Positions 1 through 64,000 of a stretch of DNA of 64,000 bases are shown in pieces. Below the pieces are notes generated by a model that searched no databases, was not told the DNA's origin, and saw nothing but the letters and a program-made list of their open reading frames with translations. Each line of letters opens with the position of its first letter. Positions within the stretch are counted from its first letter, which is position 1. This DNA is from Pezicula radicicola (taxonomy: Eukaryota > Ascomycota > Leotiomycetes > Helotiales > Dermateaceae). Made by a program: the position numbers and the translations under genes. The stretch covers positions 554,827-618,826 of the forward strand of contig PDUO01000003.1 of assembly GCA_003008705.1 (NCBI GenBank), written 5' to 3'.

Positions 1-1649
1 TGTAAGGTTTCAAAATCTCTCGGGATTGTAGCTTGCTCCTCATCCACACCACCTAACACACCCCCCTGCACCCGCTTTTCATCAAATTCTCTACCCTTCC
101 CCTTTACCAACGTAGATCGACTTCTACTCTTCTTATATTCCCCTCCCACAGTCGGGCCACCAGGTCCTTCTCTCTCCCCAGAGCTTGAAAGCATGAACCA
201 TATTGTGCACAAGCTAGAAGCAAGAATGAAGCTCGTTAAGAACCAGGCAGCCCCTTTATCTGCCTTTTTGGCCGGCGTGATTTGGGTTACAGCAGGTATT
301 GCAGAGGAGTTGTGGCCTGCGTTGGGATCCGAAGCACTTGTTCCGCCAGTGCTGTTTGTTAGAGGTGCCTGAGATTGTTGGATTAGAGTTCCGAGGATCA
401 CTTCCATGGCTGCCATTTCTTGGCCAACCCCATTACTTCCGTCCCATGTAGCATTGTCGTTCCACTTCAACCCACAAACTTGTCCGCTTGGGACGGAGAT
501 GCCGGATACTGTGCCAATGCATTGAGCTGCTGCAGCTTCGGCCGACGAGCGTAGAAGACCGATGATCGTGTCATAGGTATATGGTGCCATTTGAGTTGTC
601 GCAGCCATCCAACGAGAAAGATAAGCTTTGAAGGAATGCTGATCAACATTACAAGCATTAGAAGCTTCGCATATGTCTGTCATAGCGCCGTTGGGAAAGT
701 AAATCTGTGAGATGCGAGTTAAGAGACCAGTAGTCCGATTTTCCCATAAAGCATCACCATTAGTCTGGAAAATAGTAAGCCAGATGATCTCAATCTAAAC
801 AGCAAGAACGTACGTAGTTATACAGAGTAGCAGCCCCAATCAGCATGGTTCCAGCGTTGTAACTCCACTGGTTGTGGTCGACTTGGGAACAATTAAGGTT
901 GGAGTCGGAATTGTCATAAACATTGAAGTCGTCATCAATCAGCTTGACAGCATACAACCAATCCCAGATCTTTGCAGCCCATTGCGCGTACTCATCATCG
1001 TTTGTGTACCTAGCCAGTCGGCTTGCAAGATTGAAGAGACAACCATTCGCAATGGTATTCTTGAGGTTGTAACCTAAATTGGCCGGTTCAACCTGCCACC
1101 TAATCCCCCCTCCACACGATCCTGTATCCCATCGAGCAATCTGTTCGTTGTAAACGGCTTGAGCGAGGGAAAGCCAAGAAGGCGAACCAGCTGGTGGATT
1201 CGGAAAGTTGGTCTCGGCAGCGGATAGAGCCGCCATTCCCCAGAAAGCTTGATCATCGTTACCCATAGTGAAGGTTTCGTTTGGAGGCATGTAATCATTG
1301 TACGGGCCGACTTGAAATAGCAAGGCTTGTGAGACGACTGAATTGTAGGTGGAATCTCCAGTGTAATGCCAATAATCCACCATTGCGCCCATGAGTGCAC
1401 CGCATTCCCACCAGTAATACGGCTGGGGTAACAGTCCTGGAGTTTGTCCGCTTGTGTTTCCCTTGTAGTAGGACATCACGCCGTATGCAATATCGGCGGC
1501 GGCACTTTTTATGGAATCTGCCGCCATCAACATGAATTTCGAGACCTTGGGAAAAACATACCCTGGGAATTAATATCCAGTTCAATGGCCATGATGTGAT
1601 GCGCCAGGAACAGCCAAAGCAAGACGCAAAACGACGTTAAGTTGGCCAT
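1..1649 (-). CDS. GH76 alpha-1,6-mannanase, Dfg5/Dcw1 type (C-terminus off window)
   Basis: Three exons: 1649-1562, 1517-814 and 764-1, with introns 1561-1518 (GTATGT..GCAG) and 813-765 (GTACGT..CCAG). The start at 1649 gives a hydrophobic signal peptide ([18 protein letters not shown]). Exon 2 is glycoside hydrolase family 76: aromatic-rich [13 protein letters not shown], then the paired catalytic aspartates in [11 protein letters not shown]. Dfg5/Dcw1 enzymes are thought to link GPI proteins to cell-wall glucan by acting on the GPI mannan core. After the catalytic domain a Ser/Thr/Asn-rich linker leads to a hydrophobic segment (forward about 180-235) and a basic, Arg/Lys-rich tail. That is a type-I membrane layout rather than a clean GPI signal. 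The frame is still open at base 1, so the last residues are missing. Family is secure; exact substrate is inferred. Confidence 0.9.
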
Positions 1650-2537
1650 GTTGAACTGCAGCGTTGAAGTGATGGGCAGCAATAATGAGGAAATGGGTGG
1701 GATATTTTAACCAGTAGTCATGGTCCCAGTACTTGTTATCTAGGTAGGTACAAGTAGAGAAAACGGAAGAGGAAGGAATAGATCAGTAGTCTACCCACGG
1801 CAACCTTAATACGCACTATCGCATACCTTGAGGCATACTTGCACGAGTGAGATGATGAAGATCAAGGACAAAGAAAAGCTTGAACCAGGCCAAATGCGGA
1901 ATTTGGGACCTATACCTATACCTGCTTTACTTACCATGGCGTCGTGCTAGGTGTGTGCTAGGTGGGCTTGGTGCCAGGTCCCCCGGATGGATGCGGATGT
2001 CATATTGTCAGGTGCCTCTGTTCAACGTTGGACACAATGGCATACTGCAGGCTAACGCAATCACTCAGAATAATGAGGCAGGGATTCTCATCTCCTCACA
2101 ACGCTTGTTTAAGCCTCGAGGCAACATCGCCAAGGAGTCTGGGGTCGAATATGGCTTCAGTGCTTCGAAGCTTCGACCTCTCAGGGGCACAAAAGTACAA
2201 AGTACAGTACAGGCACAAACACGCTGTAGTACACCTATTGTGGTCGAACGACTTCTCTGCGACAGGTGCTCAGGAAGGTAATCCAAGAGTAAAGAGTGGT
2301 GGTGGTCTGAGAAGTTGATAAGGTGGGTTGGTAGTGGTGGGTAGCATTGCGATTCAGATTCAGATCTCCAGCAGTCCAGCTAGGTACGTAGCTGGCATGA
2401 ACCTAAGTGGAGGATGAAAGAATTTGGCACGTGATGCAGAAACACGGACGTGACTTCAAACGCGACCCTTCTTTCAACGACCTCCCTTCACTCGACCAAC
2501 TTCATCATCAACAACATCAACATCGACGGCGGCCAAG
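1650..2537. other. Intergenic, between divergent GH76 and F-box genes
   Basis: No convincing gene. Several open frames exist here but show no domain, no intron signals and no signal peptide. The stretch should hold the divergent promoters of both flanking genes. Confidence 0.5.
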
Positions 2538-4149
2538 ATGGCGGATCTGCACGCAATCCAGAAGAGAATACTTCGCATGGATGAGGACAGTGGGAAGGAA
2601 TTGACTGATATGGTGGCAAGAGTCCAAGGCATACTTGATATTGGGTCGTTCAAGTCAAACTTCATCAGTCATGCCACGCACAACTTATGCCTTCAGAAAT
2701 TCCAGATTCTCGACTCGGAAAAACTCAAAGGCTGCCCTCTAGACAATGGTCGCCATGACCATCTGCCAATTGATAACTTCTCGCTTGGCTCACTCGACCT
2801 CTTACCTCGTGAGATAATACAAACAATCCTATTGGACCTCGACCTCTTCACCTTGACCTTACTTAGGGCCACCAGTCAGTCAATGCGTCTTGCTGTTGAT
2901 AGCCTGCCACAATATCGGGACATCGTCAAACATGCACCCAATAGTCTCCGTGGAATCCTGAGCCTTGAGCTTGGCAAGTGGATCTCTTGTCGACGACTCC
3001 ATAGTCAACTCGTCCAAACAGACTGCTCGACCTGCAAAGGGTTTGGTGGATATCTCTATCTTCCGACCTGCAGGCGTGTCTGCTATTTCTGCTATACTCA
3101 TAAAGAGAAATGGTCCCCTTGGACGGCAGCGAAAGCAAAAGCACATTATGAGCTGAAGCCTTCAGATCTCGCTGGACTTCCAACGGCAAGAACACTTCCA
3201 GGTCGTTATGGATTAATTCATGAGAAGAAGCATCGATCAAGAATCAGTTTGATTGATGTCAGTGCAGTGCGGAAAGCTGCAGTGCTGCTCCATGGTTCAG
3301 AGCGGAAAGCAGCGAGGTACGCCTATCGTCGTCCGGTCCTGTGAAGTTACTAACTATTATAGTGTACGACTACTTCGACGTATAGATCGTTTGACTAATT
3401 GGCAGGCAAGGCTTCAAGCTTGGCAGAGCATGCCTCAGAACAGAAGACCTGCTCGCGCACCTGCGGTGCCCGCCTATACACAAGAGATAGATCTTGAGGA
3501 CTGTGATCCTCAACGTTCTATGTGTATTGTTCGTTTTCCGTGGCTCAATAAGAAAGATGGCTCTTCTGACTATGGGGTTGCTTGCACCATGTGCAGGGAA
3601 AATATTGACACCGACAGTCATGCAGGCTGGAAGAAAGTCACGTCATTGTACACCCAAAACCAGTATATCTATCATATGGTGACATGTCGCGAGACGTTCC
3701 AAGAGCTGAGGAAGTTTCTCCGTGAAAGGACAAAACATGGACTTCCGATGGAGGTCAAAGATTCCTGTGCTTATGCTTGTGCTGGACCCCCATTGTCAAA
3801 CCACCTGGAGCAAAATAGGCTCGGTTTTACACAGTACTGGTGGCGAGTGGAGAACTACATGCTCCCTCATGATGGCGATATCAATGGTGACGGTTGCAGA
3901 AAAGTCTGCCCAAAACATAAATTCCCCCTGGTTCCTAGCGACGTCGAAGCTAAGTTCGAGGCCAGCCGCCTGCACCATTGTACGAAACCTGACGGTCGGC
4001 TGAAGAAACAGCCAACATTAAAAGGCATCACTATAAACAGCACTCAATTCTATAAAGATGAGCCCTGGCGTGTGTTTAATTGGATCGACTGGGATGAAAT
4101 ACTTAGGACTAGATTTGGAAGGGACAGGCCTGCGATCGAAAGTCCTTGA
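2538..4149 (+). CDS. F-box protein with Cys-rich segment
   Basis: Two exons, 2538-3316 and 3363-4149, giving 521 aa. The intron 3317-3362 (GTACGC..TTATAG) has a clear TTACTAAC branch site; splicing creates AG|T (Ser) and joins the two frames exactly. A leucine-rich F-box-like segment lies near residues 85-130 (SLDLLPREIIQTILLDLDL). It is followed by a cysteine cluster (CSTCKGFGG..CRRVCYFC) common in fungal F-box proteins and possibly zinc-binding. The C-terminal half has further Cys/His pairs (CTMCRENID, CRKVCPKHK) but no recognised repeat such as LRR or WD40. The family role is substrate recognition in an SCF ubiquitin ligase; the substrate is unknown. The ATG at 2538 is the first in frame before the F-box. 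Confidence 0.75.
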
Positions 4150-4936
4150 ACAGGCTAGATTTCATCTCCAAGTACATCGAAGTTTTAACACTGCTCTAGC
4201 AGTAGAAACAGTTTCGAGAAAATTTTGGTAAAGGGGATACATACACTGCCCGGCTTGAAGATTGAAGCTGCTCTACCTCGGTGTAAGATGCAGTGCGTGT
4301 GCTACGGCGATTCGAGATCTGAAACATCAGCCTGAGGTCGTTGGTTCTCAACTCTCTGCCAGTATAAGTCAGCTGCCACAAGCAAAAGTCCACCATACTC
4401 AAGTTTTGAGAAGTCAATTCTCAATGCGAAGCGTCCAATCTCCCAGGCTAGCAGTCATACATTGAAAGTTCTGAGGCATGTTGACCACACCAATATTATT
4501 GGTGAATGTGTTGCTACGCGATATGCATATACCTTGGTCTGTCATACAGCTGTGTACCTCTTGAGTTGAGTGAAAATGCCGCCTTGCCAGCGGAATTACA
4601 ACTGCATTTAGCATGGCAACACAACCAACACGTTTTAACCCGCTGTGTTGAGCAACATGTGCTCCAATGGTCGTATGAGAGACTAAGGGATAAGGTCATT
4701 GTAGGAGATGATTGAAGGAAAGCGAGTTCAGAAGTGGTCTGTATAAAATATCTATATACTAGCCGTTTACTCTTAAGGCACAAAGCCACTACAAGCAAAA
4801 TAGATAGTTTCAACCGCATCTTAATAATAAATATGTTTAGTATATACGAAAACTACAACTGTGCAATTGATTCATCATCCTTGATTCCAATCAACAACCT
4901 AATATATCATTTAACCTCCCCCTCCAAACCACCCAT
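4150..4936. other. Intergenic, no gene seen
   Basis: 3' flank of the F-box gene and downstream of the broken hydratase. Short open frames on both strands show no domain. Confidence 0.5.
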
Positions 4937-6360
4937 TCAAGCAAGAACACCATGACCCACATCAGTAAACCCGTTCGTCGCCTCCTTTACACCAACCCCA
5001 TTAAACACCTTCTTACATACACCACTCAGCCCCTTACTCTTCGGTGGATCAAGCGGCATTGAAAGTCCAACGCGATCCTGAGTATATAAGTTCCTAGACC
5101 ACTATCTTGATCCGCTTCCGTACTAAGTTCCTTACGACACGTATCAACTAATAATCGAATGAGATCCGGTCTCATGTAATGACCTCCGAAATCTGCTAGT
5201 GCTTTGGGGAGGTGGCATTCATTAAGATCGATCTACCAAGGTGTCAAGAGTCAGTATCGTCTCCCAAGAAAATCTAGCAAATAAGCAAGCAAGCTAGAAT
5301 TAAACATTATTTATAAAAGAAAGTGGGAAAAGAGTGAACATACATCAACGAAAATCAATCCTTCGAAATCAGAATCCGGTTTAGCAAGTAACTGACCCAT
5401 CAGGACCAAAGATCCTCGAATGTCTATTATACCTCTCCAGCGTCTCAACATCCACACCCTCCGGTGTGTTCTTCGCTACACCTTCCCGTGATATACGTTG
5501 GAAGGGCGCAAGTACATAAGTACAGGTTTCGATGGCATAAGCGGGGGGTACGATGTCGGAATTTGGGTCTGAGATGTTTGTGTAGGGATCTATTTTTGTG
5601 CGGGTTTCTTGGTTGGGCTAGATGGGCCAAGCTGCGATGTGAACGTGTTTTGAGGGGGTTTAGTATTAAATAGGAAGAGGGAAGAGGGGAAGGGAGATAT
5701 AGTTGTTCACCATCAGCACAATTCATAGCCTTCAAAAAAGGATTCATATTCTCCCAACAATTCAACTGACCAACTCACCCAATATCAGTCTGAGTAACAC
5801 TCCGAAACGTATCACCAATCCCATCACCGAAACCCAATTTCTCTACATGAATGGGCTTGATTTTTCGACGATAATTAAGAATTTCTCCTTGCGGCGATAT
5901 CAGGACTTGAGCTAGGTGGAGCGAAGAGAGATCGATTTCTGAGTAGCCTAGTGAGACGAAGATACTGATATTGCGTGCTGCGAATCGGATTCTCCTCATC
6001 TCGGGTGAGGAGAATGGGAGACTGTTTTCTTTGTAGGCTTTTAGGAAGGGGAGGGATTGTTGGTAGTTGATCTTCCACATCCAGTAGGGGTATCTGGGGA
6101 TCCCTGTACTTGCTTGTAAGCGTACTAGCTTATGTAGAACAAAGAGAAATAGTGCTCAAGCTTGTATTTATTGAGTATATAGTTTCCAAGGGGGACAAGA
6201 ATATAAACATACAAACTTCTGGAAAAGCAACGAGTTTACACCCTGCCTTCCCAGCCTCATTGATCCAATGAATTGTCTTCCGTACTGATTTTTCAAGGTT
6301 GAACCAGCCAGGCTCGGCTTGTACAGCTGCGGCTTTGTATTGTTTGATTGAGGCAGGCAT
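4937..6360 (-). pseudogene. Cyanide hydratase / nitrilase-family pseudogene
   Basis: Reading down from 6360, the N-terminus ([24 protein letters not shown]) is typical of fungal cyanide hydratases, which convert HCN to formamide. Intron 6212-6104 joins FPEV to [18 protein letters not shown]. The catalytic triad can be placed: Glu in VAFPEV, Lys in [12 protein letters not shown], Cys in [10 protein letters not shown]. The frame is broken repeatedly. TGA at 5777-5775 stands where Arg is expected before VGQLNCWEN (CGA to TGA). Extra sequence near 5690-5635 separates GEQ from [11 protein letters not shown] at 5620-5618 replaces the expected Tyr of AWPIYP. Frameshifts lie near 5395 and 5080. An apparently good intron (about 5343-5233) still joins GLIFVD to IDLNECHL, and the tail ends with TGA at 4939-4937. 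Homology is spread over the full length, so this is a decayed whole gene, not a fragment. Sequencing errors could explain some but hardly all lesions. Confidence 0.85.
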
Positions 6361-7507
6361 TTTGCAGATTCTGGCATCTGAAATATTCTTGAATATTGAG
6401 TTGAAACTTTTCAGAGTGTTTGGCTTATTTGGTGGGAACTCTGCTTGTCTGCTAATTTTTTATAAATTTCTTACCGTCTTATCCGAGGAGAAAGAGCATC
6501 CTCGGGATGTAGTCTTGATCGTGGAATGAGATCATTGTGGTCGCCATCCAGACCCAGATTGAGGACAAAGTATATCTTCGGAATATGGTTTGGATATTGG
6601 TATGAGATCATTGTGTCCGCCTTTCAAATCCCTGCTGAGGACAAAGGAAGATAAATGTAAGTAGAAAGGGGAAGTGTTGAGGTATGTGAACAGACATGGA
6701 AATTTCGACCCTTGAAAACAGTGTTGAAGAACTCGCTTGGGTTCAATTAATGAAGGAGAATGCTCCTTCAAGCAATTAGAAAGGGGAGTGAGAGCAGCAT
6801 TGTGACGACCGAAAAGTATTCCGATGAACCTATAAGAAACCAAACGAGGTGATGTAAATGGCACCGATCTCAAAGTAAATTTGACAGTAAACATAGCAGT
6901 CGCAAAGATAAGGGAAGTTAACAAAACTGGTCACTTATTCAGGGCCCTTTGTTAGCGGTATGCTCCTCAAAATAGATAGGCACAAAGGCAAGATAGTCCT
7001 TAAACTCAACTAATAGTAGAACGAGGGGCTTGATAACGAATTGAAAGACAAATGGTGGTATCTAGGTTCTGATGGCAGAGTGCTACACGGATCCGCAATT
7101 TGATGTCTTAAAAGCGGGCTTTAGACGAGAGGTGTCGTGAAATTCATCCACTTGTGGTGGAAAATTGCCAATATACTAATAAGGCATAAGGATGTCATGT
7201 CTCCTAGCGGTGATTTACGTGGTGGGAGAGATCTCGATCTTCTGCTGGCGCTGGAGTTTGCATCTGGAAGAAAGTAAGGAATGCTTATCCGGGCCAATTA
7301 GAGATAATAATCTAACCCCATTCCAACCACGCCTGGTAGCTCTCCTGTATCGTATGTAGTAGTATAGATAGTAGACACAGCCTGTGAGGGCAAAGTCGTC
7401 TACTCGCAAAACGCCAATCAGCTCATTCCAACGTTATTGTATGATACCAAAACACCGACTGCAAAGTTCTCACCCATTTTCCGTTCCCAAATATTCCATA
7501 GATACTC
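6361..7507. other. Intergenic with a short direct duplication
   Basis: No gene supported; a 130-residue minus-strand frame (6924-6532) has no recognisable domain. Two imperfect copies of a roughly 50-nt unit start near 6525 and 6598, sharing ATGAGATCATTGTG and GAGGACAAAG. Confidence 0.45.
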
Positions 7508-8899
7508 TCAACCGAAACGGACAGAACCTTGACGTTGTGGATGAGATCCGGGAGCAGGCACTCCAAACTTCGGACGCGGTCGAAGAGATGCAGCATATTT
7601 AGCTATACGATCCGCTGCCTCGTTTTGTTTCCTTGGTATGTGCCAAAAGGATATATTTTCACAGCGTTCAACTTGGAGCAACCGAAGTCTTTTGAGTAAA
7701 ATTTCCCAGAGATCTTGATTTTTTATCCATTCCCCAGTGCGCTTCTTCCACCCATTATTTTCCCAGGACTTGGCCCAGTCCGTAGCGCCATCTACGACAT
7801 ACGTAGAATCGGTCGTGATGATCAGATGAGCGGATTCTTTTGGACCGCAGAAATTCATCTCCTCATCTGTCCGCGCAAATTCAAGAGCTGCAACAACGGC
7901 GCGAAGTTCAGCTCGGTTGCTCGTGTGTTTGTGAGACCTACCAGTAGGGCCAACATCTTCTAGACGAAAGTAAAATTGGCCATTGATAGTATGGGCTCCT
8001 CTTGGCGGGGTCCACGGCTTCGGGATAGTGGAGTGCTGGTAGACAAAGCCACAGCCGGCTTCTGGGTCTTCCCCGCCGTTGTTACTGCAAGATCCATCCG
8101 TAAACATAAGCCTACTACAACGATTATGAAGCCCAATAAAAGACTGCCCATTCTTATGTTCGAAGAGTTCTCGAGGAGTGGAACCATGGGCATTGAAAAC
8201 CTTAGGGTATGTCTTCGGGAGGTGCTTGGGTCTGTCTCCTGATGAAGCCGAGCTCTCTGTAGTTCGGGGTTGGTCCTGAATTGGCTGCAGTCCGTTATGG
8301 GAGAGTGAATCATTGTCAACTCTTCGCCTCCCTGCGCGGGCGGCCTCCTGCTCTTCTTCCTTGCGCGACCGTTTCCGTACGACAGGTGCTCCGTGGCTTT
8401 GTCGCGTATATGGCAACTTTTCGGGGTCGATATCTTGGGGTAGATCCATACGGTCCCAATTCGCAGAGAGGGAGACCGTGTTGGATACATGAATCATAGT
8501 CTTCAGTTCTTCCTGTATCTGAGACTTGGACCAGCCAGGTTTGGCATTCTCTGGAAGCAAGGCCCGCCGCACATAATCCTTCAGGGACGCTGTCCATTCT
8601 ACGCCCTCTTTCCGTTCAAAAATTGTAGCCCAGCATTCTTCACGAATGTGATCGTAAAGTCTATTTCTTGAGTCAAACTTGGCTCTACAGTGATTGCAGA
8701 TCTGGCGAGCATTTTCATAAGACAGACGGACAGTTATGGCTTCCTCCGCTGTTATAGCTGCCCTGTAATCTGCCTCAGCTACGTCAAGGGTAGCCTTAGC
8801 TCTTATTGTCCGAATGCGCGCTTGGGCGCGTTCTTCCTCCAGCGTCAATGAAGGCATTACAATCGCAAGCCTACAAAAGGCGTCAGGATATGGAGCCAT
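7508..8899 (-). CDS. Ribonuclease H1-like domain protein
   Basis: Single-exon frame of 463 aa. The first ATG is at 8899; a second in-frame ATG at 8857 (MPSLTLEEERAQ) is an equally good start. The N-terminal half is charged and holds one Cys2-His-Cys-like unit (CNHC..H..C, about residues 67-89). The C-terminal third is an RNase H fold with the four acidic catalytic positions in order: MFTDGSC, SNRAELRAV, TDSTYVVDG, NEAADRIAK. This predicts cleavage of RNA in RNA:DNA hybrids. Such standalone proteins are common in ascomycetes, often expanded and linked to NUDIX or HET genes. No reverse transcriptase is attached and no RIP decay is seen, so it is not a retroelement remnant. The cellular role is unknown. 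Confidence 0.85.
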   Translation of the reverse strand: MAPYPDAFCRLAIVMPSLTLEEERAQARIRTIRAKATLDVAEADYRAAITAEEAITVRLSYENARQICNHCRAKFDSRNRLYDHIREECWATIFERKEGVEWTASLKDYVRRALLPENAKPGWSKSQIQEELKTMIHVSNTVSLSANWDRMDLPQDIDPEKLPYTRQSHGAPVVRKRSRKEEEQEAARAGRRRVDNDSLSHNGLQPIQDQPRTTESSASSGDRPKHLPKTYPKVFNAHGSTPRELFEHKNGQSFIGLHNRCSRLMFTDGSCSNNGGEDPEAGCGFVYQHSTIPKPWTPPRGAHTINGQFYFRLEDVGPTGRSHKHTSNRAELRAVVAALEFARTDEEMNFCGPKESAHLIITTDSTYVVDGATDWAKSWENNGWKKRTGEWIKNQDLWEILLKRLRLLQVERCENISFWHIPRKQNEAADRIAKYAASLRPRPKFGVPAPGSHPQRQGSVRFG

Positions 8900-9417
8900 T
8901 GCAATTTGCCTAGATCACAGCTGTGACTGTTGGGTGATGGTGAAAGTAGGATGGTTTTTGATGAGCTAAGAGCCGTTATCGCAGGTATTCCGTGCCCTCC
9001 AACACCAGCTCGCCCAATTGTTCCAGTATCAATGCATAAATTAGCCTCCACTTGGTATTCCTCAAGCTCAACCCAATTCACCTCCCCAATCCAAAGCTTG
9101 ATGTTGCTCAACGTATTATCCCAGCCCCTGAGGTCGATGTGTCCAGCGCATTTCGCGCGATGGCTAAGGCTGTCAAATCTGCGTAGGAGGGAGGGTGTCG
9201 TTTCCAAAAATGACTGTAATCGCGTTGATTGTGTATCGAGATATGTAGGTAGCATGCAGGTACGAACTTGTAGCGAGGGGTCAAAAAGGACGCGGGGTTT
9301 CAGCCCACCCCGGATTTGAGGTTCTGGGTCCAACCAATCAGAGCGATGTAGTCTAAGGTATGTACCTAAATCGTGTATCGAAGAATGGAACAGAAATGGG
9401 GATCTGAGAAAATCCAA
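8857..9417 (-). CDS. Hypothetical protein, 186 aa
   Basis: Continuous frame ending at 8857, overlapping the RNase H start by 43 nt in another frame. Contains charged and Trp-bearing segments (LRGWDNTLSNIKLWIGEV) that look coding, but no domain is recognised and no intron is needed. It may be an upstream exon or a small separate gene. The opposite strand is also open for 129 codons across much of it, so the call is weak. Confidence 0.3.
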   Translation of the reverse strand: MDFLRSPFLFHSSIHDLGTYLRLHRSDWLDPEPQIRGGLKPRVLFDPSLQVRTCMLPTYLDTQSTRLQSFLETTPSLLRRFDSLSHRAKCAGHIDLRGWDNTLSNIKLWIGEVNWVELEEYQVEANLCIDTGTIGRAGVGGHGIPAITALSSSKTILLSPSPNSHSCDLGKLQWLHILTPFVGLRL

Positions 9418-10507
9418 TGAGATACTGTAGAGTTTATCAATGCCTCCTTCTACTTCAAAAATACGTATTCCTGGAAATTTCTTAGATGTGTATACAGAGG
9501 TGTTGAAGGAGCTGGTTAATAGGTAAATAGATTGTTCTTTCGGGTGCTGATGGACCTGATTGGTTGAGCGAAAAGACTATCCGCTTTTGAGCCAACTGTA
9601 CATATGGTGCGATGTGCAACAAAATAAGTCTTATGGTCATGCGGCACTAGTCAGCAAAGTTCACCCTACGTCATATCTCCTCCGGTTCTCTAAGTTTCCT
9701 GTTCAGCACGCTGTTGTATAAGATAGGTACCTATCTTCATGTTTTCTTCTACATAGATGCTGATTAAATGGTCTATTCATTGACCAACGGCTTCAAGAAT
9801 CTTCTCACGATGTCTTAAGGTCTCCTTAATAGTTTGACTGCTCTGCCAACACATCATCTAGAAAATTATAATGGCCAAAGTGTGTATTTTATTCTCTAGT
9901 AAGTAATATTTAAGAGTTGTTTTCTAAGTGCCTTCTAAAACCTTGGATTCACCGGGGACCGGCATTAGAACCTGCCTGCGTAGACGTGTATCCCAAAGTA
10001 TCACATGATCTGTGTCTTCACCCTCTGGTCTTAGGTTGGTACCTACATAAATCCCAATAAGCAAATTTGTCCCACGCCAAACCGAGAGGATAGCACCTGT
10101 AAGGACAGTCGAACCCACACAGCTGCGCTCACAACTAACAACTTCAATGAAGTTGGTTACCATTGCCATGGAAGTAAAAGCAAGAGCTCTCAGAGCTTCC
10201 TCTCGAGAGGTTACCGCCAAATACAAAAAATCAGTTCGCCTGGTTTCTGTTTCGACAGTTTTGACATTTGTTTTCTTTTTCACGTTATTGGTTTGGTGTT
10301 TACCTACACTTTTTTGGTAAGTGGCCATTAAGAGTTGGTTTTGATTTTTTGCATTTTTCTTTGCTCTTGTTTATATACCTTACTTAGGTAGGCACGCCTC
10401 CTTAAATAGCCGCGGGCGGCTTTCAACGCAGCCTATGGTAATCTCGAATCCTTGATTGCTGGCAGCGCACGAGTGCAGTGTTTTAAGATTGAGCCCAGCA
10501 CAATCCA
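9418..10507. other. Intergenic with one unsupported 134-codon frame
   Basis: A minus-strand frame at 10328-9924 starts with a Lys/Thr-rich N-terminus and has no recognised domain. It is left as possible but unsupported. The rest holds nothing recognisable. Confidence 0.4.
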
Positions 10508-11484
10508 TTACATCGAAATCTTCCACTTCAACAAATCCTTCTCCACAATATCCTCCTTCTTAGACAGAAACTCATCAATATCCCAATTTGCAGACAGAAA
10601 CCTCCCGTTCAACCACATCAATTCCCTCGTTTGTCGACTTAGCCATACACAGAAAGCACCACAAAGATCAACACTATCTACCAAATCTACTTACGCTTCA
10701 GCATCCCGGTCACACTCTTCAAATAAAGCGCAGCATCAAGAAAAAGAGAAAGAATGGAGAGATCTCAAAAGTACTTACAAGGCAAATACACCTCAGGCGT
10801 ATTCCCCGCAGCAATGGGCGTCAAAACAGCCCCAGGATGCACATTCACACTCAACAGCCCATCCCCACCGAACTGCAATCCCAAATACTCAATAAACCTC
10901 GACTGCGAAAATTTACTCAGACAATACCCCGTATTAGCAATAGGACCCTTCATAACACAAGCCGCCAGACTCCCAATACAAATAAATGCCTTCGCTCCAT
11001 CTTCAGTTGAGAGTAGAAGAGGAATTAAGTAGTGAGCCGCATGGTAAGTACCGAGGGTATTGACGGCGAAATTTTGCTGGAACCATTCTGGTGAGCCTTC
11101 GGTTACTTTAAGGGTTACTCGACCGGCGTATCCTGAGTTTGGGATCAGGACATCGAGACGACCGAATTTAGTTTTGATGGTGGATGCGAGGGCTTCAACA
11201 CTATTAGCGGAAGTGATATCGCAAGCTACTACTTCAACATGAATGATAGGGTTGATTTCTTTGATTTTCTTTGCTACTCTTTCTAATTCATCGGTTTTGC
11301 GAGAGGATATGATGATTGTGGTTGCTGAATCTTCAGCGTAGGCGTAAGCGATGTGCTCGCCTATTCCGGAGGAAGCTCCTATGATGCAGACCGTGAAATT
11401 TGTGGGTAGGGATATAGTGCTAGGGTCGATGGTGGGATAGACATCTTTGTGTGTTTTGGCTGTGAAGTTATCCTCGGCAACCAT
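10508..11484 (-). CDS. Short-chain dehydrogenase/reductase (SDR)
   Basis: Two exons, 11484-10779 and 10686-10508; intron 10778-10687 (GTAAGT..AAGTAG). It is a classical SDR: cofactor motif TVCIIGASSGIG (TGxxxGxG-like), NSGYAG in place of NNAG, active-site Ser about 13 residues before YCLSK (catalytic Tyr/Lys), and VHPGAV after beta-6. Exon 2 encodes a typical SDR tail (VDLCGAFCVWLS, then WDIDEFLSKKEDIV), confirming the splice. IISSRKTDEL after beta-2 suggests NADP(H) preference. It is a single-domain cytosolic oxidoreductase; the substrate cannot be named. A second possible acceptor AG lies 8 nt downstream within ATTTGGTAG, so the exact junction is uncertain by a few residues. Confidence 0.88.
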
Positions 11485-12325
11485 AGTAACGAAGGGATAT
11501 TAAATGTTAAAGAGCTGAAAGGTGGGGAGGCAAGAGTAGTTGAGAATTCAGAGGCATTTATAAATATAGGAGTTGCTAAGAAACTTGAAGGAAAACGAGG
11601 TAAGGATAAATAATGAGTCGAAATGACCCAAAATGTGTAATACTTTAGCGTCCAGGGATCTGTAGATCGCATTAAACCCACCCACTCTTCAGATAATTTA
11701 CACATCATTCTAACAGCGGACAGCTTCGTACCTAAGAATTACAACTTTCCTTCCAATTTTAGCGACGTCTTCTCAAACGGTATAAAGAAACCAGATCATG
11801 GTCGATCACTTCAAGTAACTAGCCTCTAACTGAAACAAGACTCCAGAAAAATGTAAGGCTCCAATGATGTCGGCCGCTGATATGTCGAGGTTGATATCCA
11901 GTGGCCGCTTTCCCTTCCCTCGCTACCCTGGCTGTTTCTGTACCTTTTTCCCTAACTGGTATTCTGACTGCCTAAGCGACAGGCTTTGCCACCAACACGT
12001 ACAGGTGTCAAGTCGCCGGTGGCAAACAAAATACACTTTTTTTTTAACTTACCTAGATTACATTTTCCGAGGGTGGGAGTAAAGGGATCTTAAACTATAG
12101 GCAAAGTCACTCCTTCAAGTCTGACAAAGCATTATACTGATATATAATTTGATTAACGGTTTGCGCTGGAAAAAAAAAAGGTCTTTGTGGCTTACTAATT
12201 CTAATTAGTGCAGCCTGAAAGGCTTATCACATAGACAATACTACCTACGGAGACACCCGCCATCAAATCTACAAGTTACATAATTCCATATACCAGATTT
12301 GGAAACAAACACAACAAACATACAA
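11485..12325. other. Intergenic upstream of SDR and tRNA genes
   Basis: No coding sequence supported. Contains homopolymer runs (T near 12037-12047, A near 12169-12179). Confidence 0.5.
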
Positions 12326-12490
12326 GTCTTCGTGGCTCAGTTGGTTGTAAGTAACACATAAAAATATCCATGACTCAACACATTTTCTAACACCTAAAAC
12401 AGAGAGCGTTGGTCTCATATTACACATATGATTGAGTAGTTCACTACTTGGGCCATCCAAAGGTCGTGAGTTCGAGTCTCACCGAGGACA
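12326..12490 (+). tRNA. tRNA-Met(CAT), elongator type, interrupted twice
   Basis: The mature parts fold as a normal 74-nt tRNA. Acceptor stem GTCTTCG pairs with CGAGGAC (one G-T wobble) with discriminator A at 12490. D-stem is GCTC/GAGC, anticodon CAT at 12416-12418, T-arm GTGAG-TTCGAGT-CTCAC. The A box (TGGCTCAGTTGG) and B box (GAGTTCGAGTC) are present. A 35-nt intron at 12420-12454 sits one base 3' of the anticodon, the canonical place for a protein-spliced tRNA intron. A second insertion, 12347-12402, splits the D-loop. Without both, the D-arm reads GCTCAGTTGGTTAGAGC. The 31/39 T-T mismatch also occurs in yeast tRNA-Met. T-runs follow at 12496-12510. The gene may be functional only if the D-loop insert is removed; otherwise it is a pseudogene. 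Confidence 0.85.
12347..12402 (+). other. 56-nt spliceosomal-intron-like insert in the tRNA D-loop
   Basis: Starts GTAAGT (consensus 5' splice site), carries TTCTAAC about 20 nt before its end (consensus fungal branch site) and ends AAACAG. Its length matches the protein-gene introns of this window. Exact removal restores a perfect D-loop. Confidence 0.75.
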
Positions 12491-12495
12491 TTTAA

Positions 12496-12510
12496 TTTTT
12501 TATATTTTTT
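12496..12510 (+). terminator. RNA polymerase III terminator
   Basis: T5 (12496-12500) and T6 (12505-12510) runs begin 6 nt after the tRNA discriminator base. Confidence 0.7.
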
Positions 12511-12758
12511 GTTCTTCAATACTCGCTAATCGTCAAATCGGCGGAGCAGCCGCTAGCGTGTGATACACTTGCCAACCCCCTAGCCCCTAGCTAGTTCTCA
12601 ACGCTGACAACTTACTCTGGTAAATGCAAGTGTATCTACCTACCTAGTGTAGACTGCCTTAGAGAGCCGAAAACACCCTATATCGTCCCTTCCATTTACT
12701 ACGAAACAGAAACTTCCTCCTCTACTCCATATTAGGCAACTGCTTCCTATCTAGCTCT

Positions 12759-15111
12759 ATGCTCTGCGAGATCTGTCAAAATATTGTCTTTAAAAAACCA
12801 AGCCAGCTGGATCTTGATGGAATTGAATTCATAAATGATTGGGCAACGGATCCTTATTCTATGCTTTATATTCATCAGAAGTCTGAAAGCGCCTTAAAGC
12901 AATCTGCCGACCATGGATGTCATCTCTGTGCCATGCTTTGGGCATGGTTATTTGACGTCAGGGAACCTAGTATTGACATCTCTGATCGTCAATGCATCCA
13001 AGTACACCAAGTAATGTTGCCGAAGTAGTCCTACGCAGAGATTGGCCGATTGAATGGACTGCCAATACAGCGTGTGGATTGCTGATTGCTGAACCGATAG
13101 AAATTCGCTGCGGGGAGTTTCACAACAGTGTTTCTGGTGGAATGCCTCTTTCTGGTATGTACGATAGGGATATGCGATGCATCGTTTCTAACTACCTACA
13201 TGCGTAGATAAGCTAGCGGGACTTTGCACTTCCGTATGCGCCTCCCCATCCAATTCACAAGACCTCTTGAGCGGAAGTCCAACACTAGCAGACAACTCCA
13301 CGGGGTCTAGGAAAAACCTCGAGTTAGCTAAACTCTGGCTCCAGACATGTCTCTCTAAACATAGTAAATACGGCTGCGAAAGATCCCCCGATGCACCTCC
13401 ACCCCTTCCAACTCGAGTAATAGACTTACAAGACCCGGAGTGCCCAATACTCCGAGAGACATGTGGACTGCGCCATGAGTATCTGACGCTCAGCTATTGT
13501 TGGGGTCAAGGGAAGCGACTATTGACCGAAAAGGGATCTGGATGCTACGAAGAATTCCGCCAAAAGATTCCGGTCGATGAAACAATGCCCAAGACATTCA
13601 AAGAGGCTTTCCAGGTCACCAAGGCTCTTGGGTATCGATATCTTTGGATAGATGCCCTGTGCATTGTTCAAGATGACTTCGATGATGTTCAAAAAGAAAT
13701 GGCTCAAATGGGGGAGATATACCGAAGCTCTGTCCTGACAATCTCAGCAGCGAGTGGTTCTGACACGAGTTCAGGGCTCTTCGTTGAGCGGGACCCTCGT
13801 TTGTACAAGCCCTGCAATGTAACACTCACAATGATGGAGGGTGAGGAACGTCTACAAGGAACTATATCCATCCATGTCTTCGACCACGAATATGAAAACC
13901 CACTTTCGAAGCGAGGTTGGGTGCTCCAGGAAGAAATCCTATCAACGCGGTCTCTCACTTTCGGCCCTTATGGGATAAAGTGGCGCTGTATGGCTGAGTC
14001 TTGCAGCGAGGCAAGGCCGCAATTATATCGGGAAGACGACGGTCAGAAACCAATTCGTTATGAGCAAGTCGCCTTTCTAGATAACATGCGTTGGTTAGTC
14101 AGAAGGCCGGACATTTTCTTGAAGCTGGAGAAAGCATCCGGTCGTCGACACAATCATTTCGATGCCTGGTATGAGCTAGTGGGAGCTTATAGCAACCGTG
14201 AGTTAACGGTTTTTTCCGACAAACTACCTGCAATTGCAGGTTTGGCAAGTCTTATGGCAAATAACTTCAGTTGCACCTATAGTGGAGGACTGTGGAAAGA
14301 AGATTTACAGATAGGGTTAGTCTGGTATGTGGTCGGTTGTGAGGGCAGTAGCAACGCCTATTATGGACCTGTTGAGGGCAGTTCTGACCAGGAATACATT
14401 GCACCATCCTGGTCCTGGGCATCAATGACTAAGAGGCAGATAAGTTTCTGCCGCTACGAAGTGAACTCAAGACATATACCAGAAGAGGGCATGCAAATCG
14501 TGGATTGGAATTTCTCATACCCAAAAGGATCACTGGTACCATTCGGTCAGGTGAAGTCTGGGGTCCTGACTGTGAAGGGGCAACTTCTAAAGGCTTTGCT
14601 GGTACCATGTCTAGATTCATGGTATTCTGAAGCACAAACCACACATTTTGGCTCTCTTTGGCGGTGCCATGCAGTTGATCCACACCAAGGATTTATCTTT
14701 GGAGATGTTGCTCTCGACTCATTGGAAGCACGTCAAAGCCTTTTTGACCGTTATCACGACCTTTCCTACCCTGGCCAAGACCTTTCTTACGGTTACCAAA
14801 GCTGGGGAGAACCATGTGAACTCAAAACCGGAATGAAGCCAACGCTTTGGTTCATGTCTAAAGCTCAACCAATATGGTGTTTACTCTGCCTTGTTAGAGA
14901 CAAATGGGGGAAGCGACAAGTTTTAGGCCTTGTGTTAACACCACATAATATTGAGAAACAAGAGTATCGGAGGATTGGTCTTATTTTCATCAATAAAGAA
15001 AGCGTTTTTCCCTGGACCGAAACTTGGGCCCCATCCTTTTGGAGACGTTCTGGTGGTAGAAGCTATAAAGAAGACCGCGACGAGGCTCATAAACTAGTAC
15101 ATATTGTTTAA
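12759..15111 (+). CDS. HET-domain (heterokaryon incompatibility) protein, with apparent frameshift
   Basis: The N-terminus from ATG 12759 has CEIC and GCHLCAML cysteine pairs typical of HET proteins. The frame closes at 13026-13028 while the next frame (VVLRRDWPIEW..) carries on. No GT-AG intron of 40 nt or more that I tested rejoins them, so a one-base deletion near 12990-13025 is likely. A good intron follows at 13155-13207 (GTATGT, TTCTAAC, GCGTAG), joining PLS to DKLAGLCTS. The large last exon has the HET core: YLTLSYCWG, YRYLWIDALCIVQDD, EMAQMGEIYRSSVLTISA, then RGWVLQEEILSTRSL. HET proteins trigger cell death on non-self fusion. The domain is intact; only the N-terminal part is broken or mis-sequenced. 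The long distal exon could still be translated from a later start. Confidence 0.8.
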
Positions 15112-16257
15112 CAGCTAGTCTCGTTCTTGCATCTGTTTAGATCGGATTATCACTTCCGCGCCTACTTTCTACAATTGGTCGGCTAGTTTTTCAAATCCTG
15201 AACTCATTATACTAGAATAAGTTTCCTAATTACCCAGCACACCAGACGAATATTTTATAGTGTCCCAAGTTTAGATAGCCAAGCGAGTAGAAATGATAAA
15301 AGGTGAAGAAGCACCTAAGAATAGGTATCCAAATACCTAATATCTAGGAATCAATAGTAAAGCAGCACTAGAACTACACTTGCCTACCTACTAATCCATT
15401 TAGTCCGCACTTCCAGCATCATTTCTTAGAAGTTTATTCATTCTATGAAATTTTCGTCATATCTCAACTGGCCTTTTAAAAGTAAAATTCATCCAACAAC
15501 TCTAGAGACACACACTTTGGAATTTCTTTCTCCAGATCTCTAGTACTACCAAGGCCTCAACTACAAAGACAAGCATCCATCAAATAACACCTGGGATCCT
15601 CACCGCCGCCTCTCCTATACCAATCCAAGTAACCCTCATCTCCAAGAACGGGTTAAAAAATGAGAGGGGTAAACTAAAGAAGAGTTCCGAGTAAGTTAGA
15701 CATCGCCGAGGGTTGGATTTGAGTGCCGTTAAAATAAAAGATATGGAGGTTAATCAAATGGGAGGAAGATGGAGATTCAAAGATTTAGGATTGGTGTGCG
15801 ATTTTGTGGGAGGCTATGTTAGTAAGGAAGTCTTGGATTTGTGTGCTGAGGGTGATAAGAGGGGATGATAACTTATTTTTCAAAGTGAAAAGTAAGTGAC
15901 TGATAGTGACAATATGTCCAAGAAAGCATAGAAGTATGTAATAATATATATGATGTACAAATAATTATAGATCTCGCCAAGAAACGGGTAAGATCCTATA
16001 AGACTCGAGTTGTACGTAATATTTTAGCCCCCAGGGACCTAGGACTTACAATTGGCCCGATTTATCGCCATAGTCTTGTGACTTCTTCTCAAATGATATA
16101 AGAGAGAATTAGATCGATTGCACTGATTGACCACATAGCGATTACTATTATCATTAATACATAACTTTCCTTTCCCTTCATCCCAGATTTAAAGAACCCC
16201 CAAATACTCAACCGATTTCCAACGTCGAACTCTTCCTCAGCTTTCAAAACAGTAATC
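15112..16257. other. Intergenic, no gene seen
   Basis: Stop-rich in all frames apart from short shadows. It includes the promoter of the epimerase-like gene at its right end. Confidence 0.5.
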
Positions 16258-17076
16258 ATGAAAGTCATCCTCACAGGCTCAACCGGTTTCATAGGCTCTC
16301 AAATCCTACAATACTGCATCTCCTCCCCAACAATAACCTCAATAATCGTCCTCTCACGGCGACCCGTTTCTATAACATCTCTAAAACTCAAAACTATAGT
16401 GATGAAAGATTTCCTCTCATACACCGATCCCGTTATTCAAGAATTAAGTGGAGCCGATGCTTGTATCTGGTACTATACTTCCTCTCTTTTTGACTGCGCT
16501 CACACAGATATTTATGAAAGAGATTGAACAAGAGAGTTAATGTAAGAAACCAGGGCAATGGGAACAACAGCTTGCGACCCAGTCCTTGAAATAGATTACC
16601 CGTTAGCCTTCGCAACCGCTTTCCGCAAAACGCTCCCCGGTACTAGGACCGAAGGGAAGACCAAATTCCGCTATGTTCACATGAGCGGTAAGGTCGCAGA
16701 GCCTGATCAAGAGAAGAGCCTCTGGTTTTTGGCCGAGGGTCGAAAAATCAAAGTCGGTGTTCCTAGATACTAGATATTTAAAAATTAATGGCTGTGATTG
16801 CTAATTATCTAGTAGGGCTTGGCAGAGACTAAACTTAGGGATGTTGCTGAGGAAGAAACTGTTTGGGAGACGTATATCCTGAGGCCGGCGATGGTGCTGT
16901 CAAGAAACGGTGTGAAAGGTGGGGTCTTGAGATGGGTGTTGGGGAGTAGTCAGATCTGGGTAGATGACTTGACTGCTGCTGCCGTCGATATTGGTTTGAA
17001 GGGTTGTACGGAGGAGCTTCTGCTTAATGATGATCTTGTGGCAAGAGGCAGGAAAGTGCTAAACCCGATTAATTGA
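16258..17076 (+). CDS. NAD(P)-binding epimerase/dehydratase-like protein
   Basis: Starts MKVILTGSTGFIGSQIL, a Rossmann GxxGxxG of the atypical/extended SDR type. Three exons (16258-16469, 16554-16752, 16816-17076) give 223 aa, close to the family's 220-250. Intron 1 runs GTACTA..ACCAG and yields ADACIW-AMGTTACDP; intron 2 runs GTCGGT..TAGTAG and yields GRKIK-GLAETKL. Both donors are off-consensus, yet both junctions restore conserved-looking sequence in frame. DYPLAFATAFRKTL and YVHMSGK supply the expected later strands; ILRPAMVL is the substrate-side segment. Probably a cytosolic oxidoreductase or isomerase of unknown substrate. The poor donors could also mean early decay. Confidence 0.65.
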
Positions 17077-17441
17077 TCCCGGAAGAGGAATTCATGGACT
17101 ATACCAATATCTTAAGGGAGATGAACAGAGACAATTGCGACTTGCACTATAGGGCGGCGCAATGTACTGGTTCCAAGAAAATAGAACAATGTGTTACAAT
17201 TATATCATTGCTGGCTATCTTTCCATTCCTTACCCTCTCCGCATGAAAGAAATTAAGCAAGGGTATCAGCAAATAGTATCATACAAGTCCTTGCCTCTTG
17301 TGTTCCTTTTTCTTCAAGACCTCCCTAAAACCCCATGCAAAAACCATGTTCTCATTAAGCACATTCCAGAGTATCGAACGTCGCAATTAATGGCATCAAA
17401 AGAAGAGAATAAGCCGCCTCGCAACATCAAACCACCTTCAC
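17077..17441. other. Intergenic between convergent genes
   Basis: Shared 3' region of the epimerase-like gene (+) and the RhoGAP gene (-). The 97-codon plus-strand frame over it has no domain. Confidence 0.5.
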
Positions 17442-20209
17442 CTAATCGTCCATAGGCTTGTCAGTCAAGCTGACACCGATCCTCGCTGGTCCCTCATTCT
17501 CAGGCATACTACTCAGACTGTCTCTCTTTGCACCTTGATCCAAGCTCGATCTTGCTATGCTCATAGGTCTACGGGTAGAAAATCGGTTGCTCTGAATTGA
17601 ATTCCGGCTCAGGGAATTTCGCTTCTCAACACCGACCTCTTCTGGCAATATATCATATCCGGATGGCACATACGTTGCACTTGTCTCGGCTGTACCATTG
17701 GTGGCTGCTGACAGAGGTGCGGTTCCATTTGTATCTATAATTGGCGCTGATTCACCTGGAACCTCTAAGGACTGTCTTGCAATAGTGTTGCCCATGCTAT
17801 CTCTGGCGCGTCCTCTATCTGTCGTAGGTGATGTCGTTGTTGAGATAGGGAAGCGCGTTTCTGGTCCACCAGAGCTACGGTCTCTACGATGACCACGTGG
17901 ACTTGGTGCTGGACTTGTGGCCCGGCTTCTTGAGCCGCCTGCAGCTTGAATAGCACGCATTCGGGCTTCCATGTTAGCTTTTCGATTCGACTCATCTGTG
18001 CTGATGGCTCTGGGTCGATTGTCGTTGACGCTAGTACTGTGCGACAATGATGAGGCGCGTTTAAGTTCAGAGAAGATGGCATCCTTGTGGGTGAAGAGAT
18101 CGCGAATCAGACGGTAAGAGTACTTCTCTTCCATAGTCATTGAAGTCTCGGTCTTTGGTCTTAGGATACATGGTGCGAGGTTGGTAGCAAGTGCTGCGAT
18201 GTATGTTTCATCAGCGGAGGTTAACTCAATGAGTCTTGTGAAATGTGTCATTAAGGCATCTAGCGTTGCGATATTAGCCAGACGTAGTTGACTGAGTGTA
18301 TTTTGTAAAACGGAAATGCGTGCAGCGTCAGTAGATTCGGAGGCGGGCGTTGAGTAAATAGTTTTCATAATTTCGTAAACGTGAGAAGAGACCAAGGAAT
18401 CTTTTTTTGTATTAGCAGAGCATAACTGAGAAGTGATGAGAGACTTACCAGGAAGTTCTAATAGATATAATTTGAGAACACTTGCAACAATTGGGATTTC
18501 GTAAGGTTCGAGAGATTCTGCAGGGAATGCTTTTCCGGTGTTGAGGGCATCGCGCACTCTGTGAGTTTGATGAAGAGGTACATCAACGAGCCATACACTT
18601 CGACGGGCTTCATCGCCATCGAGATCTGGGTACTTTCGGTCGAGGAAGGTGAGAATCGTGGTGATAAGAGCTGGTACACGTTTTCTGTCGGCTCTTGCTC
18701 GAGCCTCCAGATCAACACCAAAGGTCTGCTCGTCTGCTGAGTTGTAATAATTTTCATATACTGTGACTCTTGGAGCGAATCCACCGGTTCTGTAATTCTC
18801 CAAAAGGTACCGTAAATCGCCAAGAGGCTGGACGGTTTCTTGGAAAAGCATCATCTTGTCCACTGTGGATTGTAAGCTCGGGATGACATTGCTAATCGTT
18901 CCTGAGAAATCCAAAATAATGGTCTTGATAGCCTTTAGTCTGTCAAGCTCACAACGCTCCAGATATCTCAGGTGTTCAATAATAGCTTCCTCCAGTTGGC
19001 ATCGGAGAAGGTCAAGCTTTCGGACACCTGCTTTATATCTTTCATCGGCCTCGGCCGCTTCTCTTCTAAGTCGGTCTCCTGGTGTCTCGTTAGGGTGTTG
19101 GTTGTTGAGAGGATTCCATCCTGCAAGGTATTCGGTAACATTGCTAACAAGGGGAGAGTCGACATAGTCAGAAGAAGCGTTGGAAGCCATAGAAAATGTA
19201 CGGTTCATTGGTTGCTTCTTCTCAGGAATACCGGTCAGTTGAAAGGCCTTGGGACGCCACTGGTAAGACATTCTGGAGCTATTCGCGAAGATATTGCCAA
19301 CATTTCCAATTAATCGTAAGAATCCATGGGTGACCAAGTCTTGTCCAATGCGCTCGGCATGGCTTACGCTTGTCGCGCTCATAAACTTCTGAAAGTATTC
19401 TACGATTTCTGCGCCGGAGGTGGTATTCTGGTATGTGCCTAGAATGGGGACCTTTGTCTCGCCCAGTCTGATCGTTCCAAGCAGATGCGTCAAGATTTTC
19501 TTGACCTGCTCTGAAGTATAGACCTCATCGCCAATTTCCATGGGTTCTTCTTCCTCCTCTTCCTCCTTGTCAGAGACTTTGATTTCGGGGATCTTAGGCT
19601 TCGGGCTAGTCTCAGGATCCTGGAAGGCTAACTTGTTCTCTTCTTCAATATCCTCTACCAGGCGACATTTGTTGAAGTACTGGCTGCGTAATTTCTTGAC
19701 TAGCTCAGCCTGCTTATCGTGAAGTTTTATCCGGGTTTGCAGATCGTCTTGTGAATTTTGGACTCGCATCTCGTGTGCATCGCACCATCTAGTGAAGGGA
19801 GCCACAACTAGGTCTCGTATACTTTGAGCAATTCGGCGGTGGTTTTTTGAGGCTTCCTCCATCTCTGTCCGTACCCCGTCGTAGGCCTATACTCAGTCAG
19901 TAACTACTCCTCTCTCTGTTTGGAAATCGTGCCTTCTTAACAGTCGCTCCGTCATCTCGTTGAAAGCCACCAGATATTCTGTCTGTCGATGCGCCGATCT
20001 CGCCCAGCTTCATACCATACACATCTTCAGCTTCAGCTCGCATCCGCGCAATGGTGAGCATTTGTTGATTTTCTGCCACACCCTGTTGAAGCTTCCCAAA
20101 CAGTACGCCCAACCCTACATAGTTGTCAGCCTAGGAGCTCGAGTTCAAGGGTTGCCTCCTTACCTCCAGCATAGTCCCCCGACCAGAATGCATCTGCGAA
20201 ACCTGGCAT
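17442..20209 (-). CDS. F-BAR / DEP / RhoGAP protein (Rgd2-like)
   Basis: Exons 20209-20164, 20114-19933, 19886-18449 and 18400-17442 total 875 codons including stop. The N-terminus MPGFADAFWSGDYAG-GLGVLFGKL is the first F-BAR helix. A DEP domain (about residues 183-276) is inserted before the rest of the F-BAR coiled coil (310-430). RhoGAP follows (about 455-655) with the conserved Asn in ALATNLAPCILRP; the tail is Ser/Arg-rich and disordered. It is expected at membranes and polarity sites, acting on Rho/Cdc42 GTPases. The intron 18448-18401 is 48 nt without stops; splicing gives LELPDSLVSSHVYE, the family form. Intron 19932-19887 seems to use a GC donor (AAG|GCACGA) to keep KKAYDGVRTEM; a GTTAAG donor 9 nt upstream is the alternative. 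At the arginine-finger site the sequence reads SVWLVDV, with no Arg. Confidence 0.88.
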
Positions 20210-20792
20210 GATGGGCGTCGAATCGTGAGCAGTCTGAGTGTCCGTTTATTGTTATGGGAGAGAGAATTTGAAATACGTCGTTGAGGTGAGACAAGTCTTT
20301 GTCCGGCGTTGGTATTGTTTGTGAATGAATGACTAGAAGGCGACTATTGGGGATTTGCTTTGATTCAGGAGCAAAGCTGCAGGATTCGTAATTCGTTAGA
20401 TTGGGTTGCAAACGCCGCGCTGGCAGTTAAACTGTATTATCCAGTGACACTGGGGCTTGCGGTAGGTAAAGAGCAAATCAATAATTATAAGGAGATACAG
20501 AGGGGATTCGGAGCCCGTTACTGGAAAAAGAAAGGGGAGTGTAAGGTCGGAAGATTGTTAGGATTCGTGCTGCAGGAGCTGAAGCACTAGGACACAATTA
20601 CAGGCTTTGCAGTCACCCCGGCTTCGTGACGCTGTTTCTCCAGAAGCGACGCTTAGGTAATGCCTCACAGGCCTGATGGGAACTCCACGTGACTAGCCAC
20701 TCTTCTTATCAATCCATTTATCAGTCCCCAGACCCCATGACGAACCTAGTTTCATACCAACTTCCAATTATTCTTGTATATCCTCATTCATC
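20210..20792. promoter_or_regulatory. Divergent promoter region, RhoGAP / dipeptidase
   Basis: About 580 bp between two divergent starts. No coding frame is supported and no specific operator is identified. Confidence 0.4.
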
Positions 20793-22401
20793 ATGCCTGC
20801 TACAGAGGAGGATCCTCTCCTGCCAAGGCATAATGGAGCTCCCGAGATCCAAGGCTCGCGACCAGCCAGTATCAATGGCATACAAGATGAACATTATGAG
20901 CAGAGCCAAGAGGCGCAAGACGTTGACGAAATTCACGAGCTCAAAGGCAATGCAGAACCAGGACGTCGGGCACTCAGTGACTTGATGGCATTACTGATTG
21001 GCCTAGCTGCACTTGCTGTTTTTGCCCTTGTGTTTCTACCAGATAGCTTCTTCGGCGACTTACTTGGTGATGGAAGGCCAACGCCAAAGACTCTTGATCA
21101 GCGAGTAAGTAGGATCTTAGCCGACACACCACTCATAGGTAAGTGCCCTCTTTATAGGTAGTTTATCAGACGTTAATGGATTATAGATGGACACAATGAT
21201 CTAGCGATTCTTATTAGAGCCATCTACAACAACCACATTTACGACGACAAGTTCAAGAAGCCTTTTGAAAGTGGGGGAGCTCCGGCTCATGTCGATTTGC
21301 CTCGATTGAAGGAGGGAAAGTCAGGTGGTGCTTTCTGGAGCGCATATGTTCCATGCCCAGCTAATGGAAGTGATTTCTCTAAAGAGAACTATGCTCCTTG
21401 TATGTTTATGTATCTTGCCCAACAAGCGACAATACCTTTGTACGCTTGCACTAACCAGAATAGCCGTTCAATTTACCCTAGACCAAATCGAAGTCCTCAC
21501 ACGCCTGCAAGCAGCTTACCCAACTCGCTTCTCACCACCCCCAAACTCAACCACTGCAATTACAGCTTTCGAGGCAGGTCAACTCATCTCACCTCTTGCA
21601 ATCGAAGGACTCCACCAAATTGGCAACTCCCTCTCCAATCTCCGCCTCTTTCATTCCCTCGGCGTTCGTTATGCAACACTAACACACAACTGCCACAACA
21701 TCTATGCTGATGCGGCACTTCTTGAAATCCCCGGCGGTCATGGTGTTGAAGTCGCTAAACCTTACTGGAATGGCGTCTCGCCCGCTGGCCGTGAACTCGT
21801 CCATGAGATGAACCGCATTGGTATGATCGTTGACCTTTCACATGTCAGTCAAGATACAATGCGTGATGTTATGGGTGGTAGCGACTGGGAAGGAAGCAAA
21901 GCGCCTATCATGTACAGTCATTCATCTGCGTACGCTATATGTCCCCATCCACGGAACGTACCAGATGATATCCTCCAACTTGTCAAGAAAACCAACTCCG
22001 TCGTAATGGTCAACTTCTCCCCTGACTTCGTTTCTTGCACAGCTTCCAACTCCTCTGGCGTCCCTGACTTTTACCCACCAAACTCCACTTTGGCACATGT
22101 CGTAACACACATCAAACATATCGGCGATCTGATTGGCTATGATCATGTTGGACTAGGAAGTGATTTCGACGGTATCCCTTCAACACCTGAGGGACTTGAT
22201 GATGTGAGCAAGTTCCCTGATCTGGTTGCAGAGATGTTAGAGCGTGGTATCAGTGATAAGGATGCTGGGAAGGTCGTCGGTGGCAACGTGCTCAGGGTCT
22301 GGGCAGATGTGGACAAGGTTGCTGCGAAGTTGCAGGCAAAGGGGACGTTGCCTGCTGAAGATAAGTTGCCAGGCTTAAGGGGCTTCGGTACATTTGCATG
22401 A
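20793..22401 (+). CDS. Membrane dipeptidase (peptidase family M19)
   Basis: Exons 20793-21138, 21187-21399 and 21464-22401 give 498 aa; introns 21139-21186 (GTAAGT..TATAG) and 21400-21463 (GTATGT..AATAG). The N-terminus is acidic and cytosolic-like, followed by one membrane anchor (ALLIGLAALAVFALVFL, about residues 67-83), so a type-II membrane protein with the enzyme outside the cytosol. M19 zinc-site motifs are in order: DGHND, IVDLSHVS, YSHSSAY and GSDFDG. Splicing at intron 1 builds LID|GHND, which supports the model. M19 enzymes hydrolyse dipeptides, in animals also leukotriene D4 and beta-lactams; fungal relatives occur both in general metabolism and in gliotoxin-type clusters. No other biosynthetic genes are adjacent, so a housekeeping or cell-surface role is likelier. 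Confidence 0.92.
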
Positions 22402-23419
22402 ACAAATTGGAATTAGTGAAGTGTAGTTAAGATTATGATTGTAGTTTCGTCTTGTTAGATACCAATAGAGCATTCTTTCTTGGAAGTTAAAGGTTAATAT
22501 TTAATTGTATGATTGTTATCTTAGCTAGCCACTTGCAATGAAGCCTCAGCTAATTGCAGAAATATCTCCACCGCTTTCCGACTACTCGCTTACCGCTAAG
22601 TAAACACAAATCCTCTCTCCCCTTCATATGCCCCATTGCCAAATTTCCCCTCAACAAACAGAAAAGGCGTGTACTGTGCACTTAAGGTTAGTGTGCTCCG
22701 GACAAATTCTGTTTAAGAGGAGGAAGGAAATAGCAACTAACAATTGCTATGGTTCGCCAATCCCGCTCACGAATACGAACACCAACTACGAAATGAACGG
22801 ACGGAAAAAAAATCCCATATCAGAGGGGTTTCTTGTGAAGTAACTTGAATACGCAAGTTACTCATGATCAAGTTTTGCTATTTTAGTTGCATTTTTTAAG
22901 GGTGGGTTTGCGGCTGTTTGGTGGGAGTTGTTGAGCTTTTTTAGTCATTTTGGCTCTTTTTGGTGAAAAAGGACGGTTTTGATGCTAGAGTGTTGTTGAT
23001 CAGTATCGCGCTTAAGTCAAGGTGACTTCGTATCTAGAAAATTTACACTTTCGCCATGCTCTATCCCTTTGAATAGTCCACCCTTGTTAAACCTCTCCCT
23101 TCTTCGTGCGCTCTTACTTATGATTGGGATTGGCTAAGCCACAAGGATTAATTCTTAAGTTGCTTAGGCCAGTATTTATAGTACAAAATACTTCTAGTTT
23201 GGTTAAAGCAACTTTTCCCTTATACCTCTCTGAATGATATTCTGCCTATTCATCACTTAACTTGTCACGTGTCGTGTCCAAAATTTTACAGACACCTCAG
23301 CAACGCTCTAGCTCTCTTATTAACCTTTCTTTCCTTCTTACAACTTCACACCCCTCCAATACTACAAAATTCAATTTCATTCTCGTGCATTTACAACTCA
23401 AACACTAGGTCTCACTATC
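22402..23419. other. Intergenic, no gene seen
   Basis: AT-leaning spacer without supported frames. The last 150 bp (pyrimidine-rich) probably hold the promoter of the next gene. Confidence 0.5.
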
Positions 23420-24642
23420 ATGTCAGCTCTACCAATCATTGATCTCCATGCCCTCAACAACACACAAGCACTAGCAACAGAGCTACTTCGCGTTGGCAAA
23501 AGCCCAGGATTTTTCTACCTTGTAGGCCACAACATCACTTTAGACTTGTTCGACTTGTGTCATGCATTCTTTATGGAGACAAGCCTAGCAGATAAGAGGA
23601 AGTTTAGTAGTTGTAAGGGAGGAGAGGTAAGAAGTTAATCTCTGTTCAATCGCTCTTTGGCTGGCTGGTGGATTGGCGTGTTATTTGTTGTTTTTCGTGA
23701 TTTCCCAAGATTCGGCTGACCACAGTTAGGGATACACTGGGATGAGAGATGAAAAGTAAGTTCGTATGTAGATATTTTACAATATCTTTCCTCTCTACTC
23801 AGCATCAACCAAGCTTTCATCCATTACCATTCTCAACCCCTTTTCCGTCGCTCGCTAATTAGAGTCTCCTCGCTAAACATGCTCCAAGTCTAGCAGGCAA
23901 AGGTCGTGGTGATCTCAAAGAGTCTCTCTACATTGCACCTCATACACCAGATCAACAGCTCCCAGACAAGCTTGAGGTCAAGAAAGATAAGATAGATAAA
24001 TTCATGGCTCAATGCGAAGAAGTATCTCAAAAGCTACTCCAAGGATTTGCCCTTGGGCTAGGTGTACGTATCTTAAAACATAGTCCTCATTATCCACCAA
24101 ACTAAAGTAGACAGTTACCTGAAGACTACCTCTCAAAACACCACAGCGGTACCTGCAACCGATTAAGACTCATCCACTACCCAAAAGTTCCGTACATTCC
24201 TAACTCTTACTCTGACGAGAATGAAGATATCCGAGCAGGAGCCCACAGCGACTACGGCTCCCTAACCCTCCTCTTCCAACAACCATCCGACGCAGGTGGT
24301 CTTCAAGTCCTCAGCAATGACATCACCTGGATCGATGTCCCTTATCTCAACGGAGCAATCGTAGTAAACATAGGCGATGCACTTGAGTTTTGGACTGGTG
24401 GTATCCTTAGAAGTACTGTTCATCGAGTTGTGTTTCCGAGATCAGAACAGGAGAGTGGAAGTCGATTTAGTATTCCTTTCTTTGTGCAACCTAACGATGA
24501 GGTTCTGTTGGAGCCGCTGGATTTGGGTGTCACGGGAGAAGAGAGCTTTGGGGAGGTATTGAGAAAGAAGGGTTATGTGAGCGGTGAGGCTATAACAGCT
24601 GGGGAGCATTTGAGGATGAGACTTGCTGCTACTTACCAATAG
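23420..24642 (+). CDS. 2-oxoglutarate/Fe(II)-dependent dioxygenase (isopenicillin-N-synthase-like)
   Basis: Four exons: 23420-23626, a 26-nt micro-exon 23730-23755, 23865-24063 and 24115-24642, together 320 codons with stop. The N-terminal DIOX_N part is LPIIDLHAL..SPGFFYLVGHNI. The micro-exon encodes GYTGMRDE and joins to NLLAKHAPS. The catalytic core keeps the Fe(II) triad, HxD in GAHSDYGSLTLLF and the distal His in RSTVHRVVFPR, and the 2-oxoglutarate-binding Arg/Ser in SRFSIPFF. Such enzymes hydroxylate or desaturate small molecules. No neighbouring secondary-metabolism backbone gene is present, so the substrate is unknown. The micro-exon and third-exon acceptor (TTAGAG|T) were chosen because they are the only combination that keeps frame and conserved residues. 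Confidence 0.85.
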
Positions 24643-25421
24643 TTGGAGTTTCAGATGTCTTTTGCTGAAGTCAAGAGTGATATACAATATCTTAAATAAA
24701 GAAGAGCTAGCAGAAGAAGCGGCACACTTATAGCTAATTTCAAACTATCGAAAACAAAAACTTTCAGGAAAGTATGAAAGTAGTCTTTGCACAATGCAAA
24801 AAGGGATGCAGACGTAACTCGTGGTCAGCGTATTATTAAGAGAGTATTAATTTGCCTGGTACTGATGTTGTCAAAATGGGAGTTCATAATTCCTTTAAGG
24901 GAGCGATGGTATTAGATCAGTTTGATGATAGCAAGAGCGGAGGTTGCCCCGCTTGCTCCAACTACCTACTGAGTATGGCAGCAACGGCTTACTTTAGTAC
25001 TAACTGCTACTAGAGAAGCAAGCAGTTCACACACTACAACAATGGACAAATCGCTGACCATCTTTGACTTATCCAGGGAGATTAGTGGTCATCCTAGACA
25101 TCTACCACTGCAAAAGGAAACAAGCACATAGATATCTACCTATCAGTGACTAAACTTCAACAATCAAGGTTAATCCACTGGGCGACATAATAACAAAGTA
25201 CCAGAAGGGCACTTGCTGAAGTCGATGCTATAGCTTTAGTCGTACATTTAGCAGATATGGGTAATCCCAAACTCGTGGTCTGTCATAAGGTATCTGCAAT
25301 CATTTGTATCGTCGTTGCAAGACCCAGAGTCAATACACCGGTAAATCCTAGAGTCTAGCCAAACTCCTTCAATCTAAGCATTGCCTTCAACTCCGTTCTA
25401 TGCATAATGATCCCACAATAT
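24643..25421. other. Intergenic between convergent genes
   Basis: 3' sides of the dioxygenase (+) and COQ10 (-). No gene supported. Confidence 0.5.
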
Positions 25422-26177
25422 TTACAGCTCAATTTTGTTTGCACCTTTCTCAAAATGCGCGGCCAATGGATCCTTCCCTTCAACTCTTGCATCCGGCCCG
25501 TCTAACAACTCCCTTGCTCTAACCTCAAATGCTTCAATCATAATGCCAGCTACCTTGGGCGCGACAGCCTTGCTTAATGCAGCATAAATAGGATTCTTGA
25601 ACTCGAAGTCGAGTACCAAGTGTATCTCCGTTTGTTCCCTCGCATCCTCGTGCGTATTATCCATCTGTGAGTTCCTCGAAGCTGGTGGAGGTTTGTAGTA
25701 GAAGGGCCGTATCAACCATCTTGTGCTTAGACTTGTAAATGTCTCGTTTGGGGGACCAGGTGTGTCGACTGCAGTGTAGTGAGGCAATTCGGACTTGGGA
25801 ATAGTTGTGACAGCAGATCCACCCAGAGCTTCGACAATTGACCCGGGAACGCACAGGTTCTTCGATGTAAAAGTCTCTTCATATCCACCCCAACCCACGG
25901 ATAAGTCTGCCTCCGCAGGCCATCTCTTGCCATTGGCATCGGGAGAAGACCATTTTGTAACTTTTGAGCCAGTGCAGTAGGGTACGAAAGTGTGGTAGCT
26001 ATCAATGTCGGCAATTAGGGTGTAAAGCTTGGAGGAAGGATAGGGCAGTATTCTCGTAGCTGTGAGATGCTGTGGTTCGGTTCCTGGAAGCGTGATAAAG
26101 GTTCTTTGAGCCGGTCTGAAGGAGTGGATTACTGAGGTAGCAGTAGGTCGAAGTTGTCGGAGCATTATTCGTGACAT
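25422..26177 (-). CDS. COQ10: Coenzyme Q-binding protein COQ10, mitochondrial (START-like)
   Basis: Intronless, 251 aa. A basic, Ser/Thr/Arg-rich N-terminus (MSRIMLRQLRPTATSV) reads as a mitochondrial presequence. The body is the COQ10/polyketide-cyclase START fold: LPYPSSKLYTLIADIDSY, FVPYCTGSKV, ADLSVGWGGYEETF, then DFEFKNPIYAALSKAVAPKV and the closing helix. COQ10 binds ubiquinone in the inner membrane/matrix and supports respiratory electron flow. Compared with shorter homologues there is a hydrophilic insertion around PPPASRNSQMD..EDAREQ. A second Met at residue 5 could be the true start. It diverges from the methyltransferase gene over a 351-bp shared promoter. Confidence 0.9.
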   Translation of the reverse strand: MSRIMLRQLRPTATSVIHSFRPAQRTFITLPGTEPQHLTATRILPYPSSKLYTLIADIDSYHTFVPYCTGSKVTKWSSPDANGKRWPAEADLSVGWGGYEETFTSKNLCVPGSIVEALGGSAVTTIPKSELPHYTAVDTPGPPNETFTSLSTRWLIRPFYYKPPPASRNSQMDNTHEDAREQTEIHLVLDFEFKNPIYAALSKAVAPKVAGIMIEAFEVRARELLDGPDARVEGKDPLAAHFEKGANKIEL

Positions 26178-26528
26178 GGTGGTAATAGAGAAAGAGGAGA
26201 AATAAGCAAAAAAAAAAGGAGAGAGAGAGAGTTATTATATAGAGATCGAATCCATATTACAATGATCAAACTCACATGCAGACAGCAAGAATGGATATAT
26301 GGCGAGGTCATGGAGGAAGCTCTGCAAAATCGCGTCGGCAATTGCAGGAAATTCCACGTGATGACCAATTTCAAGTAAAAATGTTGTTCCCGTTCCGAAC
26401 GATTTTTTGACATCGCGCACAGAATAAATTTCTTCGCGCCTTTTCTTCTCCATCTGTTCTTCCACAACAACGACTCTTGACCAGTTTTTCTATGCTGCTT
26501 GGCAGATCTCCTAAATTCAGCTCCAATC
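26178..26528. promoter_or_regulatory. Divergent promoter, COQ10 / tRNA methyltransferase
   Basis: Compact shared upstream region of two housekeeping genes. It contains an A9 run followed by a GA repeat (26209-26230) just upstream of COQ10. Confidence 0.5.
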
Positions 26529-27802
26529 ATGCTTGATCCACTGAGTAGTGGTAGTGCAGAGAAGGAGACAGTTCTGCTGCCATCAGATACCTCATCCCTG
26601 TCCATCCAAGAGTCGTCTGCAGAGCCTCCACAACCAACACCGCCCCATCTCTCTCACGACCCCGAGACCAATGGCAAAAGAACCGATCCCTTCCAATTTG
26701 GTCAGCGTCACCTAGAGGATGAGGCCAAGGTGTTCGAGTTCAATGCTTGGGACCACGTAGAAACTGACGATACTTACAAGGAGTATGCAGAGCTGCAGTA
26801 TGCAAAGCAACGAGAGGCTCCAGTCTCTGAGTTTGACAAAAGTAAGCCTCTTCTCTGAAACTCTTCGAAGGACTCCCCTGCATCCTGATGATCTACAATA
26901 ATGCATAGTTCATCTGAAGGTTACTAGCCTCATGAACGAAACAAATTTAGCAATGTCTTTCGCTCCTATCTGATTTGCACCTCAACTTCTTACCTTGTGT
27001 TCACACACTTTTAAAGCAAGGAGCTAACAATTCAAAAGATAGATTCAATTCAGATCCCGCGAAATGGTGGAACAACTTTTACAAGAACAATACATCCAAT
27101 TTCTTCAAAGACCGGAAATGGCTTCAACAGGAGTTCCCAGTTCTTTCCCAGATTACACAAGCAGATACGGGTCCTGTAACCCTGCTCGAAGTCGGTGCTG
27201 GAGCAGGAAACACAGCCTTTCCTATCCTTGCTCATAATCAGAATCCATATCTCAAAATACATGCGTGCGATTTTTCCAAAAAGGCTGTCGAAGTGATACG
27301 TGAAAACGAGGCATATAACACGAAGAACATCCAGGCGGATGTTTGGGATGCTGCCGGTGATGAATTGCCACCTGGGCTGGATGAAGGCTCTGTTGATGTT
27401 GTCGTCTTGATCTTCATTTTCTCTGCTCTATCGCCCGCACAATGGAAGCAGGCCGTGCACAATATCTTCCGGGTGTTGAAGCCCGGTGGAGACGTACTAT
27501 TCCGAGATTATGGACGAGGAGATCTTGCACAAGTCCGATTTAAGAAAGGCCGTTATCTCGAAGAGAATTTTTACATCAGAGGGGATGGTACCCGAGTCTA
27601 CTTCTTCGAAAAGGATGAGTTAATTAAAATCTGGACTGGCAAAGATATAGCACAGCCAGATGCCAAGGTTGAAGAGACTGGATTCGAGCTCCTGGATCTG
27701 GGCGTTGACAGGAGGTTACTGGTCAACAGAGCTAAGCAGCTGAAGATGTACCGGTGCTGGATGCAAGGACGTTTCCGGAAAGTAGCAGCACCTTCTGGTT
27801 GA
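26529..27802 (+). CDS. tRNA (cytosine-32) m3C methyltransferase, METTL2/Trm140 type
   Basis: Exons 26529-26841 and 27039-27802 give 358 aa; intron 26842-27038 is the longest in the window (197 nt; GTAAGC..CAAAAG, branch GCTAAC). The junction builds FDKNRFNSDPAKWWNNFY, the family signature. SAM motif I is LLEVGAGAGNTAFPIL, then ACDFSKKAVEVI, DVVVLIFIFSALSP and LKPGGDVLFRDYGRGD; RFKKGRYLEENFYIRGDGT is diagnostic of the METTL2/6/8-Trm140 group. These enzymes place 3-methylcytidine at position 32 of Thr/Ser/Arg tRNAs in the cytosol. There is no N-terminal actin-binding part like that of yeast Abp140, which is produced there by frameshifting. The start at 26529 is the first ATG of the frame. Confidence 0.9.
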
Positions 27803-28451
27803 GCATATGGTCCCATCTAAGCAAAGACATATATTCTCAAGTCGGGCCACTGCAGGACCAATTTTGGTTTGGAAAATGACCCGAGCTTATGTTGAAGGTC
27901 CAAACCCTGTTCCAAGGGATGATTGTCCCTCCTGCCCGGCCCCGTTGGGGAGGTGTGAGGCAGTATGAAAGATGAAACGGCCTTCAAGATATGAAGGTTA
28001 AGTATCCGGAGGGACCGCATTTGCTGCATACTTCATTGTTCCCCTAGGGAGCATATGTGGTTTATTTGACAAGGTGCACTTGCAAGTACGGTGGGTCGAG
28101 TTTTCCGTCCAAAGCCTAACTGAATAAATAGCATAATGAAAATGATGATGTATTGAACAGTATCATAGGAATACCACATTATGACCTTTTGAAGAAACTC
28201 GTATCACCATGGAGCTTTTCCTGGTAACCGGAATGTGATGAATCCAATCAATAACATGCTTTTCCCGCCAATAAATTGAATCAAATAGCCCAGGCCTAAG
28301 TACATTTTCTGAAATTGCTTTCAATCCTTCTTTCCAAACTCGCAAACTCGCAAACAAACAAATCCCATCTCAACCACACAGTAAGTATCAACACAAATTT
28401 CGCTGGGATACGCCAAACAACGCCCGCTACCTTTCCCTTCCCCAACAGATC
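27803..28451. other. Intergenic between convergent genes
   Basis: 3' regions of the methyltransferase (+) and the duplicated-domain protein (-). No gene supported. Confidence 0.5.
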
Positions 28452-29508
28452 CTAACCCCGACGAAAAGAAACCCGACCATACTGATCCTCTGTCGGCCTC
28501 TCGCCTTGCATACACCAAAACTTACCGTTCCCAGCCCTCTTTATATCAATTCCCTTTCTCACTTTCCTTCCTGGCGGACCCTCGTCCTCATCACTACTCC
28601 CATCACCGCCCGCATAAATCCTCTCCATTTCCTCCCTAAATTTGCTCTTCGGTTTCCCATCCCTAATCCGCATCTTCTCAAAAAAGACATAACTGCCATA
28701 AAAAATCGCACTCGTATTCCCCGCTTTGGCCCCCGACTTCCCAAGGAAATCCTTCAATACCTTGCTCTGAGGATCTTTCCTCCCATCAGGAAAGGACTTC
28801 GCAATCTCGCGCAGAAACGCTGCTTGAGTGATCCCCGGTTCCCGTAAGAAAGCAGTAATCTGTCTCCGAATACTATCACAAGTTTCATAAACCGGGACTT
28901 CCATATCCTCCTCCCCCTCAAGCTTAACCATCGAGACATCTAACAACCCCCTCTCTACCTCCCTACTAACCCTCGCCTTCTTTGGCGCCTTGAATCCCAT
29001 CAACTCCCTCCTCTTGAAAAAGGCAAAAGCTCCACTGTACGTCCCATTCGCTGATCCCTTAGTAGGTCCACTAAGTTTCATGAACGATCCGTACGATTTC
29101 GAGTTCACATTGATCGTTTTGATGAATTCGCCCACTTTCATCTCTCCACTATTTAGCAGAGTATTTATCTTACGTCTGATTTGATCGCAGTTTTGATCGA
29201 TGTGGTGGAGGCGGGGGTCGTCTGGGTGAATTTCAGGGGCGTTTTCTGTAGAGACATCTTCGACTTCGGAGGCTTTTCGTTTCTGACATGGTGCTGCGGC
29301 CTGCATTCTATTGTGTTAGAAGATCTAGATCTAGATCTAGAATATACACTGAGAGTGAGTCCGGCGTGTTCCTTACAGTGACAACTGGCTTGACAGAGAC
29401 TATGGGTTTGCCAGTAGGTTCGGCAGGAGTTGGGTTGTTGAGAATGGCATTTATGCTCGTTACTGCTAGAGGCTGCCTAGGGTTTACTGCTGTGGTGGGA
29501 GGAGGCAT
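28452..29508 (-). CDS. Duplicated-domain nuclear-type protein (DUF7726-like)
   Basis: Exon 1 is 29508-29377 (44 codons, MPPPTTAVNP..), exon 2 is 29300-28452. The intron 29376-29301 (GTAAGG..TGCAG, branch TTCTAAC) carries a short AGATCT tandem. The protein has two copies of one helical domain. The first begins CDQIRRKINTLL and ends GAFAFFKRRE; the second begins CDSIRRQITAFL and ends GSYVFFEKMR. Each has the pattern CDxIRRxI-x(25)-Fxxx(L)SGxxKGxxSxxFxxxYxFFxK, which resembles the fungal DUF7726 family, suggested to be homeodomain-like. Basic KKARVSR and KSKFREEMER segments suggest nuclear location. The molecular function is unknown. An alternative start in exon 2 would drop the N-terminal 44 residues. 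Confidence 0.75.
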
Positions 29509-30000
29509 ACTTGCTGCTCAAAATGTAGATTTTTCTATGTTGTTGTTTCTGAGAAGTCAATCGCGGTTCGAAGACGCGACTTGCATGAACACCACCATTC
29601 CCTGTTGATTTATGCTCCACGTGACTGGACAAGTGGAGTTATAAAAATAAATTGGCCCCGGGATCCAAGGTTTGATATCAACAATAAATACACTTGTTAG
29701 TCAAGTGAGTGGAAGTTAAACTATGTGGCTAGCTATGGTTGAGCTATGGTTGAGTTGTGGCCGAGAAAGATATCTGTTCAACATATATAAGGTATGTGTG
29801 GCTCACTATTTGATAAGAGTCGTTAATCACGATAAATTAGAAACTAGGTCCACAAGATCAAGATATTTAATTCGTCAATCTAGATTTCTGAAAGTCTCGT
29901 AAACACACGCATCCCCACGAATTGGATATGATACAATACAGCCCTCACTCCTACATCCTCTATTAGTTAACATCCCGCTCAAAAAATCCTGTTAGCAGCC
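29509..30000. other. Intergenic, no gene seen
   Basis: AT-rich spacer containing the upstream region of the duplicated-domain gene and the 3' flank of PAN1. Confidence 0.5.
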
Positions 30001-33000
30001 TTAGTCCAAAACCTTGCCAGCTGTCAGAGCAGTGCTCTTATCCTTTGTCTCTGTCTTCTTCAGGGCTTTTCCCATCTGGATTTCACCCAAGAAGCCAGCG
30101 GGGCGACCGCCTGGAGGTGGGGCTGGTGCACCTCCTGGTGGTGGTGGCGGCGGTGGTGGAGGAGCGCCGCCTGGAGCTCCAGTTGGCATTGGAGGGGGAG
30201 GGGGAGGTCCTGAGCCAGGCATTGGTGGTGGTGGTGGAACACCTGAAGTAGGCATTGGCGGCGGTGGTGGGGCACCTGAAGTTGGCATTGGAGGTGCTAG
30301 TGGGGGGCCTGGGGGTGCAAGAGAATCTGCTCCAGCAGATGGAGGAGCAGGACTACTTGGCGTACTGGGTCCATTGCCAGTAGCTGAGAGCGGGCGAGGT
30401 GGGCCCATCGTTCCGAAAAGTATCGAGGCCAGATGACGTGCATTGCCAGCTCCAGGGCCCTCGTCGTCAGAAGAATCATCTTCTTTATCCGAGCCGACCA
30501 CAGACCAGTCGTCTTCTTCTGGGCGGGCACGGGAAGGTCGGGGACCGGTGGGTTGTGCTTGAATAGGTGCTGCAGCCTGCTCTTGCGTAAGGCGGTGGAA
30601 TGGATTGGTGGAGGCAGCAGATCCAGTAGATGGTGAGGCTACCGAGGTGGCTGAGAAGCTACTTGGAATGCCTGAGGAAGCTTCACCTGACTGAGCCAAC
30701 TTCTTCAAGAATGGGTTACGTGTCTCGGTATCTGCCTGTGGGCTAACAGCAGAGGGAACGGGTGGTGGTGGAGGTGGCGGCGATGATGCCTCCTTGCGGT
30801 CGAGTTCTTGACTTCCCTGGGTTGGGGTAGAGGCTTGTGGGGTAGCTTGCTGTGCTTCCTCGTCGGAGGAGGAATCAGAATCATCATCAATGGACTCCAA
30901 TTGGCGTTGCAGCTCTCTCTCGCGGGCTTGGGCAGCCTCAATCTCCGCGCGTTGAGCTGCCAGGCGGGCTTCTTTCTCCTTAGCCTCTGCTTGAGCAGCC
31001 TTCTTCCGACGCTTCTCCTCCTCTTTCTTGATTTTCCCGGCCTTGACCTGATCTTCAAGTGCTTTCAGACGAGCCTGGGCGGCCTCACGCTCCTTAGCCA
31101 ACTCGTTCTCTTGTCGCGCTGCATCGTCCCTATAAAATTATTAGTAACGATATAAACTGACTGACTGTAGAACTCACTCTAAACTCTTGGTAGCCATTTG
31201 CTGAGCCTCTTGCTCCTTGATGACTCGTTCTTCTTCAGCCTTTCTTGCTGCCTCGCGCTCACTAGCATCACTCTTTGCTGCCTTTCTTGACGGTGGAGGA
31301 GGTGGTTTCTTCGCACTTCCAGCCGGAGCAGGTGGTGGAACTCCTTGTTCCTCGGCAAGTCTGGCCTGTCTCTCAGTCTCACGTTTTGCATCTTCCTCTT
31401 CGGCTTGCCGCAGTTTTGCTGCACGCTCTTCCTTCTCTCGCTCAAGTCTTTGTTGAGTTGTCTCGCCAGGTTTGGTAGGAGCCTTGATTCCAAGTTTAGC
31501 AAGACGTTCCGCCATACGCTGCTCTGCCTGCTGTTTGATATACGCTGCTCGCTCTTCTGGTGTTTTGTAATTCGAGTAAGAACCACCCGTCGCGGCAGTC
31601 GGTGTTGATGCAGGTTTCGGTGCTTCAACTCGCGAAGGTGCTGCTGGACTATCATATCGTGATGAAGAGCGAGAACCCTCATCTCGAGTGCTACGCGCAC
31701 TACTACGATCATCTGTTCTAACTCTTGCACTCCGACTTGATCTCTGCAAATCAAATATGAAATCTTTGACCTCGTCTTCAACACCGAGGCCGTCTTCCCA
31801 TCTCCGCTTCTCGTGCTCGCTAGTCGAATCCTCTGCGCCCTCTTTAAGACTGTCTTCAAGGCCACGCGAGAAGTCACGAACGCTGTCCTCAACATCCTGC
31901 ACCATGCGCTCATTGCTCTCCTTTTCATTTCTAACCCGGATGTTCTCCTCCTCCAGTCGCTTAGGTGCATTTAAGTCATCGTCGTTAGACTCAATCTTCT
32001 TGCCCGTCAGAGCGGCAGAGCGTTGCTGCATCATGGCTTTGGCTCTGGCCTTAAGTCTATCCGATTCTGTGACGGAACCACCTGGGCCAGTACCAACAAT
32101 TGATGAAGCACTACCTGGATGAGCCTTGGCATCTTTAAGACGGAAGAGCTCAAGTTTAGCGTCAGCAATACTGCGTTCAGTCCTGCGTACGTTAGATGCA
32201 ATCTCAGGCAATTTGTCCGTCAAACCCTGTAATTGACGCTTGAGAGCACGGCGCTCGGCACCAGAATCCACATTACGGAGTGCTGCATCTGGATGAGCAT
32301 CAATATCCTCCTGAATCCTGCGAATACGACGATATAGATCTTCGGCTTCCCGGCGATCTTTCCTATCCAAAGCGTCATCTTCATCCGCTGCATTCTCGTC
32401 TTTAAAGTCCATAGCATCGAGGAGAACTTGCTTCTCGCGGACTTTCTTCTTCAGCTGTTCTATGGAAAGATCATCGTTTGATGTCACCGAGGAAGCTGGT
32501 GAAGACGGGCGTGGAGAATTGTTACCCAGTCTACGCCGAGCACTAGATTTATATCCAACGTCATCATCATTGTTCTTGAACACGGTTGCATCTTTTCGTC
32601 CGGAACGAAGAGCACTAGAATCCCCCCTAAAAGAGTGGTTCTTGAGATAGCTAACTCCAGTCTTCTGGGGCAAGAGACTGGCTCCCGAATTTTTACGGAA
32701 ATCAGACTCCTGATGAAGTAAGGATTTGACTTGCCCAATAGAATCATTGAAGTTCCGTGTAGATGGCGGTACCAATTCAGGGGGTAATTGAGCAGGGAGA
32801 GGATAGCCGTTAAGTTTACGATAGATCAAATGCATAGCAACGGCGAACTCATCCATGTTAAGACGGCCCTTGTTTCCATGATCCGCAAGTGTCCAGACGC
32901 GTTCTAAGTCTGGCTTCTCAAGACCACTCTGTCCAAATACTTCAATGGCAACGTCTCCGCCGATGAATCCTTTGTTGAATCCATCCCAGGCTTTGAAAAG

Positions 33001-34499
33001 GGCATCATATCTTGTCTTCTCATCTTTTGTGACTGCCCATGGAATGACAGCATTACCTGCAAGCCCAGCAGTGGTATAAGTGCCTTGCTCCCTTCCTTGC
33101 TGTGGCATCATCCGGGACTGCAAGAGGTCAATGTTTGGCAAACCAGTTGCCGGAGCGTTTACTAGTCCCCACTTCCCAGGCATTCCAGTTGGCTGGCTGT
33201 TCAATGGAGCAGTCATTCCTCCCATTCCCATGCCAGTTTGAGATGGTGAGAGGCCTTGGTTTTGGCCGAATCCAGTTGGCATGGGAGGCATAGGGGGTCT
33301 GGGCCCATTGTATCCACCTGCTAAAGGATTTGGCATATTTTGGAAACCAGTCTGCTGGGGCTGCATTTGCTGGGCAAATCCCGTCTGTTGTGGCTGCTGA
33401 AACCCTCCCTGTTGCTGTTGTTGCTGGAATCCACCCGGATACCCTGTCATCTGAGCAGTTAAAAGAGCTGAATTCGATGGCATAGGTTGGGGCTGTTGGA
33501 TGGTAGGTGGCGAAGCCGCATTGGTTCGCATGAAATCTGGGGCGTTGCTAGCTGGTGCAGAGGATCCTCCGTCGTCTGCAACACCGAAATTGATAATATC
33601 AACCATGCTTGAGACCTCATTTTTGATATGATCCGGAAGTACTGATGGTAACGGCTTGCCTACAAGCTTCAAATTACACAAGTACATCGCTAAAGCAAAT
33701 TCAGGGAAATGGAGTTGTCCGGATCTCGTTGTGTCCGCAAGTGTCCTAACTTGACATTAGCTTTCCATCCATAAATCATGCATGTTCTCGGCATCAATCA
33801 CCATATTTGCGACAAAGAATTCCCATCCAACTTTGATCGCATCAACAGATCCCGCGACTTATCTCCAGACAGCGTCTGTCCTTCACCAACAGCCGATTTG
33901 AAAAGTTGTTCAAACTTGGCTTGATCCTGTGCGGTGATAAATGACAGCCTTATATTTGGTATTCGCGCCCCACCCTTCGAGGCTCGTCGCCCTTTCGGCT
34001 TCCCAGTCGAAGATCCAGTTTGGAAGGAGGCTGCCATCTGGGCAAATCCAGTCGGCTGTGCTGTAACAGGCGCAGGAGCAGGAGGTTGAACTTGGGGAGC
34101 TTGGTTCTGGTATTGAGATGGGATAGAAGGCATTGGCGGAGCTCCAGTCTGCTGATTTTGGTACTGTGAAGGGATCGCAGGCATTGGCGGAGCTCCCTGG
34201 AAGTTCTGTTGTTGAGGAGCATTGTATTGCGACTGGCCCTGAGGACCAGGGAATCCAGTGTATTGCTGAGTTAATGGTTGCTGTTGCTGAGATTGGAACC
34301 CAGTCTGCTGCGGTTGCTGATATCCCGTAGGTTGGGCTTGCATAGGATAACCAGTAAACTGCTGCTGCAATGGAGCTTGCCCAAAGCCAGGCTGCTGCTG
34401 TTGGGGGTTAAATGCATTATGTTGCTGCTGTCCGTACTGCTGCGGGCCACCAGGGCGCCCGGTATTCCCTCCAAGAAAGGAGTTACTACCAGAGAACAT
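30001..34499 (-). CDS. PAN1: Actin cytoskeleton-regulatory complex protein PAN1
   Basis: Exons 34499-33802, 33745-31178 and 31129-30001 sum to 1465 codons. [12 protein letters not shown] starts a Gln/Pro-rich region with repeated QxTGF/QPTG motifs (Ark1/Prk1 kinase-site-like LxxQxTG). EH1 (about 180-275) is split by intron 33801-33746 within [17 protein letters not shown]2 (about 469-560) has [18 protein letters not shown] long charged coiled coil follows (about 660-1200), then a proline-rich stretch and a C-terminal WH2-like segment ([13 protein letters not shown]). PAN1 with END3/SLA1 scaffolds endocytic actin patches and activates Arp2/3. EH domains bind NPF motifs. Intron 31177-31130 uses GTGAGT..TATAG. 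The frame is open 120 codons upstream of the chosen ATG, but the N-terminal match starts at MFSG. Confidence 0.95.
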
Positions 34500-34985
34500 G
34501 ATGGCGATGCGTATGGAAGATAATTGAAGACAATTTGCGGAGGTGGAGGTTGCACGATGTAGGTTAGAGCTGATGTGGCGGGATGACGGTCTTAGGCGTA
34601 GAAGCGAACGCGAGCTACTGTCTCGAGATCCTGGTTTGCGAATGGGCTGGAAACGTTTCCAGAAATGCGAGTTACGAACATTCACAGCCTCACAGGATAG
34701 ATAGATAACGCCAATGATCAATTCGGATTTATTCTCTACTTCAAGCTCTAAGGCTTGTTTATTTTGCGAAGAACGACCCAAATTCGTTTCGTCGGTACTT
34801 TTACACGAGCTAAGCTCCAAGCCTTTTTGACGCGCCTGTATAGCTAGGCCACTTCTCACAGATACATAGCTCCGGGCTGAGTATCGAACAATTACAAATC
34901 CAAATCTATGCCACAGCTAAATGCACCAAATGGAGCAACACCTCTACTCCTGACTTTTCGCAGCACATGCATGCATCCCTTCTAT
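34500..34985. other. Spacer between C9-methyltransferase 3' end and PAN1 start
   Basis: Tandem (both minus) arrangement with 486 bp between stop and start. It contains the PAN1 promoter/5'UTR and no separate gene. Confidence 0.5.
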
Positions 34986-36709
34986 TTACGAACTTGCGGC
35001 CGGAACAGCATTCTTGGCGGCCAAAGTTGCGTGGCCAGCAGCGAGAGCTCCAGACAAGTTGTATTGAGTGGCGATACCTTCAACACGGTGGGTAGAGTTG
35101 ATGTTCTTGACGCAGGTAATTTGGTAGCAGGTGGCTCCTCCCTGGCGGGAGATAATCGTGGAGTATGCAAGGAAGTACTCCCAAACCTACGCGGTTGTCA
35201 GTAGTGAGCAGTGAGACAATGAAGATAAACCTTACTCTGAACCATCTGATACCATACTTTGCAACGACCTTCTCGTGATTTGCCTGCCAGTTTCTGTACC
35301 ATCTCCACAGGGTGGCCGAATAATGGACACCAACGGTATCAACGTGCTTAACTTCAAATCCAGCGGTCTCCAACCATCCAATGTAGTGTCCAAGAGGAAC
35401 AGAAGCATCAGCACCAGGGAAGACATACTTGTTCATGAAGAGGCCCCAGATGAGATCCTCGTATTGCCAAGGCTTTCGGAGACCAGCGACTTGGATGTAG
35501 AAGATTCCATCGTCGACAAGCATGGAGTTAACCTGCTGCAAGAAACCAACAATGTGACGAATGCCAACGTGTTCAGCCATTTCAAGACAAGTGATCTTCT
35601 CGTAACCGCCCTCGGGGACGGGAATATCACGGTAGTCCATGCACAAGATTTTGCTTTGCTCCTCAGGAACGCCAGCCTTACGCATACCATTATTACCCCA
35701 GGCGGTTTGGTTGCGACCAAGAGTAATACCGGTGGCCTTGACGCCGTAGTTAACACTCGCATATTTTGCAAGGGTTCCCCATCCACAGCCAATATCCAAG
35801 AGCTTCTCACCAGCCTTCAATTCAACTTTCTCGCACACAATGGCGAGTTTGTTATCTTGTAATTGTTCAAGGGTTTCTTCCTTATTGATGTCGGAGATGA
35901 TACCAGAAGTGTAGATCATGCGTGGGCCAAGGAACCAACTGTAGAAATCATCACCACGGTCATAGTGATCACGAACTTGCTCCTCATCTAGAGACAGTTG
36001 TTAGCGCTTTATGTGAGGGAATAAATTCTTGGAACATACCCTGAGAGCGAGTGTGCATGATAACCTCTGGCATCATACCAAGCAGGAAGAAGCGGAACAA
36101 GCTGATAGTAAATCTGAAGCTGGCCCAGTCGTGTCGGTACTCCATTACCTCCAAGCAGTCGCCATTGAAGTCAACCTCACCAGCGAAATACATCTCGTGG
36201 AAGGTCTCCATTGGGATCTTGTTCTTGCCGCTGTACTTGGCCTTGTCTGCCTCATTTTTGAAGGTAAGGTAGTGCTCAACTGGGCGACCTGGATATCTGA
36301 CTTTCTCATTTTTGCGGGGCGAGAAGCTTGAGGCGAGGTACCAGAAGCCGGTGAGAATGGGGATGGAAGTGAAGAGTGCGAAGAAGATTGTGGTCTTCAA
36401 GCCACCGCCAACTTTCCATGCGAGGTATGTTGGCGCGGCGAAGATGGCGCCGAAGAGGGCAAGGTTGGAGAAGCTCTCGGACCCAGCAGCATCAGCCGGA
36501 AGAGGAGCGTTCTTGATGGCAGGATACTAAGGAGCGCAAATGGTCAGCTAAAGAGCGATTGGGAACACAAAGGGGCGATTCGGTCTTACAGAAGTTGTCC
36601 GCACACCACATTCCTCGAATTTCTCAAAAGTTGGCGTTGGTGCTTTTGGCGTCTCGATAAACTCGAACTCGCTCTCAGAGCCATTGACGCTCTGCGGATT
36701 GGAAGACAT
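34986..36709 (-). CDS. Sphingolipid C9-methyltransferase
   Basis: Exons 36709-36590, 36526-36040, 35987-35236 and 35186-34986 sum to 520 codons; all introns are GT-AG. The N-terminus is acidic, then two adjacent membrane segments (about residues 55-105, ALFGAIFAAPTYLAW and TTIFFALFTSIPILTGFWYL). The catalytic part is cyclopropane-synthase-like: RGDDFYSWFLGPRMIYTSG, SAM-binding LLDIGCGWGTLAKYA, CLEMAEHVGIRHIVGF and FPGADASVPLGHYI. In fungi this enzyme methylates C9 of the sphingoid base of glucosylceramides in the ER, affecting membrane properties, growth and virulence in several species. Length and membrane layout fit the family. It is divergent from the small gene at 37130 over a 420-bp region. 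Confidence 0.93.
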
Positions 36710-37129
36710 GCTGGGCAGCCTTCTCAATGGACACCGGTAGAGAATGGGGTGTGTTTCCTAAGGATAAGGAAACGTTGACTGAAGTGTATCGAACGAAACA
36801 AAAAGACCAACGAGGCCACAGCTGTTGAACTAACAAAGGCGGTGAAGTATTCGCATCGCACGGACAATTGAGAGAGAGGCTGTGTGAGGTTGTCGTTGTA
36901 GTCTGGGCGCCGATACCCCTTTAAAATGTGCCGGCGGGGAATGGCTGCCCCTTACTTTGTAGTTTCTTCGAAATACAATAATACCTATCATACAGTACGA
37001 AAGTACTTCCGCCCTGCGATCCTCCTCCGTCGTATCCCGTTAAATCCCAAAATAAACACAACACCATAGACTTCACTCCTCGGCTCGGACTCACGCATTC
37101 GTACTGTACATACCTACCGTACAAGCATA
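36710..37129. promoter_or_regulatory. Divergent promoter, C9-methyltransferase / small gene
   Basis: 420 bp between two starts. No specific element identified. Confidence 0.4.
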
Positions 37130-37930
37130 ATGGCTCCTCCAACTGCACAACAGCAATCCGATATCTCTGCTGCTCTTGATGGTCTCATCGCGTAAGTAGT
37201 CTCTACAGTATCATACCTACCAATACAAGGATGGCCCCTCTAAAGGAGACGCCCCCGCAGTGCTGTCGAGGGCCATGAGCAATGGAGCAGCCAGCCAAAG
37301 CCGCATCCAACGCTCTACTTCGTCTGGGACTTTCTCAATCGTTCCAAATACATGCTCTCCGAGTACGAGAATATCCGCAGCGGGAATCCTCTCCAACATC
37401 CAGAACAATTTCAACCAGCAGCAGGTAAGCATTCTTCTGTAAAGCTGCGGCCAACCATTGCTTGATCAATCCCCTTCTGCACCCCTCTGATTAGCATATT
37501 GTCCTTCAACGAACTACACCTCAAGGTCACCCAAACCCATCTGGGTGATGTATAGGTGCCTATCCTATCATACCCTTTCGTTGGTCCGTGGAACTATCCC
37601 TGTCAATTTGGCCTTCAATATCAACTCGTCATCCGTTACTCTGTACACTGCATATCATTTTCATCAATTCAACATTGACTTAACTTGATTTAACCAACAA
37701 ATCTCTGATGGAATTTGACAGGCACGGGTGACCAGGCAGCCCTCAGGGTCTTCGATGAAGTATGTGGCCGAACCATGATGCTTAATATGATTATCAACGA
37801 TACGAGCGGAAGATCCGCCCTGATGACAGGATGCCCAGCTCTTGATTTTGGTCCCACTGTCAAGGCTAAGCTGCAAGACCTGGAGACAGTTGTACCTAAT
37901 GATCACATGATGGCTGGAATGCTAGGCTGA
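37130..37930 (+). CDS. Small conserved-looking hypothetical protein, 144 aa
   Basis: Three exons, 37130-37191, 37261-37424 and 37722-37930, sum to exactly 145 codons; introns 37192-37260 (GTAAGT..CGCAG) and 37425-37721 (GTAAGC..GACAG). The product starts MAPPTAQQQSDISAALDGLI, continues HPTLYFVWDFLNRSKYMLSE and ends in a Cys/Met-containing C-terminus (VFDEVCGRTMMLNMII). I do not recognise the family. It is soluble, with no signal peptide or membrane segment, and likely alpha-helical. The coding call rests on frame-consistent splicing at three consensus sites and natural amino-acid composition. The second intron is long for this genome and could hide a small exon. Confidence 0.6.
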
Positions 37931-40900
37931 TGGATCTCTTATTTTATGTATTTTCTTTCTCGCCTTCCAAGTTACCATTGTTACAAAAGTCATGCTTTTA
38001 CAAATTTGGATTTCTTTGTGGTGGGAAGTTTCTTCGCTCGTTACATCTCCAAAATACAATGAGCCTTTATTCTGATCGATAGATAAGACGAAATGTCAAG
38101 TGAGACCTCCTGGCCTTGATCTACTTGAGGATAGATGGTGGGTGCCAACGATGCTGGATTCCAGATTAAACGCGTTCCGAGTTGACGTCTCCTCCTAGGC
38201 TAAATATTTATTCCCACTACTTTCCCTGAACGCCGAGAAGAACGAGCCCTACCTGCGTGCGCGTGATGGATGTAGTAGAGTCCTCGAAGGAATTCAGATG
38301 TGACACAGGATCTCAAAGACCCAGGACCATGGAAGCAAGAATACTTCTCGTCATATCCGCAGCTTGGAGTAGGTACTTAATTCGCATGAAAATCGATTGC
38401 TTACACGAGTGCCACCTGACAGAAATTTTTGACTAACTCGAATAGAAGGCGCGATACATGGCGCGATTCTTGATATGAAAAAACTACGATCAAAAGTACG
38501 GGTCCCAAGACTTTTTAACAGTTGAAAAAATCGCGTGGACGTTTAAGATGTGCTGTGAAAGTAAATGGGAATCTTCACCAGCTTCCTTTGCAGTAGCTCG
38601 TATTTTGTGTATAACTCTCGTTATTGTTCTTTATTGTGGAGGTATTGCGAAGATCTATAATGGCTAGGTCTGATAGCCACCGTCACCGTCAACTACCTAC
38701 TATTTCATTTCCTCTTGCACCTTCTTACATCCCTCCATGGTCCACTACTAGGTCTGAGGCATCGAATCCTACCGTATCAGTTGAATATGTTAACAGCTTG
38801 ACCGACTAAATACGAGTGCCGCCAGTAGGAAAGGCAGATGTAGTAAACCCAAGTCTCTCCCGGCTGTACTTATGAGAGGCTGACAAGCAGTAATTGACTG
38901 GCAACAGCCTATGTTCGCTTTTGATAACAAGGCACTCTACTACTCATTCCCACTAGTTCATCGTAAATCAAGTCTTCAGCAGAGTCAGTATTCCCTTGAG
39001 AAGAGCTCATCTCCGCAAGGAATTGCGGTAGCTTTGAGGACAATAATACTATTGAATCTTTTAGCACTCATTCCAGCTTCTAGGCTTATACAGGACTGTG
39101 ATGACGAGTAGTACATGGGGTTTGATATATGCAGTAGAAGAAGGTCCATTGTATGTTTGCATTTCAATGCATTTACCTAAAGTTCTAAACAACCGATGGA
39201 GTAACGTCATTTGAAATGTCCCTTGAAAAGCCGAGCATGAATCTTGGTAATGCGTCACGTAATTTCACGTCAGTGAGAATTCGAAAAATACTTAGACGGG
39301 GACTGGCCAATATATCGAGCGAAACGAAGACCGAAACGGACTTGTCAGCCCGCCAACCCACCACCAGACCTTTCGGCGTTAACATCTTGTACGAGGAACA
39401 CCGCTTCCATTCGGTCTTCGGTCTTATGCACAAAAATGCAGACATGCAACAAAACCTTATAATGCTGTTTTTTCCGATACCATTAGTTGAGCACCTCTAC
39501 GTAGTAACGACCGAAGGATGGCGAATTGGCCGAAGATACAGTGCCCCAAGGTGACTTTTTAGCGACCTACGGAGATACAATCTTGAGCAACCAACCACGT
39601 TTAATCGAACATATTAGTGTACTTAACAAATGGATGGTAAGATTCAGATTCACAAAATTCTTGATAATAATTACTAAAAAACGTGTCATGATACCATAGT
39701 GCTACGACTTATGTTGTACTATCTTTATCGGGTTACGTACCGGCGACGTAATAATTCAAACCCGTTGCACCATAAGTACCACCTCTAAGGAAAAAATAAC
39801 TTATACGACGTACTTTATTGGTGTCTAGCTGCGACACAAACTTTCTGATATTTTCCCACGGCTTACCGAGTTTCGTTACCGAAAAGAAAATCCCACCTCT
39901 ATCACTCATTCTAGCTTCACCTGATATCGAACTATCCAAGTTCGCTATACTAGTACAAAACAGGGACCTCAAACATCTAGCAGGTGTACGATAGTAACAA
40001 AAATTGAACTGTGGACAAACGGGCTACTTAGGATACTATTGACTTCGACCATCCTGCCATTGTCGGGGGCGCTATCCTCTTGCTGAGCACTAATTAGGGT
40101 ATACGTCTCTTACTCTATTCGAAGAATTAGCAATACATAAGGTAGATAACTTGTATTATCACATCTATATTAAGCCTCTAACAAAAGGTCCTGATCATCG
40201 CTTGTGGCCTGAGTCAAACTTACCTTATTCTGGCTCCTAGAAGTAACCTTGTCAATATTATATACTACTAATAGTCCCAAAGAATCCCTCACCACACAAG
40301 CCTATTATAATCATTTATTTATTTTGCAAACTCTAAATCCTTCTCCAAGTCTCCTATTCCTCTCTAAACCTATACAATTTCTACATCAATCATCAATACC
40401 ACATCTCTAACACGTGTCTGCCTGTCAAACTAGGACCTTGGCCATAGAAAAAGGTCAAACAAGGCCACAAAATAGCAATCAGCAGGAGCTAAATAACAAA
40501 TTAATCGAATCACTTCGCCCTCGACAGCACCGACGGCTCCCAGAATACAAGACAGAGCATAAGTATCGAACTTAGTACCTCTCCCGTATGGTCCACCTTA
40601 ACTCTAGGGTGGGAAAGAAACCAGCATCCACTGCGCCAGTTCCCTGATTTGATCAATTCTCTTTTTACACCAAATAAGTAATTGTCAATTTAGGCCCTAT
40701 TATTACAGTCCCTCTAGATCCGCGTGGAAAGCTTTACCTTTTTCATGTAGTCTCGCATCATAATAATAAAGCAAATCGCCCAGATAGGTATCATTAACCT
40801 TAAATACACCAACTTCCAAGCTACCGCTTTGGTCCCGGAGGAAAATGAACATCAATACCATCGCCGGGTAAAAAAGTCGGTACTATCGAGCCTAGAAATC

Positions 40901-41218
40901 GTTGCAAGTGCACTTAGAACCAATACGCGACATCGTAAGTGTACAAATTAACCCCGATGCTGAGCTGTTATGACTAACAAAGTGATCTTTTGAAACAGAA
41001 AGCTTCCTATCGACCCAAACAACAGGGATTTACTAAGAAGTTGAGAAATAAAGGTAAAAGTTGGAACAAGCGGAAGTCCTTTAGTTCTTGCGCCAAGTTG
41101 AAGCAAATAGGGAGGGAGAGGCCAAGAAAGAATGTGAATAGAATTTTTGGTTTCTAGGTCTAGCGTAGCCAAATTTAGGGGGGGATGCTAAAGGCATTAC
41201 CACCATTCTTAGTATCCT
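37931..41218. other. 3.3-kb gene-poor region with decayed sequence
   Basis: No gene supported. Around 40135-40240 a plus-strand frame reads HKVDNLYYHIYIKPLTKGPD, faintly like the C-terminal end of a Copia polyprotein. Open frames at 39216-39554 (+), 39445-39185 (-) and 39972-39733 (-) have no recognised domain. Composition and lack of frames suggest old repeat remnants. Confidence 0.4.
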
Positions 41219-43154
41219 TCATGCCGTGATCGTCTTCCTAATATCCCAGATTCTGTCCCAGATGCTGGATTTAGGAGTTGGGTTCTCTAACTCCCTCTTT
41301 TCCTCCTCTCTATCAAATTCATCGAAGAAGATAGCAGCTGTAAAGTCCATATCCTTGGGCGCAACAATCTTGGTCTTGAAGTACCACTACAATCAATTAG
41401 TTGGCGACTCACACTACATATAAAAGGGCTTCGGAGTGCATACCTTGTACACCACATAATCCAAGACGAATAGCGGTACAGTAATGTAAGTTGCAAAGAA
41501 GTTTTTGGCGCTAGGCTTGCCGCTGAATGGGAAAATCGCAAAGTAGAGCTCAGCAGCCAGGAAACAGAAGACAAGTAGGATGCCAAAGTATTGAGAATAT
41601 GGCGACATTCTGGAATAAAAAGGCAATTTCGTCTTGTCAATCCCTTGAGCTTTGAGTCCTTGACGAAAGCGAATATGAGCGAGGTAGATGAGACCCCAAT
41701 TTATGAACGAGGCAACTCCAACCTGATTTCATTTCGTTAGCATCAGATACGATCTAATAACGCTCCGCTAGGGAAGAAGTCTTACCAAGTTTGAGAACCA
41801 TCCATAAACGATCTTTGCTGTGTTATTCAGATTGAGGTAAGTCAAACCACCTCCCAAAATACCGCTGCAGAGAAGGGCGACCCAGGGGCGTCCTTGCTTG
41901 TCCTTTTTCCCAAAAAAGGGATGGATGATTTTCAAATCAGCCATGTGTGTCATCGCTCGACTGGCAACATAATACGAAGTGACTCCACAAGCCAGGACAG
42001 TGACGAAAACAAGGCCGTTCAAGAGGTGTGCGAACGCAGGAGAGCCTCCTCGCTTAGCTGCGATAATAAAGGGACTCGAAAGGGTCCCTGAACTATTCAG
42101 GTCCTCGTCGTTATACGGCACACACATACCGACCAGCCAGATATTTACAACGAAGAAGAAGAAACTGCGCCAGAAAAGTGGCTGCAAAGATTTCTTTACT
42201 GTCCTTCGCGGATCTTTCATTTCGCCAGCCGTCATCGCAATCCAACCAGCTAGAAATCGTTAGCTTAGACCTCATACGAACCTGGTTGACGTTCAACCTA
42301 CCCGAAGTGCAACTGAATGCTGCCTGAACCAAGGCTTTGCAGACTCCTTTTATCCCATTATTAAAGGCTCCGGGGTTCTTCCAGTAAGTGAAAACCAGTG
42401 GTCCGTTTGTTGCAGACAGTCCTCCGGAAGCCATAATGAACATAAAGATCATGCTGGACGTAATGGCAATCACTTTCATAAGACTGAATATAACCTCAAA
42501 ATTGCCGTAAGTTCTGACTGGAAACAGATTGGGAATTGCTGAAACAACTAGGAATATAGTGATATATGCTCCCATCGGGAAATGAGTTGTAGGCTCCCAG
42601 TAGTGAAGAACGGAGATGCAGGCGATGATTTCTGCGGGGATGATCATAACCCAACTGAACCAGAAATTCATTCCCATTGCAAAAGCCGCTGCCTGGTCCA
42701 CATATTCCATGGTTTGACGGATGTAACCACCGTGGACCGGTTTATAGCACGACATCTCTCCGATAGCTAAGAATTCGATGAAGATAGCAAGCCTAAATTT
42801 CGAATTAGCAGCTGCTAGTAAATTCGCTGGTTCTAGAACGTACATCACTAATCCGTAGCCAATGGCACAACCTGCTGGGCCAGCTATCACATCTGTTAGT
42901 GCAACTCCACAGCATTTCATTACCGTCTACTTACCAGCCGCTAGAGCAGTTCCTGTCCCAATCCACAAACCTAGACCTATACCTCCACCAAGAGACAACA
43001 TGATGACAGAACGTGCTGTAAGACCCCGGTTCCATCCATGGTCTTCGCTTCTCGTCCCTTCATTGGTAGCTTCAACATCCCCTGAGGAGCTGTCGAGGTC
43101 GGTATTTCCATTGCTGATCGCGCTCTCTTCAGCAACTTTCTTGTCGTCTGCCAT
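41219..43154 (-). CDS. Amino-acid permease (APC/YAT family)
   Basis: Six exons: 43154-42935, 42883-42844, 42792-42302, 42249-41786, 41722-41444 and 41386-41219, sum 554 codons. After a charged cytosolic N-terminus the first membrane segment carries SLGGGIGLGLWIGTGTAL, the APC signature. AGPAGCAIGYGLV, VHGGYIRQTMEYVDQAAAFA, FWFSWVMIIPAEIIA and MTAGEMKDPRRTVKKS are typical fungal general amino-acid permease features; about 12 membrane segments are expected. The third intron-like gap (42843-42793, GTACGT..TTTAG, branch GCTAAT) is 51 nt with no stop, so it could be read through; removing it gives YGLVMLAIFIEFLAIGEM, which fits the family better. Plasma-membrane uptake of amino acids is inferred; specificity cannot be told. 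It borders the repeat-rich region. Confidence 0.9.
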
Positions 43155-45584
43155 GCTGTGAGGCAGTATTAGCCTTTCTTGGGTCAGTCACCGAGTAAGA
43201 GAGATGACAGATTTTTAAAAGAACCTCAGGATCGACCACCCGGTAGATATATATTTATATAGTCAAAGATAGAGACGCAGTGTCATTTAAGTTTACTCGC
43301 TTATCGTTTAGATTTGTCAAACCCCAACCCCTCTTATCAGTCAGAAGTGCCATCGGTACTTACCACTGAACTTGCGCGCTTTGCAGGAAAACTCCACGAG
43401 ATAGTCCGTACCGTGAGACAGAGTCAACGTTCTGGCTTATCTCACCTTAGCCACTTGGGGATGGGTCGACAGTGGGGTAGAAGCACCATCATTGCACTGA
43501 CCATAGAAGAGATAAGATCCTTGGCTCTGTCTAGCCTTTTTAATTTTACCCGACGGACAACCTCGCCAAACTCCACATATTCAAAGCGGGCAACTTCTCG
43601 CAATACTCCGCATCTGTAGCTATTTGCAAGTAACACACCATCCCTTGCCGCTAAATATATAAAGTAAGAAGTATTGCCTAGTGAGCGGCAGAGATGCTGG
43701 TCAGCTTAACCTAACGCACCTTTTGCTTGGATTCGGCAATGCACAAAAACAGCAGTTTCGAAACTCCGTATGGCTTGGAATGGACAGACAATCGATTAAT
43801 CAGGAATAACACTGACCGAAAGACTCGGTAGTATCGTGCCGAAGGTCAACCGCTAGTTCCCACTCCTTCTATAGGTATAAAGATGCCATCTGGTTGTGGT
43901 GTTGGCAGATCATCATCTCCATAACTCATTGATTGCTCTATGGGCAAACCGGCAGTCTAACAATGATATACCGTCAATCAATTACGATTCATCTCTAGCT
44001 GAACACCTTTGCTTAACAATATGGCTTTATCTCGTTAAACTTTCGTGGACGGCACTCGCCTAAAAATCTCTCTCCCAGATTAAGGTTTCGTCCCTCTGAA
44101 TCTCTAGCTCGTCACAAACCACGACCTTATCGACTGGTAGCCCGAAGGTCCTGAAACCACTTGTCTGGCACGCTCGTATTTCCAATGTGTCGGCATGCCG
44201 GGGCGCTAGAGGAGACCAGGAATGCAGTGCCGAAGCACGAGCCGCTGGGAAGGGTGTAACGATGGACTTCAAGGCAAGTATATTCTTGGTGGGGGTCCAA
44301 CGAACTATATATTTCTTCTTCGTCAGAAAGGAGGCTCTCCCATAAGTATGTACGTGATCCTCAAGCGCCTTTGGGCTCAAGCAAAGGCCGCAGAATTTCC
44401 CAATATAAAATCTACAGTAGAACCTAAGTGCTGACTACTATCGCATGGAAAGCTCCTACCAGCATAGGCATAAGTACCGGTGCTCAACAATACTGATGGT
44501 AGACGGCTAGCCATCATCAATGATTCCATCTACATATAGCAGTATTCACGAGCACAGCCTATCGATCTACTACCACAGCCCTGTCTGTACCTGTATTGGC
44601 ATGTAAGCTCCGAGCAGATGAAAAGGGGCTAACGACAAAGTGGGATCTATCCCATGGGCCTTCCGTAGTCTTCCAATTTAGCCACTAAGTCGGTATCAAC
44701 TTAATGCAAAATTATGTACAACACGAGTGTTTCCGTTCTAGACCGTTACTAGCTTATCGCACCACCAAGCAACAGGCGTTTACACGGATGGACAAAACTT
44801 TGTGAAGGCTCTACATGCAGAGATCCTTCTAGGAATGGCTTTGTTTGAAGCTACAAGGCATGGTGGCCTTGGCGATTTGTGGAAGGTGGGTAAGATTGGA
44901 AAAATCGGCACTAGCAAAATAGAGAATTCAGAGTTGATTCCTAAGCGATATGCGACAAATGCAATAATAGTTTTACAGAAAATCATCTCTATAAAAAAGA
45001 TGCCGAAGTACCTAGGTATCTTAACCATCACCTTCCTATAAATAAGCTTTCTACTAGACGTTCGGTTCCTAGTTTGTCTACATATAGGCCCTATATCAAC
45101 AATAACTTCTCAAGCATTAGCAACGAGTAGCGTAGTGTTAATACGCCTTACAATTGCTAGACGAATCTCACAGAATCATCAAGCCTTAGAGGTTAAGAAA
45201 TATCAAGTGGTCTTAGTACTTCAAGGGCAAGTGAAAGGAGAAGTACGACGGATGAAAACCTTAAGAGTACACTAGTAAATCTTCATACATAAAATATTGG
45301 TACTTAGCCGATCCGACCATACTAAACTAGAATCGAGGCTTAGTTTAAGCATGAGCTAGTAGCCCAACCCGATAATGCGCTTGTCGGATGAGGCAGGGCT
45401 TCTGGAGTCGTAAGTCGCATAGAGTCACAGCAGGACCTACGTAGTTTAACTAAGATTCCAAATAACCTGAGGCACTGCAAAGTCGTATGCCATGCGATGG
45501 ACCTACATGGTTAAATACGGCTGTATATATACTACACACACATATACATATACAATATACCTGTGTTATCCATCCAATGAAGTA
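43155..45584. other. 2.4-kb gene-poor transition to repeat region
   Basis: No gene supported. Open frames of 60-106 codons lack domains. The start of this stretch should contain the permease promoter. Confidence 0.45.
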
Positions 45585-45920
45585 GATAAGATCAACTGTC
45601 TACGCTCGTTGCCCGTAGAGATGATCATCTCTTTCTTAGGAAACTATAGCACCACTATGACCACACCACCGCTTAACTTCGTAGCGCCTGACGAAATTGT
45701 TGCCTTTGCTAACTATACGGACCGATCCATAGAAGGCTTGTTGTCCACTAAACCAGCCATCTTCGGTAGTAATGCTAACGAGGGTATTGTGATGGTTCCC
45801 TTCCCTGAGGACCCAATAATGGCTCCAAATCAGACGTTGGCTGATATGGCTACGCGTGTCCGCCGCGATTGGGCGTAAGACGTACCAGTATTATTATGCT
45901 GGAAACTTCAGTGATATCTG
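45585..45920 (+). pseudogene. Type-B carboxylesterase 3' relic
   Basis: The frame encodes CLRSLPVEMIISFLGNY, then PDEIVAFANYTDRSIEG, PAIFGSNANEGIVMVPF and TLADMATRVRRDW, the segment around the catalytic acid of fungal type-B carboxylesterases/lipases. The stop at 45876-45878 ends the frame, and one frame over the homology continues (KTYQYYYAGNFSDI) until the MITE-like element begins at 45921. The nucleophile (GESAG) half and the catalytic His end are both absent. It is therefore a truncated, frameshifted remnant. Confidence 0.75.
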
Positions 45921-46355
45921 TGCCGACGAGTTCATAAATCGCTTAATTTATAGATCGGTTGTTGATTTAGTAAAACACATATTAGCCTTATTAAATTTAG
46001 TAGACAGCCTATAACTATAGGGCTTATAGAGGCCTATCGCATAACCTATTAGGGTGCTAAGATCCTATAATTTAGGTAGTTAACTAAAACTAAAGTGGTT
46101 TTTAAACTTACCTTAAAATACTATTTACTAATTTATAAATTACATAGAATATTAGCTTTATTATAGAATAGAATAGATATAATAGATCCCTTCTTGATTT
46201 ATTACTTAAGAGGAAGGAAGGATAAGAGGGGTGTTACTATTAATTAAGCTCCTAATTCTAGCAGCTACCTCGACGAATTCATGAATTCCTTGACGGGTTT
46301 ATGAATATATCTGGCCCCGATTTATGAATTGAAGCGATTCATGAACTCGTCGGCA
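45921..46355. mobile_element. 435-bp MITE-like element with about 41-bp terminal inverted repeats
   Basis: Left end TGCCGACGAGTTCAT, followed by AAATCGCTT and AATTTATAGATCGG. The right end is its reverse complement with a few C/T changes and one extra base (GAATCGCTTC, AATTCATAAATCGG). The interior is AT-rich without any frame. Further subterminal copies of the TTCATGAAT-type motif lie at 46270-46330. No clear target-site duplication was found. It abuts the last homologous base of the carboxylesterase relic, so it probably inserted there. Confidence 0.7.
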
Positions 46356-46530
46356 TATATTGGTCTATACGTGAGATGTACAAAGGATCTTAAGCATCCT
46401 AAGACATCTAGCTAGGTGAAAGCTAGTAAAGGTTAGTATCTCCTAATGCTAGACTTAACAAGTGATAGTCTAGTGAAAACGATTTAGTAAGCTAGTATTA
46501 ATAGACATTCGCTATTCCCTAGTTTGTTAT

Positions 46531-47242
46531 TGTTGTATTATATAATATAATTATACACTATAAATGCCCTATAGCTATAGTGACCTTTGATGGTCGCTAA
46601 AGCTCTATAATAATATTTACTACTTTCGTGTATAACTCCGGCTATATTAGTTACATAACCTTAGTTTCTGTATTATATACTTCCTTATTGGGAATAGTAT
46701 ATATAGGACGCTAAACTAGCTAAATCAAACGGATAAGGAAGGAGAAAACTAAACTAGTAGTTTTCTAGTTATAAACTAGTTTTTAGTTTATAAAGAAAAA
46801 CTACTTATTTAAGCAGGAATAGCGAGGTCTAATTAAGTAGACTAAATAAGGTAATTCGTATAAACTACCTATTAGGGTAGTCTATACAACTATATACTTA
46901 TAATATATATTTTATTTTATTTTATATTGTTTTATTTTATTAGTGTTTTATAAGTAAAGTAAAGCNTTCCTAACTTAGTAGTTTATATAAACTAGTCTAT
47001 ACTAAATATAGTAGTCTTTACGACTAGCCTTTTATATATAGATAGCCTCTCTTTCTTAGTAGATAGATATCTTCGAATTTAAGTCTTTAGTTCTATATAT
47101 ATTATTGTCTCTTATCTATCTATTATAACTCTATTCAACGTACCTCCTACTACCCTATATTTATAGTATACTTTAGGTTGTACCTACCCTACCTACCTAC
47201 CTACCCTATTTCTCTCTATACTTATAGCCTATAACCTAATAG
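46531..47242 (+). repeat. LTR family 1, copy A
   Basis: Begins TGTTGTATTATATAATA and ends near CTTATAGCCTATAACC. About 710 bp, matched along its length by copy C (direct) and copy B (inverted). It contains a CTAC tetranucleotide run near the end (about 47195-47212). One ambiguous base at 46966. Apparently solo. Confidence 0.75.
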
Positions 47243-47339
47243 TTATATATTATTTTATATAGAGATTTCATAATATTAAATTTTTATAATAAATTTTATT
47301 ATTATTAAGTAATATCCTAGTACTATACTACCTATAGGT

Positions 47340-48130
47340 AAGGTACTTAAACTAGACTTAAACTAAACTTAAACTAAATATAAATTAAGCTCTAAGCTTA
47401 CTCTAGCCTAGTTTAGCCTAGATTTTAATCCTTGCTTAAAACTATACTAAGTGGTTATAAAACCTTTATCTAATCTAATTAGTTTATAAAAAAAATAAAA
47501 AAGGTACTTATAGATTTTTATCTATAAGGTACTAGTTATAATTATAATACTCCTCTAGGGCTAGTATCTAATAAAAATTCTAAATCTTCTATTAGATCTT
47601 TTATAGTATTATTATTTATAGAGCTATAGACTAAGTAAGTATTAGTATATAACTTAAAAAATAAAATAAAGTATAGTTTAAATAGTTTAAAATTAGATTA
47701 TTATAAGTTTATAATCTTAAAACTAATATATCTTATAACTAACTTATTAATAAAGCTATAAAATATATTAATAAATATATAATACCTTATAGTATAATAA
47801 TCTTATAATAATAAAAATTACTTAAATATATTTATAAGTTCCTTAGATATTAAATTATTTAATAAGTTTTATAAGCTACACTTAATTCTTAGGTTTAAAG
47901 AAGATTATAAACTTCTTATTATAAATCTATTTATTATAAGCTTTATATAAGTTATAAAATTAAAATAAGACCTATATAAACTTATATTAAATATAAAGAC
48001 TATATAATACTAATAATTACCTAAATAGAACTAGTAGTTTATTAGATATTAAAGCTTAAAGTTAGACTCTATAATAGCCTATAGTTATAGAGGGCTTTAG
48101 TATATATATAAACTACTAGAATTTATTTAA
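47340..48130 (+). repeat. Decayed dispersed repeat R2, copy 1
   Basis: Matches 54370-54960 in the same orientation, for example TCTATAAGACCTATATA-like, AGACTATATAATA and AAAGCTCTATATAAG-like blocks. Strongly AT-biased and frameless. Probably internal sequence of an old retroelement decayed by RIP. Confidence 0.55.
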
Positions 48131-48349
48131 AACCTTTATACTAGCTTAAGCCTAGCTTAAGTCTAACTTAAGTCTTTAGCTATAAACTAATATAAAGTAA
48201 TTAAAACTAAAATAAACTATTATAAACTACTAGGATCTACTAGAACCCTTTAAGTCTAGCTTAACCCTTATTTAAGTACTTATAGAAGGGTACCTAAGTA
48301 GTTTATATCTATAGTATCTAAAAACCTACTAGAGAATTATTATAATATA

Positions 48350-48530
48350 TATAGATATAAAGTAAAAAGATAAGATAGATAGGTATAACTTAAAGTATAC
48401 TATAAGTATACTATAAGTAAGGATAATATTAAGATAAATAGTTATAAATAAATTAAAGATAATAATATAAGAAGGTTAAAGATATAAATTTAAATTTAAT
48501 TAACTATAAATTTTTTTAACTATTTACCTT
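48350..48530 (-). repeat. Strongly decayed LTR family 1 fragment
   Basis: Follows the order of motifs in copy B (ATAGATAGGTATA, CTTAAAGTATACTATAA, AGATAATAATATA), but with nearly every C replaced by T. Confidence 0.45.
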
Positions 48531-49462
48531 AGGGGCCGGGTATGGGTAGATATTATTATAAACTTATAATAGACTTCTTATTTAAAAATAATCAATTATT
48601 GAATATCGCTGGTATATCCTTATAGTTAATATTTTCTATTATTGTAATCTTCCTATTATAAAAAATAATACTCTATAATTGAACCTTTCTATAATTGAAA
48701 TTTATAATAATTAATATACTAATTAATAATAGAGTTATTGTTGAGTTATCGTTGATTAAGGAAAATAAATATTAAAGTAAAAAAATATTAAGAATTAGAG
48801 TCGAAGTCGAAGCCGAAGTCGAAGCTGAAGTTAAAGATCGAAATCGAAATCAAAGTCGAAAGTAAACCTATTTAAGTACTTAAATTAAGGTGGCCAATCT
48901 TAATTTAAGTTACTTTAATATGTTTACTTTATTTGAATACTAATATTCGCTTATTAAAATAGTTATATTAAATTTTCGCTTAATTTCTTGTACCCTACCT
49001 TATTACCTAATTGATTTCTATCTAACCATTGATTTCTGTCCAACTATTGATTTCTATCTATTATATCTCTATTATTATAATAGAGAACTATAATATAGTT
49101 ATAGTAGAAAGAAACCGATTAATTAGAAATAATAAGCCTACAATATTTGAAAGATACTATACGCCCCTAAGGTACTTATACTAAGGGTTTAAATTAATTT
49201 TAATATAGTTCTAATATATATTAAAACTAGTTTAAGTATAAAGGCTATAGTAAAAAGTTATTAACTATAAAGGTAGTATACTATATTTATCTAATATATA
49301 TACTATAGTTTATACCCTAGGAATAAATAATATTAGCTTACTCTCTATCTAAAGGCCCTATAGGTTATTATTTTTAGGGAATTAACTAAGTACCTTATAA
49401 TTAAGTTTAATAACTTTTTATTATAGCCTTTATATTATAATTAAATTAAAACTATTAGATTA

Positions 49463-49700
49463 TAAGTTATAAGTATAAGATAAAATAAGTATAATAAATA
49501 TAATTTAAAGTATACTATAAATATAAAATATTAAATAAATTAAAGATAATAGTATAAAGAGTCTAAAGACTTAAATTTAAAGTTATTTATTTACTAAAGA
49601 GAGAATATCTATATATAAAAGACTAATTATAAAAACTATTATAGAGAAAGTATTTAAAAAGTATCTAGATATATTAAGTAAGAATATAAGAATACTAAAT
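49463..49700 (-). repeat. Decayed LTR family 1 fragment
   Basis: Aligns with copy B around GTATAAAGAGTCTAAAGACT, ACTTAAATTTAAAG and TTTACTAAAGAGAGAATATC. It ends about 170 bp before the GC-rich island. Confidence 0.5.
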
Positions 49701-50048
49701 TCTATAGTAATATATACTTTTTTAAATTATCCTATAGCTTCTATATTAATCTTAAGCTTATAATTTTTCTTAATTAAATAGAATAAAAGGATATCTCGAA
49801 TTTTCTATAAATTTGATTTAATTCTACTAAGAGTATATATTGTAGAACAAAGTTGTTTAATAGCTGTATAAAGCCCTAGGCCTTGACATCCTTTCTAGCC
49901 TAAGGGCTATCCGAATACTTTTTGCCCGCGCCTTCGTACATCGCAGCACTAGGCAGTAAGTATGAACGACCCCGCCAGTAAAGTCCTCGCAGAAGCCTCT
50001 CTGCAACACCCACGTTTGGCGTGTTTGCTGACCGGGTGCAGCCGAACG

Positions 50049-50741
50049 TCACGCGGCCTCGCTGTGCCGCCCGGCCTCGATCCGCGCGATCGCCTCGTCG
50101 GCGGTGACCACATCGCCGAAGAGAAGCATGTTCGCTAGGCTGGCGTTGTGCACCGCGTCGCCGCGCGTGGCGTTGCCGTCCTGCACGAACAGGACGTGGT
50201 AGCCCATCTGCATCGCGTCCCGCATCGTCGACTCGCAGCAGCAGTTCGTGGTGGTGCCAGTGACGATCAGCGTGTCGATGCCTCTGGCCTTCAGGAACGA
50301 GTCGAGATCGCACGTGCCCGGAATGAAGGCGCTCCATCGCGTCTTCGGCACAATCAGGTCCTCCGGCTGGACGTCGAGGCCGGGCCACAGGGCATGCTGC
50401 TCCGCGCCGACGGTGAACGCCGCCCGCATCCGCTCGACTGCATCGGGAGTCATGCGGTCGTAATGCGATCCCCAATGATGTGGCTCGTCGGGATCGATCT
50501 TGTACTGGACGTAGGCAATAGTTCCCTCGGCAGACCGGAGCGCCCGCGACACGCGATTGACGTTCTCGACGATGCCGCGCGCGATCGGTACCTCCAGCAG
50601 CGACCCCTCGCCCATGAAGCCGACCTGGAGGTCGACCACGACATGCGCGGTCCGGGCCGGGTCGACTATGATCTTATGATGGCCGCCGCGCATCCAGGCG
50701 ACGCGATCGAGGACTTCGGTGGGAATGTAAGACTGATGCAT
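50049..50741 (-). CDS. Isochorismatase-family cysteine hydrolase, bacterial-like
   Basis: Intronless, 230 aa. The cysteine-hydrolase triad is in order: Asp in HVVVDLQVGF, Lys in IVPKTRWSAF, Cys in TGTTTNCCCEST; the usual cis-peptide segment is VTGTTT. RGIDTLIVTGTTTNCCCES and MRDAMQMGYHVLFVQDGNAT match the ureidoacrylate/biuret-hydrolase-like branch better than true isochorismatases, so an amide or ureide substrate is plausible but not shown. Base composition is extreme: about two-thirds GC with GC-ending codons, while DNA on both sides is AT-rich and RIP-decayed. The product and codon choice look proteobacterial. It is transcribed divergently from the Zn2Cys6 gene at 51304. The GC-rich character continues past the stop to about 49900. 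No RIP-type damage is visible. Horizontal acquisition is the best explanation. Confidence 0.9.
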   Translation of the reverse strand: MHQSYIPTEVLDRVAWMRGGHHKIIVDPARTAHVVVDLQVGFMGEGSLLEVPIARGIVENVNRVSRALRSAEGTIAYVQYKIDPDEPHHWGSHYDRMTPDAVERMRAAFTVGAEQHALWPGLDVQPEDLIVPKTRWSAFIPGTCDLDSFLKARGIDTLIVTGTTTNCCCESTMRDAMQMGYHVLFVQDGNATRGDAVHNASLANMLLFGDVVTADEAIARIEAGRHSEAA

Positions 50742-50838
50742 GGTTAGGGTTAATTGGAAAGGTTTGTTTAGGCGATAAGATAAGACTGCGAGGAGATTTG
50801 TTTGGCCATTTCATCTTTAGGGAAACGTTGGCTTAAAT

Positions 50839-50933
50839 AGCGATAGCACTTCTGTTGCAATATAATACAGAAACGTAGTTCACGTACTGTACCTTTCTCG
50901 GTGTGGACGAGTTTCGCTTCCGCGGTCGAATTT
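50839..50933 (+). repeat. Inverted repeat, left arm
   Basis: Starts AGCGATAGCACTTCTGTTGC and ends near GCGGTCGAATTT. Pairs with 51225-51136 with a handful of mismatches and a short gap in the middle. The distal 42-45 nt (from ACCTTTCTCGG to CGAATTT) are almost identical. Confidence 0.8.
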
Positions 50934-51135
50934 CAATCTTCTTACCCACGGACGAGGTTCGGTCCTGGTCGCGCTACGTACGACGGGAGCTGAACCTGAC
51001 TTGTCACGTGTGGTGCTCGGATGCCGGAAGTGTAGACTAGATTGGGTCCAATAGGTATAAATAGCGTGAATTGGGCCTCGGACATTTGCGGTCCCGGAGA
51101 TTTCGTAAATTTACGCTAATAGTGCTATCGGGCCT

Positions 51136-51225
51136 AAATTCGACCGCGGAAGCGAAACTCGTCCGCACCGAGAAAGGTATATAAACTATACTTTTGTATT
51201 GCATTGCAACAGAAGTGCCATCGCT
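51136..51225 (-). repeat. Inverted repeat, right arm
   Basis: Reverse complement begins AGCGATGGCACTTCTGTTGC and continues to CGAATTT. See the left arm. Confidence 0.8.
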
Positions 51226-51303
51226 GTCTCTGTTATTACCACTCTTATTGGCGCTCGAAATCACTTCAAGACAGACTTAGATACTTCGACGGATAGCTCA
51301 GAG

Positions 51304-53559
51304 ATGGATGTGACCATGTCCAACGACCAGACTCTAAAAAAGGCTCGGGGAGGGACGAAAAGCTGTACCGAGTGTAAGTAAAGAAACCACAATGAAAAAG
51401 CAACGCAACCCTTAGCCGCGCCTTTCTGACATTCGAAGCAGGTAGACGTCGTAAAGTGCGTTGTATTCGGAAGCCCGAAGATGCACAAACTTGCAGAAGA
51501 TGTGAAGAACGCGGGTCGGAATGTATTGCACAGACGTACAGTTCCCAACCGCTTCACTCACAAAGATTGTCTTCACGATATCGGATATCCAAATTGGAAT
51601 CAAAAGTTGCTAGTCTAAGCAAGATCATACGTGATATTGAGATTAAGCTCGGAAATCTCCCTACTCAAGTCTCAGAGCCAAATCCTGCTCTGCCGGTATC
51701 AAGTCCGGAAATCTATGAGTCTGATGATAATTCTAGTATGTCGGATGTGCTCGCTACAGAACCACCATCACATATGCGTTCACTTTTCCAAAATGACTGG
51801 CTCAGCGTGGATACCGACCGCCAAAATGAACAGCTGTATGACCGTAAAGCAAGAGCTTCTGCACATTTACTAGATACAGCGAGACACGCGCTGCAGAAAT
51901 TGATTCCGTCAAAGTATGAGGTTTCGCACATTGCCAGATCCGCATCCAGGTGGCTTGACTTGCTCCATACTCTACTTCCACAGCCATTTGCGGTCAAATC
52001 TCAGCAGGAAATTCTTGAATGCTACGAGGAGATGTGCAAACCAGACACAGATGCCATAAGTCTAGCTACGTGGCTGATAACTATTGCCATTACAGCCCAG
52101 CAAATACCTCAAGAACATGACAGTCCTTCCACCCAGCTCGATGGTTGTCAGAAATACTCAAGATTCTCTCGAGTAGTGTCTGAGATAGTAGAGAGTACAC
52201 TTATTTCTTATGATAGACTGATATGTACAGTTGAAGGCCTTGGAATGGCCATGCACTTCGTTCGACTGTGGGTTTCTCTTTTGCTTTACCCATAATATAA
52301 CTGATAGCGATTATAGTCAAATGAGTCAAGGCAATTTACAAAAGGCATGGCTTCGATTACGCCATTTCATAGCGGTTGCAGAGCTTATGGGGCTACCCAA
52401 CGCATGTCAAGCTGTCCAGTCTAGCCAGGGTAACGGATCAGACGACTATGAGACACAGCTCCAGAGAGCCCAGCTATGGCAATCGTTTTGTTCTGCCGAC
52501 GGTATCTCTGGGGTAGTACTAAATCTCCCTCCATCTATTAGTCCATACCAAAGGCCGAAGCCTCAAACATTAGCTATTGACGGTGTTATTCAACTTCGGG
52601 CATATATTAGTAGGTTGATAGAAATCACCACCAAGATTCAATACCGGGATAATACAAATATGACACAAGGATCGAGTGCTGAGCTCTATGCCTCTGCCTT
52701 GGAACTCGACAGGGAGCTCAAGGTGCTTGCATCACAGACGCCGAAATCATGGTGGGCTCGAAGTGTGGAGCACGTTAAACCTGATCATGTAGTCCAATTC
52801 TTGCATTGTTGTATCAATATGCGGATTCATCTGCCCTTTGCGATGCGAAAAGACCCTGATGAAGAATATATCTACAGCCGCTTGACCTGCAGGGACGCGT
52901 GCGAATCAGTTACGGAACATTATCGATTTCTTCGTCGAGAGCTCCCATCCGGTATTTTTCTATCCCGGTGCTTGGATCTGCAGGCTTTCATTGCTACGGT
53001 TATTCTCCTTCTCATATCCCATAGCTCGCCTTGCACGGATCTGCCAAATTTGCGGATCAACAAAGTCAAGGTCAACAGCGTAGTTACACAAATCATCGAG
53101 GTTATGGATGAAAAGTCGAAGAATACTGCTGTCTCTCACTTTGCGCAGCATTGTGTTAATTCAATTCGCTCTCTAAAGGAACTACTCCAGGAAGATGATG
53201 AAGGCTCTAATATGCAAGAGCTGACGTTGAAGATTCCACTGCTAGGGAAAGTTCACATTCGACGCAATAGCTATAGGTCCCGGACGCAGGGTACCCAAAA
53301 CCAACCTTCTTTCGAAATTCCAGTAAATTCAGGCTCATGGAAGCCGAACGAGCAGTTGTTGACCACTCAAGAACATAGGTATATACCTCTCAATATCGAT
53401 AACCACATGGCCTCGAACTTCCAGGCGCTGGAAGAACTGCCATGGGACCCTCTCTCATGGTCCATTGAGGACCAGTATGAGGATTTCTTCCAAGATGCTC
53501 TCATGGCAGATGAAATTGATCAATTTGCGATATGGCAGAACAATTATCTCCCTGGCTGA
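51304..53559 (+). CDS. Zn2Cys6 transcription factor
   Basis: Exons 51304-51373, 51442-52267 and 52317-53559 sum to 713 codons. Intron 1 (GTAAGT..AAGCAG) is inside the zinc cluster: splicing forms SCTEC|RRRKVRC, then CRRCEERGSEC, the full Cys6 binuclear cluster at residues about 20-50. Intron 2 (GTGGGT..TTATAG) joins MHFVRL to QMSQGNLQKAW. A short coiled coil (YRISKLESKVASLSKIIRDI) follows the cluster and would allow dimerisation; the middle is the fungal-specific regulatory domain. The ATG at 51304 is preferred because the upstream in-frame ATG (51199) lies within the inverted repeat. Normal fungal codon use and introns contrast with the divergently transcribed hydrolase. It probably regulates that gene and itself through the mirrored promoter (inference). 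Confidence 0.9.
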
Positions 53560-54369
53560 TAGAAATTAACACTAGTGTACATATATTCTCAGGCCCGTGT
53601 ATAGTCCTATCGAATATCATAGCTGTCTTGTTTACAACCCGCTATTCATGCGGACAAGTCCTAAAATAGGCAATTCCTAGATTTTGGGAGAGACCGCTCC
53701 TTAGAATTAGACATCTAGAAGAGGATTGGCATACTATTACCAGATGAGGCAATGATTCAATTTATGCTCGGTACCATGATAATCCCATCCAAATCTCGCC
53801 CGAAAAGTTTGCGATGTGGGTGTTTTACCGGCATCAATGGACCTCACTATGAAAGGTTTTTAGGACAAAAAACGAACATACACTAATACACTCCACTCCA
53901 ACCACCTACCCATATTATACTGTACTGTAACTGTTGGTGTACATTGTACATTGGAGTTGGTCGTCAATACTCTCGGTGTAATAGAACAGAGATAACTTAG
54001 CAATAAATCACTTCGACTGTACCAGTTATCAGTGAGTGGTCTTTGCGTTTACAGTATACTAACTGAAAAGCATTTAATCTCTCGTTCTTCACTAATCATT
54101 ATTAGTGTCATTAAGATAGTTATCGCTATAATCCTAAGGTATAAATAAATTTTTGTATAACGCTTTAGTTATAGTTTTAAATAAATATACACTTAGTAAG
54201 CTTATTTTAAAGTCTAGCTTAAGCGAGGGTCTAACTAGCGTAGATTATCTATAAATCTATAAGCTAATTAAAGGCTTAACCTAGGCTTAACCCTAGTTTA
54301 AGTTAGTTTAAGGCTTAACTTATTTATAAAAAAATTAAAGTCCTTTAGTACCTATCTATATATACTAGC
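53560..54369. other. Right edge of the island; no gene seen
   Basis: 53560-54060 is normal-composition spacer. From about 54130 the sequence turns AT-rich and repetitive. TGTTGGTGTACATTGTACA near 53932 could be an LTR-like end but has no partner in the window. Confidence 0.4.
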
Positions 54370-54960
54370 TTATAATATTACACTAGGGGTGATTTTTAGT
54401 AAAAAGTCTAAATTTTTTATTTTATCTTTTTAGTATTACTAGTTATAGAGTTATAAGATAAGTGAGTTTAGTTATATAACAAGGAAAAAACTAATACTTA
54501 GTTAAAATTAGATTTTAAGAGGGTTTAAAAGGATTATAACTAAAATTATATTTTAGTTTATAATTTAGTTTATAACTAGCTTATTAATATAGCTATAAAT
54601 AAGGACTTATAAATATCTAGTATTATAAACTATAATAGTCTTATAATGGAAAAGATTATTAGTATAAGACTAATAGTTATTTAAATATTAATTTATTTAA
54701 TATAGTTTTTTAATTTTTATAAATTATATTAAACTAATAGGTTTAAAAAATATTATAAACTTTTTATTTTAAACTATCTATTAAAAGCTCTATATAAGCT
54801 ATAGAATTAAACTAAGACCTATATATACTTATATTATATATAAAGACTATATAATAGTAAGACTTACTTAAATAGACTTAGTAGTTCTTAAGATATTAAT
54901 AGTTAAAGTTAAGCCCTATAAGGACCTATAGTTATAGGTAGCTTTAGGGGTTATATCTTA
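54370..54960 (+). repeat. Decayed dispersed repeat R2, copy 2
   Basis: Direct copy of 47510-48130 with many C/T and indel differences. Together the copies flank the gene island in the same orientation. Confidence 0.55.
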
Positions 54961-54984
54961 GAAGAGGGCTTATAGATAAATAAA

Positions 54985-55080
54985 GCCTTAATCTTAAGCT
55001 TAATCCTAATGTTAAGCTTAATCCTAATCTTAAGCTTAATCCTAATCCTAACTCTAACCTTAAGCCTAAGCCTAAGCCTA
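54985..55080. repeat. Degenerate 6-nt tandem, telomere-like
   Basis: Runs of CTTAAT, CCTAAT, CTAACC and CCTAAG hexamers on the plus strand, close to CCCTAA (the complement of TTAGGG) after C-to-T change. Confidence 0.45.
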
Positions 55081-55330
55081 CTTAACCTAGGGTTAAACCT
55101 TATTTAAGCCTATAAACTAAGTATAAGCTTAGTTTAATCTTAACTTAAACTAAACTTAACTATAGGTAAACTCTAGTTTAACTCTAGGTTAAGTATCTAG
55201 TAGAGGGCCTTTAAGTCTCCTATTAGAATAGTATTACTAAGAGAACTATTATATCTAAACATCTAAAAATAATACTTATTAAGTTCTAGGATAAAGCTAT
55301 AAAGGTAAATAATTATATTATCTATAAAGA

Positions 55331-56017
55331 TATCAGGTTACAGGCTATAAGTATAGGGTGGATTAGGGTAGGTAGGTAGGTAGAATAGGCACAGCCTAAA
55401 GCACACTATAAATATAGGGTAGTAGGAGGTGCGTCGAACAGAGTTTAGATAAGTAAGAGGCAATAATATATAGAACTAAAGACTTAAATTCGAAGTATTT
55501 TATCTACTAAGAAAGAGAGGCTATCTATATACAAAAGGCTAGTCGTAAAGACTACTATATTTAGTATAGACTAATTCGTATAAACTACTAAGTTAGGAAG
55601 GCTTTGCTTTACTTATAAAACACTAGTAAAATAATATAATATAAAACAAAACAAAATATATATTATAAGTGCATAGTTGTATAAACTACCCTAATAGGTA
55701 GTTCGCACGAATTACCTTATTTAGTCTACTTAATTAGACCTCGCTATTCCTGCTTAAATAAGTAATCCTTCCTACTGAACTATAACTAGTTTATAACTAG
55801 AAAACTACTAGTTTAGTTTTCTCCTTCCCTATCTATTTACTTTAGCTAGTTTAATCCTAATAAGGAAGTATATAATACAGAAACTAAGGTTATGTAACTA
55901 ATATAGCCGGAGTTATACACGAAAGTAGTAAATATTATTATAGAGCTTTAGCGACCATCAAAGGTCACTATAGCTATAGGGCATTTATAGTGCATAATTA
56001 TATTATATAATACAACA
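55331..56017 (-). repeat. LTR family 1, copy B (inverted)
   Basis: Reverse complement of copies A and C over about 690 bp; its TGTTGTATTATA end is at 56017. It contains the GTAG run at 55364-55384. With copy A it makes an inverted pair whose TG ends face outward around the island. Confidence 0.75.
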
Positions 56018-58944
56018 AAAGATATATAGTATTATATTATCTTTTATAAATATATAGTTCTTAGTTAATAAGGATTTAAAACCTAATTTATTAACTAATA
56101 TATCTATAAGAGTTAAAAACTATAGTCTAGTTAATTACTTTAAGTTATATAGTATCTTATTTAATTTAAATATTATATTAGGATCCTTAATAAATCCTAA
56201 AGCTTATTTTAAGTATATAGGTAGGTTTATATTACTTTATATAAAGGTAGAAATTATATCTATTTTATATATATATTAATTATATAATATAGTTAGTATA
56301 AAGATTATTTTCTAAGTTATTTATTTAATAATATTAATAAAGGTATCTATATAGTCTAAGCTATATAACTATTCGAATCCTTTAGTTATAAATATAACTT
56401 TAAACTCTATATAATTATTAGGTTATTCCCTAGTTTTATAAACCTATCTAGTTTTTAGTAGTTTATAATTAGGTATTTTAGTACTATCTACCTCTTCCTA
56501 AGTATATTATATATTTAGAAAGTTATATTTATTATAAGGGTTATTAATAGCTTTATTATATATCTTAGGATCTTTAAATATAAAATTTTATAGCTTTTTA
56601 ATTATAACTTTTTATATAGAGTTATAATCTTATATAACTTATTAATTAGAGTTAAGTTTATAATTTAAATCTTCTTTTTTAGACTCTAATATAGTATTAT
56701 AAGCTAGTATATTATAAAAGTTATTAAAATTATTATTCCCTTTATTTAAAGATACTAAATAGACTATTAAAGCTAGCCTATAAGGGAAGTTTCTAACTTT
56801 ACTAAGGTCTTTTATAACTTTAAGACTCTTTAGTATATTTAGGCCCTATAAATTAATATTTAATTTCTTAGGGGTAGAGATATATTTAAGACCTAGTTTA
56901 TCTAGACTAGTATTAATATTTATAATAGATTTATTTATAGGTCTATTTAGCCTTATAGAATTAGCTACTAGTACTAGAGAAGGTAATAAACTATAGAATA
57001 ATTTATCTTTACTTAGTTCTTAACTTTCTTCTTCTTTTTCTTCTTTTATATTACTAGTATTAGTACTAGTATTATTACTAGTATTATTACTAGTATAGTT
57101 ATTAAAAGAGCTTATAGAGTTATCTATATTATCTATAATAGAAGGAATAGAATAGTTATTTTTATCTATATTAAAATTATCTTTATAAATTAAGTCTTCT
57201 TTTATTATTATATCTCTAGAATTAATAACCTTATTTAATATAGGAATATAAACTAAATAATTATTAGAAGACTTAAAGTCTATTAAAATACCTTTATTAG
57301 CTTTATTAACTAATTTACCTTCTTTAGACCTAAAAGGGGCCTTCTTATATTATAGAGTATAAGTAAGAGATCCTAATATTCTTATATAATTTATATTAGG
57401 CTTAGTATTTATAATAACTTTATAAGGAGTTTTATTTATAATAGAATTATAAGTATAATTTTTTATATATACTATAGATTATACTATATAAGGCTATAGT
57501 TTTAGAGGAATAGATTTTTATTTATAGAAAGCTATAATCCTTTTTATATTAAATAGATTTAGTCTTTTACTTATACTATTCTATATAGAGGTATAAGGAT
57601 TAATATATTTAATTATAATACCTTAATTATTAAAGTATTATTTAGTGTTTAATAATTTAAATTTAATTATATTATCTAATCTAAAGCCTTTTATATTAAT
57701 TTTAAATTATATAGCTATTAATATATAAAAGTTTATAATATTATTTATAGTTTTTAATTTAAATCTAATAGGATAAATCTATATAGCTCTAGTCTTTCTA
57801 TAAGTAAAAGTTTATATATATCTTTCTTCTTTTAAACCTTTAATCTCAATAAGGTTTAATATATCTAAATTATAAAAAGTAAGTATATCTTTAGAGGCCT
57901 TTAAAGGTTTTCTATTAACTATTTCTTTAAATTTTCTATAGTAATAAGGATTATAATTAATTAATTACTTATTTTTATATAAATATAAATTAATATTATT
58001 TATATAGTTTATAGTTTTATATAAATAATCCTTATTTAGGTACTCTAAGTATTTATATAATATATCTAGACTATTATTTATTATAGTATTTTCTATACTA
58101 AATAGACTATCTACCCTATATATAATAGATTCTAATTTAGTAAAATTAATTAGAATATTTAGATAGTAAGTATTACTTTATTATATTANTTCTATCTTAG
58201 TTTTAGACTTATATTTTAATATAATATTATTTCCTTTAAATAAAATAATTTAACTTTTATTAATTAGTTCCCTAAGGCTTATTAAAATAGATTTTATATT
58301 AGGAATATAATTTATATTAATTATTATTAGTTCTTTATTATCTACTATAATAGATATTTTATTTATAACTTTAATAGATATTCTAATATTATTAACTATA
58401 GTAATAGACTTATTATTAACTTCTATTAAGTTTATAAGTTAATCCCTATTAGGAGTATAATACTTTATAATACTAGAATCTAATATAATCTTATTATCTA
58501 AATATTTATATTTTTTATTAATATTAGTCTCTATAATAATAGTATAACTACTAGGGTTTATAGAATCTAAGTTATTAAAATTAAGATTATTATTAAAAGT
58601 AAATATAATAATTTTATTAGAAGACTCTTTAATAGCTTTTTTATTTTTATCTTTTATTTGCTTTAAATTTAGATTTATTTTTAGATTTAGACTTATTCTT
58701 AGTATTAGTATTATTAGACTTATTTTTAGTCTTTAATTCTAGGTATTTAATAAAATATATAGTCTTTATATATCCTTTCTTTTTATAACTAATATAAAAG
58801 GAGCCTTTATTACTATAGACTTTATTAGCCTTTAAATCTATATTAGATTTTATTCTAGCCTCTTTTAAAATTAATTTAGATATAAACTTAGATAAATTAA
58901 GAGTCTTTAGTTTTTTATCTAGTTCTTTAAATTTTTTAGAGGTA
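56018..58944 (-). mobile_element. RIP-decayed Copia-type retrotransposon, gag end and partial pol
   Basis: On the minus strand the frame at 58973-58647 holds the end of gag, including a decayed zinc-knuckle (SFYISYKKKGYIKTIYF, pattern CxxC..GHxxxxC with Cys lost). Integrase-like AT-rich remnants follow. Near 56430-56300 a reverse-transcriptase start is readable (ITKGFE-LYSLDYIDTF). The element breaks off at copy B, so most of RT and all of RNase H are missing. Stops in all frames; one ambiguous base at 58189. Confidence 0.65.
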
Positions 58945-60464
58945 CGAAGGCGAGATTCATATGTAATGGGCATGGCCCGTACACTCCGAATAGCTTCAAA
59001 ATCATTAAAATTACTACTATTTCTAATAGTAATAACTATGTCAAATTAACCTCTATCCATGAAATTTATTCCCTCCCTCATCGTCTAGAACCCTCTGATT
59101 AATCTCCATTTATGCAGAAACCCATTCCCTTATTTGATCTTGAGTTATTTTATCCTATTCAGTATACCAAGCCCGTTCTGTCTACTCTAAAGTATGAGGT
59201 CTATTCCATACATTTGTAATAGCTATTCTCATTAGCATCCAAGCATACTCAATTGCGCTCATATCAGGTGAGTTCCCAATGTATTCGTGGAGTAAATAGC
59301 CTTTCTGCTCAAGTAATAACTGTGTATACTTACTATAGTGTAGTGCGGTACTGTCTTGTTGGAAGATAAATGGTGGTAGATCCTTTGAATTAAGCTCATC
59401 CATGAATGGGATAAGCTTAGGAACAATAACCTCTTGTTGGTACCTCATAAAATCAATACCACCCTTACCCTTCTCTCTCTTCATCATCTCTTTCTTCCAA
59501 AACACCTCCCAAGTTACTGGCTTACCTGGCTTCTTTCTTCCAAGCCTCTGCCACTTAATGATGTCTGCAGCTTGAAGTCGAGCCCATTCTACTTGTTTTA
59601 CTGGTAATAGGATAGTGTTATATTGATCTATAATACCTTGGTACTTTATTTTCTCGTCGGCGGTCTCCTTATTATAGACATAGCACGGCCCTTTGAAATC
59701 GTACGAAAAAGAGCCCCAGAACATGGCCTTGCTGTAGTTATTGTACCTAACTTCGATGTAATTTTCCTCGAACCTATCCTCTGGTACTCGTGATATTAGA
59801 TGTCGGCCCCGGTGTTCTCCAACTAGTATTGAAGCCTCATCTATCCAAACCACCCTCTTCCAATCATCTAGTGTCCAATTCTTCCTTGACAGTGTAATCT
59901 CATATCGTTGGGCTTGTTGTATATCTGTAAGGGCAAGTTTCTTCGTAGGTTTAACTCGATTAAGATGGCGTACCTTCATCTCCCTCCGAATAGTAGATAT
60001 AGAGCCTGGAATACTAAGCTCTTGCGCAACATTATACTACTTTATTTCTCGATGTGACCGATCCTACTCAATACCCTCTTTTAATCGATTTCCTGCTATC
60101 TTAGATATAACCTGTCGAGGCCCTAGCTTTGGCTTAATAGCTACCCGATCATACATCGAAGGAGGAGGAAGGTGGTGGTTCTGGTTGTATATTTGGACTT
60201 CGTCTGAATACTTCTTAATTCGTTGTACTGATGCCCTAGGGATTCCAGCTCTTTTTGTAGCCGGTTGCAGATCTATTCCATCGTCCATTCGTCCAAGAAA
60301 GGCTCCCTTGTCAGCTTCTGTATGATATGGGTGTTTGGGAGCCATTATAGCTATTAATATATGGGCTTAAAGTGTAGAATAGTGTCCATTTCGTGAGGTT
60401 ATTCAGGTCACGTAGCTACGAAAAACGCTTAGACCATGCCCATTATATATGAATCTCGCCTTCG
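58945..60464 (-). mobile_element. Tc1/mariner DNA transposon, 1.52 kb, inserted in Copia gag
   Basis: Terminal inverted repeats of about 33 bp: left CGAAGGCGAGATTCATATG, then TAATGGGCATGG; right the reverse complement with one or two transitions. A TA target duplication lies at 58943-58944 and 60465-60466. The host gag frame continues on both sides, so this is a clean nested insertion. It contains one transposase gene. Confidence 0.92.
59044..60345 (-). pseudogene. Tc1-like transposase with TGG-to-TAG stops
   Basis: Starts MAPKHPYHTEADKGAFLGRM, then a helix-turn-helix (IDLQPATKRAGIPRASVQRI). The catalytic triad is visible: Asp in VVWIDEASIL, Asp in FIFQQDSTALHY, Glu in SPDMSAIEYAW, with 34 residues between the last two (DD34E). 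The frame is interrupted by TAG at 60066-60064 (after LKEGIE), again after REIK, and after HTLE (59182-59184), and by later TAG/TAA codons where Trp fits. Otherwise it reads through with no frameshift. The damage is limited to G-to-A at Trp codons, so it is a young copy touched lightly by RIP. Confidence 0.88.
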
Positions 60465-61020
60465 TAAAGGAATTAAAAGGACTAGTTAATTCTTTAAATA
60501 GAATCTAAACTATAAATATATTATTTAGTTTATATTCTAAGTCTTTTAAATAAAGACTAGATAATTATATAATATTAATATATTTATCTATATTAGAATA
60601 AAACCTATAATTAGTTTTTATAAGTTTATTAAAATATCTGTCTATTAATTCTATATTAGTTTTATTAAAGGAAGTTTTAATAATATTATAAAAATTACTA
60701 ATATTTAGTTTATCTTTAAATCTTTTAATTATTTCTAAATTAACTATANATTATAAAGTATCTAATACCTTAATATTATTCCTTTTATAATTAGACTCTT
60801 TTTTTATATATTTTATAACTAGTTCCTTATTAAATAGTTCTTTAAAATTATAATATAAGTATTTATTAGGAGCTTTTTTAAAGTTATTTATCTTAAGGAA
60901 TAAGTCTATATTTATTAATTACTTTATATAATTAAAGTAGCTTAATAGCTTATCTCTTTTAAAGGAAATTATAGAATAAGAAGTTATTTTATAGTTAAAT
61001 AAATTTACTTAGTAAATAAA
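60465..61020 (-). mobile_element. Copia gag, upstream part of the interrupted element
   Basis: The minus strand encodes the same gag start as 63674 onward, including a segment like NKYLYYN and KRFKDKLN. RIP-decayed, with an ambiguous base at 60749. It continues across the Tc1/mariner insertion into 58943 and below. Confidence 0.65.
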
Positions 61021-61179
61021 TAATATTATTTATAGTAATATATTATATAAGGTCTAATATAGTATAAGAATTAAAATTATAACTTTAAAAATAAAACTAA
61101 TATTAATTTTTTAATTTTTTAGTTTTATAAACTTTTTTAATCTAGTTATTTTATAAAGTTTATAAATTTAATTAATTTT

Positions 61180-61620
61180 TAAATTTAATTTAATTCTAGT
61201 TTTAATACTAAATAAGGTATATAATTTTACTTAGTATATATAGACTATATATATATTATAGTACTATATTTATATAAGCCTTATATTAAGCCTCTAATAA
61301 AAATTAAACTATATATATTAAGCTTATTAAAATATAAACCCTCTACTACTTATATTAAATAGAGATATAGACCCTATATATTAAGTCTAGCTAAAAGGTT
61401 TATTTTTATAAAACTAGAACCTTAGGTCCTAAATTATATTATACTATATAAATATTCTTATTTCTATAATAGAAATAACCTATATAATAGGATTTTTATT
61501 CTATTAGAATAACCTCTTATATATATTAAAATAAGAGGATTTAAATACTAGTCTTATATAAGACTTAGTAATTCGTGTTCCCTTAATCTCTAATAAAAAT
61601 AGAGAACCTCTTTTTAAGAG
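61180..61620 (-). repeat. LTR family 2 fragment (5' LTR of the minus Copia element)
   Basis: Reverse complement of about 63200-63410 (for example CCTAAGGTTCTAGTTTTA and GTAGTAGAGGGTTTATA). It is cut at its outer side, directly next to LTR copy C. Confidence 0.6.
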
Positions 61621-61625
61621 GATTT

Positions 61626-62334
61626 TGTTGTATTATATAATATAATTACACACTATAATTACCCTGTAGCTATAGTGATCTTTAGTGGTCGCTAAAGCCC
61701 TGTAATAATATTTACTACTTTCGTGTATAACTCCGGCTATATTAGTTANNTAACCTTAGTTTCTGTATTATATACTTCCTTATTAGGAATAGTATATATA
61801 AGACACTAAACTAGCTGAATCGAATGGATAGGGAAGGAGAAGACTAAACTAGTAGTTTTCTAGTTATAAACTAGTTTTTAGTTCGTAAGGAAAGACTACT
61901 TGTTTAAGCAGGAATAGCAAGGTCTAATTAAGTAGACTAAATAAGGTAATTTATATGAACTACCTATTACAGTAGTCTATATAACTATATACTTATAATA
62001 TATATTTTGTTTTATTTTATATTATTTTATTTCATTAGTATTTTATAAGTAAAGTAAAGCTTTCCTAACTTAGTAGTTTATATAAACTAGTCTATACTAA
62101 ATATAGTAGTCTTTACGACTAGCCTTTTTGTATATAGATAGCCTCTCTTTCTTAGTAGATAGATATCTTTGAATTCAAGTCTTTAGTTCTATATATTATT
62201 GCCTCTTACTTATCTATCTAGTATCTCTGTTCAACGCTCCTCCTACTCTATATTTATAGTATACTTTAGGCTGTACCTACCCTACCTACCTACCTACCCT
62301 ATTTCACCCTATACTTATAGCCTATATCTTGATA
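61626..62334 (+). repeat. LTR family 1, copy C
   Basis: Same start (TGTTGTATTATATAATA) and end as copy A, about 709 bp, same orientation. It sits at the junction between two family-2 LTRs in opposite orientation, so it probably inserted into or beside one. Ambiguous bases at 61749-61750. Confidence 0.75.
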
Positions 62335-62355
62335 GGTTATAAGCCCGGAGTACTG

Positions 62356-63640
62356 TTAATTGGTATTTCGGAGGTAATATCCCTATATAGAGACTATATT
62401 GGTCTCTGTAAGTGTTCTTACCCCTTCACCCTACTACTTAGAGAGTATAAAAGCCCTTTGGCCTAAGTCCCTGTAACTAGACTCTACTGAGTATAAAAGT
62501 AGTAGTATTTAGTCTATTTATATAGCTATCTACTAGTATACTATTTTTATATAGTATATAGACTCTAGTAGCTATAACTATATAATTATACTACCTATAG
62601 TAGGTGTTATAGCCTTATTTATATATAAAGGTATCTATCCTTGAGCTTTAGTATATAAGTATAGCCTTATTCTTGACTAAGGAATATACTATTATAAAGA
62701 GGTATATCTACTTTATAACTCTCTATTTAGTCTATATTATAGTGATTTTCTAAGTAATATAAGTATTATATAAAGCTTCCTTTATAAAGTATTAGTATAA
62801 GTATTATTTATATATTTATATACTTAATTAGAATTTCTATAAGAAAAGCTTTACTAGTACTTTATATTAGTCTTATTTATATAGAAATTAATTATTGTAT
62901 TTATTTAATTATATATAAAAGAATATTATATAAGTAAAAGTAGTTAGGAAGCTACTTAAATCCTACTATATCTTTAGTTAGGTCCTTCTATTAAGAGAAG
63001 GTAGTATAAAGGAAAATAAATCCTCTTATAGAGGTTATCTATTTAATAGATATAGGAATACTAAGTAATTAGTACTTATTAAAAGTCTATTACTACTAAA
63101 ATCCTTATTCTAAGGTTACTAGTTATTTAAAATACTAGTAAAAAATCCTATTTATATTTATATAGGTTATTCTTATAATTATTAAAGAATAAAGAATATT
63201 CGTATAGTATAATACGATTTAGGACCTAAGGTTCTAGTTTTATTAAAAATAAACCTTTAGATAGACTTAATATATAGGGTCTACGCCTCTACTTAATATA
63301 AGTAGTAGAGGGTTTATATCCTAGTAAGCCTAGTATATATAGCTTGATTTTTATTAGAGGCTTAATATAAGGCCTATATATAGTACTATAATATATATAG
63401 TCTATATTAACTAAGTAAAATTATATACNTTACTTAGTACTAAAACTAGAACTAAATCGAATTTTAAAAATTAATTAAATTTATAAACTTTTCTAAATAG
63501 CTAGATTAAAGAAGTTTATAAAATTATAAAATTAAAATATTAATATTAGCTTAATTTTTAGAGTTATAATTTTAATTTTTATACTATATTAAACCTTATA
63601 TAGTATATTACTATAAATAGTACTATTTACTTACTAAGTA
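62356..63640 (+). repeat. LTR family 2 and leader of the plus-strand Copia element
   Basis: Begins TGTTAATTGGTATTTCGGAG, has a TATAAAAG box near 62448 and AT-rich leader up to the gag start. The part at 63200-63410 is the inverted match of 61249-61440. The LTR's 3' edge and primer-binding site could not be fixed. Confidence 0.6.
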
Positions 63641-63673
63641 ATTTTATTTAGCTATAAAATAGCTTCTTCTTCT

Positions 63674-64000
63674 ATGATTTCCTTTAAAGGAGATAAGCTA
63701 TTAGGCTACTCTAATTATATAGAGTAGTTAGTAAATATAGACTTATTCCTTAAAATAAATAGCTTTATACCTTATATAAATAGCTTAGAAATAGCTCCTA
63801 ATAAGTACTTATACTATAATTCTAAAAACGAACTATATAGTAGGGAACTAGCTATAAAATATATAGAAAAAGAATCTAAATTTAATAGGAATAATACTAG
63901 GGTATTAGGTACTTTATAATCTATAGTAACTTTAGATATAAGTAAAAGATTTAAAGATAAACTAAATACTAGTAAATTTTATATAGTTATTAAAGAAACC
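63674..64000 (+). pseudogene. Copia gag start, runs off window
   Basis: MISFKGDKLLGYSNYIE then TAG (expected Trp), LVNIDLFLKINSFIPYIN, NKYLYYNSKNELYS, AIKYIEKESKFNRNNTRVLG, then a TAA. This is a Copia gag N-terminus (SNYxEWL pattern) with RIP-type stops. The rest lies outside the window. Confidence 0.7.

Follow-up and report, generated by a model that had tools for sequence, protein, structure and literature searches.

An elongator tRNA-Met gene in the 64,000-nucleotide stretch of Pezicula radicicola DNA analysed here (the window) carries in its D-loop what, to judge from its sequence, is very probably a U2-type GT-AG spliceosomal intron within a working Pol III gene, and introns of the same kind appear to interrupt no fewer than 21 of the genome's tRNA genes. 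In the textbook view, nuclear tRNA introns are the business of the tRNA splicing endonuclease alone. That a spliceosomal intron might have come to lie in a tRNA gene was suggested in a first-pass annotation of the window, and the suggestion is strongly supported by the GT-AG ends, the branch site, the exact restoration of the tRNA when the insert is removed and the recurrence of the arrangement in 21 genes.

The window gene and the other tRNA-Met genes

The gene is built as the first-pass annotation had described it (Table 1), an elongator tRNA-Met with a 35-nt anticodon intron and a 56-nt D-loop insert that begins with GTAAGT, contains TTCTAAC and ends in AG. Exact excision of the insert had also been said to restore the D-arm, and removal of 12347-12402 does leave it complete (GCTC-AGTTGGTTA-GAGC); with both introns taken out, the CAT anticodon and a full cloverleaf identify the gene as one for elongator tRNA-Met. 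When segments of 40-90 nt were removed, 22 excisions tied for the best cloverleaf score, and exactly one of these 22 runs from GT to AG. Boxes A and B were assigned in the window gene by comparison with their consensus sequences. ARAGORN reported no tRNA in the 64-kb window, and the Rfam tRNA model gave only a partial match to the gene, of 13.1 bits against a cut-off of 29. The length of the insert, which had been claimed to equal that of the mRNA introns in the window, lies inside their range without being equal to theirs, the four introns of this small sample measuring 48, 49, 52 and 63 nt; for three of them the placement came from aligning a related protein, and for the fourth from a dipeptidase motif.

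Table 1. Parts of the tRNA-Met gene of the window, with the sites of the inserts in the other interrupted tRNA genes
Feature	Position	Strand	Remarks
Elongator tRNA-Met(CAT) gene with two introns	12326..12490	+	mature-tRNA model, 75.9 bits (window gene among the model's own training set)
Exon 1: acceptor 5' strand, D-stem 5' strand, most of the D-loop	12326..12346	+	
D-loop GT-AG intron, spliceosomal type, 56 nt	12347..12402	+	5' splice site GTAAGT, 3' splice site CAG
Putative branch-site motif TTCTAAC	12385..12391	+	putative branch A at 12390, 12 nt from intron end
Exon 2: remaining D-arm, anticodon stem 5' strand, CTCATA	12403..12419	+	
Canonical anticodon-loop intron, 35 nt	12420..12454	+	at 37/38
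Exon 3: anticodon stem 3' strand, variable region, T-arm, acceptor 3' strand, discriminator A	12455..12490	+	
Box A, TGGCTCAGTTGG	12333..12344	+	whole; a short way 5' of the D-loop intron; by eye from the sequence
Box B core, GTTCGAGTC	12470..12478	+	whole
T6 run	12496..12501	+	probable Pol III terminator
Upstream motif, CAACAAACA	12312..12320	+	common to ordinary tRNA genes of the genome
Acceptor-stem inserts	Thr TGT after nt 4; Leu CAG after nt 6; Leu TAG after nt 7		
Insert in Lys TTT	after nt 9		two genes
Insert in Arg TCT	after nt 10		
Insert in Val TAC	variable loop		two genes
Insert in Arg ACG, Arg TCG and Asp GTC	T-stem		six Asp genes
Insert in Lys CTT	3' side of T-arm		

The surroundings of the gene offered some observations of their own. 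A HET-domain (heterokaryon incompatibility) open frame (PF06985) at 13192-15111 is close to the tRNA gene, and an RNase H domain (PF00075) is encoded by an ORF at 7508-8914 on the minus strand. An intact isochorismatase-domain ORF (PF00857, 3.2e-35) at 50049-50810, likewise on the minus strand, has 55-66% G+C and adjoins about 2 kb of 21-26% G+C; its bacterial origin is possible. The best organism-named match of the sphingolipid C9-methyltransferase in the window came from Coleophoma crateriformis, with 85% identity over 88% of the query, which by itself points to a filamentous ascomycete and perhaps to a leotiomycete.

Across the genome (61,044,626 bases in 152 contigs), four elongator tRNA-Met genes were found, and the counts given here are of the elongator type only. 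Besides the window gene (C65), two full-length copies (C77 and C25) were recovered by a DNA search with the whole window gene, and a fourth (C81) by patterns for the T-arm with acceptor and for the anticodon arm. All four have a GT-AG insert of 54-59 nt in the D-loop, with GTAAG, a branch motif whose A stands 12 nt from the intron end, and the terminal AG. The comparison with other tRNA-Met genes that the first-pass annotation had proposed proved decisive within this genome, four of four being interrupted and no uninterrupted gene being found. A genome search with the T-arm/acceptor pattern at up to three mismatches returned four matches, which are the four interrupted genes. The anticodon-arm pattern at up to two mismatches gave 25 matches (its reversed control gave 30), with a B box within 130 nt only in the same four, and the 16 matches of the D-arm pattern at up to two mismatches included no elongator tRNA-Met (nine are tRNA-Ile(AAT), three are of the Lys(TTT) type, one is Asn and three are incomplete as tRNA genes). 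TCTCATAA combined with a B box, a pattern that sees only genes without an anticodon intron, had no match in the genome; an uninterrupted tRNA-Met gene of greater divergence could have escaped the pattern searches, and part of the genome may be absent from the assembly.

Broader searches were also made. The genome-wide tRNA family search, in which 63 of 2516 candidates were scored, had none of the four tRNA-Met genes among its 62 matches, and a pattern for the split tRNA-Met gave no match on viral contigs. A scan for an A box followed by GTAAG returned 14 matches, the four tRNA-Met genes and ten sequences without the appearance of a tRNA. A more general scan, for an A box, GTANGT and a B box 75-105 nt further on, is blind to tRNA-Met, where the boxes lie further apart, and gave no match; among the shapes that this pattern allows, D-loop introns would seem to be confined to tRNA-Met.

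C65, C77 and C25 specify one and the same mature tRNA (74 of 74 positions), whereas the interiors of their D-loop inserts are 42-46% identical, with the ends and the branch site in common; the anticodon introns of the three are 80-91% identical. Shuffled interiors of C65 and C77 gave a mean identity of 44% (range 23-56%). Because exon identity is complete and the insert interiors agree only at the shuffled level, the exons are constrained and the inserts keep their splice signals only, and separate insertions at the same D-loop site are possible in these three genes. C81 differs from the other three at six of the 74 positions, four of which form two compensated pairs, in the acceptor stem and in the anticodon stem. 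Its insert is displaced by 2 nt at both ends with GT-AG kept (GGTTAG/GTAAGA...TACTAAC...TTAG/AGCG), and the same D-arm results. The identical exons of three copies whose inserts agree only at the shuffled level, and the compensation in C81, contradict the further option of a freshly broken copy.

Interrupted genes in other tRNA families

Seventeen more tRNA genes have GT-AG inserts of 50-60 nt (six Asp, three Arg, three Lys, two Val, two Leu and one Thr), and the total of 21 reached with the four Met genes is a lower bound, given the share of candidates scored in the family search. The inserts occupy about ten different sites across the 21 genes, in the acceptor stem, at positions 9-11, in the D-loop, in the variable loop and in the T-arm, all of them different from the canonical 37/38; in tRNA-Thr, 4 nt of the mature tRNA stand 5' of the intron. 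Some of the search patterns demanded intact boxes, and therefore it cannot be claimed that the introns avoid them. Splice signals played no part in the detection of ten of the 21 genes by the family search (its 62 matches were not all inspected by eye), of one Lys gene by its D-arm, of C81 by its exons, and of C77 and C25 by their likeness to the window gene. The six Asp genes were detected by a pattern that demands the branch motif; ten of the 16 matches of this pattern represent nine of the 21 genes (Arg ACG twice), and the remaining six are not counted as interrupted tRNA genes, nor are two of the four matches of a further pattern. Also left out were two decayed fragments of tRNA genes, C7:18348 and C2:1589670, in which neither a first exon nor an acceptor stem can be made out. 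The former is a relic of tRNA-Met in which the anticodon arm and its intron can be recognised and the acceptor and T-arm are gone.

The 5' splice site reads GTANG in all 21 genes and GTAAG in 18, and the 3' end is YAG in 19 and AAG in two. CTRAY stands 5-35 nt from the intron end in 19 genes and is absent in two, against a mean of 4.0 and a maximum of 11 in shuffles, and GTAAG and the branch motif occur jointly in 16, against a mean of 0.04 and a maximum of 2. With the branch-selected Asp genes excluded, GTAAG is found in 15 of 15 and the branch motif in 13 of 15. The introns of the 21 tRNA genes measure 50-60 nt, and the mRNA introns of the window 48-63 nt (n=4). Group I and group II introns have a catalytic core of some hundreds of bases and were rejected for inserts of just 50-60 nt.

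The boundaries of the inserts were tested in two ways, one of which relied on structure. Every 40-90-nt segment was removed in turn and the remainder scored as a cloverleaf, and the best-scoring set (1-29 excisions, with a large set of 22-29 in the four Met genes) contains exactly one GT..AG excision in 17 of the 21 genes. In the other four (two Val and two Lys(TTT)) the GT..AG excision lies outside that set, and the acceptor and T-stems are still restored. The second test assumed no structure and took the boundaries from uninterrupted paralogs in the same genome, in five families. GT..AG is among the 1-5 possible registers in all ten pairs and is the sole register in three, and with the segment removed, Asp C98 and Leu(TAG) C74 each match the uninterrupted paralog at every base (95 and 98 nt). 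Given the genes with made-up flanks, ARAGORN called five of the 21 uncut and all 21 after removal, with the inferred anticodon in 16 only. Because the tool places the anticodon intron differently, it misnames the other five after removal, reading the window gene as Leu(gag), C77 as Leu, C81 as Thr, Leu C90 as SeC and Leu C74 with another Leu anticodon; uncut, C81 is called Met.

Two observations concern the Asp genes. Just upstream of tRNA-Asp (L133, L134, L136, L137, L139, L140 and L148) a stretch of about 45 nt is conserved, CTCTGAT..TTCATC..AAGTG..CACTTCTCATC, and in several genes the tRNA upstream motif precedes it; this stretch could be a long leader or another insert, not of the GT-AG kind, in the acceptor stem. 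The search for uninterrupted Asp T-arms gave five matches, namely one complete gene (C76) and four 3'-half fragments, which sit downstream of four tRNA-Asp genes.

An introner family, one of the origins considered in the first-pass annotation, was rejected, since inserts of different tRNA families share no word longer than 12 nt, a length that shuffled inserts also reach (median 10, maximum 15). The proposed search for the 56-nt insert elsewhere, a DNA search of low sensitivity, found no extra copy of it in the genome.

Transcription, processing and competing explanations

The sequences around and within the interrupted genes point to transcription by Pol III. In addition to A and B boxes, there is a T-run downstream of 20 of the 21 genes (in flanks of 30-70 nt, that of the exception being 30 nt), and the upstream motif CAACAAA precedes 13 of the 21 interrupted genes and 19 of 30 ordinary tRNA genes (the best 30 matches of the family search), as compared with 0.9% of random pieces of the window. 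Spliceosome substrates usually come from Pol II, and the introns might be removed by the spliceosome out of Pol II transcripts of these loci, yet this is unlikely in view of the A and B boxes, the T-runs and an upstream motif as frequent as in ordinary tRNA genes. Nor does splicing require Pol II in the case of the introns of fungal U6, an RNA transcribed by Pol III. Fungal U3, which also carries introns, is described as a Pol III transcript too (PMC5832005), and the earlier statement that Pol III transcripts are not known as spliceosome substrates does not hold.

With Pol III as the probable polymerase, the tRNA-Met gene would be transcribed through its intact A and B boxes to the T-run, GTAAGT and TTCTAAC would be recognised by U1 and U2, and the spliceosome would excise the 56 nt to restore the D-arm, after which the tRNA splicing endonuclease would excise the 35-nt intron of the anticodon loop, which is of the ordinary kind. 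Of the two steps, that of the spliceosome is probably the earlier, because it is nuclear and because Sen54, a subunit of the endonuclease, is described as touching the D-arm (PMC4090602). The D-loop insert might instead be cut by the tRNA splicing endonuclease, like the ectopic BHB introns of Cyanidioschyzon; an endonuclease intron is also present in the same genes, and position 20/21 is given as a site of BHB-type disruptions in a red alga, C. merolae (PMC3978253). Such cutting is very improbable, as it leaves unexplained the GT..AG, GTAAG and CTAAY at about ten sites and likewise the 2-nt shift of C81. A relaxed BHB test found the central 4-bp helix in three of the 21 genes, where 4.06 are expected at random, and never the full motif; of four canonical introns, it detects the helix in two and, again, the full motif in no case.

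It is also decidedly unlikely that the interrupted genes are broken and that the cell draws its functional elongator tRNA-Met from uninterrupted genes missed by the searches. Uninterrupted genes do occur in other families (C76 among the Asp genes, and paralogs for some of the Arg, Lys and Leu genes), and interrupted copies with such paralogs could be dispensable; the relic at C7:18348 is, moreover, a tRNA-Met gene that has decayed. However, an insert is present in each of the four complete tRNA-Met genes that were found, no gene lacking one was picked up by the pattern searches, and dead copies would lose both the perfect exons kept in three copies beside randomised inserts and the compensated changes of C81, the relic being what decay looks like in this genome. 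A lone broken copy is ruled out by the four interrupted tRNA-Met genes. An artefact of assembly or contamination is scarcely conceivable: the assembly does have two quite different U6 genes, but the 21 genes are spread over many contigs (several of more than 0.5 Mb), with differing inserts and sites and with GT-AG as the constant rule.

Implications and relation to known introns

Should these genes be functional, the spliceosome takes part in the making of tRNAs as well, and its substrates here very probably have neither a cap nor a Pol II tail. It is likely that every elongator tRNA-Met here is processed by two unrelated machines in turn, the spliceosome first and the tRNA endonuclease second, with the result that translation would depend directly on the spliceosome, and that new spliceosomal introns tend to settle in the tRNA genes of this fungus, where intron-plus and intron-minus twins share one genome; such introns may be hidden elsewhere since tRNA finders for eukaryotes ignore them. 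For tRNAscan-SE 2.0, a search for noncanonical introns is described for archaea, and 'spliceosom' is absent from the portion of that paper considered here (PMC8450103). The tRNA counts of such genomes can be wrong. The interrupted genes would also provide natural tests of the spliceosome's substrate requirements, with only 4 nt of mature tRNA ahead of the intron in tRNA-Thr, of how two splicing pathways are ordered on one RNA, and of intron gain, a single GT..AG segment being the sole difference within two of the paralog pairs.

The introns of fungal U6 snRNA resemble those in the tRNA genes in being short and in lying in a structured RNA transcribed by Pol III, and differ in their snRNA host, the tRNA hosts mostly bearing an additional endonuclease intron; they are reportedly the subject of papers by Tani and Ohshima in 1989 and Canzler in 2016. 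The genome studied here has a U6 gene on the minus strand at C3:394362-394523 (L115) with a GT-AG insert (GTGGGT...TTAAC...TTAG) after ATTAGCATG, a placement judged against the U6 sequence, and the sequence upstream suggests a second intron (GTGAGT...CTAAT...ATAG) nearer its 5' end. A second, quite different U6 gene at C146:17702 is without an insert.

The fungal U3 snoRNA provides a close parallel. As described in PMC5832005, introns occur in 138 of 310 fungal U3 genes, with the branch sequence RCTRAC in 129 of the 138, and copies with and without an intron coexist in eight genomes. The likeness to the tRNA genes extends to the GT-AG rule, a branch of RCTRAY type about 15 nt ahead of the acceptor, the coexistence of paralogs with and without an intron in one genome, and sliding, whereas the host RNA is another one and the average length is 92 nt as against 50-60 nt (PMC5832005). 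The same account, from 2017, names U3 and U6 as the sole small structured RNAs that are often interrupted (PMC5832005). No earlier report of spliceosomal introns in tRNA genes was found among the titles and opening abstract lines listed from the open-licence literature.

Other known introns share fewer features with those described here. The canonical nuclear tRNA introns at 37/38 are present in many of the same genes, and differ in position, the GT-AG rule, the branch site and length. The ectopic BHB introns and permuted tRNAs of Cyanidioschyzon and the ectopic introns of the Guillardia nucleomorph also occupy non-canonical tRNA sites, the D-loop included (PMC3978253). Those of Cyanidioschyzon are BHB-mediated, and neither GT-AG nor branch sites are described for them in the relevant passages of that source; those of Guillardia, known here by its description only, often have no defined BHB (PMC3978253). 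Introners would account for many new introns in one genome; the tRNA-gene introns form no sequence family. We conclude that the intron type is a known one and that its host RNA, the tRNA, appears to be new, these introns being the tRNA counterpart of those in fungal U6 and U3.
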